NCBI GenBank assembly: GCA_020628065.1
Contig: JAHDFR010000012.1
Span: 1 to 48,884, forward strand
Direction of reading: 5' to 3'
DNA from: Acidimicrobiales bacterium
GTDB lineage: Bacteria > Actinomycetota > Acidimicrobiia > Acidimicrobiales > SZUA-35
DNA length: 48,884 bases
The notes beneath the pieces are model-generated. The model searched no databases and was not told the origin of the DNA. It was given only the letters and a program-made list of their open reading frames with translations. Numbering within the stretch: the first letter of the stretch is position 1; every line of letters begins with the position of its first letter. Both the position numbers and the translations under genes were made by a program. Below are positions 1 through 48,884 of this stretch, piece after piece.

Positions 1-1
1 C

Positions 2-676
2 GCCGAACAGGAGGCGTTCCGGCCTGAAGTCCCGCGTCGCCGGGAAACAGTGGCCGGGCTGACAATGAACCGGCTTGAGATCGCCGGCGGACAGCATGGA
101 CCAGAGGTGGTTGTCATCGCCTGCACCCCGGGCATCGGTAAGGTCAACGCCGCCGGGGCGGCGGCCACCATGGCGGCAAGTTACGACCTGGACCTGCTGG
201 CCATCATCGGAACGGCGGGCAAGATTGATCCCGCTCTGGAACCAGCGGCCTACCTACTTCATGAAGCAGTCCAGGCTGACTACGGTGCCTATAGACAAGG
301 AAAGTTTGTTCACTATCGGGCCGGAACTCTTCCTCTTGGCAATCCCGACACCACCCCGTTCGCCTCGGCACCGGCGGCGGCCATCATCGCCTCCCAACCC
401 GACGTTCCGACGGCCAGGATCGCCTCGGGCGACAGTTTCGTGGAGGACGCCGAGCGAAGTCAAACCCTTCACCACGCCACCGGGGCCGGCCTGGTCGATA
501 TGGAAACCGCAGCCATCGCCCAAGTCAGCGAACGGCTCGGGTTGGACTGGCTGGCGGTGAAGGCCGTCAGCGACGATGCCAACGAGGACTCGGCCGCCTC
601 GTTCGCCGACCAGCTGGCGGCAGCGTCAGATCAGGCGGCGAGACTGTTTGAGTCCATGCTCGGGCTGTCCGGCTAG
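2..676 (+). CDS. mtnN: MTA/SAH nucleosidase-like phosphorylase (5' end cut off)
   Basis: Member of the PNP/UDP phosphorylase superfamily, closest in motifs to 5'-methylthioadenosine/S-adenosylhomocysteine nucleosidase, which releases adenine from MTA or SAH in methyl-cycle salvage in the cytoplasm. The glycine-rich GIGKVNAA segment, the ribose-binding VDMETAAIAQV motif and the late AVKAVSDDANEDS segment holding the catalytic Asp are all present. The frame is open back to base 2 and reads AEQEAF before the internal GTG at 50, as expected just after the N-terminal strand of this family. The true start therefore lies before the window, and GTG 50 is not the start. The TAG stop overlaps the stop of the convergent ACT gene within the palindrome CTAG (673-676). 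A purine nucleoside phosphorylase-like activity is possible instead. Confidence 0.8.
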   Translation, partial: AEQEAFRPEVPRRRETVAGLTMNRLEIAGGQHGPEVVVIACTPGIGKVNAAGAAATMAASYDLDLLAIIGTAGKIDPALEPAAYLLHEAVQADYGAYRQGKFVHYRAGTLPLGNPDTTPFASAPAAAIIASQPDVPTARIASGDSFVEDAERSQTLHHATGAGLVDMETAAIAQVSERLGLDWLAVKAVSDDANEDSAASFADQLAAASDQAARLFESMLGLSG

Positions 677-1203
677 CTCGCCTGCTCTTCAGCCGGCTCG
701 ACATCGACGATCAGGTCGGTGGCCACCGCCTCGATGTGTTCCTGCAGTTCGTCACTCCCAAACGAAGGATCAGATCGGACGACAAGCTCCGCGGTGAACA
801 TTTGGCCACCGAGAGGAGCCGGTACTACTTCAGAGGTGAAGGTCTCAATACTGATCTGACGCTCGGCCAGCGCTCGAGTGATGTCATGGACGATCCCGGG
901 GTGGTCCTGACCCGTGATCTCTATCCGGTGACGAAGCTCACTCGAATCATCCGGCGGGTCGCCGACGGCCTTTTCCACCTCTAGCCGCAGCAGTCCATCG
1001 GCTTCAAGGCGATCGAGATCGGCCAGCAAGGCATCAACCGACGCCGCCGGTACCCGCACCGAAACGACACCGGCGAACGTTCCGGCCAACTCGGCCATGG
1101 AACTACGCTCCCAGTTGGCCCCGTGACCAGCGACAACACCGGACAGAGCCTCGACCAGGCCGTGACGGTCCTTACCCACTGCGGTAATCACCAATTCCTG
1201 CAC
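673..1203 (-). CDS. Double ACT-domain protein, GcvR-like
   Basis: 176 residues made of two ACT domains (about 1-80 and 92-170), the layout of GcvR, the glycine-cleavage regulator. The first begins ELVITAVGKDRHGLVEALSGVVAGHGAN and the second RIEITGQDHPGIVHDITRALAERQISIETF, both typical ligand-binding ACT strands. No DNA-binding domain is visible, so it probably senses an amino acid and acts through a partner. The start is GTG 1203: AGGAG lies 6 nt upstream, and the longer open frame to 1365 has no family similarity. This is one of the few genes here with a clear Shine-Dalgarno site, set in a tandem repeat (1213-1238). It converges on mtnN with overlapping stops. Confidence 0.75.
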   Translation of the reverse strand: MQELVITAVGKDRHGLVEALSGVVAGHGANWERSSMAELAGTFAGVVSVRVPAASVDALLADLDRLEADGLLRLEVEKAVGDPPDDSSELRHRIEITGQDHPGIVHDITRALAERQISIETFTSEVVPAPLGGQMFTAELVVRSDPSFGSDELQEHIEAVATDLIVDVEPAEEQAS

Positions 1204-1212
1204 AACGTACTC

Positions 1213-1238
1213 CTCTCGGGTGCTCCGCTCGGGCGCTC
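1213..1238 (-). repeat. Tandem 13-bp repeat with GGAG cores before the ACT gene
   Basis: Two adjoining 13-bp units, each starting GGAGC on the minus strand, precede the GGAG that serves GTG 1203. Three SD-like cores are thus spaced 13 nt apart in the leader. Confidence 0.5.
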
Positions 1239-1415
1239 CTGTCGAGCGTTCCTTTCGGATCGAGTCCCCTTGGACTGAGCCGAGTCCTGCGCAACAAGCG
1301 TCGACAAGCCACAGAGTAGAGACAGCGTAGAGACATCCGAGGTTCCCGGCCCAGTCGGGCCGCATGATCCCAGCGGGAAATCGGCCTGGCCACCCGGCGC
1401 GTCACGTCTCAAAGG

Positions 1416-2378
1416 TCACCTCAACGCTTCAAGCAGGTGTTGTCGCTGCCGCTCACAAACACCTCGATGAGCCAACAAGTCAGGCTCGGCCTCCCTCAGG
1501 TACTTCAACAGCGCCACCAGTCGTTGCTCGTTGGCAACAACCTGTCGGAGAGACGCCTGCTGTGTGCGAATGGCGAACAGCATCCACCCGGACCGGGGTA
1601 GAGCGCGTAGCGTCTGCCGCTCACTCCGCAGGTGAAGCCCGTCGAGACAGGCGTCAGACTCGACAATCGGGTCAACCGCTGGTCGATCGGGTTGAAACAA
1701 TGACGGATCGGGATGTATGAACCAATTGCGACGCCACACCACTCTGCCATCGTCGGCAGTAGCCCGATCGTCGCCGCTTCCGCCGGCTGAAGCCTGAGAT
1801 GCCGGGACTTGAGATGCCAGCCCTTGAGATGCCGGGACTTGGGACGCAAGCGTGGTCATGAGCGAGTCCACTCGACTGGTCAACGTCGGGTCGTAATCCG
1901 GCACCGGGTCATGCACAGCATTCAGGCCCAGACCGATTTTCGCCGCCAACCGCCAACGGCTGGGGAAACACAGTGAGGCCGCAGCCAGGACCCACGTGCC
2001 ATGCTCCGTTGGCCGAAGCAGACAAAGGTCCTCCTGCACCAACCGTCCGGCCTTGTCCAAAGGGTGCAGACGAGCGCTGTCAACACCGACCAACTCGGTC
2101 CCATCAACAAGTGAGTCGACGGCCTGGGTCACCAACGCCAACGTCTCGGCGGCCGCAGTATCGGCGCTGCCCTCAACCGCGAACACCTCGTGGAAACGGG
2201 TGGTTAGCAGTGACCGCTTCAACTTGAGTTCATCCCGGCGCTTACCGTCGGCTACCAGCCACGGGCGAGAGCCCAGGTTGCGGGTACCCATACGCAGCCA
2301 TGCACCTGCAGGATCGAGGTCGATCTCATCCAGCCAGGCGTCATCAGCCTCAACGGCCAGGGCACGTGTAGTGACCAC
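1416..2378 (-). CDS. Haem-dependent oxidative N-demethylase family protein (DUF3445)
   Basis: 320 residues matching the DUF3445/PF11927 family, whose characterised relatives include the haem-containing subunit of dimethylamine monooxygenase and oxidatively N-demethylate small amines. Diagnostic stretches are LCFPSRWRLAAKIGLGLNAVHDPVPDY in the middle, VWRRNWFIHPDP, and LRSERQTLRALPRSGWMLFAIRT near the C-terminus. The other monooxygenase subunits are not nearby, so the substrate is open. The start is GTG 2378, supported by TACTGT 7 nt upstream. Between the CFPSRW region and the C-terminal domain sits a VPASQ pentapeptide repeat from a 15-bp tandem repeat (1794-1853). The gene is divergent from larE. 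Confidence 0.75.
   Translation of the reverse strand: MVTTRALAVEADDAWLDEIDLDPAGAWLRMGTRNLGSRPWLVADGKRRDELKLKRSLLTTRFHEVFAVEGSADTAAAETLALVTQAVDSLVDGTELVGVDSARLHPLDKAGRLVQEDLCLLRPTEHGTWVLAAASLCFPSRWRLAAKIGLGLNAVHDPVPDYDPTLTSRVDSLMTTLASQVPASQGLASQVPASQASAGGSGDDRATADDGRVVWRRNWFIHPDPSLFQPDRPAVDPIVESDACLDGLHLRSERQTLRALPRSGWMLFAIRTQQASLRQVVANEQRLVALLKYLREAEPDLLAHRGVCERQRQHLLEALR
1794..1853. repeat. 15-bp tandem repeat inside the N-demethylase gene
   Basis: Units 1794-1808, 1809-1823 and 1824-1838 share the form YTGAGATGCCRGSMC, with a decayed fourth unit at 1839-1853. The frame is kept, giving a VPASQ/GLASQ pentapeptide repeat that looks like a flexible linker. Confidence 0.8.
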
Positions 2379-2385
2379 AGGCCAA

Positions 2386-2391
2386 ACAGTA
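2386..2391 (-). promoter_or_regulatory. -10 element TACTGT of the N-demethylase gene
   Basis: TACTGT lies 7 nt before GTG 2378 with no SD between, as expected for leaderless transcription. Confidence 0.5.
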
Positions 2392-2484
2392 CCGGCCCCG
2401 CCTTCGATCGATGTAGTCGGCCGGAGTCGCTATCCGACGAAACGACTACCGCAGATGCGGACTAAACCCAGCGGGTCGGGCCGG

Positions 2485-2490
2485 TACCCT
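2485..2490 (+). promoter_or_regulatory. -10 element TACCCT of the larEBC operon
   Basis: TACCCT lies 7 nt before GTG 2498, so the transcript would begin at or next to the start codon. No SD is present. Confidence 0.5.
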
Positions 2491-2497
2491 GGCCAGA

Positions 2498-3340
2498 GTG
2501 GATGAATCGAACCTCCGATCACGCACGGCTGACGATCTGGAACAGGCGCTCAATAAAGCGCTGGCGGAATCGGGACCGCTCCTCACTGCGTTGTCTGGAG
2601 GAGTCGACTCGACGCTGCTGGCGGTGGCGGCTCACCGTTTCTGGTCCGGCCGAAACACCAACGTAGTGGCGGCCACGGCGGCATCGGCTTCACTGGCCAC
2701 CGGTGAGCTGGAGCATTGCGCCGATCTTGCCCGGCAGTTCGGTTTCGACTGGATCTCGGTCGACACTCAGGAGCTTGAGGATGAGCGTTACCTGGTCAAC
2801 AACTCCGACCGGTGTTACTGGTGCAAGACGGCTCTGATGGATCAGCTGGAGCCTGAGGCCGACCGTCGATCCTTGACGGTCGCTTTGGGCGTCAACGTCG
2901 ATGACCTCGGCGATCATCGACCGGGTCAGCAGGCGGCAGCCGAACGTGGCGCCGTCTTTCCCCTGGTCGAGGCCGGCTTCGCTAAAGAAGACATTCGCGC
3001 CCTGGCCAAGCACTGGAACATTCCAGTTTGGGACCGACCGGCCATGCCCTGTCTGTCCAGTCGCCTTCCGTACGGGACGGAGGTGTCGGTGCCGCTATTG
3101 TCCCAGATCGACCGGGCCGAACTGGCGCTGCGCCAACTGGGCTTCGCCGACGTCCGAGTACGCCACTACGGGGATACCGCCAGAGTCGAACTACCGGCCG
3201 ACCAACTGACGTCGGCAACCGAGCAGGCTGGAGCAATCGTCGATGCCCTGACCGAAGTCGGGTACCGCTACGCCACACTCGATCTGGCCGGACTCAGAAG
3301 CGGGAACCTTAACAGCGTGCTCGGAACCGCAGCGCGGTGA
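2498..3340 (+). CDS. larE: LarE, sacrificial sulfur transferase for nickel-pincer cofactor
   Basis: 280-residue PP-loop ATPase. In the LarE family it adenylates pyridinium-3,5-biscarboxylate mononucleotide and inserts sulfur, in one branch by sacrificing its own cysteine. Visible here: PP-loop SGGVDS (33-38), the RCYWCK pair (C106, C109), GVNVDDLGDHRPG (131-143), and PAMPCLSSRLPYG with C185, which aligns with the sacrificial cysteine of Lactiplantibacillus LarE. Length fits the family. It heads a tight operon: its TGA overlaps the GTG of larB by 4 nt. A GMP-synthetase-like PP-loop enzyme is the alternative, but the LarB/LarC neighbours make LarE the clear call. Confidence 0.93.
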   Translation: MDESNLRSRTADDLEQALNKALAESGPLLTALSGGVDSTLLAVAAHRFWSGRNTNVVAATAASASLATGELEHCADLARQFGFDWISVDTQELEDERYLVNNSDRCYWCKTALMDQLEPEADRRSLTVALGVNVDDLGDHRPGQQAAAERGAVFPLVEAGFAKEDIRALAKHWNIPVWDRPAMPCLSSRLPYGTEVSVPLLSQIDRAELALRQLGFADVRVRHYGDTARVELPADQLTSATEQAGAIVDALTEVGYRYATLDLAGLRSGNLNSVLGTAAR

Positions 3341-4143
3341 CGTCACCGCAGCCACCGGTCCCGGGGAGCACTCCCAAACGGCCGGGCAACAGCGCCAGCA
3401 GCGAGCAGGGGCAGCCGGGACCGACCGACGTCGTCGACGTCGGGGCCAACACCTCGAATGGCTCCCCGGACGGCGGAAATGGTGATCCAATCGCCAGGCT
3501 GGACGTATCGCGCTCCACCCGAATCAACATGCCCGAAGCCGTCTACTGCCAAGCCAAGACCGCCGAGCAGTGTGAGGCCATTGTCTCGACCTTTCTGGCC
3601 AACAGCTCGGACGCCGTGATCGCCACTCGAGTAGGACCGGATCAGCAAAGTGGCCTTATCCGCCTCAATCCGGATGCCGTGGACGGCGTAAAAGGCGCCC
3701 CCTACGCCACGTTCACCTGGAGGAGCCGCACGACGACGGGCATGCGGGTGGCCTTGTTGGCCGCAGGAACCTCGGATATTCCCGTGGCCACCGAGTGTCG
3801 ACTGACCTTGGAGGCCCTTGGACACCAGGTCGACACCTTTACCGACGTCGGTGTGGCCGGGCTGCAACGCCTCACTTCGGTTCTTCCCGAGTTGGAGCAG
3901 TCGCACGCCATCGTGGCCGTGGCCGGTATGGAGGGTGCTCTGCCAACCGTGTTGGCCGGACTGATCGCCCAGCCGATCGTGGCTGTGCCAACCTCGGCCG
4001 GCTACGGAACATCGTTCGAGGGACAGACGGCGTTGCTATCGATGATGGCCAGCTGCGCCCCGGGGATAGCGGTTGTCGGCATCGACAACGGCTACGGTGC
4101 GGCGTCGGCCACCCATCGCATCCTGACCGCGGTCGCCCGATGA
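3337..4143 (+). CDS. larB: LarB, pyridinium-3,5-biscarboxylate mononucleotide synthase
   Basis: 268 residues. LarB carboxylates nicotinate adenine dinucleotide at C5 and cleaves the phosphoanhydride, the first step of nickel-pincer nucleotide synthesis. The N-terminal RLDVSRSTRINMPEAVYCQAKTAEQ signature and the PurE-like C-terminal domain are present: AGTSDIPVATE near 143-153, VAGMEGALPTVLAGL, VAVPTSAGYG, and MMASCAPGIAVVGIDNGYGA. C240 sits where the family has its catalytic cysteine. The first 50 residues are Gly/Pro/Asn-rich and look disordered, so a later start is possible, but GTG 3337 overlaps the larE stop. The PurE resemblance should not be read as purine carboxylase function. Confidence 0.92.
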   Translation: MTSPQPPVPGSTPKRPGNSASSEQGQPGPTDVVDVGANTSNGSPDGGNGDPIARLDVSRSTRINMPEAVYCQAKTAEQCEAIVSTFLANSSDAVIATRVGPDQQSGLIRLNPDAVDGVKGAPYATFTWRSRTTTGMRVALLAAGTSDIPVATECRLTLEALGHQVDTFTDVGVAGLQRLTSVLPELEQSHAIVAVAGMEGALPTVLAGLIAQPIVAVPTSAGYGTSFEGQTALLSMMASCAPGIAVVGIDNGYGAASATHRILTAVAR

Positions 4144-5387
4144 CGGAACAAGCGTTGAGGTCAAGCCATCTGTGGTTCGATCCGACGTTCGGCGCCTCGG
4201 GCGACATGTTGCTTGGCTGCCTGGTTGGCCTCGGCGTGCCGGTTGGCGATCTTGTCGACGGTCTCCGACAGCTGCCAATCGACAACGACGCCTGGCAGAT
4301 CAGTCACACCACAACAACCCGCAACGGTTTGTCGGCGGATCGAGTGTCGGTCGAGACCGAGGAATCCCATCACCATCGGACATGGTCGTCCATCGACCGG
4401 ATGCTGGCATCGGTCGGCGTCTCGGGGGACCTGCCGAAGACCGTAGTGGATTCAGCCCGTGCCACCTTTCGTCGTCTGGGCGAAATCGAGGCCGCCATGC
4501 ACGACGTCTCGATCGATGAGGTCCACTTCCATGAGGTGGGCGCGCTCGACGCCATCATCGACATCACCGGCACCTGGCTCGCCGTCGAGCTTCTAAAGAA
4601 AGCTCAAGGTGACATCACCATAAGCTGCGGGCCCATCGGCCTTGGTAGTGGGACGGTGCAAGCGGCCCACGGTGCCCTCCCCATTCCGGCGCCCGCCACC
4701 GCAGCCATCTTGACCGGAGCCCCGGTGAAATCAGCCGGCCAAGGGGAAACAGTGACGCCAACCGGCGCCGCGTTGCTGTGGACCATGACCGACCGGTGGG
4801 GCCCGCTGCCTTCCGGCACACTTGCGGCTATCAGTCGCGGCGCGGGCGGCCGCGACCCCGACGGCTACCCCAACGTGATCTCGGCCTACCTCATCGGCTC
4901 TGATGATCAACTGGCAGACGGCGGTGCCGAAGCGGCGGCTCCGGTCACTCGCACCACAACCGCCGTTCTCTCAACAAATCTTGATGATGTGCCCGGTGAG
5001 GTGCTGGCCCACGTCATTGCCCGCTGCCTGCAATCGGGGGCCGACGACGCTTGGGCCCAACCAATCGTGATGAAGAAGGGCCGACCCGGTTACGCCCTGA
5101 ACGTCATGTGTCCAGCCGATTCCGCCGACCGCCTGCGGGATCTCATTATGGCCGAGACCGGAACTCTTGGAATCCGCCAACAACTTGTCTTTAAGGACAT
5201 GGCCAGCCGAACGTCGACTACCGTCACCGTCCATGGTCAACCGATCCGGATCAAGGTCGGCCCCCACCGGGCCAAGCCGGAGTTCGATGACCTGGAGGCC
5301 GCGGCACGCGTTCTTGACCTGCCCATCGGCGACCTCTCCGAGATGGCCTTGAGCAGACTTAGAGAACTGCAACCCGGTCACAACTGA
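4140..5387 (+). CDS. larC: LarC, nickel insertase for nickel-pincer cofactor
   Basis: 415 residues. LarC is a CTP-dependent cyclometallase that puts nickel into the dithiocarboxylated pyridinium nucleotide. Motifs seen: FDPTFGASGDMLLG (13-26), a His cluster ESHHHR (75-80), the family signature DEVHFHEVGALDAIID (126-141), HGALPIPAPATAAIL, and a C-terminal domain with TNLDDVPGEVLAHVI and MKKGRPGYALNVM. It is one continuous frame, unlike the L. plantarum gene, which is split into larC1/larC2 and joined by frameshifting. ATG 4140 overlaps the larB TGA (ATGA). The same frame is open back to 3795, but only inside larB. No LarA-type racemase lies in the window, so the client enzyme must be elsewhere. 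Confidence 0.93.
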   Translation: MTEQALRSSHLWFDPTFGASGDMLLGCLVGLGVPVGDLVDGLRQLPIDNDAWQISHTTTTRNGLSADRVSVETEESHHHRTWSSIDRMLASVGVSGDLPKTVVDSARATFRRLGEIEAAMHDVSIDEVHFHEVGALDAIIDITGTWLAVELLKKAQGDITISCGPIGLGSGTVQAAHGALPIPAPATAAILTGAPVKSAGQGETVTPTGAALLWTMTDRWGPLPSGTLAAISRGAGGRDPDGYPNVISAYLIGSDDQLADGGAEAAAPVTRTTTAVLSTNLDDVPGEVLAHVIARCLQSGADDAWAQPIVMKKGRPGYALNVMCPADSADRLRDLIMAETGTLGIRQQLVFKDMASRTSTTVTVHGQPIRIKVGPHRAKPEFDDLEAAARVLDLPIGDLSEMALSRLRELQPGHN

Positions 5388-5395
5388 GCGGCAAA

Positions 5396-5405
5396 TGTCC
5401 GGACA
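5396..5405. promoter_or_regulatory. Palindrome between larC and the MarR gene
   Basis: TGTCCGGACA is a perfect 10-bp palindrome just after larC and ahead of the MarR gene. It could be a regulator half-site, but no second copy was seen, so the role is only a suggestion. Confidence 0.25.
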
Positions 5406-5562
5406 ACATATCCCCAGATCTCGGGTCTGACTAGCGCCGCTACACCGCCTGGGGCCACACTCGTTACCAGTGGCTATTGCACCCGAGCCGACGACCGGTG
5501 AACGACCGGAGACAACCAACACGGAGTCGCGCGCCGTCACCACCTCAAACAGCGGAGGTGAC

Positions 5563-6090
5563 ATGGCGGTCGAGTCAACGCCGGCTGTCGACATCGAAAC
5601 GCTTGCCATCATGGTTCGAGGTGACCTTCGCTACCGGGTGGGTCGGGCGTGGCGCGAGATGCGCCGCGGTGCCGCCGCCATTGCGGTGAAAGAACACTTC
5701 TACGGCTCAGATACCTACGGAGCACTTGACCTGGCCTTGGCCGATGCCCTGACCGTGGTGTGCCAGCAGGGCCCCATCCGAATGGGCGAACTGGCCGAGG
5801 CTCTGCACATCACGCCCGCATCCACCACCCGGGCCGTTCATTGCCTGGTTGACCGTGGCTTTGTTGAGCGGGAACCGGTACCCGAGGACCAGCGATCGGT
5901 GCAGGTCCGGGTGACCGAAACCGGTCAGGCTCGCTTCAACGAGATGAGCTCCAAAATCCAACGAGGTATGACCCTGGTGTTGTCGGAGTTCTCAGCCGAC
6001 GAGCAGGAACAGTTGGCCGGGTATCTCGACCGGTTCGTGACAGCAGTTGAGGGACTGGCGTCGTCCTCGTCCGACGCTCACCAGGACTAG
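5563..6090 (+). CDS. MarR-family transcriptional regulator
   Basis: 175 residues with a winged-helix DNA-binding core: LADALTVVCQQGPIRMGELAEALHITPASTTRAVHCLVDRGFVEREPVPEDQRSVQVRVTETGQA is a textbook MarR helix-turn-helix plus wing with the DxR wing motif. Flanking helices (WREMRRGAAA and the C-terminal LSEFSADEQEQLAGYLDRFVTAVE) form the dimer interface. I chose ATG 5563 because GGAGG lies 4 nt upstream; an in-frame GTG at 5470 would add 31 unlikely residues. It is followed 39 nt later by the alcohol dehydrogenase, which has its own -10. Ligand and target are not readable. Control of the dehydrogenase is a reasonable guess. Confidence 0.85.
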   Translation: MAVESTPAVDIETLAIMVRGDLRYRVGRAWREMRRGAAAIAVKEHFYGSDTYGALDLALADALTVVCQQGPIRMGELAEALHITPASTTRAVHCLVDRGFVEREPVPEDQRSVQVRVTETGQARFNEMSSKIQRGMTLVLSEFSADEQEQLAGYLDRFVTAVEGLASSSSDAHQD

Positions 6091-6116
6091 TGTTCTCACC
6101 CCGGCCGGACCTGCGC

Positions 6117-6122
6117 TACGGT
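6117..6122 (+). promoter_or_regulatory. -10 element TACGGT of the alcohol dehydrogenase
   Basis: TACGGT lies 7 nt before GTG 6130. CTGGGGC fills the gap; its GGGG is too close to the GTG to be a normal SD. Confidence 0.45.
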
Positions 6123-6129
6123 CTGGGGC

Positions 6130-7218
6130 GTGAAAGCAGCGGTCCTTAATCAGATTCCCGGACAACTCGACATCGAGAACATCGACGTCGACAGCCCCGG
6201 CCCCCGAGAAGTATTGATCGAAACCAAGGCGGCTGGTCTCTGCCACTCCGACCTTCACTTCATGGAGGGTTTGTACCAGTATCCGACCCCGGCTGTGCTG
6301 GGTCACGAGTCCGCCGGTGTGGTCGTCGAAGTCGGATCGGACGTCAGCTACGTACAACCCGGCGACCACGTCATCACTTGCCTATCGGCCTTCTGTGGCG
6401 CCTGTGAGGAGTGCCTGTCCGGCCGACCATCCATCTGTTCAACAAAGAACGTTGACCTTGTTCGGCGACCGGGTGAAGCACCCCGGCTCAGCCGCGACGG
6501 TGAACCGGTTCACACTTTTCTTCACCTGTCGTCGTTCGCCGAACAGATCCTGGCCCACGAACACGCGTTGGTGAAAGTTGACAAGACGATGCCGTTGGCG
6601 TCAGCCGCCCTGATCGGATGCGGGGTGACCACCGGCCTGGGTGCAGTCTTCCGAACGGCGCGGGTGGAACCAGGCTCGACCGTTGCCGTAGTGGGCTGCG
6701 GTGGTATCGGCCTGTCGGCCGTCCAGGGGGCGAGGATCGCCGGAGCCAACAAGATCATCGCCGTCGACATGGTTGAGTCCAAACTGGAGCTGGCCAAAAC
6801 TCTCGGAGCAACTCACATCGTTGATGCCTCCAACACCGATCCGGTCGAAGCGGTAAAGGAGTTGACCGGAGGTGGAGTGCACAACAGTTTCGAAGCGGTT
6901 GGCCGCAAGGACACCGCCGAGCAGTGTTACCGCATGCTCCGCAACGGCGGCCAGGCCACCGTCATCGGCATGATCCCTCAGGGAGTGATGGTCGAGGTTC
7001 ACGGCTTCGACCTCATCTATGAGAAGACGCTCACCGGATCAAACATGGGTTCAAACCAGTTCCGTACCGACATGCCACGATATGTCGACATGTATCTCGA
7101 CGGCCGGTTGATGCTCGATGAAATGGTTACCCAGTCCATTGCACTGGAGGAGATCAACAGCGGGTTCGCTGACATGAAGGCCGGAGCGGTTGCCCGCTCG
7201 GTCATCGAGTTCGGCTAA
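6130..7218 (+). CDS. Zinc-dependent alcohol dehydrogenase (class III-like)
   Basis: 362-residue medium-chain dehydrogenase/reductase that would oxidise an alcohol or thiol adduct with NAD. Catalytic zinc ligands C38 (GLCHSD) and H59-E60 (GHESAG), and a later cysteine in LIGCGVTTGLGAV, are present. The structural zinc lobe is intact: C89, C92, C95, C103 in the C-x2-C-x2-C-x7-C pattern. The Rossmann motif VVGCGGIGLSAVQGA is followed by the acidic residue in AVDMVESK that favours NAD over NADP. Overall motifs resemble the actinobacterial class III group, which includes mycothiol-dependent formaldehyde and NDMA-dependent dehydrogenases. The exact substrate cannot be read. Confidence 0.88.
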   Translation: MKAAVLNQIPGQLDIENIDVDSPGPREVLIETKAAGLCHSDLHFMEGLYQYPTPAVLGHESAGVVVEVGSDVSYVQPGDHVITCLSAFCGACEECLSGRPSICSTKNVDLVRRPGEAPRLSRDGEPVHTFLHLSSFAEQILAHEHALVKVDKTMPLASAALIGCGVTTGLGAVFRTARVEPGSTVAVVGCGGIGLSAVQGARIAGANKIIAVDMVESKLELAKTLGATHIVDASNTDPVEAVKELTGGGVHNSFEAVGRKDTAEQCYRMLRNGGQATVIGMIPQGVMVEVHGFDLIYEKTLTGSNMGSNQFRTDMPRYVDMYLDGRLMLDEMVTQSIALEEINSGFADMKAGAVARSVIEFG

Positions 7219-7235
7219 CGGACCCGTGTCGGAGC

Positions 7236-7256
7236 AGCGGCGGCACCGTCGCCGCT
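7236..7256. terminator. Hairpin between convergent genes
   Basis: AGCGGCG / CGCCGCT form a perfect 7-bp stem around a 7-nt loop between the convergent dehydrogenase and the ferredoxin-like gene. There is no T-tract, so bidirectional termination is plausible but unproven. Confidence 0.35.
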
Positions 7257-7277
7257 CTGCGGCTACTGCTTTGGGCG

Positions 7278-8252
7278 CTAGCCGACGGCGGTAACAGCAG
7301 AAGCGGCGTACTCAACCGCCTCCTTAACCGGAAGGCCACCGGGAGCACGACACGAGATGGTGGGAACGCGTCGGGTCTCATTCACTTCGACATCGTAAGT
7401 TTGGGTACCGGCGTCGGAGACGACCTCCACTCGAGCACCGTTATCGGTGGCCTTAACCGTCCGGGCCATGGAATCGAGGCTCCAGCCGACAGCGGACAGG
7501 ATGGCCCGTTCGGCAACCTGGTCAGGACCTCGCTCGGCCCCCCACCATCCTCGGCAGTATTGGGCTGCATCTGCCGGATCAGCCGACCTTGCCAAAATCG
7601 ACTTCAGCAATTCCGCCCCGACATAGGCCCACATTCGGCCGTCGGGGAGGGTCATGGCCGTCGGTGCGAACCGGTGGCCACCGGTGTGGCTCACGGCAAA
7701 CACTCGGATCTCGGGAGCCAGGGTGGAGAGGTCGTTGATGAGCCGCTGCCCGTCCGACCCACAGCACACATCGTGGCTACCCTGGGCACACACCAGAACC
7801 GTCGCCTCATCAAGTCTGCGATCACGCTTGAGTCCGTTGGTGGTGATGAATCCCCCTTCGGTCTCGGCGCACAGCTCTCGAGCCAGATCAAGGAGCTCGG
7901 CTTCATCGCGAAACTCAAACTGTCGCTCGTGGGTGGAGTTGACTCGGCGGTCAAACACCCACAAGCGTTGAGGGCTGGTAGGGGTTGCCCGGCGGTCCGG
8001 GGTGCAGGCCAGCATCCTGGTCGATCTGGCGGCGCTTTTGAAGATGGCATCGACCGGTTCGAGCAGGTCGTGAGCGAAGACCGGTTTGGGCCATGGTGCC
8101 GGCGTCTCGATGAGAACGATACGGTCGGCCCGAATGGCGGTACCGGCGGGGTCAATAGCAATTGAGCGGGCATGCTCAGCGCAGCGAAGCGTCTCATGAT
8201 CCGCTGGTAGAAGATCGCTTCCCAAACCCACCGGTGTCCCGTTTGCCGTCAC
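7278..8252 (-). CDS. Sucrase/ferredoxin-like (thioredoxin-fold) protein
   Basis: 324 residues of the Suc_Fer-like family (PF06999), thioredoxin-fold proteins related to [2Fe-2S] ferredoxins. Signature segments: VLVCAQGSHDVCCGSDGQRLINDL, VFAVSHTGGHRFAPTAMTLPDGRMWAYV, and the C-terminal YCRGWWGAERGPDQVAERAIL. The CAQG...CC and HTGGHR residues are the likely cluster ligands. GTG 8252 overlaps the MFS stop (GTGA), so it is translationally coupled to the exporter. The MFS partner looks like a siderophore exporter, which suggests a link to iron or a secreted metabolite, but that is inference. The biochemical role of most of this family is unknown. Confidence 0.8.
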   Translation of the reverse strand: MTANGTPVGLGSDLLPADHETLRCAEHARSIAIDPAGTAIRADRIVLIETPAPWPKPVFAHDLLEPVDAIFKSAARSTRMLACTPDRRATPTSPQRLWVFDRRVNSTHERQFEFRDEAELLDLARELCAETEGGFITTNGLKRDRRLDEATVLVCAQGSHDVCCGSDGQRLINDLSTLAPEIRVFAVSHTGGHRFAPTAMTLPDGRMWAYVGAELLKSILARSADPADAAQYCRGWWGAERGPDQVAERAILSAVGWSLDSMARTVKATDNGARVEVVSDAGTQTYDVEVNETRRVPTISCRAPGGLPVKEAVEYAASAVTAVG

Positions 8253-9577
8253 CCCTGCACTTTACTCGGTACCGAATGTCCGGTGCCCGGTCGAGGACCG
8301 CCGCTAACCGAACCGTTACCAAGCTCAGCCGCCAGCCCACCGGAGGGGTCCCGGCTCTCACTCACCGTGTAGATCGCCGCCGTCACCACGGTGGCGACAC
8401 CCATTAACACCAGGGTGACCGGCAACGAGATGGCTTCGGCCAACAGACCCAGTGGGGCGGCGGCGATACCAAAGCCGGCAAACGACAGCTGCATCAATGA
8501 CTGGACCCGGCCCTGGTGGGATTCATCGGCCAGTTGGAGAGCAAGGGTGTTCGACAGTGTCTGATAGACGGTGGTCATGGCTCCCACAACTGCCACGACA
8601 GCAAAGGCCACCCAGAACGAAGGTGCCAGTCCGAAGGCGATGACCCCAAGGCCAAAGCCAAAAGAGCCGATGACCATGGCCGACCGAGAGCGAGGCGAAT
8701 CGGCTCGACTGGCCAGCGGAACGGAAACAGCGACAGCGCCGATGGCGCTCCCGGTGCTGATAATGCCGACCCAGGCGTCGCCAAGGCCGTAAATGCCTTC
8801 GACCACTGCCGGGTAGAACGACACGTAGTTGAAGCCGAACATGATGATGCAGAACGAGGCCAAGACCAGCCGTCGAAGCGGCGGTCGGTCATTGACGTGA
8901 CGAACACCGTCGATGATGTCCTCGATCGGGCTTCGGGAGGCAGCCGACGTATCGGCGGCCGGGAAGCGGGGCATGGCGAACAGGTAGACGACGCTGACCA
9001 CCGAGAATACCGACGCCACCAGGTAGGCCCCACCGATGCCGAACAGGGCCCAACCGGCCAGCGCTCCGGCCAGGGAGGGGGCAAAAACTCTGGTGCCGTT
9101 CATGCTCAACAGGGACAGCGCAATGGCATTGCCGAGCTGCTCGCGACCCACCAGGTGGGCGGAGAAAGCCACTCGAGCCGGACCGAACAAGCCGAACGAC
9201 ATCCCCTGTACCACGGCAGAAACCAGCACCATCCAAAAGGCGGCGGCGTCGAGCAGCACGGCAACGCCGAGCAGGACCGACGAGATCACAATGCCCACCT
9301 GAGACACAACCAACATGGTGCGCTTATCGAAGCGGTCGGTGGCCACACCTCCCAAAGGGGTGGCCACCAGCAGCGTCAGCCCAAAGCAAAGATAGACCAG
9401 ACCCAGCGCACCTTCCCGCTCGGTGAGATCCCAGGCCAACAGACCACGCAGGACAAACTGCATTTGCACCGAGATGAAGGTGTAGAGGCCCGCCCACCAA
9501 AGTTTGCGGTAGTCATCGTTGCGTAGTGAGGCGAAGGCCGCGCTTTGGGCTCCGCGGTCCCGAAGGCGGCTAAACAT
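8249..9577 (-). CDS. MFS exporter, EntS-like
   Basis: 442-residue inner-membrane transporter of the major facilitator superfamily, with about 12 hydrophobic helices and the loop signature GGVATDRFDKRTMLVVSQ between helices 2 and 3. The opening LRNDDYRKLWWAGLYTFISVQMQ and the central domain resemble the MFS_3 group (EntS enterobactin exporter and related drug efflux proteins). ATG 9577 has TACACT 9 nt upstream. It is first in a two-gene unit, with the ferredoxin-like gene starting on its stop codon. Substrate unknown; a siderophore or other small secreted compound is possible. Confidence 0.82.
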   Translation of the reverse strand: MFSRLRDRGAQSAAFASLRNDDYRKLWWAGLYTFISVQMQFVLRGLLAWDLTEREGALGLVYLCFGLTLLVATPLGGVATDRFDKRTMLVVSQVGIVISSVLLGVAVLLDAAAFWMVLVSAVVQGMSFGLFGPARVAFSAHLVGREQLGNAIALSLLSMNGTRVFAPSLAGALAGWALFGIGGAYLVASVFSVVSVVYLFAMPRFPAADTSAASRSPIEDIIDGVRHVNDRPPLRRLVLASFCIIMFGFNYVSFYPAVVEGIYGLGDAWVGIISTGSAIGAVAVSVPLASRADSPRSRSAMVIGSFGFGLGVIAFGLAPSFWVAFAVVAVVGAMTTVYQTLSNTLALQLADESHQGRVQSLMQLSFAGFGIAAAPLGLLAEAISLPVTLVLMGVATVVTAAIYTVSESRDPSGGLAAELGNGSVSGGPRPGTGHSVPSKVQG

Positions 9578-9654
9578 GTTGTGAACAGTGTAGAAGTGGC
9601 CGCGATCACTAGACCCAATTTGGAGCCAGCGGTCACAGACCGGGGTCGGGAGTG

Positions 9655-11256
9655 TCAGTCATAGGTGGCTTCGATGAACCACTCTCCTCGTTCAATCATC
9701 AGCAGGTGGGCGGTGTCATCGTCGAGCGTCACCTGCATACGGGCTCGACGGCGTGAGGTCAGTGGATCCCACCAGCGTTGCTCAGCCGGCCAGGGACCGG
9801 CCCAGCCGGTGACCGACCGCCAACCTGGTTGGCCTTCAAGCCGTATCCGCACCGGAGTGGTGCTCAATTCTCCTCGACCACTCACCCGCACAACATTCTG
9901 CGAGGCGTCAACCAACTCCACCGGTTGAGCGTCAAGGCTTATCCGCACCGGTGATGGGGGCGGTATCCGGCCGGGCCACGGCTCGGTCAGTTTGTCAGGA
10001 GTGACGGCGGGGCGCTCCTCAGCCAGGTCAACAGCGGCGGCCGGGATCATGCGTAGTTGCTCCCCGGCGGCCAAACCGCCTTTGAACTCGGGGACGGTTA
10101 CGGCGTCGGCCCCGATCAAGGCTTGAAGGCGAGCCACCACCCTGGTGACATCTTCAACCCGCGAAGTGTCGGCACCCCAGAATCCGAGTTGCCGGCCGAC
10201 GGCGGGCACAACCTCATCGGGAATGATGGTGATCCGAAGAATCCCCGATGATGGTCGGGCGTGTTGAGCCTGATTGAGCCAACCATCCAACTGCCACCGG
10301 GCTCGATCAGCCACCGCTGCCGCCGACAACGTTCCCTGGTGGCGCCACAACCTCATGTGCCGCTCTCCAGCCTCGGTTTCGATCTCGATGGCCACTCGAG
10401 TGCACGCCAAACCCTGGCGACCCAACTCTCCGTGAAGATCCTCGGCCAGCGATCTGATGATGAGGGCGCATTGGTCAACCCGATCGGCCGGAGGTTCCAA
10501 CGTCCAGCTGACGGCCAAGTCGGGAGCGGGGGAACGAAGGTCAGGTGGATGATCATCTTCACCTCGGGCAAGCCGGTGAGCCAACCGCCCTTCAGCGCCG
10601 AAACGGCCAAGCACATCAGCTGTTTCCAGTGCGGCGAACCGACCCAGAGTGATCAAACCCAGACGACTTAATACTCCGGTCAGCTCGGGCATCTCCAACG
10701 CTCCGATTGGCAGCGGGGACAGGAACGTTGCCCCTGCTCCGGCGTCGATGACCGTTAGATCAATCGACTCATCTTGAGAATCAACATGATGTTCGACCGG
10801 GCAACACCGGGCGGCTAGACGGGCGGCGAAGACCCCATCGGCTACGGCTACGCTCACCCGACCGTGGCGGGCTAACGCCGGAGTTACGCATTCGGCCACT
10901 GCTGCCACCATCGCCCGGTCACCGCCGAAGTACCTCGACGGACCTCGACTAGGGAATCCCACCAGACCCGGCCCGGTCAGTTCAACGCGAGGTGTTATGT
11001 CCATCAGAGCCTCAACGACGGGTTCGAACAGCCTGGCTTCGCGCTCCACGTCTCTGTCCAATAAGGCAAGCTCAGGACAGCGGCTCTGCGCTTCCCGCCT
11101 TCGTTGACCGGTGGCCACCCCTTCGTTCCTGGCCGCGGCGGAACAAGCCACCACCCGATTGTTGACCACTACCGCCGCCGGTTCGTCAGCGGGAATACCC
11201 CAAGCCACAATCGGCCAATCGGGGCACCACACGACGACCATTCGTGTTCCCGGCAT
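9655..11256 (-). CDS. imuB: ImuB, inactive Y-family polymerase homologue
   Basis: 533-residue DNA polymerase Y-family protein. It opens with RMVVVWCPDWPIVAWG followed by AVVVNNRVVACSAAARNEGVATGQRRREAQSRCPEL, as ImuB does. ImuB lacks catalytic acidic residues and acts as a hub joining ImuA' and DnaE2 to the beta clamp for SOS mutagenesis. ATG 11256 lies 2 nt after the imuA' stop, with GGGAG inside the imuA' end as RBS. No dnaE2 is in the window; in many actinobacteria it lies elsewhere. The C-terminal 150 residues (from about RISLDAQPVELVD) form the usual extra domain ending in RMQVTLDDDTAHLLMIERGEWFIEATYD. Confidence 0.88.
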   Translation of the reverse strand: MPGTRMVVVWCPDWPIVAWGIPADEPAAVVVNNRVVACSAAARNEGVATGQRRREAQSRCPELALLDRDVEREARLFEPVVEALMDITPRVELTGPGLVGFPSRGPSRYFGGDRAMVAAVAECVTPALARHGRVSVAVADGVFAARLAARCCPVEHHVDSQDESIDLTVIDAGAGATFLSPLPIGALEMPELTGVLSRLGLITLGRFAALETADVLGRFGAEGRLAHRLARGEDDHPPDLRSPAPDLAVSWTLEPPADRVDQCALIIRSLAEDLHGELGRQGLACTRVAIEIETEAGERHMRLWRHQGTLSAAAVADRARWQLDGWLNQAQHARPSSGILRITIIPDEVVPAVGRQLGFWGADTSRVEDVTRVVARLQALIGADAVTVPEFKGGLAAGEQLRMIPAAAVDLAEERPAVTPDKLTEPWPGRIPPPSPVRISLDAQPVELVDASQNVVRVSGRGELSTTPVRIRLEGQPGWRSVTGWAGPWPAEQRWWDPLTSRRRARMQVTLDDDTAHLLMIERGEWFIEATYD

Positions 11257-11258
11257 CT

Positions 11259-12110
11259 CTAGTTCACTCCCTCAGTGTTCTTGTTGGCTGCACACTTTTT
11301 CGCTGTAGAACTTTCGGCCGTATAACTTTTGGCCGTATACCTTCTTGCCGTGCTCTGTTCGTCGATATGGATTTCCAGATGTTGATCGACTCCTGGGGCC
11401 CGGCGACCGGATGCCTCGATAAGGAGTCTCCGCTCCCGTAGGTAGCCGTGCCCCTGACCCAGCCCCGACCACGTCTGCCGGGCCACAAGTGCGATGTCCA
11501 TGGCTGTGGGCCAGCTGCGCCCACCGTCGAGGTGTATGAGAACGGTCTCCTGTTCCCTCGCCCGGGCTTGAAGCCTCCTGGCTTCCCGGGCTCGAACCGG
11601 CCGAGAGGGGTTCAGACAGACAACATCAACTGCCTCGACCAGAGCAGCCACCACCACCGCCCACCGTTCAACCGGTGGAGTCTCCACCATCAACAGCCGA
11701 CTCATGGGGACACCGAATTCATGGGCGGCAGCCAAACCCAGCTCTTCCAACCCGACACAGGCCAACCAGCAACCAGTGGCGACGCTTTGCCCTTCAGTGG
11801 CATAGCGGTCGGCAGGCTCACCAACAAGATCGGCCAGCAGCATCATGGCCAAACTCCACCCGCCGGTTCCGGAAAGCCCCAATGACCACCCAGGCCGCAC
11901 GGCAGGCAGAATACGGCCCAACGGCTCCGATATTGCACGGGTCTGCCCGCTTCGCTCATGAGCAAGCGTGATTGGCATCACCCGATTGCGTAGAGCAACC
12001 AGATCCGCCCCAGACTGTTTTCCGGAGCCCGTTACGCCCGACACACCGACAGCTTCGACAGTCTTCAAGCTCTTCGAAAGCTGGTTGGAGGCGGAAGAAG
12101 TCGGAGCCAC
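11259..12110 (-). CDS. imuA': ImuA'-like RecA-fold mutasome protein
   Basis: 283-residue RecA-fold relative found upstream of imuB in actinobacteria and needed for DnaE2/ImuB translesion mutagenesis. Recognisable parts: PITLAHERSGQTRAISEPLGRILPAVRPGWSLGLSGTGGWSLAMMLLADLV (Walker-A-like region but without a canonical GxxxxGK[ST]) and GCWLACVGLEELGLAAAHEFGVPMSRLLMVETP. I set the start at GTG 12110, not the far upstream codon at 12218, because a LexA box and a -10 TATAGT lie immediately before it; any earlier start would put the operator inside the gene. The C-terminal tail carries a 15-bp tandem repeat giving YTAKS-type pentapeptides. Confidence 0.8.
   Translation of the reverse strand: MAPTSSASNQLSKSLKTVEAVGVSGVTGSGKQSGADLVALRNRVMPITLAHERSGQTRAISEPLGRILPAVRPGWSLGLSGTGGWSLAMMLLADLVGEPADRYATEGQSVATGCWLACVGLEELGLAAAHEFGVPMSRLLMVETPPVERWAVVVAALVEAVDVVCLNPSRPVRAREARRLQARAREQETVLIHLDGGRSWPTAMDIALVARQTWSGLGQGHGYLRERRLLIEASGRRAPGVDQHLEIHIDEQSTARRYTAKSYTAESSTAKKCAANKNTEGVN
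11297..11356. repeat. Four 15-bp tandem units in the imuA' 3' end
   Basis: Units at 11297-11311, 11312-11326, 11327-11341 and 11342-11356 follow TTYTBGCCGTATAAC on the plus strand. They encode the tail RRYTA-KSYTA-ESSTA-KKCA, just before the stop and imuB. Confidence 0.85.
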
Positions 12111-12116
12111 CAGTCC

Positions 12117-12122
12117 ACTATA
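12117..12122 (-). promoter_or_regulatory. -10 element TATAGT of imuA'-imuB
   Basis: Near-consensus TATAGT lies 6 nt before GTG 12110, directly next to the LexA box. Repressor binding would block RNA polymerase. Confidence 0.65.
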
Positions 12123-12138
12123 GAGAACACATGTTCGA
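12123..12138 (-). promoter_or_regulatory. LexA (SOS) box upstream of imuA'
   Basis: The plus strand reads GAGAACACATGTTCGA against the actinobacterial/mycobacterial consensus TCGAACNNNNGTTCGA: 14 of 16 positions fit (N positions counted as matches), with both GAAC and GTTC cores intact. It sits between the -10 of imuA' and thpR. Confidence 0.75.
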
Positions 12139-12218
12139 TCAAGCCACCCGAGTGTCAAGATCACCCAGACGACATCGGCTACCCCGTCCAACTCCCTCCT
12201 AACACCCCTTCGAGGCAA

Positions 12219-12812
12219 GTGTCATCACCCCGACTCTTCATCGGTTTCCGGCTCCCGGCACCCATCCGAGAGCACCTGATCGAGATTCAAAACGATCTAC
12301 GATCCAGCGCCCCCTCGTCTCGACTCGACTGGACGGGAATCCGCTGGACTGCCCACGAAAATCTGCATCTCACCGTCCGTTACCTGGGGCCGACCGACGA
12401 AGCCATCGTGCCCGAGCTACTGGACGGTCTCGACCGCCTGGCCGGATCCCACTCCCCTATTGGTCTGACCTTGAACGACCTCGGCTACTTTCCCGACCCG
12501 AACCGTCCACGCGTTCTCTGGATCGGTGTCAGCGGGCAGCTAGCCGAGCTGCACGCCCTTCGAGCCACCGTGGACAGCATCGTCGACCCCTACTTCGGCC
12601 CCGACCCCCGGGGCTTCAAACCACACATCACCTTGGCTTACCTGGACTCCACCGAACCTCACACCACTCAATTCACCAGCGCGGCCCACCATTCGTTCAA
12701 CCACAAAACCTTCACCCTCGACACGCTCTGCCTGATCCGAAGCGAACGTAGTGGCCGACAAACCGACTACATCGACGTAGTGACCTGGAAACTGGGTCCA
12801 GCCGTTCACTGA
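12219..12812 (+). CDS. thpR: RNA 2',3'-cyclic phosphodiesterase (2H family)
   Basis: 197 residues of the LigT/ThpR 2H phosphoesterase family, which opens 2',3'-cyclic phosphates on RNA ends to 2'-phosphates. The two HxTx catalytic motifs are present: HLTV in ENLHLTVRYLG and HITL in KPHITLAYL. The opening PRLFIGFRLPAPIREHL is typical. The start is GTG 12219 with GAGG 3 nt before it. It is divergent from imuA' about 80 bp from the LexA box, so SOS control of thpR is possible but the box is far from the expected promoter. Confidence 0.88.
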   Translation: MSSPRLFIGFRLPAPIREHLIEIQNDLRSSAPSSRLDWTGIRWTAHENLHLTVRYLGPTDEAIVPELLDGLDRLAGSHSPIGLTLNDLGYFPDPNRPRVLWIGVSGQLAELHALRATVDSIVDPYFGPDPRGFKPHITLAYLDSTEPHTTQFTSAAHHSFNHKTFTLDTLCLIRSERSGRQTDYIDVVTWKLGPAVH

Positions 12813-12838
12813 ACAACCAATCGCAAGCCAAGCCCAAC

Positions 12839-12897
12839 CGGTCAGGCCAGATCAGGTCAGGCCAGGTCGCGTCAAAATCAGGTCACGTCAGGTCAGG
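12839..12897. repeat. Degenerate CAGGTCA-type repeats
   Basis: Between thpR and the GHMP kinase, running into the last codons of the kinase, the plus strand repeats CAGGYCA/CAGGTCR with slight changes about seven times. It looks like slippage-born simple sequence; no hairpin of note. Confidence 0.6.
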
Positions 12898-13931
12898 TTG
12901 ACCACTTCGGCATCGATGGCGGCCATAGCAGCTCGAATGGTCTCAAGGTGCTCGACATCGCGGTAGACCCCGACAACGGCTCCACCCGAACCGCCAAACG
13001 TGGTCGGGGCATCGCACTCAGAGGCAACATCAACCAATTCCAGTTGATGCTCGGACACCGGGGCCAGTTGGCGACGCAGTCGCATGTTCTCGGCCAACAA
13101 CTGTCCGAAACCGTGAGGGTTGCGCCACCGCAAAGCCGCCTCTCCCTCCACCGCCAACCCGGCCAATCGGTGCAGAAGATCTCTAACCGTGGCGTCGCCG
13201 CTGTCGAACCGCTCCCGCAACACCGAGTGGAAACGGTCGCTCGGTTCGGCCGATGACGGCCGGAAAGCCACGAACAGCGGCGGCAGGTCGGCGCTGTCAA
13301 TAGTTCGATACTGACCGTGACTCACCCCGAAACGGGCGTTGGTGGTCATTCGACCGAAGTCCATGGCCACCAGTCCACCCATGGTCTGCACCACTCGATC
13401 CTGCAGACCGGCTGAGAGGCCCAGCTCATCGGCTTCCACCGCCAGGGCCACCGAGGCCAGAACTTCATCCGGCACCGACGGCAGTGCCGATACCGAAGAC
13501 TCACCCGAGTCACCATTGGCCAGATCAATCAAACAACGAAGCGTGGCGATTACCAGCGCCGATGACCCGGCCAGGCCGACTTGGCGGGGAATCGTTGTTC
13601 GGTAGCTCAGGGTGAACGTGTGCTCTCGAAATCGCTCCAGTGCCGCCTCGTCGACCACGCTCGACAGGAGATTCACGAACGTCCGAATGGATGCCGCCAA
13701 CAACTGCGGTCCGGTGCCGTACCCCTCGGCGTCCACCCGCTCAACCAAATCGCCGACCGACTCCCACTCCGGCCGGTCGGTCGGCTGAGGAACGATCTCC
13801 AGTCGATTTGACGGCGTAGCTTCGACGGTGGCGGCAAACCGGGTCACCGCTAACGACAACGTCCGGCCGCCATACCCGTCGGAGGGATTACCAAGCAGAC
13901 CCACTCGCGCTGGAACCGAATGGGAAATCAC
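12888..13931 (-). CDS. GHMP kinase, glucuronokinase-like
   Basis: 347 residues of the GHMP small-molecule kinase superfamily. The N-terminal PARVGLLGNPSDGYGGRTLSLAV closely resembles plant glucuronokinase (GlcA to GlcA-1-phosphate). The ATP-binding motif 2 IPRQVGLAGSSALVIATLRCLIDL and the C-terminal motif 3 TFGGSGGAVVGVY are intact. FLAGLQDRV-like residues (GLSAGLQDRVVQTMGGLVAMDF) hold the usual catalytic Asp. No UDP-sugar pyrophosphorylase or uronate genes are adjacent, so the sugar acid is not certain; a galactokinase- or mevalonate-like substrate cannot be excluded. GTG 13931 has no nearby -10 and lies 40 nt after the upstream small gene, so the two are probably co-transcribed. Confidence 0.75.
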   Translation of the reverse strand: MISHSVPARVGLLGNPSDGYGGRTLSLAVTRFAATVEATPSNRLEIVPQPTDRPEWESVGDLVERVDAEGYGTGPQLLAASIRTFVNLLSSVVDEAALERFREHTFTLSYRTTIPRQVGLAGSSALVIATLRCLIDLANGDSGESSVSALPSVPDEVLASVALAVEADELGLSAGLQDRVVQTMGGLVAMDFGRMTTNARFGVSHGQYRTIDSADLPPLFVAFRPSSAEPSDRFHSVLRERFDSGDATVRDLLHRLAGLAVEGEAALRWRNPHGFGQLLAENMRLRRQLAPVSEHQLELVDVASECDAPTTFGGSGGAVVGVYRDVEHLETIRAAMAAIDAEVVNLT

Positions 13932-13971
13932 GACTCAGCCCAAAAACGATGGGGTGGAAGATCCGGCTCGA

Positions 13972-14298
13972 TCAGCCTTCGGCGCCGAACGACTCCGGCG
14001 TCGGCACCTCGACGCCCGGCTTGTAGTAGGTGTAGAGATCCTCCAACACCTCTTTGAGTCCGGCCGAGTCGCCTTTGCGGAGTTTCACCGTCACCGTCTG
14101 GGAGTACACGTGGACCTCGGCCGCCTTCCCGGTGGCAAACAGCGCCTTGGCAATCTGGTCCGGCGGACGGTCCTGATAGATCTCTTCGTCTACCCGGTAG
14201 CTCTCATGACCCATACCGGTAAAGCTGCGGTTGGTCTCGAACCGGACGTAGCCCGACCGGTTGCTGGGCATCTCTATGACGGTTACTGGTTCACCCAC
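13972..14298 (-). CDS. Small conserved protein, possible Nfu N-terminal domain
   Basis: 108 residues starting EPVTVIEMPSNRSGYVRFETNRSFTGMGHESYR. The short strand-helix pattern ending in AKALFATGKAAEVHVYSQTVTVKL recalls the Nfu/NifU N-terminal scaffold domain (PF08712), where a similar stretch reads 'LF...GV..V....N.ITV'. No cysteine is present, as expected for that domain alone, so cluster assembly by this protein alone is unlikely. The start is GTG 14298 with TACCAT 8 nt upstream. It sits between the aminotransferase and the GHMP kinase, all on the minus strand. The family link is tentative. Confidence 0.5.
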   Translation of the reverse strand: MGEPVTVIEMPSNRSGYVRFETNRSFTGMGHESYRVDEEIYQDRPPDQIAKALFATGKAAEVHVYSQTVTVKLRKGDSAGLKEVLEDLYTYYKPGVEVPTPESFGAEG

Positions 14299-14306
14299 AG
14301 TAGAAG

Positions 14307-14312
14307 ATGGTA
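14307..14312 (-). promoter_or_regulatory. -10 element TACCAT of the Nfu-N-like gene
   Basis: TACCAT lies 8 nt before GTG 14298; no SD. Confidence 0.4.
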
Positions 14313-14327
14313 TCGCGGTCGGAATTG

Positions 14328-15593
14328 TTAGCGGAGGTGGCTGCTGATGGCGATTGTGGCCGCTTCGATACCCGAGCCTCCGAGCGGGGCACCCATCGAC
14401 CGGAAACAGGCCTCAACAGTGGCCAACGTTCCCAGAATGGAAGGGGCGTCGCCGTGTCCCATGTGCCCGATGCGGAAGGCCCGATCAACGAAGTCACCCA
14501 AACCTCGACCCAGGGTCAACCCGGCCTGATAGCGGGTCATCTCCCGTAGTCGTCCGGCGTCGACCGAGCCGGTCAAAATGGTGGTCACCGCGGTGGAACG
14601 AAAAGCCGGGTCGGCGATGTTGAACTCGACAACGCCCGGCGATGCCCAGGCATCGACGGCCGCCCAGACGGCTGAAGCCAGCATCTCGTGCCGCCTCCAT
14701 ATGGCTTCGAGTCCACCTTCCTCGGCGATCATGTCCAAGGCTTCGACCATGGCGAACAGGTGCGACACCGGGGGTGTACCGGCGTAGATCTCGTAGTGGG
14801 CGGAAGGGTTGATACGGTCGGCCCACTCGGTGTAGCCACTACGCAATCCGGCGTTCTCGTAGGCGGCCAGCGCACGCTCGCCGGCCCAGACGAAACCCAA
14901 ACCCGGCGGAACCATGAGACCCTTCTGTGATGCGCCGACGGTCAGATCCACTCCCCAGGCGTCCATCTCGTAGCGTTCGCAACCAAGCGAGGCGATGCAA
15001 TCGACCATGAACATGGCCGGATGTTCGGCGCCGTCTATCGCCGCCCGCAGCGCCGCAATGTCGTTCCGCACGCTGGAAGCGGTGTCGGTCTGCACACACA
15101 GCACCGCCTTGATCTCGTGATCGCTGTCCTCCTCCAGGCGGGCCTGGAGTGCGGCGGGGTCCACCGGTGTCCGGTTTGTCCCGGGAAGGACCTCGACGTC
15201 CACTCCGGACTTTTCAGCCATGTAGCCCCAGATAACGGCGAACGGCCCGGACTCACAGACCAGTACCTTGTCTCCGGCACTCATCGTGTTGTCGACGGCC
15301 ATCTGCCAGGCGGCGTGGCCGTTGCCGATGATCATGAAGGCTTTGCCGGTCGTTCCGGCCAGGACCGGCAGCTCGGCGAGAATGCGGTCGCTGACATCAA
15401 CCAGAGCACCTTCGTAGATGTCGGTCATGGGGTGGCTCATAGCCCGCAAAACCCGATCCGGGATGTTTGACGGTCCCGGGATAGCCATGTTGTCCCGCCC
15501 CCAGGAGAGGGGTCCTCGAATTGCGGCGCCGGCGCCGTTTGAGGTGCCGTCTGAGTCGATGGCGGGCTCTGATCCGCTTGATTGTTTGGCCAT
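14328..15593 (-). CDS. PLP aminotransferase, alanine-glyoxylate/serine-pyruvate type
   Basis: 421-residue class V aminotransferase. The N-terminal MAIPGPSNIPDRVLRAMSHPMTD signature is that of the alanine-glyoxylate / serine-glyoxylate group. The Schiff-base lysine is K224 in LTVGASQKGLMVPPGLGF, preceded by FMVDCIASLGCERYEMDAWGVD with the PLP-pyridine Asp. The C-terminus GRGLGDFVDRAFRIGHMGHGD is also typical. Start ATG 15593 is chosen because TAGTCT lies 7 nt upstream; ATG 15488 would trim the N-terminal tail. The open frame to 16280 is antisense to the beta-helix gene and not real. Photorespiratory-type glyoxylate or serine metabolism is the likely role. Confidence 0.85.
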   Translation of the reverse strand: MAKQSSGSEPAIDSDGTSNGAGAAIRGPLSWGRDNMAIPGPSNIPDRVLRAMSHPMTDIYEGALVDVSDRILAELPVLAGTTGKAFMIIGNGHAAWQMAVDNTMSAGDKVLVCESGPFAVIWGYMAEKSGVDVEVLPGTNRTPVDPAALQARLEEDSDHEIKAVLCVQTDTASSVRNDIAALRAAIDGAEHPAMFMVDCIASLGCERYEMDAWGVDLTVGASQKGLMVPPGLGFVWAGERALAAYENAGLRSGYTEWADRINPSAHYEIYAGTPPVSHLFAMVEALDMIAEEGGLEAIWRRHEMLASAVWAAVDAWASPGVVEFNIADPAFRSTAVTTILTGSVDAGRLREMTRYQAGLTLGRGLGDFVDRAFRIGHMGHGDAPSILGTLATVEACFRSMGAPLGGSGIEAATIAISSHLR

Positions 15594-15600
15594 TGCCGTC

Positions 15601-15606
15601 AGACTA
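15601..15606 (-). promoter_or_regulatory. -10 element TAGTCT of the aminotransferase
   Basis: TAGTCT lies 7 nt before ATG 15593; supports the longer start. Confidence 0.45.
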
Positions 15607-15750
15607 TCCCAGCTGAGCCAACCCCTCTTAGCCCGGCACCGGGTTGATAGGCACAGCCGATAGGCACAGTTGACAGGCCCAGGGGTGCACCGCCTAGGGT
15701 CCGTCGGCCCTGTGGGCCACGGAAAACCAACCCGACTGACGTTGCCATCA

Positions 15751-15779
15751 TTGTCCGCCACCAACCCGGCACCTACCAT
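15751..15779 (+). promoter_or_regulatory. -35 TTGTCC / -10 TACCAT of the first beta-helix gene
   Basis: TTGTCC (15751-15756), a 17-nt spacer and TACCAT (15774-15779) precede GTG 15786 by 6 nt, one of the few promoters here with a plausible -35. Confidence 0.55.
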
Positions 15780-15785
15780 TTCGAC

Positions 15786-17711
15786 GTGGCGCAGGAACGG
15801 AAGGCAATAACGGTATTTGTCGTTGGTCTCTTCTTCCTGCTCGGTTTGTGGTTGGTACTTGACGACAAGTGCGACGATTGCGGCGACTTGACCATCACCG
15901 CCGGTGAAGTCCTGGCCCCGACCACAAGCCTCTTTGAGGCGGCCGCAACCAGCAGTCCGCTCGGCAATGAACTCCTGCCGGTGGATGACCCGGCGTTGAC
16001 GGTGCCCGCCGGGGGACGGACAGCGGCCGACAGCGACAACGACCTGGGTCAGCCGGACAACGAAACCGACTCTGACGACTTCATCGATGACTTGGGGGAC
16101 AGCCGAAACAATGGCATCGTCGATCAACTGGTCGACCCTCGCTCGGCCACCACATCGACCACTCAGGCACCATCCGACAATGACGCCGAGCCAGCCAGTG
16201 TAGAAGACAGTTCGGTTGACGGCTTCGACGAATCGACGGGCGACGGCGATGTCGCTCCTGCTGACAGTGCAGATCCACAAGTCGTCGAAGACGGCGCTTC
16301 AACCACATTCGGCGAAGACGCCCAAGGGGCGACAGCAGGCACCGCTGGAGACGGTGACACCCAAAGCAATGCTCAAGACGATGCACCGGGCACCCTCACA
16401 CCAGATACAGGAACACCAGACAGGCCAATAGGGAGTGCAGATACCGGGGGTGGTGCTGTCAATGATCGCTTGACCGTGCTCGACACCTACCCCGAGAACG
16501 TCGAGGGACCGACCATCTATGTTGATCCGGTGGACGGAGACGACGAGTCGGAAGGCTCAAGCGAAGATGCTGCGTTCGTCTCGCTCCAGCGAGCTCTTGA
16601 TGTGGTCAGGCCAGGGCAGACCATCCGGCTCATGACCGGCCAGTACCGCGAAACCCGGGCCCCCGGAGAGCTGCATTACTACCTTGGCCGCGGCGGACGG
16701 CCCGATGCCTGGGTCACGATCACCGCTGCTGACGGCCATCGGCCTGAACTCGTCGCCAACAGCGGGACGGCGCTGTTCCTCAACGCCAGCTACGTCGAGG
16801 TTTCCAATCTGACCATCCGCGGTGAGAGCTTCAACCAAACCAATTCTTGGGGTGTCGGCATCTCGGTCCCGAACGTTCACCACGTCCGACTGGTCGGCAA
16901 CCGTATCTCCGGCATGCCTGCCGGCGGTATCTCCGTCGTGGGCAGCTCGAATTTCCAGATCCTCAACAACACCGTCTTCGAAAACGCTCTGTGGAGCGAC
17001 GTGGCCGGCAGCGGAATCTCGGTGTTTGAAGCCCGGGATCACGGATTTGGACCCGACGTCGACAAGTACAACGACCTGATCGTGGGCAACCGCGTGTTCC
17101 GCAATGAGAACCGGGTTCCGTCAAAGTGGCAGGACCATCGGATCATCACCGACGGCAACGGCATCATCATCGATTCGTCCAGAAGCTCCGGGTATAGCGG
17201 TTGGACCCTGGTGGCCAACAATCTTGCCGTCAACAACGGGTCCCGGGGAATTCTGGTGTGGGAGTCATCTCGAGTCGACGTGGTGTTCAACACCATGTAC
17301 CACAACGCGGCCACCACCAACATGGGTCACCGAGTCGAGCTGGCGTCGGGGAGATCAACCGAGGTGCGGCTGGCCTACAACATTGCCTGGGCCAGGCCGG
17401 GGATTCGAGCCGCGGTGTTCACCGATGAGCCAACCGTGGTGAGCCAAGGCAACGTCTACGTCACGACCAACGCGGCAAGCAAAGCCGGGCCAAGCGATCT
17501 GATCCACAGCGGCGATGCACCAGCCAACCTCATGATTGCTCCGTCCACAAACTTCAGTTCGGCCGACTTTCGACCTGTACCCGGCGGGCCACTCATCGGC
17601 CTGGCCGGCGGCGGCCACAGCGGACCGACGGCGGTGGACGGTGCTGGAACCGTTCGGGGCCCATCATCTGAACCGGGCGCCTTCGAGTTCGACGCCGGGC
17701 GAGGCAGGTAG
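15786..17711 (+). CDS. Membrane-anchored right-handed beta-helix protein (copy 1)
   Basis: 641 residues. Residues 7-25 form a single hydrophobic helix after a short basic N-terminus, then CDDC (C29-C32) right at the outer face. Residues 35-240 are an Asp/Thr/Ser-rich, low-complexity linker. From about 244 comes a domain starting IYVDPVDGDD...SLQRALDVVRPGQTIRLMTGQYRET, the usual entry to a DUF1565/pectate-lyase-like parallel beta-helix, with ladder-like repeats such as VEVSNLTIRG, VRLVGNRISGM and FQILNNTVFEN. It ends SEPGAFEFDAGRGR. It is probably an extracytoplasmic polysaccharide-binding or -cleaving protein; no catalytic set can be assigned. It is a clear paralogue of 18533-20257. Confidence 0.78.
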   Translation: MAQERKAITVFVVGLFFLLGLWLVLDDKCDDCGDLTITAGEVLAPTTSLFEAAATSSPLGNELLPVDDPALTVPAGGRTAADSDNDLGQPDNETDSDDFIDDLGDSRNNGIVDQLVDPRSATTSTTQAPSDNDAEPASVEDSSVDGFDESTGDGDVAPADSADPQVVEDGASTTFGEDAQGATAGTAGDGDTQSNAQDDAPGTLTPDTGTPDRPIGSADTGGGAVNDRLTVLDTYPENVEGPTIYVDPVDGDDESEGSSEDAAFVSLQRALDVVRPGQTIRLMTGQYRETRAPGELHYYLGRGGRPDAWVTITAADGHRPELVANSGTALFLNASYVEVSNLTIRGESFNQTNSWGVGISVPNVHHVRLVGNRISGMPAGGISVVGSSNFQILNNTVFENALWSDVAGSGISVFEARDHGFGPDVDKYNDLIVGNRVFRNENRVPSKWQDHRIITDGNGIIIDSSRSSGYSGWTLVANNLAVNNGSRGILVWESSRVDVVFNTMYHNAATTNMGHRVELASGRSTEVRLAYNIAWARPGIRAAVFTDEPTVVSQGNVYVTTNAASKAGPSDLIHSGDAPANLMIAPSTNFSSADFRPVPGGPLIGLAGGGHSGPTAVDGAGTVRGPSSEPGAFEFDAGRGR

Positions 17712-17760
17712 CACTCCCGACAGCCGGATCGTTGAGACGCCGTGGCTCAGACGTGTCGGC

Positions 17761-18474
17761 CTAGAACAGGGTTGACTGACCACCCGGTGGCAGTCGCCGC
17801 GTGTCCCGCCCGGTCCATAGCAACGAGTCCATAAACACCCAGGAGCGCCGGTGGATGGCGCTCGGGCCGTACCCCTGAAGGGCTGTTTTGTGCAGCGGGC
17901 ACGGATAGCCCTTGTTGTTCTCGAAATTGTAGGCCGGATGTTCGCCGGCCAACTGCCGCATGATCCGGTCTCTCGTGACCTTGGCCAAAATGGAGGCGGC
18001 GGCAATCGACAGGGAGCGAGCATCGCCTTTCACCAACCGCCGGGTGTTGGCGTGGCCGACAAAGTCCCACTTGCCGTCAAGCAGCACCGCTTCCGGTTCG
18101 ACGTTCAAGCCGGCAATAGCTCGACTGGCGGCCAGTTTCTGGGCCGCCGACATGCCCATTCGGTCGCACTCAGCGGCCGACACATGACCAATGGCCCAAG
18201 ACTCGCACCACTCGGCGATGCGATCGAACAGCGCCTCGCGCTCGGACTCGGTCAGCTGCTTGGAATCCCGCAACTTGTAGATCCGTCGGTCTTTGGGAAC
18301 GACCACCGCTCCGATGGTCAACGGTCCGGCCCACGAGCCGCGGCCGACCTCATCGACCCCAACCACAACCTCATGGCCGGAGTCCCAAAGGGATCGTTCT
18401 TCGGCCAGTCCCGGCGGTCGTACTTTCAACGCCTTGCGCAACTTCGGAACGGTGGTCCGGGTCGCCGTGGGCAT
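17761..18474 (-). CDS. rnhB: Ribonuclease HII
   Basis: 237 residues. RNase HII cuts RNA in RNA-DNA hybrids, including single ribonucleotides. The first catalytic pair D41-E42 lies in VVVGVDEVGRGSWAGP, DSKQLTESER follows, then VLLDGKWDF and LVKGDARSLSIAAASILAKVTRDRIM carry the remaining acidic sites. The terminal YPCPLHKTALQGYGPSAIHRRSWVF is also typical. ATG 18474 has TAGGTT 6 nt upstream. It lies antisense between two beta-helix paralogues, with which it has no evident functional link. Confidence 0.95.
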   Translation of the reverse strand: MPTATRTTVPKLRKALKVRPPGLAEERSLWDSGHEVVVGVDEVGRGSWAGPLTIGAVVVPKDRRIYKLRDSKQLTESEREALFDRIAEWCESWAIGHVSAAECDRMGMSAAQKLAASRAIAGLNVEPEAVLLDGKWDFVGHANTRRLVKGDARSLSIAAASILAKVTRDRIMRQLAGEHPAYNFENNKGYPCPLHKTALQGYGPSAIHRRSWVFMDSLLWTGRDTRRLPPGGQSTLF

Positions 18475-18480
18475 CTACTG

Positions 18481-18486
18481 AACCTA
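18481..18486 (-). promoter_or_regulatory. -10 element TAGGTT of rnhB
   Basis: TAGGTT lies 6 nt before ATG 18474; no SD. Confidence 0.5.
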
Positions 18487-18518
18487 GCGGCAGTACCACC
18501 GCTCTGTACACACTTCGG

Positions 18519-18524
18519 TATACA
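18519..18524 (+). promoter_or_regulatory. -10 element TATACA of the second beta-helix gene
   Basis: TATACA lies 8 nt before GTG 18533; no SD in the gap. Confidence 0.5.
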
Positions 18525-18532
18525 CTTTCGAG

Positions 18533-20257
18533 GTGGTCCGGACCAAGGCGGTGGGAGCAGTAACAGCTGCGTTTGTGGTGTTAGCCATGTTCCTGTTTTT
18601 CGGCGACGATTGCGACGATTGCACCAACGAGACCATCGCCGCCGAGGCCCCTACAACCACGTCGACCACGGCGACCCCCGAGGATTCGGCATCGAATGAG
18701 ATAGACGAGGTCGCCGGACCGGAACTTTCTCAGGCCTTGTTCGTACAAGGCCAGATCCAGGGCTTCGCTACCTCCGACTCCCCCCTCGGAGCCGACACAT
18801 CCGATATTGAAGCAGCTCTGTCCATTCTGGGATCGCTGTCCCGCTCCGAGATCGGCGATGACACCGAAGGCGGGACAGAGTCCGACGAAGAGTCAGCCGA
18901 CGGCCAGGGCGAAGGCGCCGACAACGAAGCTGAGGGCGGCGAAGGCGAGGGCGGCGAAGGCACAACCACCACCACGACCGCTCCCTCCACCACAACCACG
19001 CAGGCTTCACCCCCACCGGCCAAGATTGAAAGCAACGTTCCGGTCTCAGGCTCAAAGATCTACGTCAACCCCAATGGCGGCAATGATGCCAACGACGGAT
19101 CATCAGAAGGCAAGGCACTCAAGTCGCTCCAGAACGCCCTCCGCCGGGTCCAGGCCGGTCAGACCGTCATGCTGATGAACGGCGAATACCGCGAGACCCG
19201 CCTGCCGGGGCAGCTGCACTACTTCATCAAGAACAGCGGCCGATCGGACGCCTGGATAAAGGTCACCAACGCTCCGGGACATAGCCCGGTGATCGTGGCC
19301 AACAGCGGGACCGCACTGATCGTCGAAGGCAGCTACATCGAGATCTCCGGCCTGACCATCCGGGGCGAAGGCTTCAGCACCAGCAATGCCTGGGGTGTCG
19401 GAATCGCCGTGTCGAACGTGCACCACGTTCGCATGATCGGCAACCGAATCTCCGGAATGCCGGTATCGGGCATCTCCATTAACGGCAGCTCCAACTATCA
19501 GGTCATCAACAACACGGTTTACGAGAACTCCTTCTGGAGCGACGTCAACGGCAGCGGTATCTCCGTGTTCGAATCGAAGAACCACGGCCAAGGCGCCGAC
19601 GCCGGCCCGTACCACGACGTGATTGTGGGGAACCGGGTGTTCCGCAACGAAAACAAGGTCAACTCCAAGTGGCAGGCGGCCAAAGGTCGTCAGATCAAGA
19701 CCGACGGCAACGGCATCATTATCGATACCAACAAGACGCACGGCTACAGCGGGCGAACGCTCATTGCCAACAACTTGGCGGTCGACAACGGTGGGCGCGG
19801 GATCATTACGTGGGAGTCCCGAAACGTCGACATGCTGTTCAACACCAGCTACCACAACGGGCGGACCGGTGATCAACTGATCGGCGGCCCGGTTGAGATG
19901 GGTGCAGGCCGGTCGAACGACGTCCGCATTGCTTACAACGTCGTTTGGGCCCGCCCTGGAGCGCCGGCCCTTAGTCTGACCGAGAACTCAAACGTCAGTA
20001 CGGACAACAACTATCTCGTCACCACCAACGGCAGCAGCCCGGCCGGTGGAAGTGACAAGGTGTCGACCTCCAATCCCGGTCTGCGAAATCCGACCACCGA
20101 TCTTCGGATAGCCGACTTCCGACCCAGCTCAGGTGGCGGACTGGACGGCAAGGCCGGTGGTGGCCACGGCTCGGTGCCCAAAGACGTCACCGGCGCATCC
20201 CGAGGCGGTTCGGCAGAGCCCGGAGCCTTCGAGACCAGCGCCTCAACCGGGCGTTAA
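18533..20257 (+). CDS. Membrane-anchored right-handed beta-helix protein (copy 2)
   Basis: 574 residues built like copy 1: short basic start, hydrophobic helix (about 7-22), GDDCDDC with C26 and C29, an acidic/Thr-Pro-rich linker containing Thr runs and a Glu/Gly tract (about 30-170), then the beta-helix from IYVNPNGGNDANDGSSEGKALKSLQNALRRVQAGQTVMLMNGEYRETR onward. The two domains match almost line by line (GVGI.VSNVHHVR, WSDV.GSGISVFE, IVGNRVFRNEN, TDGNGIIID), while the linkers differ in sequence and length. Its stop overlaps that of the convergent gene in TTAA (20254-20257). Function as for copy 1; an outer-surface glycan role is inference. Confidence 0.78.
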   Translation: MVRTKAVGAVTAAFVVLAMFLFFGDDCDDCTNETIAAEAPTTTSTTATPEDSASNEIDEVAGPELSQALFVQGQIQGFATSDSPLGADTSDIEAALSILGSLSRSEIGDDTEGGTESDEESADGQGEGADNEAEGGEGEGGEGTTTTTTAPSTTTTQASPPPAKIESNVPVSGSKIYVNPNGGNDANDGSSEGKALKSLQNALRRVQAGQTVMLMNGEYRETRLPGQLHYFIKNSGRSDAWIKVTNAPGHSPVIVANSGTALIVEGSYIEISGLTIRGEGFSTSNAWGVGIAVSNVHHVRMIGNRISGMPVSGISINGSSNYQVINNTVYENSFWSDVNGSGISVFESKNHGQGADAGPYHDVIVGNRVFRNENKVNSKWQAAKGRQIKTDGNGIIIDTNKTHGYSGRTLIANNLAVDNGGRGIITWESRNVDMLFNTSYHNGRTGDQLIGGPVEMGAGRSNDVRIAYNVVWARPGAPALSLTENSNVSTDNNYLVTTNGSSPAGGSDKVSTSNPGLRNPTTDLRIADFRPSSGGGLDGKAGGGHGSVPKDVTGASRGGSAEPGAFETSASTGR

Positions 20258-22125
20258 CCGAAGCTGTCGCCGGGAGCAGGAGCATCACCCAAGCCGGCCT
20301 GAGTGCCGGCCAGCAGGGTTTCGCCTGACGTTGCCACTGAACGCCAGTCCGGGTCGAGGGCACTGCAGCGAAGCGTTACCTTCGGACGCTTCAATCCCGA
20401 GTCGCTGCGGGCCAACTCCCACAGGAGTGCCGGGCGGGCGCCGTGCCAGCGGATTGCGAAAGACAGGCGGCCGTAGAACGTTGGGACCTGGTGGACCTCT
20501 ACCGCTCCCCCACGCCATGCGGTAGGAAAGTTGGGTAGCAACTCAACAGCGCCGGTGAGGTCCTCAGCTACCAGCAGGCTGCGGGCGCGGTTGGTGTATC
20601 CGGCCGCCCCGGCTGCACTATCGGCCACAAGTCCCGTTCTTGGCAGCCGACAGTCACGATCGGGCTCAGGCCAGCTTCGGCTGTCGGAAGCGGCTTGCCC
20701 CGCAGCAACGAGTTGGTTGAGATCGCTGCTCCGCCAGCGACTCAAAGCGGGGTCTTTCATCGGGTCCCATTGTTGGTCGCGGGTCCGCAGATGGGCCGCC
20801 GCTTCCTCCTGACCCGCCAGCTCACACAACAACGCCAGCCCTGCGTGGGCCTCCGAGGCATTGCCCTGTGCCCGCTCGGTCTTGGCGGCGGCTCCAACCG
20901 CTCTGGAGGTCAAGTCGGTCAGCGGCTCCAGGAGGCGTTCAACCAACGGGTAAACGCGTTCGGGGTCATCGGCCATCCATAGCGCAGCCGCCAGTGCAGC
21001 ACCGGTGACAAGGCCTGAACCGGCTCGGGCTGAGGAGCAACCCAGAATCGGTTGCTCGGCAAGGTACTCCATCACCTTGGCAACATCGTCCCAGTGGCCA
21101 CCGCTGGCCAAAGCAGCCAGGCTGTCACCCGCACCACTGTGGCACGGCGGTTCCTCCGGTTCATGGTGTCGCCTCACCTTGCGTAGGAGTCCGCCGAGCG
21201 ACCCCGTATCTGTCGGGCCGACGATGTGGTCGACGTCGTCCAGCAAATCGTCCGACGCCATGATTAGACGGGCCCGGGCAGCCCCGATCATCTGATTAAC
21301 TCCCTCGTCGGGGGTGGAGAACCGGGCTGCACCGTCAACCACTGACGTCCAACCTCGTGAGACCCGCTCGGCGTCAGGTAGCTGGTCGAAGGCAATCGGG
21401 TGGTCGGCCAGCACGAACCGAAGCGTCGTTGCATGTGGTAGCGGGAACATAACAGCGGCCGTCACCGCCGGTCCCGATACCGGTTGGATGCCTTCCAACT
21501 CGGCGCCCCGCAGGATGGCTTCCGCCACGTCGCCATCAGCCGACGAAACCGACCCTGCGGCCGCTCGGGGCAACAGTAGACTTGAACCGTCGACGAGAAC
21601 GGTCGTCGAGTCAATCTGCTTGATACTCAAATCTCTGAGACGAAGATCCGAATGGTCGCCATCGTCACCGGTCGGATCAATCGGCTTGGTGGCCGGGTAC
21701 GGGCGAACAGCGATGACCAACGCCACCGGCACCGGCGAACGATTCGAAACCTCGATCACGACAGCATCGGCTGCTTTGCCACCGGCCGAGGCCGAACGGG
21801 CTCCGTAGACCGTTGCCACTGCGTCGCCCGAAGGAATTCGCATTGACGTCTCCACCACCGGCCCGGCACCGATCCGGCGCTGACGAACAGCCGGCTCCTG
21901 AGAGGGGAAGTACCACCGATCATCGGCCCCAACCCACCAGTCCAAAGACCAGGTCGAGCCGAGGGGCGACACTAATCCACCATCGTCAACCACCGCGAGG
22001 AGACCGGCATCAAGCGTTCCCAACGCGGCCACGGTGGAACCATTTGGCCTGGACCATCTGGGTCCAATCGATAGACCCTGGAGGAGCTCTTCGAGGCCTC
22101 CTTGTGATTCCGAAGCGGCGCTCAC
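20254..22125 (-). CDS. Large protein, six-hairpin glycosidase-like
   Basis: 623 residues with no signal peptide. The N-terminal half (LDAGLLAVVDDGGLVSPLGSTWSLDWWVGADDRWYFPSQEP) looks like a beta-sandwich, and the middle (GVNQMIGAARARLIMASDDLL, GDSLAALASGGHWDDVAKVMEYL, GLVTGAALAAALWM) like an alpha/alpha toroid of six-hairpin glycosidases or trehalase/rhamnosidase relatives. The C-terminus LLPNFPTAWRGGAVEVHQVPTFYGRLSFAIRWHG is close to the closing beta-domain of those enzymes. No catalytic acids can be named. GTG 22125 overlaps the gpsA stop (GTGA), so it is co-translated with a lipid-precursor enzyme. Identity as an active enzyme is uncertain. Confidence 0.5.
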   Translation of the reverse strand: MSAASESQGGLEELLQGLSIGPRWSRPNGSTVAALGTLDAGLLAVVDDGGLVSPLGSTWSLDWWVGADDRWYFPSQEPAVRQRRIGAGPVVETSMRIPSGDAVATVYGARSASAGGKAADAVVIEVSNRSPVPVALVIAVRPYPATKPIDPTGDDGDHSDLRLRDLSIKQIDSTTVLVDGSSLLLPRAAAGSVSSADGDVAEAILRGAELEGIQPVSGPAVTAAVMFPLPHATTLRFVLADHPIAFDQLPDAERVSRGWTSVVDGAARFSTPDEGVNQMIGAARARLIMASDDLLDDVDHIVGPTDTGSLGGLLRKVRRHHEPEEPPCHSGAGDSLAALASGGHWDDVAKVMEYLAEQPILGCSSARAGSGLVTGAALAAALWMADDPERVYPLVERLLEPLTDLTSRAVGAAAKTERAQGNASEAHAGLALLCELAGQEEAAAHLRTRDQQWDPMKDPALSRWRSSDLNQLVAAGQAASDSRSWPEPDRDCRLPRTGLVADSAAGAAGYTNRARSLLVAEDLTGAVELLPNFPTAWRGGAVEVHQVPTFYGRLSFAIRWHGARPALLWELARSDSGLKRPKVTLRCSALDPDWRSVATSGETLLAGTQAGLGDAPAPGDSFG

Positions 22126-23201
22126 CGGGCGGTCAATCCGCTGTTGTCGCGGTCGGCGAGCTGTTCATGTCCCAACCGCCCACGAAGCAGTGCATCTTGG
22201 GCAAAGTCCGGATCGGTTCCCTCCCAGCACACGCCGTACACCTGCTCGGCGATCGGCATGACCACACCGTGCTCCTGGGCCAGCTGGCGAACGACTTTGG
22301 CCGCCTTCACCCCTTCGGCAACCTGGTTCATGTCGGCCAGAATTTCGTCCAAGGTCATGCCCTGCCCCAGTCGACGACCGACCTGAGAGTTGCGGCTCTG
22401 CGGGCTAATGCAGGTGGCGATCAAGTCGCCCATTCCGGCCATTCCCGCCAGGGTCAGGGGTTCCCCGCCCATAGCCGAACCCAGCTCGATCAGCTCAGCA
22501 AGGCCTCGGGTGATAATGGCCGCTCTGGCATTGTCACCAAGTTCCCTGCCCTCGGCGAAACCGGCGGCGATGGCATACACGTTCTTCAACGCCCCACCCA
22601 ACTCGCATCCGACAACGTCATGGTGTAGAAAGACCCGAAATGTCGGAGTCATAAAGACGTCCTGCAAACATCGGGCGATGTGTTGATCGCTGATGGCCAC
22701 AACCGCACCCGTCGGATTATCGGCCATTATCTCCTTGGCCAAGTTCGGTCCGGTTAGAACACCTACCGGCCGCCCGGGCAGCGCCTCGGACACAATCTGT
22801 GTCATGCGGAATCCGGTTTCGGGCTCGAAGCCCTTGGCCAGGCTGACGACCGGCACCCACGGCCGCAGATAGCGGCTGAGCGTCTCGCAGGTGGAACGCA
22901 ATGCCCCCGTCGGCACACCCAACACCACCAGGTCGGTGTCGGCCGACGCCGAGGCCAGGTCAGTGGTGGCGGTAAGCGTCGGGTGCAGCCGGTAGTCGGG
23001 TAGGTAGCGGGGATTGACATGGTCGCCGTTGATGGCATCCACCACCGCCTGGTCCCGAGCCCAAAGGGTGGTCGGGGCATTGTGGGCGCACAGATGAGCC
23101 ACCGTCGTTCCCCACGATCCCCCACCAAGAACAAGCACCCGTAGGGACTCAACAGGTTGGGCGGACTCTTGACCGTTTGAATCTGTGACTGCCTCTACCA
23201 T
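22122..23201 (-). CDS. gpsA: NAD(P)H-dependent glycerol-3-phosphate dehydrogenase
   Basis: 359 residues. GpsA reduces dihydroxyacetone phosphate to sn-glycerol-3-phosphate for phospholipid synthesis. Motifs: Rossmann VLVLGGGSWGTTVAHLCA, LSAKGF-equivalent VSLAKGFEPETGFRMTQIV, PVGVLTGPNLAKEIM, and the catalytic region VGCELGGALKNVYAIAAGFAEGRELGDNARAAIITRGLAE with the Lys of LKNV. The start is ATG 23201, with purine-rich GAGG/AGGG just upstream; the open frame to 23570 runs into the cofC gene and is not real. The -10 TAGTAT gives a leader of about 30 nt, unlike most genes here. It is divergent from cofC and co-translated with the 623-aa gene. Confidence 0.93.
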   Translation of the reverse strand: MVEAVTDSNGQESAQPVESLRVLVLGGGSWGTTVAHLCAHNAPTTLWARDQAVVDAINGDHVNPRYLPDYRLHPTLTATTDLASASADTDLVVLGVPTGALRSTCETLSRYLRPWVPVVSLAKGFEPETGFRMTQIVSEALPGRPVGVLTGPNLAKEIMADNPTGAVVAISDQHIARCLQDVFMTPTFRVFLHHDVVGCELGGALKNVYAIAAGFAEGRELGDNARAAIITRGLAELIELGSAMGGEPLTLAGMAGMGDLIATCISPQSRNSQVGRRLGQGMTLDEILADMNQVAEGVKAAKVVRQLAQEHGVVMPIAEQVYGVCWEGTDPDFAQDALLRGRLGHEQLADRDNSGLTAR

Positions 23202-23236
23202 TGACCCTGCCTCTTCCGGTGGTTCGGTACGGACCA

Positions 23237-23246
23237 ATACTAGAGT
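23237..23246. promoter_or_regulatory. Overlapping divergent -10 elements of gpsA and cofC
   Basis: Minus-strand TAGTAT (23242-23237) for gpsA overlaps plus-strand TAGAGT (23241-23246) for cofC. The plus element lies 8 nt before GTG 23255. Polymerase could not occupy both at once. Confidence 0.45.
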
Positions 23247-23254
23247 TTCCAGCA

Positions 23255-23959
23255 GTGGCCGGTAACTCCGAGGTAACCAGACAGGCGATTGGCGCGACGG
23301 CTGATGTTGGTTCGGTCGGGTCCGGGGCGGCGTGCGCAGTGTTGATCCCGGTGAAGACCTTTGACCGGGCGAAAGCCCGTTTGGCCGACGCCCTCGACGA
23401 GGCTGATCGCTCTCGGCTGGCCCGATTGTCAGCTGGCAGAGTGCTTGCCGCCGCCTCCCCGTTGGACGTGTTCGTGGTTTGCGATGACTCAGAGGTTGCG
23501 TCGTGGGCCGTGGCCCTCGGTGCCCGCACCCTGACCCCACCGGTTCCGGGCTTGAATCAGGCGGTGGCATTTGGGGTTGAGCGCCTTCGACAACTGGGCT
23601 ACGGGTCGGCCATCGTAGCCCATGGCGATCTACCTCTCGCCCGAAGCCTGGCCTGGGTCGGAGCTTTCAGGGGCGTCTCCATCGTGACCGATCGCCACGG
23701 TGACGGCACAAACGTCTTGGCCCTACCGACAACCGCCGGATTTGCCTTTAGCTACGGGCCAGGCTCTGGTCGTCGGCACCGCAAAGAGGCGCTGGGCCTG
23801 GGCCTGTCCGTTCGATGGATCCGCCATCAAGAACTGAGCCACGACATCGACACACCGACTGACCTTGATGCGCTCGACCACAATATGCGGTCCAAACTGG
23901 TGGCACCGGCCGAGCGATATGACCAAGACCAAGACATCGCCGATGACTCGCAGGGATAG
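23255..23959 (+). CDS. cofC: 2-phospho-L-lactate guanylyltransferase, CofC/FbiD type
   Basis: 234 residues. CofC/FbiD joins GTP with 2-phospholactate or phosphoenolpyruvate to give the guanylated precursor of coenzyme F420. Family marks: AVLIPVKTFDRAKARLADALDEADR at the N-terminus, then VFVVCDDSEVASWA, GLNQAVAFGVERL, AIVAHGDLPLA, IVTDRHGDGTNVLALP and HDIDTPTDLDAL. The start is GTG 23255, 8 nt after TAGAGT; the longer frame to 23201 overlaps the gpsA start region. First of a four-gene run. It supports an F420-using organism. The rest of the F420 pathway is not in the window. Confidence 0.9.
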   Translation: MAGNSEVTRQAIGATADVGSVGSGAACAVLIPVKTFDRAKARLADALDEADRSRLARLSAGRVLAAASPLDVFVVCDDSEVASWAVALGARTLTPPVPGLNQAVAFGVERLRQLGYGSAIVAHGDLPLARSLAWVGAFRGVSIVTDRHGDGTNVLALPTTAGFAFSYGPGSGRRHRKEALGLGLSVRWIRHQELSHDIDTPTDLDALDHNMRSKLVAPAERYDQDQDIADDSQG

Positions 23960-23970
23960 GAACTGAGTCC

Positions 23971-24750
23971 ATGACCGAAGCACAGAATCCGCTGACCGAG
24001 AACCCCAACGTCTTGGGGTCAAGCGACACGTCGGCTTTCACCTTCAACCTGGCCACACCATCACGAGCATTGGCGGTCGGCGCCCACCCGGACGACGTTG
24101 ACTTCGGCTGTGGCGCCACGTTGGCCAAATGGGCGGCCGACGGCTGCGAGGTTCACATCCTCGTCTGCACCGACGGTTCCAAGGGGACGTGGGATCCCGA
24201 CGCCGACGAGGCGGAGTTGATCGCCTCCCGTCAAGCCGAGCAGCGAGCCGCATCCCGGCTCCTGGGTGCAACCGGGGAGGTTACGTTTCTCGGCTGGACC
24301 GACGGCGAGTTGGAGTCTGGCATGGAGCAACGGCGTCAGGTGGTTGATGCCATTCGGCGGACCCGGCCGGACGTCATTCTGGGTCACGATCCGTGGAAGC
24401 GCTATCGACTGCACCCCGACCACCGTCACGCCGGTTTGCTGGTCACCGACGGCGTGGTGGCCGCCCGGGACCCCAAGTTCTTTGTCGACCTCGGCCCGCA
24501 TCACCGACCGGAACGCCTCTTGTTGTGGGAGGCCGACCAGGCCGATCACGCCGAAGACGTCAGTGGTTTCGTCGACACCAAATATCGGGCCTTGACCGCC
24601 CATACCAGCCAACTCGAGTCGACGATGGCCTCAGGGGACGACCCTGAACTGATCCGATTCCGGCAGCGGGTGGAGCGCAAGCTGAGCGAGGCCGGAGCGG
24701 CGCTTGGTCTGACTCACGCCGAGGTTTTCAAACTCATCGATGACCTCTAA
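23971..24750 (+). CDS. PIG-L family deacetylase (LmbE-like)
   Basis: 259 residues of the zinc-dependent GlcNAc-PI/mycothiol deacetylase family. The zinc motif AHPDD appears in VGAHPDDVDFGCGATLAKWAADG, and the later LHPDHRHAG gives the third ligand. It would remove an N-acyl group from a small molecule; the actinobacterial members include MshB and Mca, but the motifs here do not decide between them. It starts 12 nt after cofC, with AGGA a little upstream, and is followed after 3 nt by the TPP-enzyme gene. Confidence 0.85.
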   Translation: MTEAQNPLTENPNVLGSSDTSAFTFNLATPSRALAVGAHPDDVDFGCGATLAKWAADGCEVHILVCTDGSKGTWDPDADEAELIASRQAEQRAASRLLGATGEVTFLGWTDGELESGMEQRRQVVDAIRRTRPDVILGHDPWKRYRLHPDHRHAGLLVTDGVVAARDPKFFVDLGPHHRPERLLLWEADQADHAEDVSGFVDTKYRALTAHTSQLESTMASGDDPELIRFRQRVERKLSEAGAALGLTHAEVFKLIDDL

Positions 24751-24753
24751 GCC

Positions 24754-25266
24754 ATGATCTCCAACAAATGGCCGGAAGGCGTCCACCAGCTCATGGGCGA
24801 GGCCGACGTCCGCCAGATCAACTACGTTCCCGACGCCGGGCTGTCCAGCCTCATTCAGCTGGTTGAGGCTGACGACGCCATTGCCGCCACCGTCTGCACT
24901 TCCGAAGAGGAAGGCGTGGCCATCTCCTGCGGAGCCTGGCTGGGCGGTCAACGATCCGTGGTGCTCATGCAGTCGTCCGGTGTCGGCAACTGCATCAACA
25001 TGCTGTCACTACCGATTCTCACCCGGTCGCCGCTGGTCATGCTGGTCACGATGAGAGGAGAGTGGGCCGAGTTCAACCCGTGGCAGGTGCCGATGAGTAG
25101 AGCGACCGAGCCGGTGTTGCAGGCCATTGGTGTGGAGACAATTCGAGTCGAAAGACCTGACGAGGTTGTCCCTACGGTCCGGCAGGCAATGAGCATGGCC
25201 TACAACGCCGATCAACAAGTAGCGGTCCTACTTTCACAGCGGCTACTCGGGGAGAAGACATGGTGA
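24754..25266 (+). CDS. TPP enzyme, pyrimidine-domain subunit (ComD-like)
   Basis: 170 residues forming only the pyrimidine-binding half of a thiamine-diphosphate decarboxylase. The cofactor-activating Glu lies in ATVCTSEEEGVAISCGAWLGG, and VLMQSSGVGNCINMLSLPILTRSPLVMLVTMRG is typical of the sulfopyruvate/phosphonopyruvate decarboxylase group. Such split enzymes need the partner subunit encoded next (25260-25856), which overlaps its end. Sulfopyruvate decarboxylase (ComD) is the closest named relative, but coenzyme M synthesis is not expected in this organism. The 2-oxoacid substrate is not known. Confidence 0.8.
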   Translation: MISNKWPEGVHQLMGEADVRQINYVPDAGLSSLIQLVEADDAIAATVCTSEEEGVAISCGAWLGGQRSVVLMQSSGVGNCINMLSLPILTRSPLVMLVTMRGEWAEFNPWQVPMSRATEPVLQAIGVETIRVERPDEVVPTVRQAMSMAYNADQQVAVLLSQRLLGEKTW

Positions 25267-25856
25267 CCGATCCCGACCCGCTTGATCGTCGTGCCGCCGT
25301 CGCCGAGCTGCTGTCTGGACGAGGCGACGCTCTGGTCGTAACCGGACTCGGTTCGCCGACATACGATGTTCACGCCGTTGGCGACAATCACGCCAACTAC
25401 TACCTGTGGGGAGCGATGGGAGGCGCAGCACTGGTAGGTCTCGGGCTGGCCCTCGCTCAACCCGACCGCAGGGTCATTGTTGTCACCGGAGACGGGGAAC
25501 AGCTAATGGCCGCCGGGGCCCTGGCCACCATTGGCGTCGCTGCTCCCATCAATCTGGACATTTGTGTTCTCGACAACGGACGCTACGGCGAGACGGGTAT
25601 GCAAACCAGCCATACCGCCGACGGAGTCGACTTGGCCTCAATGGCCTCCGCTTGCGGATTCGTCGACGCCACGGTGGTCACCGACCCGGCCTCCCTTAGC
25701 GACATCGCCAATAACCTTGCCGTGACGAAAGCGGCTGGACCTCGAATGGTGGTCGTCAAGATTTCGGCCGACAGCCCCGAGCGTTCCCTTCCCTCTCGAG
25801 ACGCCGTCTTCATCAAGAATCGCTTCCGCGCTCATCTGGGGTTGGCACCCAACTAG
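25260..25856 (+). CDS. TPP enzyme, diphosphate-domain subunit (ComE-like)
   Basis: 198 residues: the diphosphate-binding half of the split TPP decarboxylase. Metal/TPP motif GDGEQLMAAGALATIG followed by LDICVLDNGRYGETGMQTSH is the GDG...N signature. ATG 25260 overlaps the end of the upstream subunit and has GGGGAGAAG just before it. Together with the preceding gene it should form an alpha/beta complex like ComDE. Co-location with cofC is worth noting, since both pathways handle phosphorylated three-carbon acids in archaea, but a link here is only inference. Confidence 0.8.
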   Translation: MVTDPDPLDRRAAVAELLSGRGDALVVTGLGSPTYDVHAVGDNHANYYLWGAMGGAALVGLGLALAQPDRRVIVVTGDGEQLMAAGALATIGVAAPINLDICVLDNGRYGETGMQTSHTADGVDLASMASACGFVDATVVTDPASLSDIANNLAVTKAAGPRMVVVKISADSPERSLPSRDAVFIKNRFRAHLGLAPN

Positions 25857-25958
25857 CGCGATCGCCTCATCCGGAGCGATACCGGCCGGCCGGAGATCGG
25901 CGCTGATTTGGCCTGGTGCTTGTTCAGCCTCGATCAAGCTGATAAACAACGTAGTGCT

Positions 25959-26423
25959 ATGTCAATAGACGGCGACAACAAACTCAACCACCAAGACGGC
26001 AGCGGGCCATCCGGTCAGGAACGTTCCAACGTTCCCGATGTGGAAGCTCTGCTCAACCCGGACGAACAAATGCGATTCAGACGGCTTTGCCTGCCAACGG
26101 AGGCCGATGAGCTGGCACAAATGGGTGACACCATTCAGCTCCACCTTCAACAGGTCAAGGCCAATGCTCTCCCGGTGACGGACTCGGAGACGGCGGAACT
26201 GCTGGCTGACCGCTTGGTGCAGTTGGTGGCGGCCGGGGAATCGTTCGACAGCGAGGAACGGTCGCTGGTTCGGGGCGCAGCCGAATACTTCCTGTTGACC
26301 AGCGACGCCGATGACGATCTCAGCGATGCGCTTGGCTTTGACGATGACGTTCGCGTGTTCAACTCGGTGGTTCGACGCCTCGACCGGCCGGACCTGGCCA
26401 TCCAGCTGGCTGATCTGGAGTAG
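25959..26423 (+). CDS. Acidic protein, possibly YkvA/DUF1232-like
   Basis: 154 residues, Asp/Glu-rich. The C-terminal stretch LVRGAAEYFLLTSDADDDLSDALGFDDDVRVFNSVVRRLDRPDLA follows the outline of DUF1232 (YkvA), in which a short helix, an 'AA.YF..p.D..pD..g..DD..v' segment and a final helix recur; here it is less hydrophobic. The start is taken at ATG 25959; the in-frame codon at 25908 adds an unconvincing 17 residues. The Nudix gene follows after 21 nt. Function unknown. Confidence 0.5.
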   Translation: MSIDGDNKLNHQDGSGPSGQERSNVPDVEALLNPDEQMRFRRLCLPTEADELAQMGDTIQLHLQQVKANALPVTDSETAELLADRLVQLVAAGESFDSEERSLVRGAAEYFLLTSDADDDLSDALGFDDDVRVFNSVVRRLDRPDLAIQLADLE

Positions 26424-26444
26424 CGTGGCCACACCACCAATCTG

Positions 26445-26999
26445 ATGGCCGGTACCGACAGTGCCGGCATCGCCCTTTGTCGAACAGCGGGACTTGACAA
26501 CGGGAACGAACCTCAGGCAGCAGAAATTCTCCTCGTCCACCCCGGTGGCCCATTCTGGGCAGGCAAGGACGAACACGCCTGGTCGATCCCCAAAGGTGAA
26601 TTCGAGCCCCTGAGCGAGGAGTCTGACGTGGCCGCTCGGCGGGAGTTCAGCGAAGAACTCGGTACTCCAGACCCGACAGGCTCAGCGCTGTTCCTTGGAT
26701 CATTCAAGGCCGGCCGGAAGACCATCTGGCCCTGGCTGCTGATCGTCGATGGCCCTGTCGACAGCGTCTTTGACCATCCCCCTCATGAGCCGTTCTCGGT
26801 TGAGAGCAACCTCTTTGAGCTTGAATGGCCCCCGAAGTCCGGGACGTTGACCCAGTTCCCCGAGGTTGATGTCGCCCAGTGGGTCGAGCTTCAACGCCTT
26901 CAATCGAAGCTACACAAAGGCCAAGCTCCGCTGGTGTCCAGGCTGGCCGACGGATTGCGGGCCTGGTCCGAACAACCTCATTCGTTCTCAACTTGGTGA
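26445..26999 (+). CDS. Nudix hydrolase
   Basis: 184 residues. The Nudix box GEFEPLSEESDVAARREFSEELG matches Gx5Ex7REUxEExGU, so it hydrolyses a nucleoside-diphosphate-linked compound with Mg2+. The flanking PFWAGKDEHAWSIPKGE and FPEVDVAQWVELQRLQSKLHKGQAPLV are common in a widespread bacterial subgroup that also resembles bis(5'-nucleosyl)-tetraphosphatases. Substrate unknown. The ATG lies 21 nt after the upstream gene, with no clear RBS. Confidence 0.85.
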   Translation: MAGTDSAGIALCRTAGLDNGNEPQAAEILLVHPGGPFWAGKDEHAWSIPKGEFEPLSEESDVAARREFSEELGTPDPTGSALFLGSFKAGRKTIWPWLLIVDGPVDSVFDHPPHEPFSVESNLFELEWPPKSGTLTQFPEVDVAQWVELQRLQSKLHKGQAPLVSRLADGLRAWSEQPHSFSTW

Positions 27000-27026
27000 A
27001 CAGTGTTTCCCGCTACTGGCGGGGGG

Positions 27027-27032
27027 TATACC
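27027..27032 (+). promoter_or_regulatory. -10 element TATACC of the 144-aa gene
   Basis: TATACC lies 7 nt before GTG 27040; GTG is directly followed by ATG 27043. Confidence 0.5.
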
Positions 27033-27039
27033 ATCAGTC

Positions 27040-27474
27040 GTGATGCTGTTGGAGCTGGGGCCCTATCCGGCCGAGGAGGCTGCCCGATGGACGAAATTCG
27101 CCCGTCGTGTGCTGCTTGAGATTCAGAGCAATTCAACGTTGATGGAGAAGATCTCCGGCGACGTTATCACCCTCTGGCGTATGTACATCAACGAGTGGGC
27201 CACCACCGCCGAGCGGCAGCTCTCAGCCGGTGAACCATTCCGTTGGCAGGTTGAACTTGAGTCCGAGGTGGCGGAGTTTCTCCTTCACGCTCTCGACCAG
27301 TGCTGGCATTCGGCCGAGCTCGAAGATCGTGTCGCTCCTGAAGATGTTCGCCTCAACCACGGATTCACCATGCACGTTGTCAGAGCGTTCGTAGACGGTC
27401 TGGCCGAGCAGGGACACGGCTGTGAGCACTACGCCGATCAGGTGTTGGCGTCCTTCGGCGGCACGCTCGACTGA
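27040..27474 (+). CDS. Conserved-looking protein of unknown function
   Basis: 144 residues, starting MMLLELGPYPAEEAARWTKFARRVLLEIQSNSTLMEKISGDVITLWRMYINEW. It is rich in helices, without a signal peptide, membrane helix or cysteine pair, and has one His-rich end (CEHYADQVL). I do not recognise the family. The start is GTG 27040, 7 nt after TATACC; the open frame before it overlaps the Nudix gene and is not real. Base composition is like the neighbours. Confidence 0.6.
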   Translation: MMLLELGPYPAEEAARWTKFARRVLLEIQSNSTLMEKISGDVITLWRMYINEWATTAERQLSAGEPFRWQVELESEVAEFLLHALDQCWHSAELEDRVAPEDVRLNHGFTMHVVRAFVDGLAEQGHGCEHYADQVLASFGGTLD

Positions 27475-27499
27475 CCGGCAGTAGACCTACGATGCCCGG

Positions 27500-29206
27500 C
27501 TAGACCGCCGAGCGCAGCGGTCGGCCTGCAATCACATCACGCTGGGGAAACCCTCTCCGCAAGGCAACGTTTCCTTCCACCAGCACCCAGTCAATACCGA
27601 CCGAAGGAAGACCGGGTTCCACCACGGTGGCCGAGTCCTTCACCGCGGCCGGATCGAAGATGACGATGTCGGCATCAGCTCCCCGCTGAAGTCTCCCCTT
27701 TCTACGCATCTCGGGGATCATGGACTGAACTCTCAATGCCGGCTGAATGGTTATTTTCGCCAGGCCGGACCGCAGGTCAAGCAACCCGAAGTCGCGAACG
27801 TAGCGGCCAATCGTTCGAGCAAACGTACCAGCACCCCGAGGATGATTGTTCAGATTGGCCGTCGGGATGGCGTCACTGGCCACCATCACCCACGGTTCAA
27901 GCAGGGCCTGCTGAACCTCTTGTTCGGGGATTGAACCCAAGGCAGCCACCAGCTTGTTGGCCGATCGGGCCCGACCGAACGTGCCCTCGGTGAGGCGCTC
28001 ATCGGTGCCGGCGATCTGAAGATTTTCGTAGCCAATTCGGTACCTGTCCTGCCAGCCGGGATCAAACCGGGCACTGGCCAGAAAGGTGGCCCAGAAGTCG
28101 TAAGGGTAGACACACGCCGTAACGTCGATCCCACTGGCCCGGGCCTGGTTGATTAGGGAGATGGCCTGAGGCATCACAAAGGTGCCACCGGTGCTGGTCA
28201 GATGCTGCACATGGATGGAGGCTTGATGGCGTTGGGCGATGCTCATGACTTCGGCCAATGATTCGAGGCTGGTGCCGGGGGGATCAGGATCGCTGAAACG
28301 CAGATGGAAGTAGCTGACATGCCCGTACTCGGCGGTCACCGCCACCAGCTGCTCCACCTCGTCGTTTGATGTTCCCGGCGAATACTCGAGCGAGAAAGCC
28401 GACCCGGCGAACCCGCCCTCCAAACCTTCTCGCAGCAAGCGTTCCAAGCTGCCCGCCTGGTTTGTGCTCAAGCGTTGCTCGATCCCGATTCCCATCTCAT
28501 ACCCACGGAAGTAGTGGTGATGGAAAGCACCACCGAAGTGAATGGGGCTGCGGTCGGTGTAACGATCGAAGAAGTTCTTGGCGTAGGTCGACACTCCGTG
28601 CATGGCCAGATTGGTTGTCACCCCATCGGCCAGTTTCAACCAGGCCCCGAACTCATTTGGTTCATACGAGAGCAGATCGATGAATCCCGGGGCCACGATT
28701 CGGTCGCGGGCGTCGATAAAGGTTCGACCTCGAAGCGGACCGTCGGACATCGTCGTGATCCGGCCCTCGTCAATGCCGATATTGATAAGAGCGTCAAAAC
28801 CGGTTTCGGGGTCGATGACCCTCCCGTTGCGGATCACGACGTCGTAGCGGTGACCGACCGGGGGATCGGCTGCGGCGTCAGGAAGCGAAGGAGCGGCAGT
28901 CTCAGAAAGCGAAGACGGTGACGAAGATGTCCAGGTCGAGGTCGAGGTCGATATCGAGGTCGAAGCGGGGCTGTCCGACGATGTCACCGGAGTGGCCGAC
29001 CGTGACATCCGGGGGCCGTCCACCGTCGGATCGGCCGACGCCGAGCCCTCCGGCGACGCCGGCCTGGCCAGCCACGTTCCGCCAATGGCCACTACCCCGG
29101 CGGCTGCCCCTCCACCGGCCAGCAGACGGCGACGGCTTACCGGGCGCGCCGAACCAACATCTGCATCAAGATTTCTGTCGACGGAGGTGCGGCGGTCTTC
29201 GTCCAT
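27500..29206 (-). CDS. Tat-exported amidohydrolase, D-aminoacylase-like, altered metal site
   Basis: 568 residues. The N-terminus has a twin-arginine signal, SRRRLLAGGGAAAGVVAIGG, then a Ser/Thr linker encoded by a hexamer repeat, then the amidohydrolase-3 fold starting YDVVIRNGRVIDPETGFDALINIGIDEGRI. The family normally has a PGFIDxHxH metal pair; here the segment reads APGFIDLLSYEPNEFG, so both histidines are missing. The later sites HLRFSD, HVQHLTSTGG and VMVASDAIPT (His, His, Asp) remain, so a mononuclear zinc site is possible. Start ATG 29206 is preferred over TTG 29230. Substrate, perhaps an N-acyl-D-amino acid or a cyclic amide, is unknown. It is divergent from purK. Confidence 0.75.
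   Translation of the reverse strand: MDEDRRTSVDRNLDADVGSARPVSRRRLLAGGGAAAGVVAIGGTWLARPASPEGSASADPTVDGPRMSRSATPVTSSDSPASTSISTSTSTWTSSSPSSLSETAAPSLPDAAADPPVGHRYDVVIRNGRVIDPETGFDALINIGIDEGRITTMSDGPLRGRTFIDARDRIVAPGFIDLLSYEPNEFGAWLKLADGVTTNLAMHGVSTYAKNFFDRYTDRSPIHFGGAFHHHYFRGYEMGIGIEQRLSTNQAGSLERLLREGLEGGFAGSAFSLEYSPGTSNDEVEQLVAVTAEYGHVSYFHLRFSDPDPPGTSLESLAEVMSIAQRHQASIHVQHLTSTGGTFVMPQAISLINQARASGIDVTACVYPYDFWATFLASARFDPGWQDRYRIGYENLQIAGTDERLTEGTFGRARSANKLVAALGSIPEQEVQQALLEPWVMVASDAIPTANLNNHPRGAGTFARTIGRYVRDFGLLDLRSGLAKITIQPALRVQSMIPEMRRKGRLQRGADADIVIFDPAAVKDSATVVEPGLPSVGIDWVLVEGNVALRRGFPQRDVIAGRPLRSAV
28931..28965. repeat. GAGGTC hexamer repeat in the amidohydrolase linker
   Basis: About five GAGGTC-like units encode the Thr/Ser run STSTSTWTSS between signal peptide and catalytic domain. 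Confidence 0.7.
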
Positions 29207-29371
29207 TCCAGGCAGTTCAATCGGCCTCAAGGCCTTGGACCACGTTAGCGGTCGTCAAACCCCGACGCAGCGTTCAACTCAATCCGCCCGGAACAACCGG
29301 TACCGAACGGCCAGAGGAAGCAGGCCTAGATCTCGTTCACCCATATCCGAGGTCCGGTTGAACAGAGAAAG

Positions 29372-29377
29372 TAGGGT
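29372..29377 (+). promoter_or_regulatory. -10 element TAGGGT of purK
   Basis: TAGGGT lies 7 nt before GTG 29385; only TCAGGGG between. Confidence 0.5.
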
Positions 29378-29384
29378 TCAGGGG

Positions 29385-30527
29385 GTGGAGGCCGACCTTC
29401 CATCGCTGTACAGACTGGGGATAGTGGGAGCGGGACAGATCGCTCGCATGACTCACCAGGCTGCTGTTCGGCTGGGCATCACGCCAAAGCTCTTCGCCGA
29501 GCGTCTCGACGACTCAGCCGCTTTGGCCGCACCGGGAGTTGTTTTCAGCCACCCCGATGCCATCGCCGCCTTCGTCGCCGACTGCGAGGTCGTCACCTTC
29601 GAGCACGAGCGGCTCGACGTCGGACTGCTTCAAGCGCTCGAGCAGAACGGGAACCTTCTCCGACCGGGGCTGAGAACCATCAGACCGGCGTTCGACAAAC
29701 TGCATCAGAGGCGCCTGCTAAAAAGCAAGGGCTTCAACGTCCCCCACTTCACCGAGGTGGTCGGACCCGATGATGTTATGGACTTCGCCTCGCAGCACGG
29801 GTACCCGATCATGCTCAAGACGGTGCGAGCTGCTCCCCCCGGCCAGAGGGGTACCTGGCGGGTGGAGGACCACCGGGAAGCAATGAATGTACTGTCGCAG
29901 TTCGCCGAACTTGACCTGATGGCGGAGTCGTTCCAGGACATCGTGAAAGAACTTGTGGTGGTACTGGCTCGGCGACCCGGCGGGCATCTTCGCTGCTACC
30001 CCGTGTCGGAGGTGAGCTACACGGACGGTGTCTGCACCGAAATTCGATCGCCGGCCGACGTCGGATCCAGGTTGGCGGCCGACGCCAGAGAGACTGCCAG
30101 CCGTATCGCAAACGAGATCGACGCTGTCGGAGTCCTGGCGGTCGAGATATTTTTGACCACAGACGGTTTGGTTGTAAACGAATTGGCCGCCCGTCCGCAC
30201 AACGCCGGTCACTTCACCATCGAGGGTTGCCCCACGTCGCAGTTCGAAAATCACGTCAGAGCCGTCCTCGACCTCCCCCTGGGTCCAACGTGGGCGATAC
30301 ACAAGGCGTCGGTGACCGTCAACGTCTACGGCACCAGGGAGGATGTGGACCCGTCGCAGCACCTGTCTGAGGCGCTGGCGGTCGAGGGCGCCCAGGTACA
30401 CCTGTACGGCAAGATGCCCCGACCGGGACGCAAGCTCGGTCACGTCACGGCGTTCGGAGAAGACATCGCCGAGGCCAGACTGGTGGCCAGCCGGGCTGAA
30501 GCTGCACTCCAAGGTCGGCGCCACTGA
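29385..30527 (+). CDS. purK: N5-carboxyaminoimidazole ribonucleotide synthetase
   Basis: 380-residue ATP-grasp enzyme converting AIR, ATP and bicarbonate to N5-CAIR in purine synthesis. The N-terminal YRLGIVGAGQIARMTHQAAVRLGI, the AIR/ATP segments MLKTVRAAPPGQRGTWRV and AESFQDIVKELVVVLARRPGGHLRCYPVSEV, and the carboxy-terminal VNELAARPHNAGHFTIEGCPTSQFENHVRAVLDLPLG are all diagnostic. GTG 29385 is chosen for the TAGGGT 7 nt upstream; the frame is open to 28992 but only across the divergent gene. The partner purE is not next to it, as it often is in actinobacteria. Larger purine genes are outside the window. Confidence 0.92.
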   Translation: MEADLPSLYRLGIVGAGQIARMTHQAAVRLGITPKLFAERLDDSAALAAPGVVFSHPDAIAAFVADCEVVTFEHERLDVGLLQALEQNGNLLRPGLRTIRPAFDKLHQRRLLKSKGFNVPHFTEVVGPDDVMDFASQHGYPIMLKTVRAAPPGQRGTWRVEDHREAMNVLSQFAELDLMAESFQDIVKELVVVLARRPGGHLRCYPVSEVSYTDGVCTEIRSPADVGSRLAADARETASRIANEIDAVGVLAVEIFLTTDGLVVNELAARPHNAGHFTIEGCPTSQFENHVRAVLDLPLGPTWAIHKASVTVNVYGTREDVDPSQHLSEALAVEGAQVHLYGKMPRPGRKLGHVTAFGEDIAEARLVASRAEAALQGRRH

Positions 30528-30598
30528 CACAGCCGGTTCCCCTGCGGACGCGCCGATCATCGACCTGACCAGGTCGAAGCGCCATTGAGCGGACCGAC

Positions 30599-30604
30599 TA
30601 GGAT
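30599..30604 (+). promoter_or_regulatory. -10 element TAGGAT of upp
   Basis: TAGGAT lies 8 nt before ATG 30613. Confidence 0.45.
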
Positions 30605-30612
30605 GACCTTCC

Positions 30613-31266
30613 ATGTCAGCCTCACCAACAGCCGGCTCCGGCGGCCTCACCGTCGTCCAGCATCCGCTTGTCTCCCACAAGATCACCATGCTTCGAGACG
30701 AGACGACCAGCTCGGCGGCGTTCCGATCCCTGTGTCAGGAAGTCACACTCCTCACCGCCTACGAGGCCCTACGCCACCTGCCGACCGAACCGGTTCCGGT
30801 TCGCACACCGGTGGCCGAAACACGGTCACCGATGCTCACCGGACTTGCTCCAGCCGTTGTCGGCATTCTTCGCGCCGGCCTGGTGATGGTGGAGGCCATC
30901 CTCACCCTGGTCCCCCACGGTAGGGTCGGGCACCTCGGTCTATACCGAGACCCTTCCACTCATGAACCGGTTGAGTACTATCGCAAACTCCCCGAACAGA
31001 TAGACCAGCGAGACGTCATTCTGGTCGACCCGATGCTCGCCACCGGAGGCTCGGCCGTCCACGCCCTCGACATCCTCTCCGATGCCGGCTGCACCAACAT
31101 CAAGATGCTGTCCATCATCGGGTGCCCGGAAGGTGTGGCGGCCGTTCACGCCGCCCATCCTGAGGTTCACATTACGCTGGCCGCTCTCGACGAACGTCTA
31201 AACGAGAAGGCCTATATCGTTCCCGGACTGGGCGATGCCGGCGATCGCATCTACGGAACCAAGTAA
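30613..31266 (+). CDS. upp: Uracil phosphoribosyltransferase
   Basis: 217 residues. Makes UMP from uracil and PRPP in pyrimidine salvage. The PRPP loop VILVDPMLATGGSAVHALDIL is intact, LRAGLVM (ILRAGLVMVEA) and the C-terminal uracil-binding YIVPGLGDAGDRIYGT are present. Length fits (about 208-217). ATG 30613 follows TAGGAT by 8 nt. The last 30 nt are part of a 56-bp block that is repeated just after the stop (31303-31358). Confidence 0.95.
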   Translation: MSASPTAGSGGLTVVQHPLVSHKITMLRDETTSSAAFRSLCQEVTLLTAYEALRHLPTEPVPVRTPVAETRSPMLTGLAPAVVGILRAGLVMVEAILTLVPHGRVGHLGLYRDPSTHEPVEYYRKLPEQIDQRDVILVDPMLATGGSAVHALDILSDAGCTNIKMLSIIGCPEGVAAVHAAHPEVHITLAALDERLNEKAYIVPGLGDAGDRIYGTK

Positions 31267-31358
31267 CGTGCCGCGGATCGCGTCGACGGCACCAGATAAA
31301 GAGCCGGCGATCGCATCTACGGAACCAAGTAACGTGACGGGGATCGCATCGACGGCAC
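31237..31358. repeat. Partial tandem duplication of the upp 3' end
   Basis: 31237-31292 and 31303-31358 are 56-bp direct copies with 3 mismatches, 66 bp apart. The second copy still carries the codons for GDRIYGTK and the TAA, but outside any gene. Confidence 0.9.
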
Positions 31359-31362
31359 GCAA

Positions 31363-31368
31363 TACTTT
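31363..31368 (+). promoter_or_regulatory. -10 element TACTTT of the CoA-transferase gene
   Basis: TACTTT lies 6 nt before ATG 31375, 5 bp past the duplicated upp end. Confidence 0.4.
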
Positions 31369-31374
31369 CCGTCG

Positions 31375-32511
31375 ATGAGTACCCAGCCTCTCGCCGGCAT
31401 TCTGGTCGTGGCCATAGAGCAGGCGGTGGCTGCACCTCTCTGCTCAGCCCGCCTGGCCGATGCCGGAGCTCGGGTAATCAAGATCGAGCGAGCCGACGGA
31501 GACTTCGCTCGGGGCTACGACGATGCCGCTGGTGGTGACAGCAGCTACTTCGCCTGGGCCAACCATGGCAAGCAGTCGCTGGTCTTGAACTTCAAAGACG
31601 ACCCCGATGCCGAGTTGCTGCATCGGATCATCGGCCAGGCCGACGTGCTCATCCAGAACCTTGCTCCCGGTGCCCTCGCCCGGGCCGGTTTCGACCTGAC
31701 CATGTTGAGATCCCGCAACCCCAGGCTCATCACCTGCGACATTTCGGGATACGGCGGCGGCGACGAGGTGGCGGGGTTGAAGGCCTACGACCTTCTGGTC
31801 CAGGCCGAGAGCGGACTTCTGGCCGTTTCCGGCGGCGAAGACTCGCCGGGCCGAATCGGGGTGTCACTGTGCGACATAGGAACCGGTGTCACCGCCTACT
31901 CCGCCATCCTTGAGGCGCTGCTACAACGAGCTATCACCGGTGAGGGCGCAAGTCTGGCGGTGTCGCTGTTCGACGTGGCCGCTGAATGGATGACCGTGCC
32001 GGTGGTTCACGCCGAAACCGGGACCGGCGCTCCGAAACGAGTCGGCCTCAAACACCCGAGCATCGCACCCTACGGGGCGTTCTTGACCTCCGACGGCCGC
32101 CACACCCTCATCGCCGTGCAGAACGAACGAGAGTGGGTTCGCCTGTGCACCGACGCCCTCGATCATCCCGACTTGGCCCAGGACCCTCGCTTCGTCGACA
32201 ACGTCACCCGAGTGCGTAACCGGCCGGACCTCGAAGCGGAACTGCAGTCCGTTACAACGTCAATGACCGCAGCCGAGTTGAGGCACCGCCTCAACGAGGC
32301 ATCGATCGCCTATGGAGCACTCAACGAGGTCGACGATCTCAGCGCCCACCCGGCGTTGCGACGTCGGGCAGTGGTCAGCAGCCACGGTGTCGACCTGTCA
32401 CTTCCCGCACATCCAGTGGTCACCGCCCGGCCCGACAAACCGCGACATGTCCCCAAGATTGGACAGCACTCCGATGAGCTGCGAGCCGAATTTGGAGCGA
32501 CCGGAGACTAG
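31375..32511 (+). CDS. Family III CoA-transferase (CaiB/BaiF)
   Basis: 378 residues. Family III enzymes move CoA between carboxylic acids through an aspartyl intermediate. The N-terminal LAGILVVAIEQAVAAPLCSARLADAGARVIKIERADGDFARGYD and NHGKQSLVLNFKDDPDAELLHRII are standard. The active-site Asp is most likely that in GVSLCDIGTGVTAYSAILEALLQR. The two donor/acceptor acids cannot be read. Placed between upp and cdd, but with no obvious tie to nucleotide salvage; it has its own -10. Confidence 0.88.
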   Translation: MSTQPLAGILVVAIEQAVAAPLCSARLADAGARVIKIERADGDFARGYDDAAGGDSSYFAWANHGKQSLVLNFKDDPDAELLHRIIGQADVLIQNLAPGALARAGFDLTMLRSRNPRLITCDISGYGGGDEVAGLKAYDLLVQAESGLLAVSGGEDSPGRIGVSLCDIGTGVTAYSAILEALLQRAITGEGASLAVSLFDVAAEWMTVPVVHAETGTGAPKRVGLKHPSIAPYGAFLTSDGRHTLIAVQNEREWVRLCTDALDHPDLAQDPRFVDNVTRVRNRPDLEAELQSVTTSMTAAELRHRLNEASIAYGALNEVDDLSAHPALRRRAVVSSHGVDLSLPAHPVVTARPDKPRHVPKIGQHSDELRAEFGATGD

Positions 32512-32567
32512 AGCGTTGTTGCCCCGGTGGGCAACGCCAACTCCCTTCCGCACGACGGTTGACCGAC

Positions 32568-32573
32568 TACTCT
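32568..32573 (+). promoter_or_regulatory. -10 element TACTCT of cdd
   Basis: TACTCT lies 6 nt before ATG 32580. It falls inside the frame if TTG 32559 is used, which favours ATG 32580. Confidence 0.5.
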
Positions 32574-32579
32574 TCGGCT

Positions 32580-33047
32580 ATGAGCGTTACGCCTGAGTCG
32601 TCGCCGACCCACCCTGACTCGCCTGCTGCCGCCGGCGAAGAACAAGCTGGGCAACAACTCATCGACTGGGATGCCCTCGTTGCCGCCGCCCGTCAAGCCG
32701 CCGACCGGGCCTACGCCCCGTATTCGAACTTTCGAGTTGGGGCGGCGGGCCTGGTGGACGACGGTCGGCTGGTCACCGGCAGCAACGTGGAGAACGTCTC
32801 CTACGGGCTGAGTCTGTGCGCCGAGTGCAGCCTGGCGTCAGATCTGATACGCACCGGCGGGGGGCGACTGGAAGCGGTAGCGGTGGTTTCCGGCTCCGGT
32901 GAACCCTGCACGCCATGTGGCCGATGCCGCCAGATTTTACTCGAGCACGGAGGCCCAAGCTGTCTCGTCAACGGTGACGGTCGGCCGACAACACTCGGTG
33001 AGCTTCTGCCCGGTGGGTTCGACACTCAGCGCTTGGCCGAAGGTTAA
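32580..33047 (+). CDS. cdd: Cytidine deaminase
   Basis: 155 residues. Deaminates cytidine/deoxycytidine to uridine using zinc. The catalytic Cys-Ala-Glu lies in SYGLSLCAECSLASDLI and the second zinc pair in PCTPCGRCRQILLEHG (CxxC). YAPYSNFRVGAAGLVDDGRLVTGSNVENVSYG is the family opening. The first 30 residues are Pro/Ser/Ala-rich and unlike other homologues. ATG 32580 is preferred. With upp and add it forms a loose nucleoside-salvage group. Confidence 0.95.
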   Translation: MSVTPESSPTHPDSPAAAGEEQAGQQLIDWDALVAAARQAADRAYAPYSNFRVGAAGLVDDGRLVTGSNVENVSYGLSLCAECSLASDLIRTGGGRLEAVAVVSGSGEPCTPCGRCRQILLEHGGPSCLVNGDGRPTTLGELLPGGFDTQRLAEG

Positions 33048-33056
33048 ACACCGAAC

Positions 33057-33776
33057 CTAGGAAGACAGCGAAGTCCGACTATCCAGTTCGGCCAACATGG
33101 CCGGGAGTTCAACCAACGAGTCGATCCGCAACCAACGCTCCGATTCCTGCGGTTCGTCTACCTTCTCGTGCCCCCACAGGTGTTCGTGAGGGATGTGAAT
33201 GCCCACACCACCCATGTCAACCACCGGCAACACGTCGGACCGCATCGAATTGCCGATCATGACAAAGCTGTCGGGGTGAGCACCACCGCAGCGGCCAAGC
33301 ACTCGACGGTACTGTTCCGGTGTCTTCTCGGTAAGGATTTCGACCCGGTCGAAATAGTCGGCCAAACCGGACTCGGCCACCTTCGATTCCTGGTGGAACA
33401 GATCGCCCTTGGTGATGAGCACCGTCTGATATTGGGTCGAGACCTCGACCACCACGTCTAGCGCACCGGGAAGAAGATCAACTGGATGACGCATCATCTC
33501 TTTCCCCCAACCGATGATCTCGGCGATGGCCGCTTGGGGAATGGTGTTGTCACTGAGCTCAAGCGCCGACTCGACCATCGACAGAGTGAAGCCCTTGACC
33601 CCGTAGCCGAAGACCTCCAGGTTCTTTCGTTCCTGGGCCAACAGGTGAGCGGCAGTGTCACCCGGCTCGCTCCATGGACGAACCAGCGCCTGAAAGCGTT
33701 CTTCGGTGACCACAAAATGTGATTCGGAATGCCAAAGCGTGTCGTCGGCGTCGAAGCCGACAAGAGTAATGGTCAT
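33057..33776 (-). CDS. HAD-family phosphatase
   Basis: 239 residues. HAD motif I DADDTLW ([12 protein letters not shown]), motif II Thr in VLITKGD, motif III Lys in TEKTPEQY and motif IV in [17 protein letters not shown] are all present, so it is likely an active Mg-dependent phosphatase. The cap inserted between motifs I and II is helical (C1 type). ATG 33776 is preferred over upstream codons; TATTGT lies 9 nt before it. Nucleotidase activity would fit the neighbours cdd and add but is only inferred. Confidence 0.85.
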
Positions 33777-33894
33777 GGGCTGCCAACAATAGACGACGGG
33801 TACCTGGACCGCGACCGGAGCGGATTTGCGCAAACAAACTTGCTGCCGATCCGACCACATCTTCAAGTATCTGTGTCGGCGGGGACGCCTGTGT

Positions 33895-33900
33895 CATAAG
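33895..33900 (+). promoter_or_regulatory. -10 element CATAAG of add
   Basis: CATAAG lies 7 nt before ATG 33908. A possible -35 TTCAAG sits 17 nt further up. Confidence 0.35.
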
Positions 33901-33907
33901 CTGGGAC

Positions 33908-35077
33908 ATGGCTGCCAACAGTTCCAATCCACCGGATCCGGGCATCCAGTCGAGACTGGACCCCGCCGAGACCACGGACGCCGAGTCCCGTTTAGGCCCT
34001 GATAAGGTCGACCGAATTCGTCGAGCCCCTAAAGTTCTGCTGCACGACCATCTGGACGGCAGCATGCGGGCCAAGACCGTCGTTGAGCTGGCCGCCGAAC
34101 AGGGCTACGCCAATCTGCCAACCACTGACGCCGATGAGCTGGCCCGCTGGTTCACCCGTGGCGCCGACCGCCGCAACCTGGAGTTGTACCTTGAGACCTT
34201 CGCCCACACGGTTGGCGTAACCCAAACCAAAGACGGTCTCATGCGGGCGGCGGCCGAAGCAGCCGAGGATCTGGCCGACGACGGCGTCGTGTACGCCGAG
34301 GTCCGGTTTGCCCCTGAGCTTCACACCGAGCAGGGCTTGACCCTCGACGAGGTGGTGGAGTCGGTGTTGGAGGGATTCAACATCGGATCGGCCGGCCGTC
34401 CCATCACCATCGGCACTCTCTGTACCGCGATGCGAACGGCGGCCCGTTCCTACGAGATTGCCGAGCTGGCCCTTCGCTACCGTGATGACGGCGTGGTGGG
34501 ATTCGATATTGCCGGGGCCGAAGCAGGCCACCCTCCCAGCCGCCACCTTGACGCGTTCCAGCTGGTGATGCGGGAGTCGTTTCACATCACGATTCACGCC
34601 GGTGAGGCCTTCGGCCTGCCTTCGATCGCCGAAGCACTCAACTACTGCGGAGCCGAGCGCCTCGGTCACGGAGTTCGCATCGTTGACGACATAACGTTCA
34701 ACAGCGACGGCTCGGCCGACCTTGGACGCCTGGCCGCTTACGTTCGTGACTGCCGCATACCCCTAGAGATGTGCCCTACTTCCAACGTTCACACCGGGGC
34801 GGCGTCGTCCATTGCCGAGCACCCGATTGGCGTACTAAAGGATCTGCGATTCCGAGTCACCGTCAACACCGATAACCGACTGATGAGTGATGTGGCCCTC
34901 TCGGACGAATTCATCAAGCTGGTCGACGCTTTCGACTACACACTCGATGACATGGAGTGGTTGACCATCAACGCCATGAAGAGTGCCTTCTGGCCCTTCG
35001 AGCACCGGTTGGACATCATCAACAACCAGATCAAGCCGGACTACGCCAAGCTGCGCATCGAAGAATCAGCAGCGTAA
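33908..35077 (+). CDS. add: Adenosine deaminase
   Basis: 389 residues. Deaminates adenosine to inosine with zinc. The N-terminal metal motif appears as [19 protein letters not shown] (HxH form: H-D-H-L-D-G-S). Then come the catalytic HAGEAFG ([18 protein letters not shown]), GHGVRIVDD with the third His, and [18 protein letters not shown] with NTDNRLMSD, the last carrying the final Asp. Length and order match the family. The N-terminal 30 residues are a variable extension. AMP deaminase-like enzymes are longer, so adenosine is the best substrate call. Confidence 0.95.
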
Positions 35078-35095
35078 CGCTTCCGATCGCCGCAG

Positions 35096-35662
35096 CTAAT
35101 TCAGGCTGGGGTCGGCCGGATAGTGGGCGAACCAGGCCAGATCGCCGCCCTGGCGGCGAAGAACCCGAGCCCACAAGTCACTCGGATTGGAGCTGAAAAG
35201 ATCATCGATGGTGGCGTCCACAACCCACCAGTCCTCGTTGGCGATTTCGCCTTCGAGCTGGCCGGGGTGCCAACCGGCGTATCCGGCAAAGATTCGGATG
35301 GCGGAAATACCTTCGGCTCGCACCAAGGCCGGCTGCTCGTCCAGGTCAACCGAATGTGCGCCCAGCACCAGGTCGCCTTCCAGCTGCTCCGGCCGGCCCA
35401 GAGCGATCAGAGCGTCGCTGTCCACCGGGCCGCCGGCGAAAAGGACACCAGGGTCGGCGGCCATTTCCTCCCAGTCGGGAAAAGTATCCGCCATAGTGGT
35501 GGCCGAAGGTTGGTTGATGACCACGCCAAGAGCGCCTTCCGAGCCGTGCTCAAGAAGCAAGGTGATGGTGGCATCGAAATTTGGGTCGGAGACATCGGGT
35601 CGCGATATCAGGATCCGACCGGCTAGAGACATACCGAGGTGCGGCACTCTCGCTTCCTCCAT
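35096..35662 (-). CDS. YqgE/AlgH family protein
   Basis: 188 residues of the UPF0301/AlgH family: LAGRILISRPDVSDPNFDATITLLLEHGSEGALGVVINQPS, VLFAGGPVDSDALIALGR and IFAGYAGWHPGQLEGEIANEDWWVVDA are diagnostic. Function of the family is still vague; it has been tied to redox and transcription effects. ATG 35662 is chosen because GAGG lies 8 nt upstream; the codon at 35707 adds 15 residues without support. A -10 TAGTGT about 65 nt upstream would give a leadered mRNA. It is followed on the far side by add, convergent. Confidence 0.88.
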   Translation of the reverse strand: MEEARVPHLGMSLAGRILISRPDVSDPNFDATITLLLEHGSEGALGVVINQPSATTMADTFPDWEEMAADPGVLFAGGPVDSDALIALGRPEQLEGDLVLGAHSVDLDEQPALVRAEGISAIRIFAGYAGWHPGQLEGEIANEDWWVVDATIDDLFSSNPSDLWARVLRRQGGDLAWFAHYPADPSLN

Positions 35663-36042
35663 GAGATTTTCCTCACCGGGATCAGGACTGGCTATACCGC
35701 TACCCATCGGCCTACCCGGCCCGTCCTTAACACTAGATTCACGCCTTCCAGGTTTCTTTTCCGCTCTGCGCCTTAGGAGACTTACCCTAGCTCTTGCCCA
35801 GGACTGTGTCAGGTTGCCCAGACGACTTTGCCAGGTCTTAAATCGGGGTTGCTTGTTGGCGTAGGAGCAACCTGTTTGCCTACCCGTGAGGCGCGAACAC
35901 TGTTGACGTAACTGCTGTCAAGCCTTTTGCCCATGCCACTTCTCTCGACGACCGGAACATCACCGGTGAACGGTTGCGGGCGAAACGTACGCCCGGATGC
36001 CCCCGTGTGACCACTGACAGCGCAACAACGACGCTGAGAACC
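35663..36042. other. Gene-free stretch before map, with one hairpin
   Basis: About 380 bp between algH (minus) and map (plus). It holds the algH leader, a perfect 7-bp hairpin at 35847-35872 (GGTTGCT/AGCAACC, loop 12 nt) without a T-tract, and the -10 of map at its end. A shorter GGGCG/CGCCC stem lies near 35990. I see no coding frame on either strand that looks real, and no tRNA. A small RNA is possible but not supported by more than the hairpins. Confidence 0.4.
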
Positions 36043-36048
36043 TAGAAT
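36043..36048 (+). promoter_or_regulatory. -10 element TAGAAT of map
   Basis: TAGAAT, close to consensus, lies 7 nt before ATG 36056; TGGGGAC is the spacer. Confidence 0.55.
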
Positions 36049-36055
36049 TGGGGAC

Positions 36056-37039
36056 ATGGGAGTTCTTCCAAAAGCCAATGATGCTTGCTGGTGTGGCAGT
36101 GGGAAGAAGTTCAAACGTTGCCACAAGAACGCCACCGATCCCATTCGTCCGGGTCGAATCTCACCACTGCGGCCGGTTCCCGACACCATCGCCAAGCCCA
36201 CATGGGCCGACGGCGGTGATGTTGAACGTTGGGACGAGCCGCGGGTCAAGTCGCCGGAGATCATCGAGCGTATGCGCCGAACGGGCCGGGAAGCGGCCGA
36301 CGTTCTCGCCTACCTCGGCACGCTCTGCCAGCCGGGCGTGACAACTGAAGAAATCGACGCCGCCTGTCACCAGGCCGCCATCGACCGCAACAGCTATCCA
36401 AGCCCGTTGGAGTATCCGGGGATGGTTGACCCGTTCCCCAAGTCGGTCTGTAGTTCGGTGAACGAAGTCATTTGCCATGGCATACCCGACGATCGGGCGT
36501 TGGTCGACGGTGACATCATCAACCTCGACGTGACGTTGTTCAAAGAAGGCGTCCACGGCGACACCAACGCCACGTTCTTCGTCGGCCAGGTCGACGACAT
36601 CTCACGGAAACTGGTGAACGTCACCAGAGAGTGCCTCGAACTTGGAATCGCCGCGGCCCGACCGGGCCGGCCAATCAACGAAATCGGCCGGGCAATCCAG
36701 ACTCACGCCGAAGACTTCGGCTTTGGGGTCGTCCGGGACTTCGTTGGTCATGGGATCGGAGAGCAGTTTCACACCGATCTGCAGATCTGCCACTACTACC
36801 ACCCTCGACAGACCGACATCATCGAGCCGGGTATGACCTTTACCATCGAGCCGATGATCACCGCAGGCTCCTACCGGATCAACCTGTGGGACGACGGTTG
36901 GACGGCGACGACAGCCGATCGAAGCCGCACGGCTCAGTTCGAGCACACCATCCTGATCACCGACGACGCGCCGGAGATCCTAACAACGCCGTCCGACACC
37001 TCAAGTCACCCGTATTGGAGCCTGGCGGCAACCGTCTGA
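36056..37039 (+). CDS. map: Methionine aminopeptidase type I with SEC-C motif
   Basis: 327 residues. Removes N-terminal Met from new proteins. A SEC-C zinc motif opens the protein: NDACWCGSGKKFKRCHK (CxC...CH at about 11-23), a known N-terminal fusion that helps bind the ribosome. The peptidase core has all five metal ligands: INLDVTLF, HGDTNATF, DFVGHGIGEQFH, FTIEPMITAG and QFEHTILIT. ATG 36056 follows TAGAAT by 7 nt. This type of leaderless start on a ribosome-linked enzyme fits the rest of the window. Confidence 0.95.
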   Translation: MGVLPKANDACWCGSGKKFKRCHKNATDPIRPGRISPLRPVPDTIAKPTWADGGDVERWDEPRVKSPEIIERMRRTGREAADVLAYLGTLCQPGVTTEEIDAACHQAAIDRNSYPSPLEYPGMVDPFPKSVCSSVNEVICHGIPDDRALVDGDIINLDVTLFKEGVHGDTNATFFVGQVDDISRKLVNVTRECLELGIAAARPGRPINEIGRAIQTHAEDFGFGVVRDFVGHGIGEQFHTDLQICHYYHPRQTDIIEPGMTFTIEPMITAGSYRINLWDDGWTATTADRSRTAQFEHTILITDDAPEILTTPSDTSSHPYWSLAATV

Positions 37040-37063
37040 GAGCCGTCGAACCACAAGAGGCGT

Positions 37064-37801
37064 CTACGCTCCCCAAAGCCCGATGAGACGGGTAGCCAGG
37101 GCGATCACCACCACGATCAGGACAGGCCTAATCAGGCGCTCTCCCCCGTCGACGGCGATGTTGGCACCGACGTAACCGCCGGCCCCCATGCCGACGCTGA
37201 GAATCAGAGCCGGCACCCAGCGGACCTGATCGTTGATCAGAAAGACGGGTATGGCCACCAGCGTGATGGCCAAAATAAGCACCGTCTTGATGGCGTTGGC
37301 GGTGACAAGATCGAACCCAGCCCGGGCCAACATCAACAGCATCAACAGGCCGACTCCGGCCTGTACGGCGCCGCCGTAGGCACCAACCAGAACGAAGGCA
37401 AGCGACGTGGCCCACCAGGGCCACTGGGTGCGAGCGCGAGTGGGGTCGGGCTTGCGGATAGTGAGATACAGCAGCGGGAACATCAGTAGACCGAACAGGC
37501 GACGGAACAGATCGTCGGGGATCTGGGAAGCAACCAGCGCACCGGCCAACGCTCCGACCATGACCGGTATAAGCACCCGAATAGTGGCCGCCCGATCTCC
37601 GGCGTCGCGGCGGGCGAAGCCGTAAGCCCCGGTGATGTTCTGAATCAACACGGCAATCCGGTTCGAACCGTTGGCGGCGGTCGGTTCTACTCCACCGACG
37701 ATAAGCAGCGGGACGGTGAGCATCGAGCCACCTCCGGCCATCGAATTGATAACGCCGGCCAAGAATCCGCCGACCAGAAGAAGGAGCACGTGCCAGGACA
37801 C
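37064..37801 (-). CDS. TSUP (TauE/SafE) family permease
   Basis: 245-residue integral membrane protein with about eight hydrophobic helices in two repeats, opening LLLLVGGFLAGVINSMAGGGSMLTVPLL with the family's GGGS. Members export sulfite, sulfonates or sulfoacetate, or take up other small anions. Length fits. The start is GTG 37801 with TAGTGT 7 nt upstream; that -10 overlaps the divergent one of the 296-aa gene. Substrate unknown. Confidence 0.85.
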   Translation of the reverse strand: MSWHVLLLLVGGFLAGVINSMAGGGSMLTVPLLIVGGVEPTAANGSNRIAVLIQNITGAYGFARRDAGDRAATIRVLIPVMVGALAGALVASQIPDDLFRRLFGLLMFPLLYLTIRKPDPTRARTQWPWWATSLAFVLVGAYGGAVQAGVGLLMLLMLARAGFDLVTANAIKTVLILAITLVAIPVFLINDQVRWVPALILSVGMGAGGYVGANIAVDGGERLIRPVLIVVVIALATRLIGLWGA

Positions 37802-37808
37802 TGAGTCG

Positions 37809-37818
37809 ACACTACAAC
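37809..37818. promoter_or_regulatory. Overlapping divergent -10 elements (TSUP and 296-aa gene)
   Basis: Minus TAGTGT (37814-37809) is 7 nt before GTG 37801, and plus TACAAC (37813-37818) is 7 nt before ATG 37826. They share two base pairs. Confidence 0.45.
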
Positions 37819-37825
37819 CGCCACC

Positions 37826-38716
37826 ATGAAATCCGCCCTCCTCCCGCAGACAACGACCGCACCGCCCAGAGTGCGACGAAGCAGCGCCACCTCTCTAGTG
37901 TTGGGGTTGTCGATCGCCATGATCTCGCTCGTGGCCTCGGCTTGGGCGTTTGAACGTCAGGTTTTGGATCCGAACCGTTCCGACCGGATAGCTGCACTGG
38001 CACTGGATGCCCCGGAGGTCCGGCAGCGACTGGAGGACGAAACTGCGACGGGCCTGGTTCACCTGGCCCAGCCTGACCAACTTACCGACACCGACGCCCT
38101 GGCCGCCGCCGTCACCGCCATGCTGGACTCCCCGGAGCTATCAGCACGACTCAACCAGCGATTCGAGTCCGCCCACCAACTGGGGCTGAGCGGCGAACAA
38201 CCAGAGTCATTCCTCGATGATCGTGAACTCCGAACGGAGGCCCGAACGATAATGAATGACAATATGCCCGGTGTGGCCCTGAAACGGCCGACGGAGCGAC
38301 GCTTCGACATGCAGCTGCCGATTGAGGGCTACACCATCCTGTCGCATCTACAGGGCCCCATCGGCTGGCTTACCTCGGTGGGGCTGGCCATCGCCGTCAT
38401 CGGCCTGTTCGGCTCTCTTGGGTTGTCGGGGGACCGAGCCGAGACCTGCCGAGGCGCCGCCTCCTGGGCTCTTGGCTCGGCGGCAGCGTGGCTCTTGGTG
38501 GCGTCACTGTTCGAGATGGGAGCCAAGGCCGCCATGCCGGTTCCCTTCAGGGCCGTAGGCCACACCTTGACTCTGGGGCTAAACGCCACTGCCGGGCCGG
38601 CGACGGCGATTGCTGCCACCGGGTTGGCTCTTCTGGCCTTCGGGGCGTTGTGGCCCGCTTTCAATCGGCGGCGGGGTGCCGCCTACCTGGCTCGACCGGC
38701 ATCCGTCGGGCATTAG
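37826..38716 (+). CDS. Membrane protein of unknown function
   Basis: 296 residues: a hydrophobic helix at about 23-42, a roughly 130-residue extracytoplasmic domain rich in Asp/Glu/Ala (LDAPEVRQRLEDETATGLVHLAQP, LTDTDALAAAVTAMLDSPELSARL), then three hydrophobic helices (about 175-200, 211-229, 250-272) and a short basic tail. The topology resembles integral membrane proteins with a repeat of a DUF with 'V..L.dp.v...l...l' helices, but I cannot name the family. ATG 37826 has TACAAC 7 nt upstream. It converges on the alpha/beta hydrolase. Confidence 0.65.
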   Translation: MKSALLPQTTTAPPRVRRSSATSLVLGLSIAMISLVASAWAFERQVLDPNRSDRIAALALDAPEVRQRLEDETATGLVHLAQPDQLTDTDALAAAVTAMLDSPELSARLNQRFESAHQLGLSGEQPESFLDDRELRTEARTIMNDNMPGVALKRPTERRFDMQLPIEGYTILSHLQGPIGWLTSVGLAIAVIGLFGSLGLSGDRAETCRGAASWALGSAAAWLLVASLFEMGAKAAMPVPFRAVGHTLTLGLNATAGPATAIAATGLALLAFGALWPAFNRRRGAAYLARPASVGH

Positions 38717-38742
38717 CCGAATCGACTCACTCCCACAGGACG

Positions 38743-39591
38743 CTACGACTGTTCGGCGCCGTCCAACTGACCGTCGAGCCAGTCGGCCAACTCGGTCATC
38801 ACGTCGAACTTCTCCGGTTCATTGAGGCACTCGTGCCGAAGCCCCGGCCATGACCGGTAGGTGATGTTGGCGCGGCCCTTCAGCGGCAGAGACGCGCTCT
38901 GAGGAACGAGTTCGTCGGCATCGCCGTGCAGCACGTAGGTGGGAACCGAGATTCGATCGAGATTGGATGATGTGTCAGCCATCGCCGAAAACGTCTGATA
39001 GCCCAGTCCGGCGGTGGCACCGGTGACCACCAGTGGATCGTTCTGGTAGGCCTCATCAACCGCCGGATCACGGGAAAGAATACCGCCCTGGATTTTTGAT
39101 CCGATAAATACCTTCGGGGTGAGACGGCCCAGGATCGGTGCGGCTGCCCGTTGCCATTGCGGGACTTCGGCTGACAATGCAGGTGAACTCAACACCGCCA
39201 GATCAGGTTGTTTACGGTCCGACACCAGATAGGTGGCGGCCATCAACCCCCCGAGCGAGTGCCCCATCAACACCACCGGGGCACCTACTTCGGCTCTGGC
39301 GCTCAAACGATCTTCGATGTCATCCAAGTAGGCGTCGAAGTTGTCGACATGGGCTCGACGGCCACCGCTTTGGCCAAAACCACGATTGTCGAACGAGGCG
39401 ACGTCGAAGCCTCTCTGCGAAAGGAAACTACCGACATGCAGGTATCGACCCGAATGTTCTCCGATGCCGTGGACGATGAGCATTGCCGCCTTTGCCGGGT
39501 CGGCCCTCCAACGTCGTCGAAGCTGCTTGATCCCGTCACGAGTCTCGCCGAACTCGACGTTGGCAACGTCGCCTGCCACATCGTCTGTCAT
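38743..39591 (-). CDS. Alpha/beta hydrolase, monoacylglycerol lipase-like
   Basis: 282 residues of the serine aminopeptidase S33 / Hydrolase_4 group. The nucleophile elbow GHSLGG (VVLMGHSLGGLMAATYL) is intact, MLIVHGIGEHSGRYLHVGSFLSQRGFDVASFDNRGFGQSGGRR gives the oxyanion region, and the catalytic Asp and His fall in VLHGDADELVP and WPGLRHECLNEPE. It probably cleaves monoacylglycerols or other lipid esters. ATG 39591 follows TAACCT by 6 nt. Cytoplasmic; no signal peptide. Confidence 0.9.
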   Translation of the reverse strand: MTDDVAGDVANVEFGETRDGIKQLRRRWRADPAKAAMLIVHGIGEHSGRYLHVGSFLSQRGFDVASFDNRGFGQSGGRRAHVDNFDAYLDDIEDRLSARAEVGAPVVLMGHSLGGLMAATYLVSDRKQPDLAVLSSPALSAEVPQWQRAAAPILGRLTPKVFIGSKIQGGILSRDPAVDEAYQNDPLVVTGATAGLGYQTFSAMADTSSNLDRISVPTYVLHGDADELVPQSASLPLKGRANITYRSWPGLRHECLNEPEKFDVMTELADWLDGQLDGAEQS

Positions 39592-39597
39592 GATTTC

Positions 39598-39603
39598 AGG
39601 TTA
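39598..39603 (-). promoter_or_regulatory. -10 element TAACCT of the alpha/beta hydrolase
   Basis: TAACCT lies 6 nt before ATG 39591. Confidence 0.45.
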
Positions 39604-39671
39604 CCGGCAGATCAACCGAGCAGATCTGCTTGTCAGCCCTCCAGCACCGGTCTCGCCCACAACAAGCATCT

Positions 39672-39781
39672 AAGGAGGCTAGCGAGCAGGGTGCCAGCGG
39701 TAGTGGGCTCCTTGCGATCGGGCCCTTGGCCGAAGGGCCATTTGATGCTTAGGACGTGCGCCTACCGGCGCACGTCCTAAG
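39672..39781 (+). repeat. Dispersed hairpin repeat, copy A
   Basis: About 110 bp, a close relative of 43191-43312 in the same orientation. It contains a 7-bp hairpin (GGCCCTT/AAGGGCC) and ends in a perfect 15-bp inverted repeat, 39748-39762 and 39767-39781, with a 4-nt loop. The end of the hairpin overlaps the -10 TAAGCT (39778-39783) of crcB. Confidence 0.85.
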
Positions 39782-39783
39782 CT
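39778..39783 (+). promoter_or_regulatory. -10 element TAAGCT of the crcB pair
   Basis: TAAGCT lies 6 nt before GTG 39790, partly formed by the end of the repeat's hairpin. Confidence 0.45.
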
Positions 39784-39789
39784 TGTTGC

Positions 39790-40179
39790 GTGAGTGGCGA
39801 GTCGGCCGTCCAAAGATCAACGGCTCAACTGCTGGTTGTGGGGCTGGGAGGCGCTGCCGGCTCAGGTCTCCGATGGCTGGTCACCGACTCCATGGGCGAA
39901 CAAAACGCTCACCTGTCGCTGTTCATCGTCAACATCGCCGGTTCACTTCTGCTCGGCCTGCTGGCCGCCCATCCAACCCGACGGAACAGCGATCTCTCCC
40001 TGTTTCTTGGTGTTGGTTTCGCCGGGGGTTTGACGACGTTTTCCACCTTCGCGGTGGAGGTCGCCCGCCAACTCGATGATGGGGTGATTGCCGGCGCAGC
40101 GCTCAACAGCGTGGGCACTGCGGCGGCGGCCTTACTGGCGGCTGGTGTTGGCTATCGTCTAGGGCGGGCCAGCCTTTGA
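39790..40179 (+). CDS. crcB: Fluoride channel subunit CrcB (first of pair)
   Basis: 129 residues, four hydrophobic helices. CrcB/Fluc lets fluoride leave the cell. GGAAGSGLRWLVTDSMG, FIVNIAGSLLLGLLA with the conserved Asn, and GFAGGLTTFSTFAVEV with the Phe-box residues are all present, so this subunit keeps the canonical pore motifs. The start is GTG 39790. Its TGA overlaps the TTG of the second copy. Heterodimeric Fluc pairs like this are usual in many Gram-positives. No fluoride riboswitch lies upstream. Confidence 0.9.
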   Translation: MSGESAVQRSTAQLLVVGLGGAAGSGLRWLVTDSMGEQNAHLSLFIVNIAGSLLLGLLAAHPTRRNSDLSLFLGVGFAGGLTTFSTFAVEVARQLDDGVIAGAALNSVGTAAAALLAAGVGYRLGRASL

Positions 40180-40535
40180 CCGCGAGTTGGGCGGTGGTGG
40201 GAGGCTTTGTCCTGGCGGCGGCGATGGGAGCTGTTGTCCGGTTTGTGATCTCGTCGTATCTCAACAACGAGTTTCCGTACGGAACCCTGGCCATCAACCT
40301 CGTTTCATCGCTCGTACTCGGCTATCTGGCCGGCTCCGGTATCGGTGAGCAATGGGCATTGGTCGTTGGTGTCGGTGGGCTCGGCGCCCTGTCGACCTGG
40401 TCAACGGCGGCCAACGAGGCGGCCACCATGGCCCGCCGGAACGAGGGATGGCTGGCGATCGCCTACTTGGCCCTTCTGGTGCTCTCTGGGATTGTTATGG
40501 CCTGGATCGGGATGCAGATCGGCCAGGGGCGATAG
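40176..40535 (+). CDS. crcB: Fluoride channel subunit CrcB (second of pair)
   Basis: 119 residues, four hydrophobic helices. It keeps GGFVLAAAMGAVVRFVISSYL and INLVSSLVLGYLAGSG, but the GGLTTFST region is changed to VGGLGALSTWSTAANEA. It is therefore the divergent partner that would pair with the first copy in an antiparallel heterodimer. The start is TTG 40176 (overlap TTGA), a rare codon here, so its level may be tied to the first gene. Confidence 0.85.
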   Translation: MTASWAVVGGFVLAAAMGAVVRFVISSYLNNEFPYGTLAINLVSSLVLGYLAGSGIGEQWALVVGVGGLGALSTWSTAANEAATMARRNEGWLAIAYLALLVLSGIVMAWIGMQIGQGR

Positions 40536-40561
40536 GCCACCAACGTCAATGCGGTTGCTCC

Positions 40562-40900
40562 CTAGGAGCCCGCGTCTTCACAACTGATGCTGTACTCGAC
40601 CAGGATCTCATCGGTCTCAGGGTCGACGGCGCTGACGTAGCCTTCGACCAGGTCAGGGTCGTCAAGACACTGCTGGCGAGCAAGTTCTTTCATTTGGTCG
40701 GTCGGCTGCAGCGGGTGGCTCACGTCGGGAATATCGTCCAGGGCGGGGGCCGGAGTGGTTGGCGGGTTGGCCGGGTCGATGGGGACTGCTTCCTCTTGGA
40801 CGCAGGCCGCAGTCAAAACAGCCAGCCCGACCATCAGTCCGAAAAGCAGTCCGACGTTTACTCTTGCCACCAACGGTCGCACTGAACTCTGCGAGAACAC
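40562..40900 (-). CDS. Small lipoprotein of unknown function
   Basis: 112 residues. Hydrophobic signal VNVGLLFGLMVGLAVLTAAC ends in a lipobox-like TAAC, so Cys33 is the likely lipidation site. The mature part starts VQEEAVPIDPANPPTTPAPALDD (flexible) and holds two more cysteines (QQCLDDPD, ISCEDAG) that could pair. No family recognised. GTG 40900 has TATCGT 6 nt upstream. Confidence 0.65.
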   Translation of the reverse strand: MFSQSSVRPLVARVNVGLLFGLMVGLAVLTAACVQEEAVPIDPANPPTTPAPALDDIPDVSHPLQPTDQMKELARQQCLDDPDLVEGYVSAVDPETDEILVEYSISCEDAGS

Positions 40901-40906
40901 TCTGGC

Positions 40907-40912
40907 ACGATA
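40907..40912 (-). promoter_or_regulatory. -10 element TATCGT of the lipoprotein gene
   Basis: TATCGT lies 6 nt before GTG 40900. Confidence 0.45.
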
Positions 40913-40952
40913 CCCACAGGATTACGGCGTTGATGCCGATACTTGATTGAGC

Positions 40953-41870
40953 ATGACAACCGCCCGACGCGTCCGATTCAGCTATCCACCGGAGACCAGA
41001 CCTGTCTGGACTCCGCATCGGCCTGAGTTCTCCTGCGCCGCCAACAGCGTGTCCCTGCTGATGCCGGCCATCGAGCCCTATTTCGTCCGATCGGCCCGCC
41101 GCGCCCTGCCGGCCCTGAACGAATCTTTAAGAGCCGAGGCCGAGATCTACATCGAACAGGAGGCACAACACTTCGGGCAACACGTTGTCTTCAACCGCCT
41201 ACTGCTTGACCGCTACTCGTCGCTTGCCCGCTTGGAAGTGCTGTCCAAAAAGATCTACCGCGACCTTGAAGCCTCAAGGTCACTGGAATTCAGCCTGGCT
41301 TTTGCCGCTTCATCGGAAACTATGGCCTACTCAGCCGCCCGGTGGGCAGCCGCTCGACGACGGGAGCTGTTCAGCGATCCGGCCACCGATGAAACAGCGG
41401 CAACCCTCTTTCTTTGGCATTTGGCCGAAGAGGTGGAACACAAGTCTGTTGCTCACGACATCTACCGTGCCGCGGTTCGGCCCTCAGCCCGCTCCATGGC
41501 CTCCCCGAAGTTCGTCGCCGCCATGTTGCTGTCTTTGGCCCTGGTGGTCTTCTTCGTATTTGCCGGAACGTCGATCATGCTGTGGGCCGAACGTCGATTC
41601 TTCCACCCGCTGGCCTGGATACGTCTCATTCGATGGGTGATCCTGTTCTCCTTCGAGCTACTAACGAACCTCACGTTGAGCCTGCTCCCCGGCTTCCATC
41701 CTGCCGACTTCGCTGACCCGACGTTCTATGACGTCTGGCTTGACGAGTTCGACGCGGCATCCGGAACGATTCCGCTATGGAACACCGTTGATCAGGCCCC
41801 CGGAAGTCAGTACACCGGAAATCAGGGCAGTGTCGACCATGACGCCGGCAGTCAGTACACCGACCACTAG
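40953..41870 (+). CDS. Metal-dependent hydrolase-like protein (PF10118 type)
   Basis: 305 residues of the predicted metal-dependent hydrolase family PF10118. Helical ligand motifs IEQEAQHFGQH and WHLAEEVEHKSVAHDIY look like a di-metal four-helix site, reminiscent of ferritin-like enzymes. The hydrophobic stretch AAMLLSLALVVFFVFAGTSIML may be a membrane helix. ATG 40953 is taken as start, 9 nt after GATACT; TTG 40947 is an alternative. The C-terminus runs into a roughly 30-bp tandem repeat, giving the tail GSQYTGNQGSVDHDAGSQYTDH. Function not known. Confidence 0.7.
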   Translation: MTTARRVRFSYPPETRPVWTPHRPEFSCAANSVSLLMPAIEPYFVRSARRALPALNESLRAEAEIYIEQEAQHFGQHVVFNRLLLDRYSSLARLEVLSKKIYRDLEASRSLEFSLAFAASSETMAYSAARWAAARRRELFSDPATDETAATLFLWHLAEEVEHKSVAHDIYRAAVRPSARSMASPKFVAAMLLSLALVVFFVFAGTSIMLWAERRFFHPLAWIRLIRWVILFSFELLTNLTLSLLPGFHPADFADPTFYDVWLDEFDAASGTIPLWNTVDQAPGSQYTGNQGSVDHDAGSQYTDH

Positions 41871-41894
41871 GACGCCGGCAATAAGTGCACCGAC
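41799..41894. repeat. Roughly 30-bp repeats across the 3' end of the PF10118-type gene
   Basis: Three copies of a GCCGGCAGTCAGTACACCGA-like unit at 41799-41820, 41841-41866 and 41871-41894. The first two encode the tail GSQYT..; the third is beyond the stop, so the repeat spans the end of the gene. Confidence 0.75.
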
Positions 41895-41984
41895 ATAAGT
41901 ACAGGGCCGGCTGTCAACCTCGACCAGCGAGAGTAGATCTCACCGTCGATCGGTAGGCCGTCCGAATCACTGCTCATACAGATT

Positions 41985-43202
41985 TTGGGCAACGCTGCCG
42001 ATGCTCCGCCCGTGAATATTGCGGCGGATATTATCGATCATGGAGCGCGGCCACGACCTTTGGCCACCGCAACACCGACCAGGTCAGGCATCGTTCGTGA
42101 TCCGTTGACAGGACTCGGCGTCAAGAACGACTTCCAGCGGTTGGTCAACCAGCGACACATGGAACGAGAACGCTTCGGTGTCGTCATGATCCGTATCTCA
42201 TCGCTCGACCACATCAACAACACCCACGGCCTCACCACCGGGGACGACGTTCTTGAAGAAGTCGGGGACGCTCTTCACGAACTCCAATCCTCAGCCATCC
42301 GGGCCTACCGGATTGGCGGATCCACGTTCGCAACGGTGGTTGAGGGACTCCGGCTCAACGATCGCCACTGGGCCGATCAAGTCGTTGACGCCGCCGCCAG
42401 CGCTGGGGCCAGGATGGAGGCACCCACCCGGTTCCACGCCGGCGCAGCCGCCGGATACGGCGACACGGTGGTGGAGGTGGCCGAGCGTCAGCTGGCCGAC
42501 AGTCGAAGGGCCGACACCATGGCCTCGGTAGATCAGATGGGACGTCATCTGATCGCCGCGCCCAAGGACTGGGACATCGTTCCCGTCGTCGGATCAACAG
42601 CCAAATGGCGCTGGCTGCGACCCAGACGTACCGGCCCCGACCACGACGTGTGGGACCTGCTGAAAGACGTCGCCCAGCGCCTCAACGACGATTCGGCGGC
42701 ACGCTTCTCGGTACCGGGAAGCGACATCGCCCGCACCGACCGCTCGATCGCCCAGAGACTGTTTCCGTTCTTGGAGCGACACCGCATCTCTCCCAGGCGT
42801 CTGGCCTTCGAACTCAACGCTTCAATGTTCGATCCCCTGGTCACGGGCGATCAGCTGCAGCGGGCCACCCAGTTCGCCAGGGAGGCGACCGCAATTGGCG
42901 CCACCATCGTTGTGAACGAGTACGGCGGTCAGCCCAGCATCTGGAGCAGCCTTCCAACAGCTCACGTCAGCTACATCAAACCAAGTCGAGAGTTTCTCTT
43001 GAAGGCTGTGGCCGGTGAGGCCATGAGCCAGCCAATCGACATGTTGTCCCGGGCGTCCTCGGCGATGAACATCGAACTGATTTCCCCTTACCCGGTCAAA
43101 GCAACCGACGACAACGAAGCAACGAAGCCGCTGGCCACCAACATGGAGCTACTGGCCCTGGGGTTCTCCTACGTGGAACAGCCTGCCGACCAAGGAGCCT
43201 AG
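41985..43202 (+). CDS. Degenerate GGDEF-EAL protein
   Basis: 405 residues. The N-terminal part follows a GGDEF domain: DPLTGLGVKNDFQRLV, VVMIRISSLDHINNTHGLTTGDDVLEEVGDAL, then AYRIGGSTFATVVEG where the catalytic GG[DE]EF should be. The C-terminal part follows an EAL domain without its motifs: WDIVPVVGSTAKWRWLRPRR replaces the EAL region, FELNASMF the ELTE motif, and NEYGGQPSIW the DDFGTG loop. So neither c-di-GMP synthesis nor breakdown is expected; a sensor or binding role is possible. The start is uncertain: TTG 41985 (4 nt after CATACA) or GTG 42012. The stop lies inside dispersed-repeat copy B. Confidence 0.7.
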   Translation: MGNAADAPPVNIAADIIDHGARPRPLATATPTRSGIVRDPLTGLGVKNDFQRLVNQRHMERERFGVVMIRISSLDHINNTHGLTTGDDVLEEVGDALHELQSSAIRAYRIGGSTFATVVEGLRLNDRHWADQVVDAAASAGARMEAPTRFHAGAAAGYGDTVVEVAERQLADSRRADTMASVDQMGRHLIAAPKDWDIVPVVGSTAKWRWLRPRRTGPDHDVWDLLKDVAQRLNDDSAARFSVPGSDIARTDRSIAQRLFPFLERHRISPRRLAFELNASMFDPLVTGDQLQRATQFAREATAIGATIVVNEYGGQPSIWSSLPTAHVSYIKPSREFLLKAVAGEAMSQPIDMLSRASSAMNIELISPYPVKATDDNEATKPLATNMELLALGFSYVEQPADQGA

Positions 43203-43312
43203 CGAGTAGGCATTCAGCGCCAGCGGGCCCTTGCGATGAGGCCTTGGCCGAAGAGCCATTTGATGCTAGCCATTTGATGCTCAGGACGTGCGACTACTCA
43301 CGCAGGTCCTAG
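43191..43312 (+). repeat. Dispersed hairpin repeat, copy B
   Basis: Same orientation as copy A and alignable over its whole length, with an internal duplication of a 15-bp GCCATTTGATGCTA segment (43255-43281). The terminal hairpin is imperfect (AGGAC.TGCG/CGCA.GTCCT). It starts within the last codons of the GGDEF-EAL gene and runs into the region before the oxygenase gene. Confidence 0.8.
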
Positions 43313-43363
43313 GCGCCCGCATCGACAGCAGCGTTGGCCCCGTGACTATCCTCGAATACCACG

Positions 43364-44383
43364 ATGGCCTTCGACCCCAACAAGAAAGAGGCGGAGCTGC
43401 AGGCCGAGTCGGCCTCGTGGGATCTGTCCTCGATCGTCTCGGCCGATCCGGACGATGTACCTGTCATCGATGTCGGACCGTGGTTCAGTACGGGCGACGA
43501 AACTGAACTGAGGAAAGCGGCGGTGTCGCTGGCCGACGCCTTGCGCCGAGTCGGTTTCCATCAGCTGGTCGGTCACCAGCTTCCGCCAGAGTTGACAGCC
43601 GACATACTCGGTCAGACAAAGCGGTTCCATCAGCTCGAACAGTCTGTGAAGCAGTCAATTCCGATGGACGACCCAGACTGGCCGGTTGGCGGCGTTGGCT
43701 ATCTGCCCTATGGCGAACACAAGCTTCCAAAGCGGCCGACTCCCAACAGCAACGCCGCTTTCCTAATCAAACACGACGTCGGTGTCGATACCGATGCCAA
43801 CCAGTGGCTGAACGAGGAGGCGTTGCCCGGCTTCCGCCATGTCGTTGAACGCTACGCTTCGGCCATCTCCGATCTGGCCGCCCGGCTCCTCCCGCTATAC
43901 GCCGTAGCCCTCGATCTGACCCCGGATTTCTTCGAGCCGGCATTCACCGACCCGTTCTGGCGACTTCGAATGACGCACTATCCTCCGTCCGCCGACAACT
44001 CGGACGAGGAGGAAGAAGAGGAAACATTCGGCATCTCCCCCCACGTCGACACCACGTTCATAACCCTGTTGTTGACCGACGGTCCCGGGCTGGTCATTTA
44101 CAGTCACGAGCGGAGGCAATGGATTGAGGTGCCGGTCCTCCCCGATTCGTTCATCGTCAACTCCGGTGAACTTCTCCGCCAATGGTCGAACGACGTCGTC
44201 CTCAGCACTCGGCACTTCGCCCGCAACCCAACCGGCGGGGATCGCTACTCTGTGCCGTTCTTCTACAACGCCAACGCCGACTACCCGATGGAGTGCCTGC
44301 CATCATGTCACGGCCCGGACAATCCGCCCAGGTACCCGACCATCTCCTACCGTCAAAGCCAGGGTGTGGTGCAGGGCGAGTGA
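43364..44383 (+). CDS. 2-oxoglutarate/Fe(II) oxygenase, isopenicillin N synthase family
   Basis: 339 residues. The iron triad HxD...H appears as SPHVDTTFITLL and STRHF, and RYS (GGDRYSVPFF) gives the 2-oxoglutarate-binding Arg. PVIDVGPWFSTGDETELRKAAVSLADALRRVGFHQLVGH is the family opening. An acidic run (DEEEEEE) lies just before the HxD. The substrate is not readable. Its stop overlaps the start of the sarcosine-oxidase-like gene, so they act together, with the oxidase perhaps handling the amine product. Confidence 0.88.
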   Translation: MAFDPNKKEAELQAESASWDLSSIVSADPDDVPVIDVGPWFSTGDETELRKAAVSLADALRRVGFHQLVGHQLPPELTADILGQTKRFHQLEQSVKQSIPMDDPDWPVGGVGYLPYGEHKLPKRPTPNSNAAFLIKHDVGVDTDANQWLNEEALPGFRHVVERYASAISDLAARLLPLYAVALDLTPDFFEPAFTDPFWRLRMTHYPPSADNSDEEEEEETFGISPHVDTTFITLLLTDGPGLVIYSHERRQWIEVPVLPDSFIVNSGELLRQWSNDVVLSTRHFARNPTGGDRYSVPFFYNANADYPMECLPSCHGPDNPPRYPTISYRQSQGVVQGE

Positions 44384-45591
44384 CCGGAAGCCGAGAAACG
44401 TACGGCAGCACCCCGACCGATGCTGCCGACACCAGCGCCGACCTGATCGTCGTCGGGCTCGGGGCGATGGGAGCAGCTGTGGCCTATCACGCTCAACGCC
44501 TCGGAATTTCCGTCATCGGCCTGGATCGCCACAACCCGCCCCATCAGTTCGGGTCGACCCAAGCTGAAACCAGGATCACCCGATTGGCCGTCGGCGAGGG
44601 GCCACAGTATCTGCCGTTTGTTCGCCGCAGTCACCAGCTGTGGCAAGATCTGGAGCAAGTTTGCGACACCCCGCTGCTTTTGCAGTCCGGTGGTTTGATC
44701 GTCACAGAACAGGAACCGGTTGTAGGTCAGCGTTGGGAGGACTTTGTCACCGCCACCGGCAGGGTGGCGGACGGCGCCGGCATTGACTTCAGCGTGCTCT
44801 CACCGCCGGAAGTGGAGCGGTTGTGTCCTCGTCTCCGGGGCTACGAAGACAAGAAGGTGGGATATGAACCAACCGCCGGTCTGGTCATGGCCGAGCGGGC
44901 GGTGGCGGTCCAACTTCAACGGGCGGCCGCCTCCGGCGCCACCATCAACACCTATGAGACGGTGCTGGCCGTCACCCCCGGCCCGGCCGGGGTGGAGGTG
45001 ATCACCGACCGAGCACGCTACCAGGCGGACCATGTGGTTCTCGCCGCCGGTCCGTGGATGAGCGAGCTCATCGCTTCGGAACACGCAACGATGCTTTCCG
45101 TGACCCGTCAGGTGGTCTACTGGTTCGAGGTGGACGACCTCGAGGCCACCGGAACCGATGTCATGCCATTTGTCATGTGGGTTGGTGACACCGACGAACA
45201 GTACGTCGGCATTTTCCCCACTCCTCCCGGCGCCACGCCGGGCCTCAAGATTCTGGGAGAGCAATTTCTGGAGACAACCGATCCCCATTCGGTTGACCGC
45301 GTCGTCTCAGCTGAAGAGGTCGAGCGTTTTCACAGCCAGCTGGTTGTACCCAAGATGAGCGGTGTCCAACCTCGATGCGTCAAGACGGCGGTGTGCCTCT
45401 ACACCAACACGCCGGACGATCACTTCATCGTCGACCACGGGCTGGATTCAGATCGGGTGATCATGATGTCGCCGTGCAGCGGTCACGGTTTCAAGCACTC
45501 GGCCGCCCTGGGCGAAGCGGTGGCTGAGACCATCGCCACCGGCCGGTCAAGCCTCGACCTCTCCCCGTTCCGGCTCGACCGGCTGCTGTAG
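44380..45591 (+). CDS. Monomeric sarcosine oxidase/N-methyltryptophan oxidase-like flavoprotein
   Basis: 403 residues. The FAD motif ADLIVVGLGAMGAAVAYHAQRLG opens the protein, then QFGSTQAETRITRLA (family pattern GSSHG-TRI-R). KTAVCLYTNTPDDHFIVDHG carries the Cys that holds FAD covalently in these enzymes, and PCSGHGFKHSAALGEAVAE is the closing signature. It would oxidise an N-methyl amino acid or related amine with O2, giving peroxide. GTG 44380 overlaps the oxygenase stop (GTGA). Open frame to 44182 is antisense-like and not real. Confidence 0.88.
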   Translation: MTGSRETYGSTPTDAADTSADLIVVGLGAMGAAVAYHAQRLGISVIGLDRHNPPHQFGSTQAETRITRLAVGEGPQYLPFVRRSHQLWQDLEQVCDTPLLLQSGGLIVTEQEPVVGQRWEDFVTATGRVADGAGIDFSVLSPPEVERLCPRLRGYEDKKVGYEPTAGLVMAERAVAVQLQRAAASGATINTYETVLAVTPGPAGVEVITDRARYQADHVVLAAGPWMSELIASEHATMLSVTRQVVYWFEVDDLEATGTDVMPFVMWVGDTDEQYVGIFPTPPGATPGLKILGEQFLETTDPHSVDRVVSAEEVERFHSQLVVPKMSGVQPRCVKTAVCLYTNTPDDHFIVDHGLDSDRVIMMSPCSGHGFKHSAALGEAVAETIATGRSSLDLSPFRLDRLL

Positions 45592-45661
45592 CCGACGGTA
45601 ACCCGCCACCGTCCTGAAACTCGATACCCGACAATCTCTTTCCTGTACCGTTGGGCCATCT

Positions 45662-48184
45662 ATGTTCAGCACGCCTCGGTCCGCGCCAATCCATCGTCTG
45701 GAAGACCCCGACTTGTTGACCGGTCGGAGTCGCTTCATCGCCGATCTCACCGAAGCCGATCTCGGGCTCGACCAACCGTTCGCTCACGCCGCCTTTGTTC
45801 GCTCCCCCATTGGCCATGGCCGTCTAGTTACCGTCGACTGTTCAGCCGCCCGTTCGGCTCACGGGGTACACGCGGTGTTCACGGTCGACGATCTCGACGT
45901 GGCTCCGAGCCATCCGTGGAGTCCGGCGCTGTCTCCCGGCTTCACCCAGCCGTTGTTGGCCAATGGCGTGGTCCGATTCGTTGGCGAGCCGATCGCCGTT
46001 GTTCTGGCCGCCAGCGAGGCCGAGGCCATCGACGCCGCCGAGCTGGTGGAGATCGATGTTGCCCCTCTCGACGTCGTTGTCGACCCGCGAGCAGCGGCCA
46101 CAACCGAGATCCTGTTGTTCGACGTTGGCACCGCCGTCGGGACGGCAGGTCGGGCGGCGGCGGGCGAGCCCGGCTGGAGCAACGTGGTCGACCGTATCGA
46201 CTGGGAGGTGCACGGTCACGACGGCGATCGGGAGAGCCTTTTCGCCGGCTGCGACACCGTGGTGGAGCACACCCTTGAGGTGCCGAGACAGGCGGCCGCC
46301 CCCATCGAACCACGCGGCCTGATCACCTGGTGGAGCCCATCGGCTCCGGCGTCGGCGCTCGGGTCGGAGCCGGCATCAGGGTCTGAGTCAGGGTCGGGGC
46401 CAGAGTCGGAGTCGAAGTACGAGCTTCACGCCCGGGCAACCACGCAACGACCACATGGATACCGCGACCAGTTGGCTGCGCTCCTCGACATGGCACCGGA
46501 ACGAATTCATGTGACCTGCCCTCACGTGGGCGGCGGGTTCGGCGGCAAGCCAAGCCGGGGAGCCGAAGAGCATCTTCTGCCGGTGGTGGCTGGCCTTGCG
46601 GGTCGCCCGGTGAGATGGGTGGAGAGTCGCTCCGACAACCTGACGGCCTCAAATCACGCTCGAGCCGAAGGATTTGTCATCCGTATCGGCGGGGACCGTG
46701 CGGGCCGGATCCATGCCGTTGACGTTGACATGGTTAAAGACGCCGGCGCCTATCCGACGTCTTGCGCCATGTTGCCGGCCGCCTATACCAGAGACAATCT
46801 CAGCGGCTGCTACGCCGTCAAGCGCTTGGCCTTCTCCTCGGTTTCCGCCGCCACCAATACCGCACCGACCTCGGCCTACCGCGGAGCTGGGCGGGCACCA
46901 TACATCGCCGCCCTTGAGTCGGCTGTCGACGCCTTTGCCTCCGCCATCAACAAAGACCCAGCCGACGTTCGTCGCCTCAACCTGATTCCGGCATCGGCCA
47001 TGCCGTGGACCACGCCGGTCGGGGCGATCTATGACGAGGCCGACTACCCAGCCGATCTGGAAGCGGCATTGAACGCAATCGGCTACGAGCAGTGGCGGGT
47101 CCGCCAAGCCGATCGACTTGGCGGAGGGGTGAATCAACCGGTGCTCGGTATCGGAGTTGCGTGCTACAACCACAAGACCGGCAGTGCCGGCGGTGAGGAG
47201 GCTCTGGTGTCGATTACCGCCGACGGTGGGGCCCGGGTTGTCACCGGCAGCACCGATCAAGGCCACGGCCACCGGACCGCTTGGACCCAGATCATCACGT
47301 CCCGTCTCGGCATTCCCGCCGATCAGGTGGAGGTGGTTGAAGGTTCCTCCGATGCCATCTCCTCCGGCCAGGGGGCGATCGGATCGCGGTCGATTCAAAC
47401 GGCCGGTGCGGCCATCCACAACAGCTGCGATGAACTGATCGAGCGCTCCCGGGTTCTGGCCGCCGCCGAGCTTGAAGCCTCGGCAGCCGACATCGTCTTC
47501 ACTCCGACACTTTCATCCGAGATCGGAGGTGGCGGCGCCGACACAGATTTGGAGAAACTCCCCTCCGGGAGCATCGACTCCGAGACAATCGGAGGCCGGT
47601 TCCACGTCGTCGGAACCCCGGCACGGTTCGTCGAGTGGCAGGAGGTGGCCGCCAGAGCGGTGGCGACCGACGTTGACTTAACCTGCGGTGACCTTCACGA
47701 ACCGGAGCATGTTTCGTATCCGTCGGGATCCCACGTCGCCGTTGTTGAACTCGACGTCGAGACAGGCAGGATCCAGCTTGCGGCGTTCGCGGCGTCGGAC
47801 GACGTCGGGGTACGGCTGAACCCCACCATCGTTGACGGCCAGTTGCATGGAGGCATCGTGGCCGGAATCGGCCAAGCGTTGGGTGAACAGATGGTGTACG
47901 ACACTGACGGCAACCTGCTCACCGGCACGTTCGCCTCCTACCAGATACCGACAGCCGACGAGGTTCCGATGCTGCAGCTGGTCGGCACCGAAGGCAGGTC
48001 AAGTTTCCACGCCTACGGCTACAAGGGAGTCGGAGAGTCGGGCACGATCGGAGCGATTCCGGCGGTCCTCAACGCCGTGAATGACGCGCTTAGATCCATA
48101 GGAGCCCGACCTGTGGGCCTGCCGTGCACGCCGGAGACGGTCTGGCGATCCGCCTGTGAAGCCACGGGTTCGTCCGGCATGTAG
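45662..48184 (+). CDS. Molybdopterin-binding large subunit, xanthine dehydrogenase/CoxL family
   Basis: 840 residues. Molybdenum hydroxylase catalytic subunit: HVGGGFGGKPSRGAEEHL (about 292), AYRGAGRAPYIAALE (about 405; the CODH form I motif AYXCSFR is absent, so it is not a true CO dehydrogenase), GQGAIGSRSIQTAG, and the catalytic Glu in GVGESGTIGA (about 789). The FeS and FAD subunits that normally accompany it are not adjacent. An insertion at about 220-255 is Ser/Glu/Gly-rich from a GGGTCNGAG repeat. Purine, aldehyde or another N-heterocycle is a possible substrate. Confidence 0.88.
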   Translation: MFSTPRSAPIHRLEDPDLLTGRSRFIADLTEADLGLDQPFAHAAFVRSPIGHGRLVTVDCSAARSAHGVHAVFTVDDLDVAPSHPWSPALSPGFTQPLLANGVVRFVGEPIAVVLAASEAEAIDAAELVEIDVAPLDVVVDPRAAATTEILLFDVGTAVGTAGRAAAGEPGWSNVVDRIDWEVHGHDGDRESLFAGCDTVVEHTLEVPRQAAAPIEPRGLITWWSPSAPASALGSEPASGSESGSGPESESKYELHARATTQRPHGYRDQLAALLDMAPERIHVTCPHVGGGFGGKPSRGAEEHLLPVVAGLAGRPVRWVESRSDNLTASNHARAEGFVIRIGGDRAGRIHAVDVDMVKDAGAYPTSCAMLPAAYTRDNLSGCYAVKRLAFSSVSAATNTAPTSAYRGAGRAPYIAALESAVDAFASAINKDPADVRRLNLIPASAMPWTTPVGAIYDEADYPADLEAALNAIGYEQWRVRQADRLGGGVNQPVLGIGVACYNHKTGSAGGEEALVSITADGGARVVTGSTDQGHGHRTAWTQIITSRLGIPADQVEVVEGSSDAISSGQGAIGSRSIQTAGAAIHNSCDELIERSRVLAAAELEASAADIVFTPTLSSEIGGGGADTDLEKLPSGSIDSETIGGRFHVVGTPARFVEWQEVAARAVATDVDLTCGDLHEPEHVSYPSGSHVAVVELDVETGRIQLAAFAASDDVGVRLNPTIVDGQLHGGIVAGIGQALGEQMVYDTDGNLLTGTFASYQIPTADEVPMLQLVGTEGRSSFHAYGYKGVGESGTIGAIPAVLNAVNDALRSIGARPVGLPCTPETVWRSACEATGSSGM
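46340..46418. repeat. GGGTCNGAG-type simple repeat in the molybdopterin subunit gene
   Basis: Loose hexamer/9-mer units give a Ser/Glu/Gly/Pro stretch inside the protein, an insertion relative to the family. Confidence 0.65.
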
Positions 48185-48236
48185 CCACCCGGACACCAGG
48201 GCTGACCAGAATTGACGCCACGACCGGCCCATCCGG

Positions 48237-48884
48237 TCAACGCCCGGTTTCGGGACGAGCCCCCATCACGGCTGGTACCCGATCACCCGTCAACCGGCCT
48301 GACCCATCGGCCAAGGTTGCCAGGACCTCAACTGCCGCTCCGTCGGGGACGCCCGTCGTATCCCAATAGACCCGGTATGGCGGAGCATCGTCGACACCGA
48401 CAACAACCGGGGCTTCTCCATCGACGGCAACGGCGAAGGTCACCTCGCCGTAGACCACATCTTCGCCGACCTCGGCTTGCAGTCGGTACCGAGGTGTCGG
48501 AATGACCTGCCCGGATTCGGGTCGGACAACAGCCACCTGAGCGACCTCGTTTGGCGTGGCGAGAGGCTGTTCCGCTCGAAGAACAACGGTTGACAGCGGC
48601 GGCATCTCAACCAGAATCTCGCCCTCGGCATCAGCCGCAACCGACATGTCGACCCCATAGACCGAAGTGAACGTCGTGGAGCGACTTAACGTGTCGAATC
48701 TGGCCGGCACGGTAAGCGACCCGTTGGCATTGGTGACAATCACGTACTCGATCCGGGCCGAACGATCGACTCGGGAGAAGGCCAGAACAGGACCTTCCGC
48801 ATGGCGGGTCACCTGTGCTCCGACCGTCAGTGCCGGGTGATCAGCCCGAAGCCGGTTGAGCTTCTCAATGTGTTTGTACAACGG
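48237..48884 (-). CDS. Alpha-amylase-family protein, C-terminal part
   Basis: At least 216 residues, N-terminus beyond the window. It begins PLYKHIEKLNRLRADHPALTVGAQ, the last helix of a GH13 barrel (LRxxHPAL), then a beta-sandwich domain (VLAFSRVDRSARIEYVIVTNANGSLTV...PPLSTVVLRAE) and a second Ig-like domain to the stop (VPDGAAVEVLATLADGSG). So it is an alpha-glucan enzyme, probably a secreted or cell-surface amylase. The frame is open to the last base, and the catalytic residues lie outside. Confidence 0.75.
   Translation of the reverse strand, partial: PLYKHIEKLNRLRADHPALTVGAQVTRHAEGPVLAFSRVDRSARIEYVIVTNANGSLTVPARFDTLSRSTTFTSVYGVDMSVAADAEGEILVEMPPLSTVVLRAEQPLATPNEVAQVAVVRPESGQVIPTPRYRLQAEVGEDVVYGEVTFAVAVDGEAPVVVGVDDAPPYRVYWDTTGVPDGAAVEVLATLADGSGRLTGDRVPAVMGARPETGR

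Follow-up and report, generated by a model that had tools for sequence, protein, structure and literature searches.

A short dispersed element with TNA target duplications, probably a MITE, in an Acidimicrobiales bacterium

Insertions of the IS1031 group of the IS5 family are described as being flanked exclusively by 3-bp TNA repeats, and the terminal inverted repeats (TIRs) of this group as 17 bp long (PMC12016507). BrickBuilt of Porphyromonas gingivalis is described as a small multicopy MITE with IS5-type ends, many copies of which lack an end (PMC4596501). For bacterial IS5 transposons, ANT and not TNA is given as the duplication in PMC4482050, which also places the insertions of a related eukaryotic group at C|TNA|G, thus IS5 targets vary. 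A second set of short bacterial elements comprises RUP of Streptococcus pneumoniae, the Correia/NEMIS elements of Neisseria and ERIC of enterobacteria, as described in PMC2229807.

In this study, we analysed a window of 48,884 nt from an Acidimicrobiales bacterium (contig JAHDFR010000012.1) that holds two copies, A and B, of a short repeat. These copies are very probably MITEs, i.e. non-coding and non-autonomous transposons of about 104 bp with imperfect 18-bp TIRs and a palindromic right end, mobilised in trans by a putative IS5-type (IS1031-like) transposase. The family has the 3-bp TNA duplication and inverted-repeat ends of similar length in common with the IS1031 group, and resembles BrickBuilt in being small and multicopy, with IS5-type ends and many copies without an end. 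However, BrickBuilt duplications are reported to vary in length (PMC4596501), the right end of copies A and B is a long palindrome and no parent IS was found by the searches given below, and the likeness to both systems is one of described ends rather than of an ISfinder comparison. RUP, Correia/NEMIS and ERIC are similar in length (~107-155 bp), TIRs, TA ends and target duplication, a similarity of description and not of sequence between hosts of different phyla; RUP is tied to IS630-Spn1 and to TA targets, whereas in the present family the third base of the flanks agrees as well. Eukaryotic PIF/Harbinger relatives (TWA) and NuwaII (C|TNA|G) are alike only in target choice and duplication, as far as described in PMC4482050. 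A literature search for Acidimicrobiia with MITE or transposable gave no match, and one for Acidimicrobiales with MITEs gave titles on bees, soils and groundwater. While the MITE kind itself is well known, the family is new, and a group of uncultured Acidimicrobiia would gain with it a MITE superfamily of defined ends and target, useful for transposase finding and strain typing.

Anatomy and dispersal of the repeat

The first-pass annotation had proposed a dispersed repeat of two copies in the same orientation, and the two do align end to end at the places that it gave; the true ends lie slightly outside its boundaries on the left. A genome search with copy A recovered copy B (E 1.7e-13) and unlinked copies (E 7e-30). 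The body of copy A (39674-39777, forward strand, as are all features below) is 104 bp, too short for a transposase gene, and is non-coding. It stands between two TAA triplets (39671-39673 and 39778-39780), and begins with the left TIR GGAGGCTAGCGAGCAGGG (39674-39691), which agrees with the reverse-complemented right end at 10 of 18 positions. A short core hairpin, GGCCGAAGGGCC (39728-39739), lies inside the block most shared with relatives, for which the family consensus is GCGATGAGGCCTTGGCCGAAGAGCC. The terminal hairpin (39747-39782) has a perfect stem, as had been noticed, although of 16 bp (39747-39762 paired with 39767-39782) and not 15, around a 4-base loop; its outer arm contains the right TIR and continues through the target duplication. 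Copy B is a decayed body of 116 bp (43194-43309), in which the internal duplication seen at first reading is present as a 14-bp tandem repeat of AGCCATTTGATGCT (43254-43267 and 43268-43281) rather than one of 15-bp type. Its terminal hairpin (43279-43314) contains mismatches, and a fold z of -1.7 agrees with the decayed stem reported before. The right flank of copy B is TAG (43310-43312) and the left one CAA (43191-43193), which differ at two bases.

The genome-wide search yielded further copies: at least 18 recognisable copies or fragments are dispersed in the 5.43-Mb genome, including two (C376 and C228) known from 16-base pattern matches only, with 2 and 1 mismatches, respectively. At least one end is missing in 12 of the 18. 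Two copies of the family are 99% identical, a sequence comparison that suggests fairly recent movement. Plasmids and viral contigs gave no match to the element when searched. Four Caulobacter phages have 24-32 nt in common with the core, which in the two inspected lie inside hypothetical genes and were taken as chance. A GTDB scan with the core found five loci, two of them in Acidimicrobiia MAGs; the other three (Stenotrophomonas, Rhodocyclaceae and Loktanella) have weak model scores, with E from 0.0013 to 0.094.

Target sites and sister families

The first GG and the last CC were taken, by visual judgement, as the element ends, and so placed these form imperfect 18-bp inverted repeats with 10-13 matching bases (P 0.0002-0.04 against shuffles, computed for four copies). 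The match is 13/18 in a sister copy of the same genome (C197) and in a copy of the relative G004 (C56), and weaker, 10/18, in copy A (P 0.04) and in a copy of the relative G014 (C91; P 0.02). Eighteen copies with both ends, pooled from three genomes, define the target as C|TNA|G, with C before it in 16 and G after it in 14. In 13 of these 18 the left and right 3-bp flanks are the same, TAA/TAA or TTA/TTA, so that the N of TNA agrees between the ends, against a mean of 7.8 identical pairs when the pairing was shuffled (P 0.0038). Four others differ by one base and copy B by two, and the flanks are inverted-identical in two of the 18. A Fisher test on the flanks was confined to the 15 copies flanked on either side by TAA or TTA, and the shuffling addressed the question again with all 18. 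The alignments covered 16 of the 18 two-ended copies (A2, excluding copy B and the 23-bp C376), ten right ends from the genome of copies A and B (A3, excluding C68, C228 and C376) and 11 hand-picked left halves (A4). Other placements of the ends are possible, under which the duplication would be either TA alone (2 bp), the ends then being ragged, or CTNAG (5 bp).

Empty sites in relatives agree with insertion. At the crcB site of copy A, the relative G007 has a single TAG where the present genome has TAA-element-TAA, with 40 nt on each side between the site and a shared palindrome. The site of copy B is also empty in G007, but diverged. The C197 copy, which lies before era, is absent in all seven relatives fetched of the 11 with a match, and at the C289 locus the spacer of G009 is too diverged to place the junction.

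Multicopy families with ends of the identical type and unrelated middles were found in G014 (seven copies) and G004 (five copies). When one copy was taken from each family, the similarity of the ends far exceeded that of shuffled sequences (no more than 1 in 2000 scored as high), and that of the middles stayed at chance level (P 0.09-0.62). Pairing in the terminal hairpin is retained in every family, with base changes in both arms, and an inner stretch of seven pairs is conserved among them. One may speculate, although we consider it unlikely, that the elements are modular: a single end pair, with C|TNA|G targeting and a right-end palindrome held by selection, would have been joined to unrelated middles on three or more occasions within this bacterial family, and the middle of copies A and B (GCGATGA-stem-GAAGAGCC) would act as a mobile structured RNA or as a binding site for protein, present by itself too in gene spacers of several relatives. 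If so, the element would spread a ready-made regulatory part, placed here in the -10 box of crcB.

The mobilising enzyme and rival explanations

The TA flanks had suggested an IS630-type origin, and a Tc1/mariner-like MITE akin to RUP or the Correia elements, duplicating only the 2-bp TA, was our first-favoured explanation. TA lies within the three junction bases at 18 of 18 right ends and 15 of 18 left ends of the two-ended copies, and a TA duplication suits the empty site of G007 equally well. Agreement of the third base in 13 of 18 copies demoted this explanation, since TA alone needs ends that are ragged by one base. Furthermore, the genome has no match to the IS630 DDE_3 domain (PF13358), which the same search found in three of 14 control genomes, and we now regard an IS630-type mobiliser as quite improbable. 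The first-pass annotation had also offered a REP-like element. Movement of a REP/REPIN-like palindrome by a Y1 tyrosine transposase (RAYT or IS200/IS605) would accord with a short intergenic sequence with a right-end hairpin and many degraded copies, but it would leave no target duplication, whereas the flanks here are duplicated; with no Y1 transposase match (PF01797) in the genome and matches in five of 14 control genomes, it is extremely unlikely.

The remaining branch of that annotation, an RNA, fares hardly better, and it is very unlikely that the repeat is a duplicated structured regulatory RNA or a transcription terminator. Both strands of copy A fold more stably than shuffled sequences (z -5.4 and -7.4), the hairpin pairs carry changes on both sides, and the core stem is longer in the relative G008. 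On the other hand, Rfam 15 gave no match in the window at gathering score and, at permissive thresholds, only unrelated low-scoring matches below it, copies are oriented both along and against genes, including one antisense within an operon, no T run follows the hairpin of copy A, and the middles of same-end families differ as described above. Support for a left-half helix is too weak to prove an RNA: cells with double changes number 4 against 1.6 in shuffles (16 of 500 as high), and pairs with a double change 2 against 1.3 (225 of 500 as high). A hammerhead- or k-turn-like core, an idea formed by eye, was dropped.

The MITE reading, which the first-pass annotation had likewise raised, is the one that the further copies, inverted-repeat ends, 3-bp target duplications and empty orthologous sites bear out. 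A DDE transposase, probably of the IS5 kind (IS1031-like, with a 3-bp TNA stagger at C|TNA|G) and supplied in trans, would have recognised the GGA-N5-GCSRRTAGGC ends and mobilised the element, which would then have been joined into TNA targets with duplication of the three bases. No full-length element or transposase with these ends was found with end patterns in the genome or in 0.81 Mb of G014. The left-end pattern matched eight places in the genome, seven of them known copies; the right-end pattern, at up to three mismatches, gave 26 matches including known copies, against 34 in the reversed control. In G014, all 60 stretches (813,361 bases) held two known copies and one fragment, and a further search for a parent element, which covered 44 of the 60, found none. 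This absence of an autonomous parent is weak evidence, because the assembly is 95% complete and in 432 contigs.

Insertions beside genes

Both copies touch neighbouring genes as the first-pass annotation had proposed. The gene crcB (CrcB family; Pfam CRCB 1.6e-21) occupies 39790-40179, its GTG start following 9 nt after the right TAA of copy A, which begins the presumed -10 box TAAGCT, 6 nt before the GTG; G007, lacking the element, has TAGGCT 7 nt before its own GTG. Copy B includes the TAG stop codon (43200-43202) of the GGDEF/EAL gene upstream of it. In 9 of 30 copies, the junction creates the stop codon of a neighbouring gene, compared with 27 of 136 non-coding TA dinucleotides of the window that lie in stop codons (P 0.12); in the genome itself this holds for 7 of the 18 copies (P 0.05). 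Special targeting of stop codons was thus rejected on the 30 copies, and the scarcity of TA outside genes suffices to explain these junctions. With the base that follows it, the duplicated TNA could rebuild the stop codon or TANNNT box that was hit. This would explain why copies are borne between genes, at stop codons and in one presumed -10 box, and may make a TNA-targeting element bearable in a compact, G+C-rich genome. The effect of copy A on crcB expression becomes testable.

Copies and anatomy of the repeat

As the first-pass annotation had described, copy A (positions 39674-39777, 104 bp, before crcB) and copy B (43194-43309) lie in the same orientation and align over their whole length. 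The whole genome, G000 (5,429,105 bases in 432 contigs, 95.2% complete), was searched with A, which recovered unlinked copies down to an E value of 7e-30 and B at 1.7e-13. Searches by consensus, covariance model and end pattern together placed the element at no fewer than 18 sites; these counts are lower bounds because only some of the candidates were scored (150 of 3057 with the covariance model). Both ends are present in six copies (A, B and those on contigs C289, C197, C311 and C376), core and right end in four (C271, C237, C126, C390), left end and core in three (C302, C66, C287), the left end alone in two (C340, C255) and right-end parts alone in three (C177, C68, C228); C302:98225 is a weak nineteenth place (E 0.006). 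The copies on C376 and C228 were recognised from 16-base matches (2 and 1 mismatches) and by-eye reading. Sequence identity reaches 99% between the C197 and C289 copies, and A shares 86% with these two.

The left end of the element reads C-TNA-GGAGCCTAGCGAGTAGGC, the right end of the C197 copy reads GGACGTGCGCGAGTAGGC in reverse complement, and the consensus between the two ends is GCGATGAGGCCTTGGCCGAAGAGCC. When left and reverse-complemented right ends were compared, 13 of 18 bases were equal in C197 and 10 in A. The right end also forms a palindrome of its own. The perfect stem reported for A is indeed perfect, at 16 bp with a 4-base loop instead of 15 bp; similarly, the internal duplication of B is a tandem one of 14 bp, not 15, and its stem is decayed by mismatches as described. 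The C376 copy (locus L020, 81952-81984) is a 23-bp miniature in which left and right ends meet head to head with no other part of the element between them, flanked by TAA on both sides.

Target duplication, empty sites and putative transposase

With element boundaries set by eye as GG...CC, 13 of the 18 two-ended copies have the same three bases on either flank (nine TAA/TAA, four TTA/TTA), compared with a mean of 7.8 under shuffled pairing (P 0.0038). Flanks differ by one base in four copies (C197, C177 of G014, C127 and C186 of G004; both genomes are relatives) and by two in B, and inverted-identical flanks occur in 2 of 18. TNA is preceded by C in 16 of the 18 copies and followed by G in 14, which gives C|TNA|G as the target. 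The duplication appears to be three bases long, and a 5-bp CTNAG duplication is indistinguishable from it, an ambiguity also reported for NuwaII (PMC4482050). A 2-bp TA duplication would instead require element ends ragged by one base, and duplication lengths of 2 and 4-9 showed no excess among the 18 two-ended copies with the GG...CC boundaries.

Empty sites in relatives agree with insertion. Of 11 relatives in the genus, 10 show matches to the hydrolase-crcB neighbourhood of A, and the two genes adjoin in several of them. In the relative G007 the spacer reads AGCATC-TAG-GCTGTTGTAG-GTG, compared with AGCATC-TAA-[104 bp]-TAA-GCTTGTTGC-GTG in the window. Both share a AGCAGATCTGCT palindrome 40 nt from the insertion site; in the window it lies at 39619-39630, in the spacer that separates crcB from the divergent hydrolase gene, and is possibly a regulator site. 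At the site of B, G007 carries GCCGAC-TGA-CTTAAGG without insert and the window GCCGAC-CAAGGAG...TCC-TAGG, bases having been lost locally in the window. The C197 copy occupies, in antisense orientation, the spacer between a CNNM/CBS/CorC gene and the gene for an Era-like GTPase (named era here; MMR_HSR1 and KH_2 domains), a few bases before the ATG of the latter. No insert was present in any of the seven relatives compared, out of 11 with a match, but their spacers differ too much for the junction to be located.

Further copies, target duplication and empty sites together bear out the earlier suggestion of a MITE, and the best reading is that it is moved in trans by a putative IS5-type transposase, which would recognise the shared ends. 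Insertions of the IS1031 group are described as giving exclusively 3-bp TNA repeats, the example having ends of 17 bp (PMC12016507), and IS5-type MITEs are known in other organisms (PMC4596501). The IS5 family is not uniform, because another source (PMC4482050) gives ANT as the duplication of bacterial IS5 transposons. Matches to IS630 (PF13358) and Y1 (PF01797) transposases numbered zero across the whole of G000. A full-length element with these ends was not found by end patterns in G000 or in 813,361 bases of G014, the latter yielding two known copies and one fragment. In G000, seven of eight left-end matches were known copies; the right-end pattern (up to 3 mismatches) gave 26 matches, known copies included, which does not exceed the 34 of a reversed control. 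Like RUP, Correia and ERIC (PMC2229807), the element is small, with inverted repeats and TA-containing ends, but its duplication is apparently three bases. It is not placed in any named family, and its kind is already known.

Sister families and the conserved hairpin

A model search over 39 genomes of the bacterial family, G000 included, gave matches (E up to 0.01) in 10: those of G000 itself, seven of 109-112 nt in G014, of another genus, five of 119 nt in G004, of the same genus, two each in G003 and G008, and one weak match in each of five further genomes. The ends of the G000 family are also found on G014 and G004 copies. When the families were compared with one another, one copy from each, left and right ends were similar beyond shuffles (no more than 1 in 2000 scored as high) and middles were not (P 0.62, 0.19, 0.09).

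Across 16 aligned two-ended copies, a 7-pair hairpin was paired in 104 of 112 cells (92.9%), falling to 23-55% when partners were slid by 1-3 columns. Pairs changed on both sides numbered 3 against 1.1 in shuffles (9/500 as high), and such cells 7 against 1.2 (0/500), representing few independent events because six of the seven belong to three G004 copies that are nearly identical. Further pair types occurred at chance level (345/500), and support for a left-half helix was weak. Spacers of G003, G008 (with a longer stem), G013, G023 and G037 contain the core block, either alone or together with a left half, and these blocks may be ancient remnants of such elements. In one G023 gene spacer (C423; L032, 1435-1525), three tandem 33-bp units each carry the core block.

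Gene setting and neighbouring features

Genes were called by a simple codon-usage finder trained on the window alone, and by these calls none of 30 copies (18 own, seven G014, five G004) lies in a gene interior, some overlapping the last few codons of a gene. The neighbour's stop codon lies inside B, in line with the reported start of B in a stop region, and likewise inside C66, C390 and C135 of G014. A neighbour's stop codon is made at the junction in 9 of 30 copies, no significant excess (P 0.12) given that 27 of 136 TA dinucleotides outside codons in the window are in stop codons. As the TNA duplicate plus the element's first base gives TAA or TAG again, such insertions should do little harm.

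TAAGCT, whose first three bases are the right TAA of A, lies 6 nt ahead of the crcB GTG; in G007, TAGGCT lies 7 nt ahead. The earlier placement of A's end in the crcB -10 holds up as an inference: judging by actinobacterial promoter form, TAAGCT would serve as -10 box in a leaderless promoter. Two adjacent crcB-type genes (39790-40535), both with Pfam CRCB and with reading frames that overlap at the end of the first, likely encode a predicted two-subunit exporter. Three imperfect 31-bp direct repeats (41787-41892) cover the 3' end of reading frame 40947-41870 and reach just past it. Elsewhere in the genome, the spacer upstream of a FIST-domain gene (C289; L002, 1280-1480) is unusually conserved between two species (L192 in G009), and comprises an inverted pair ATCCACTGGA...TCCAGTGGAT, a G+C-rich hairpin and a block with CCCACTCGAACC and GAGTGTAGG, in that order.
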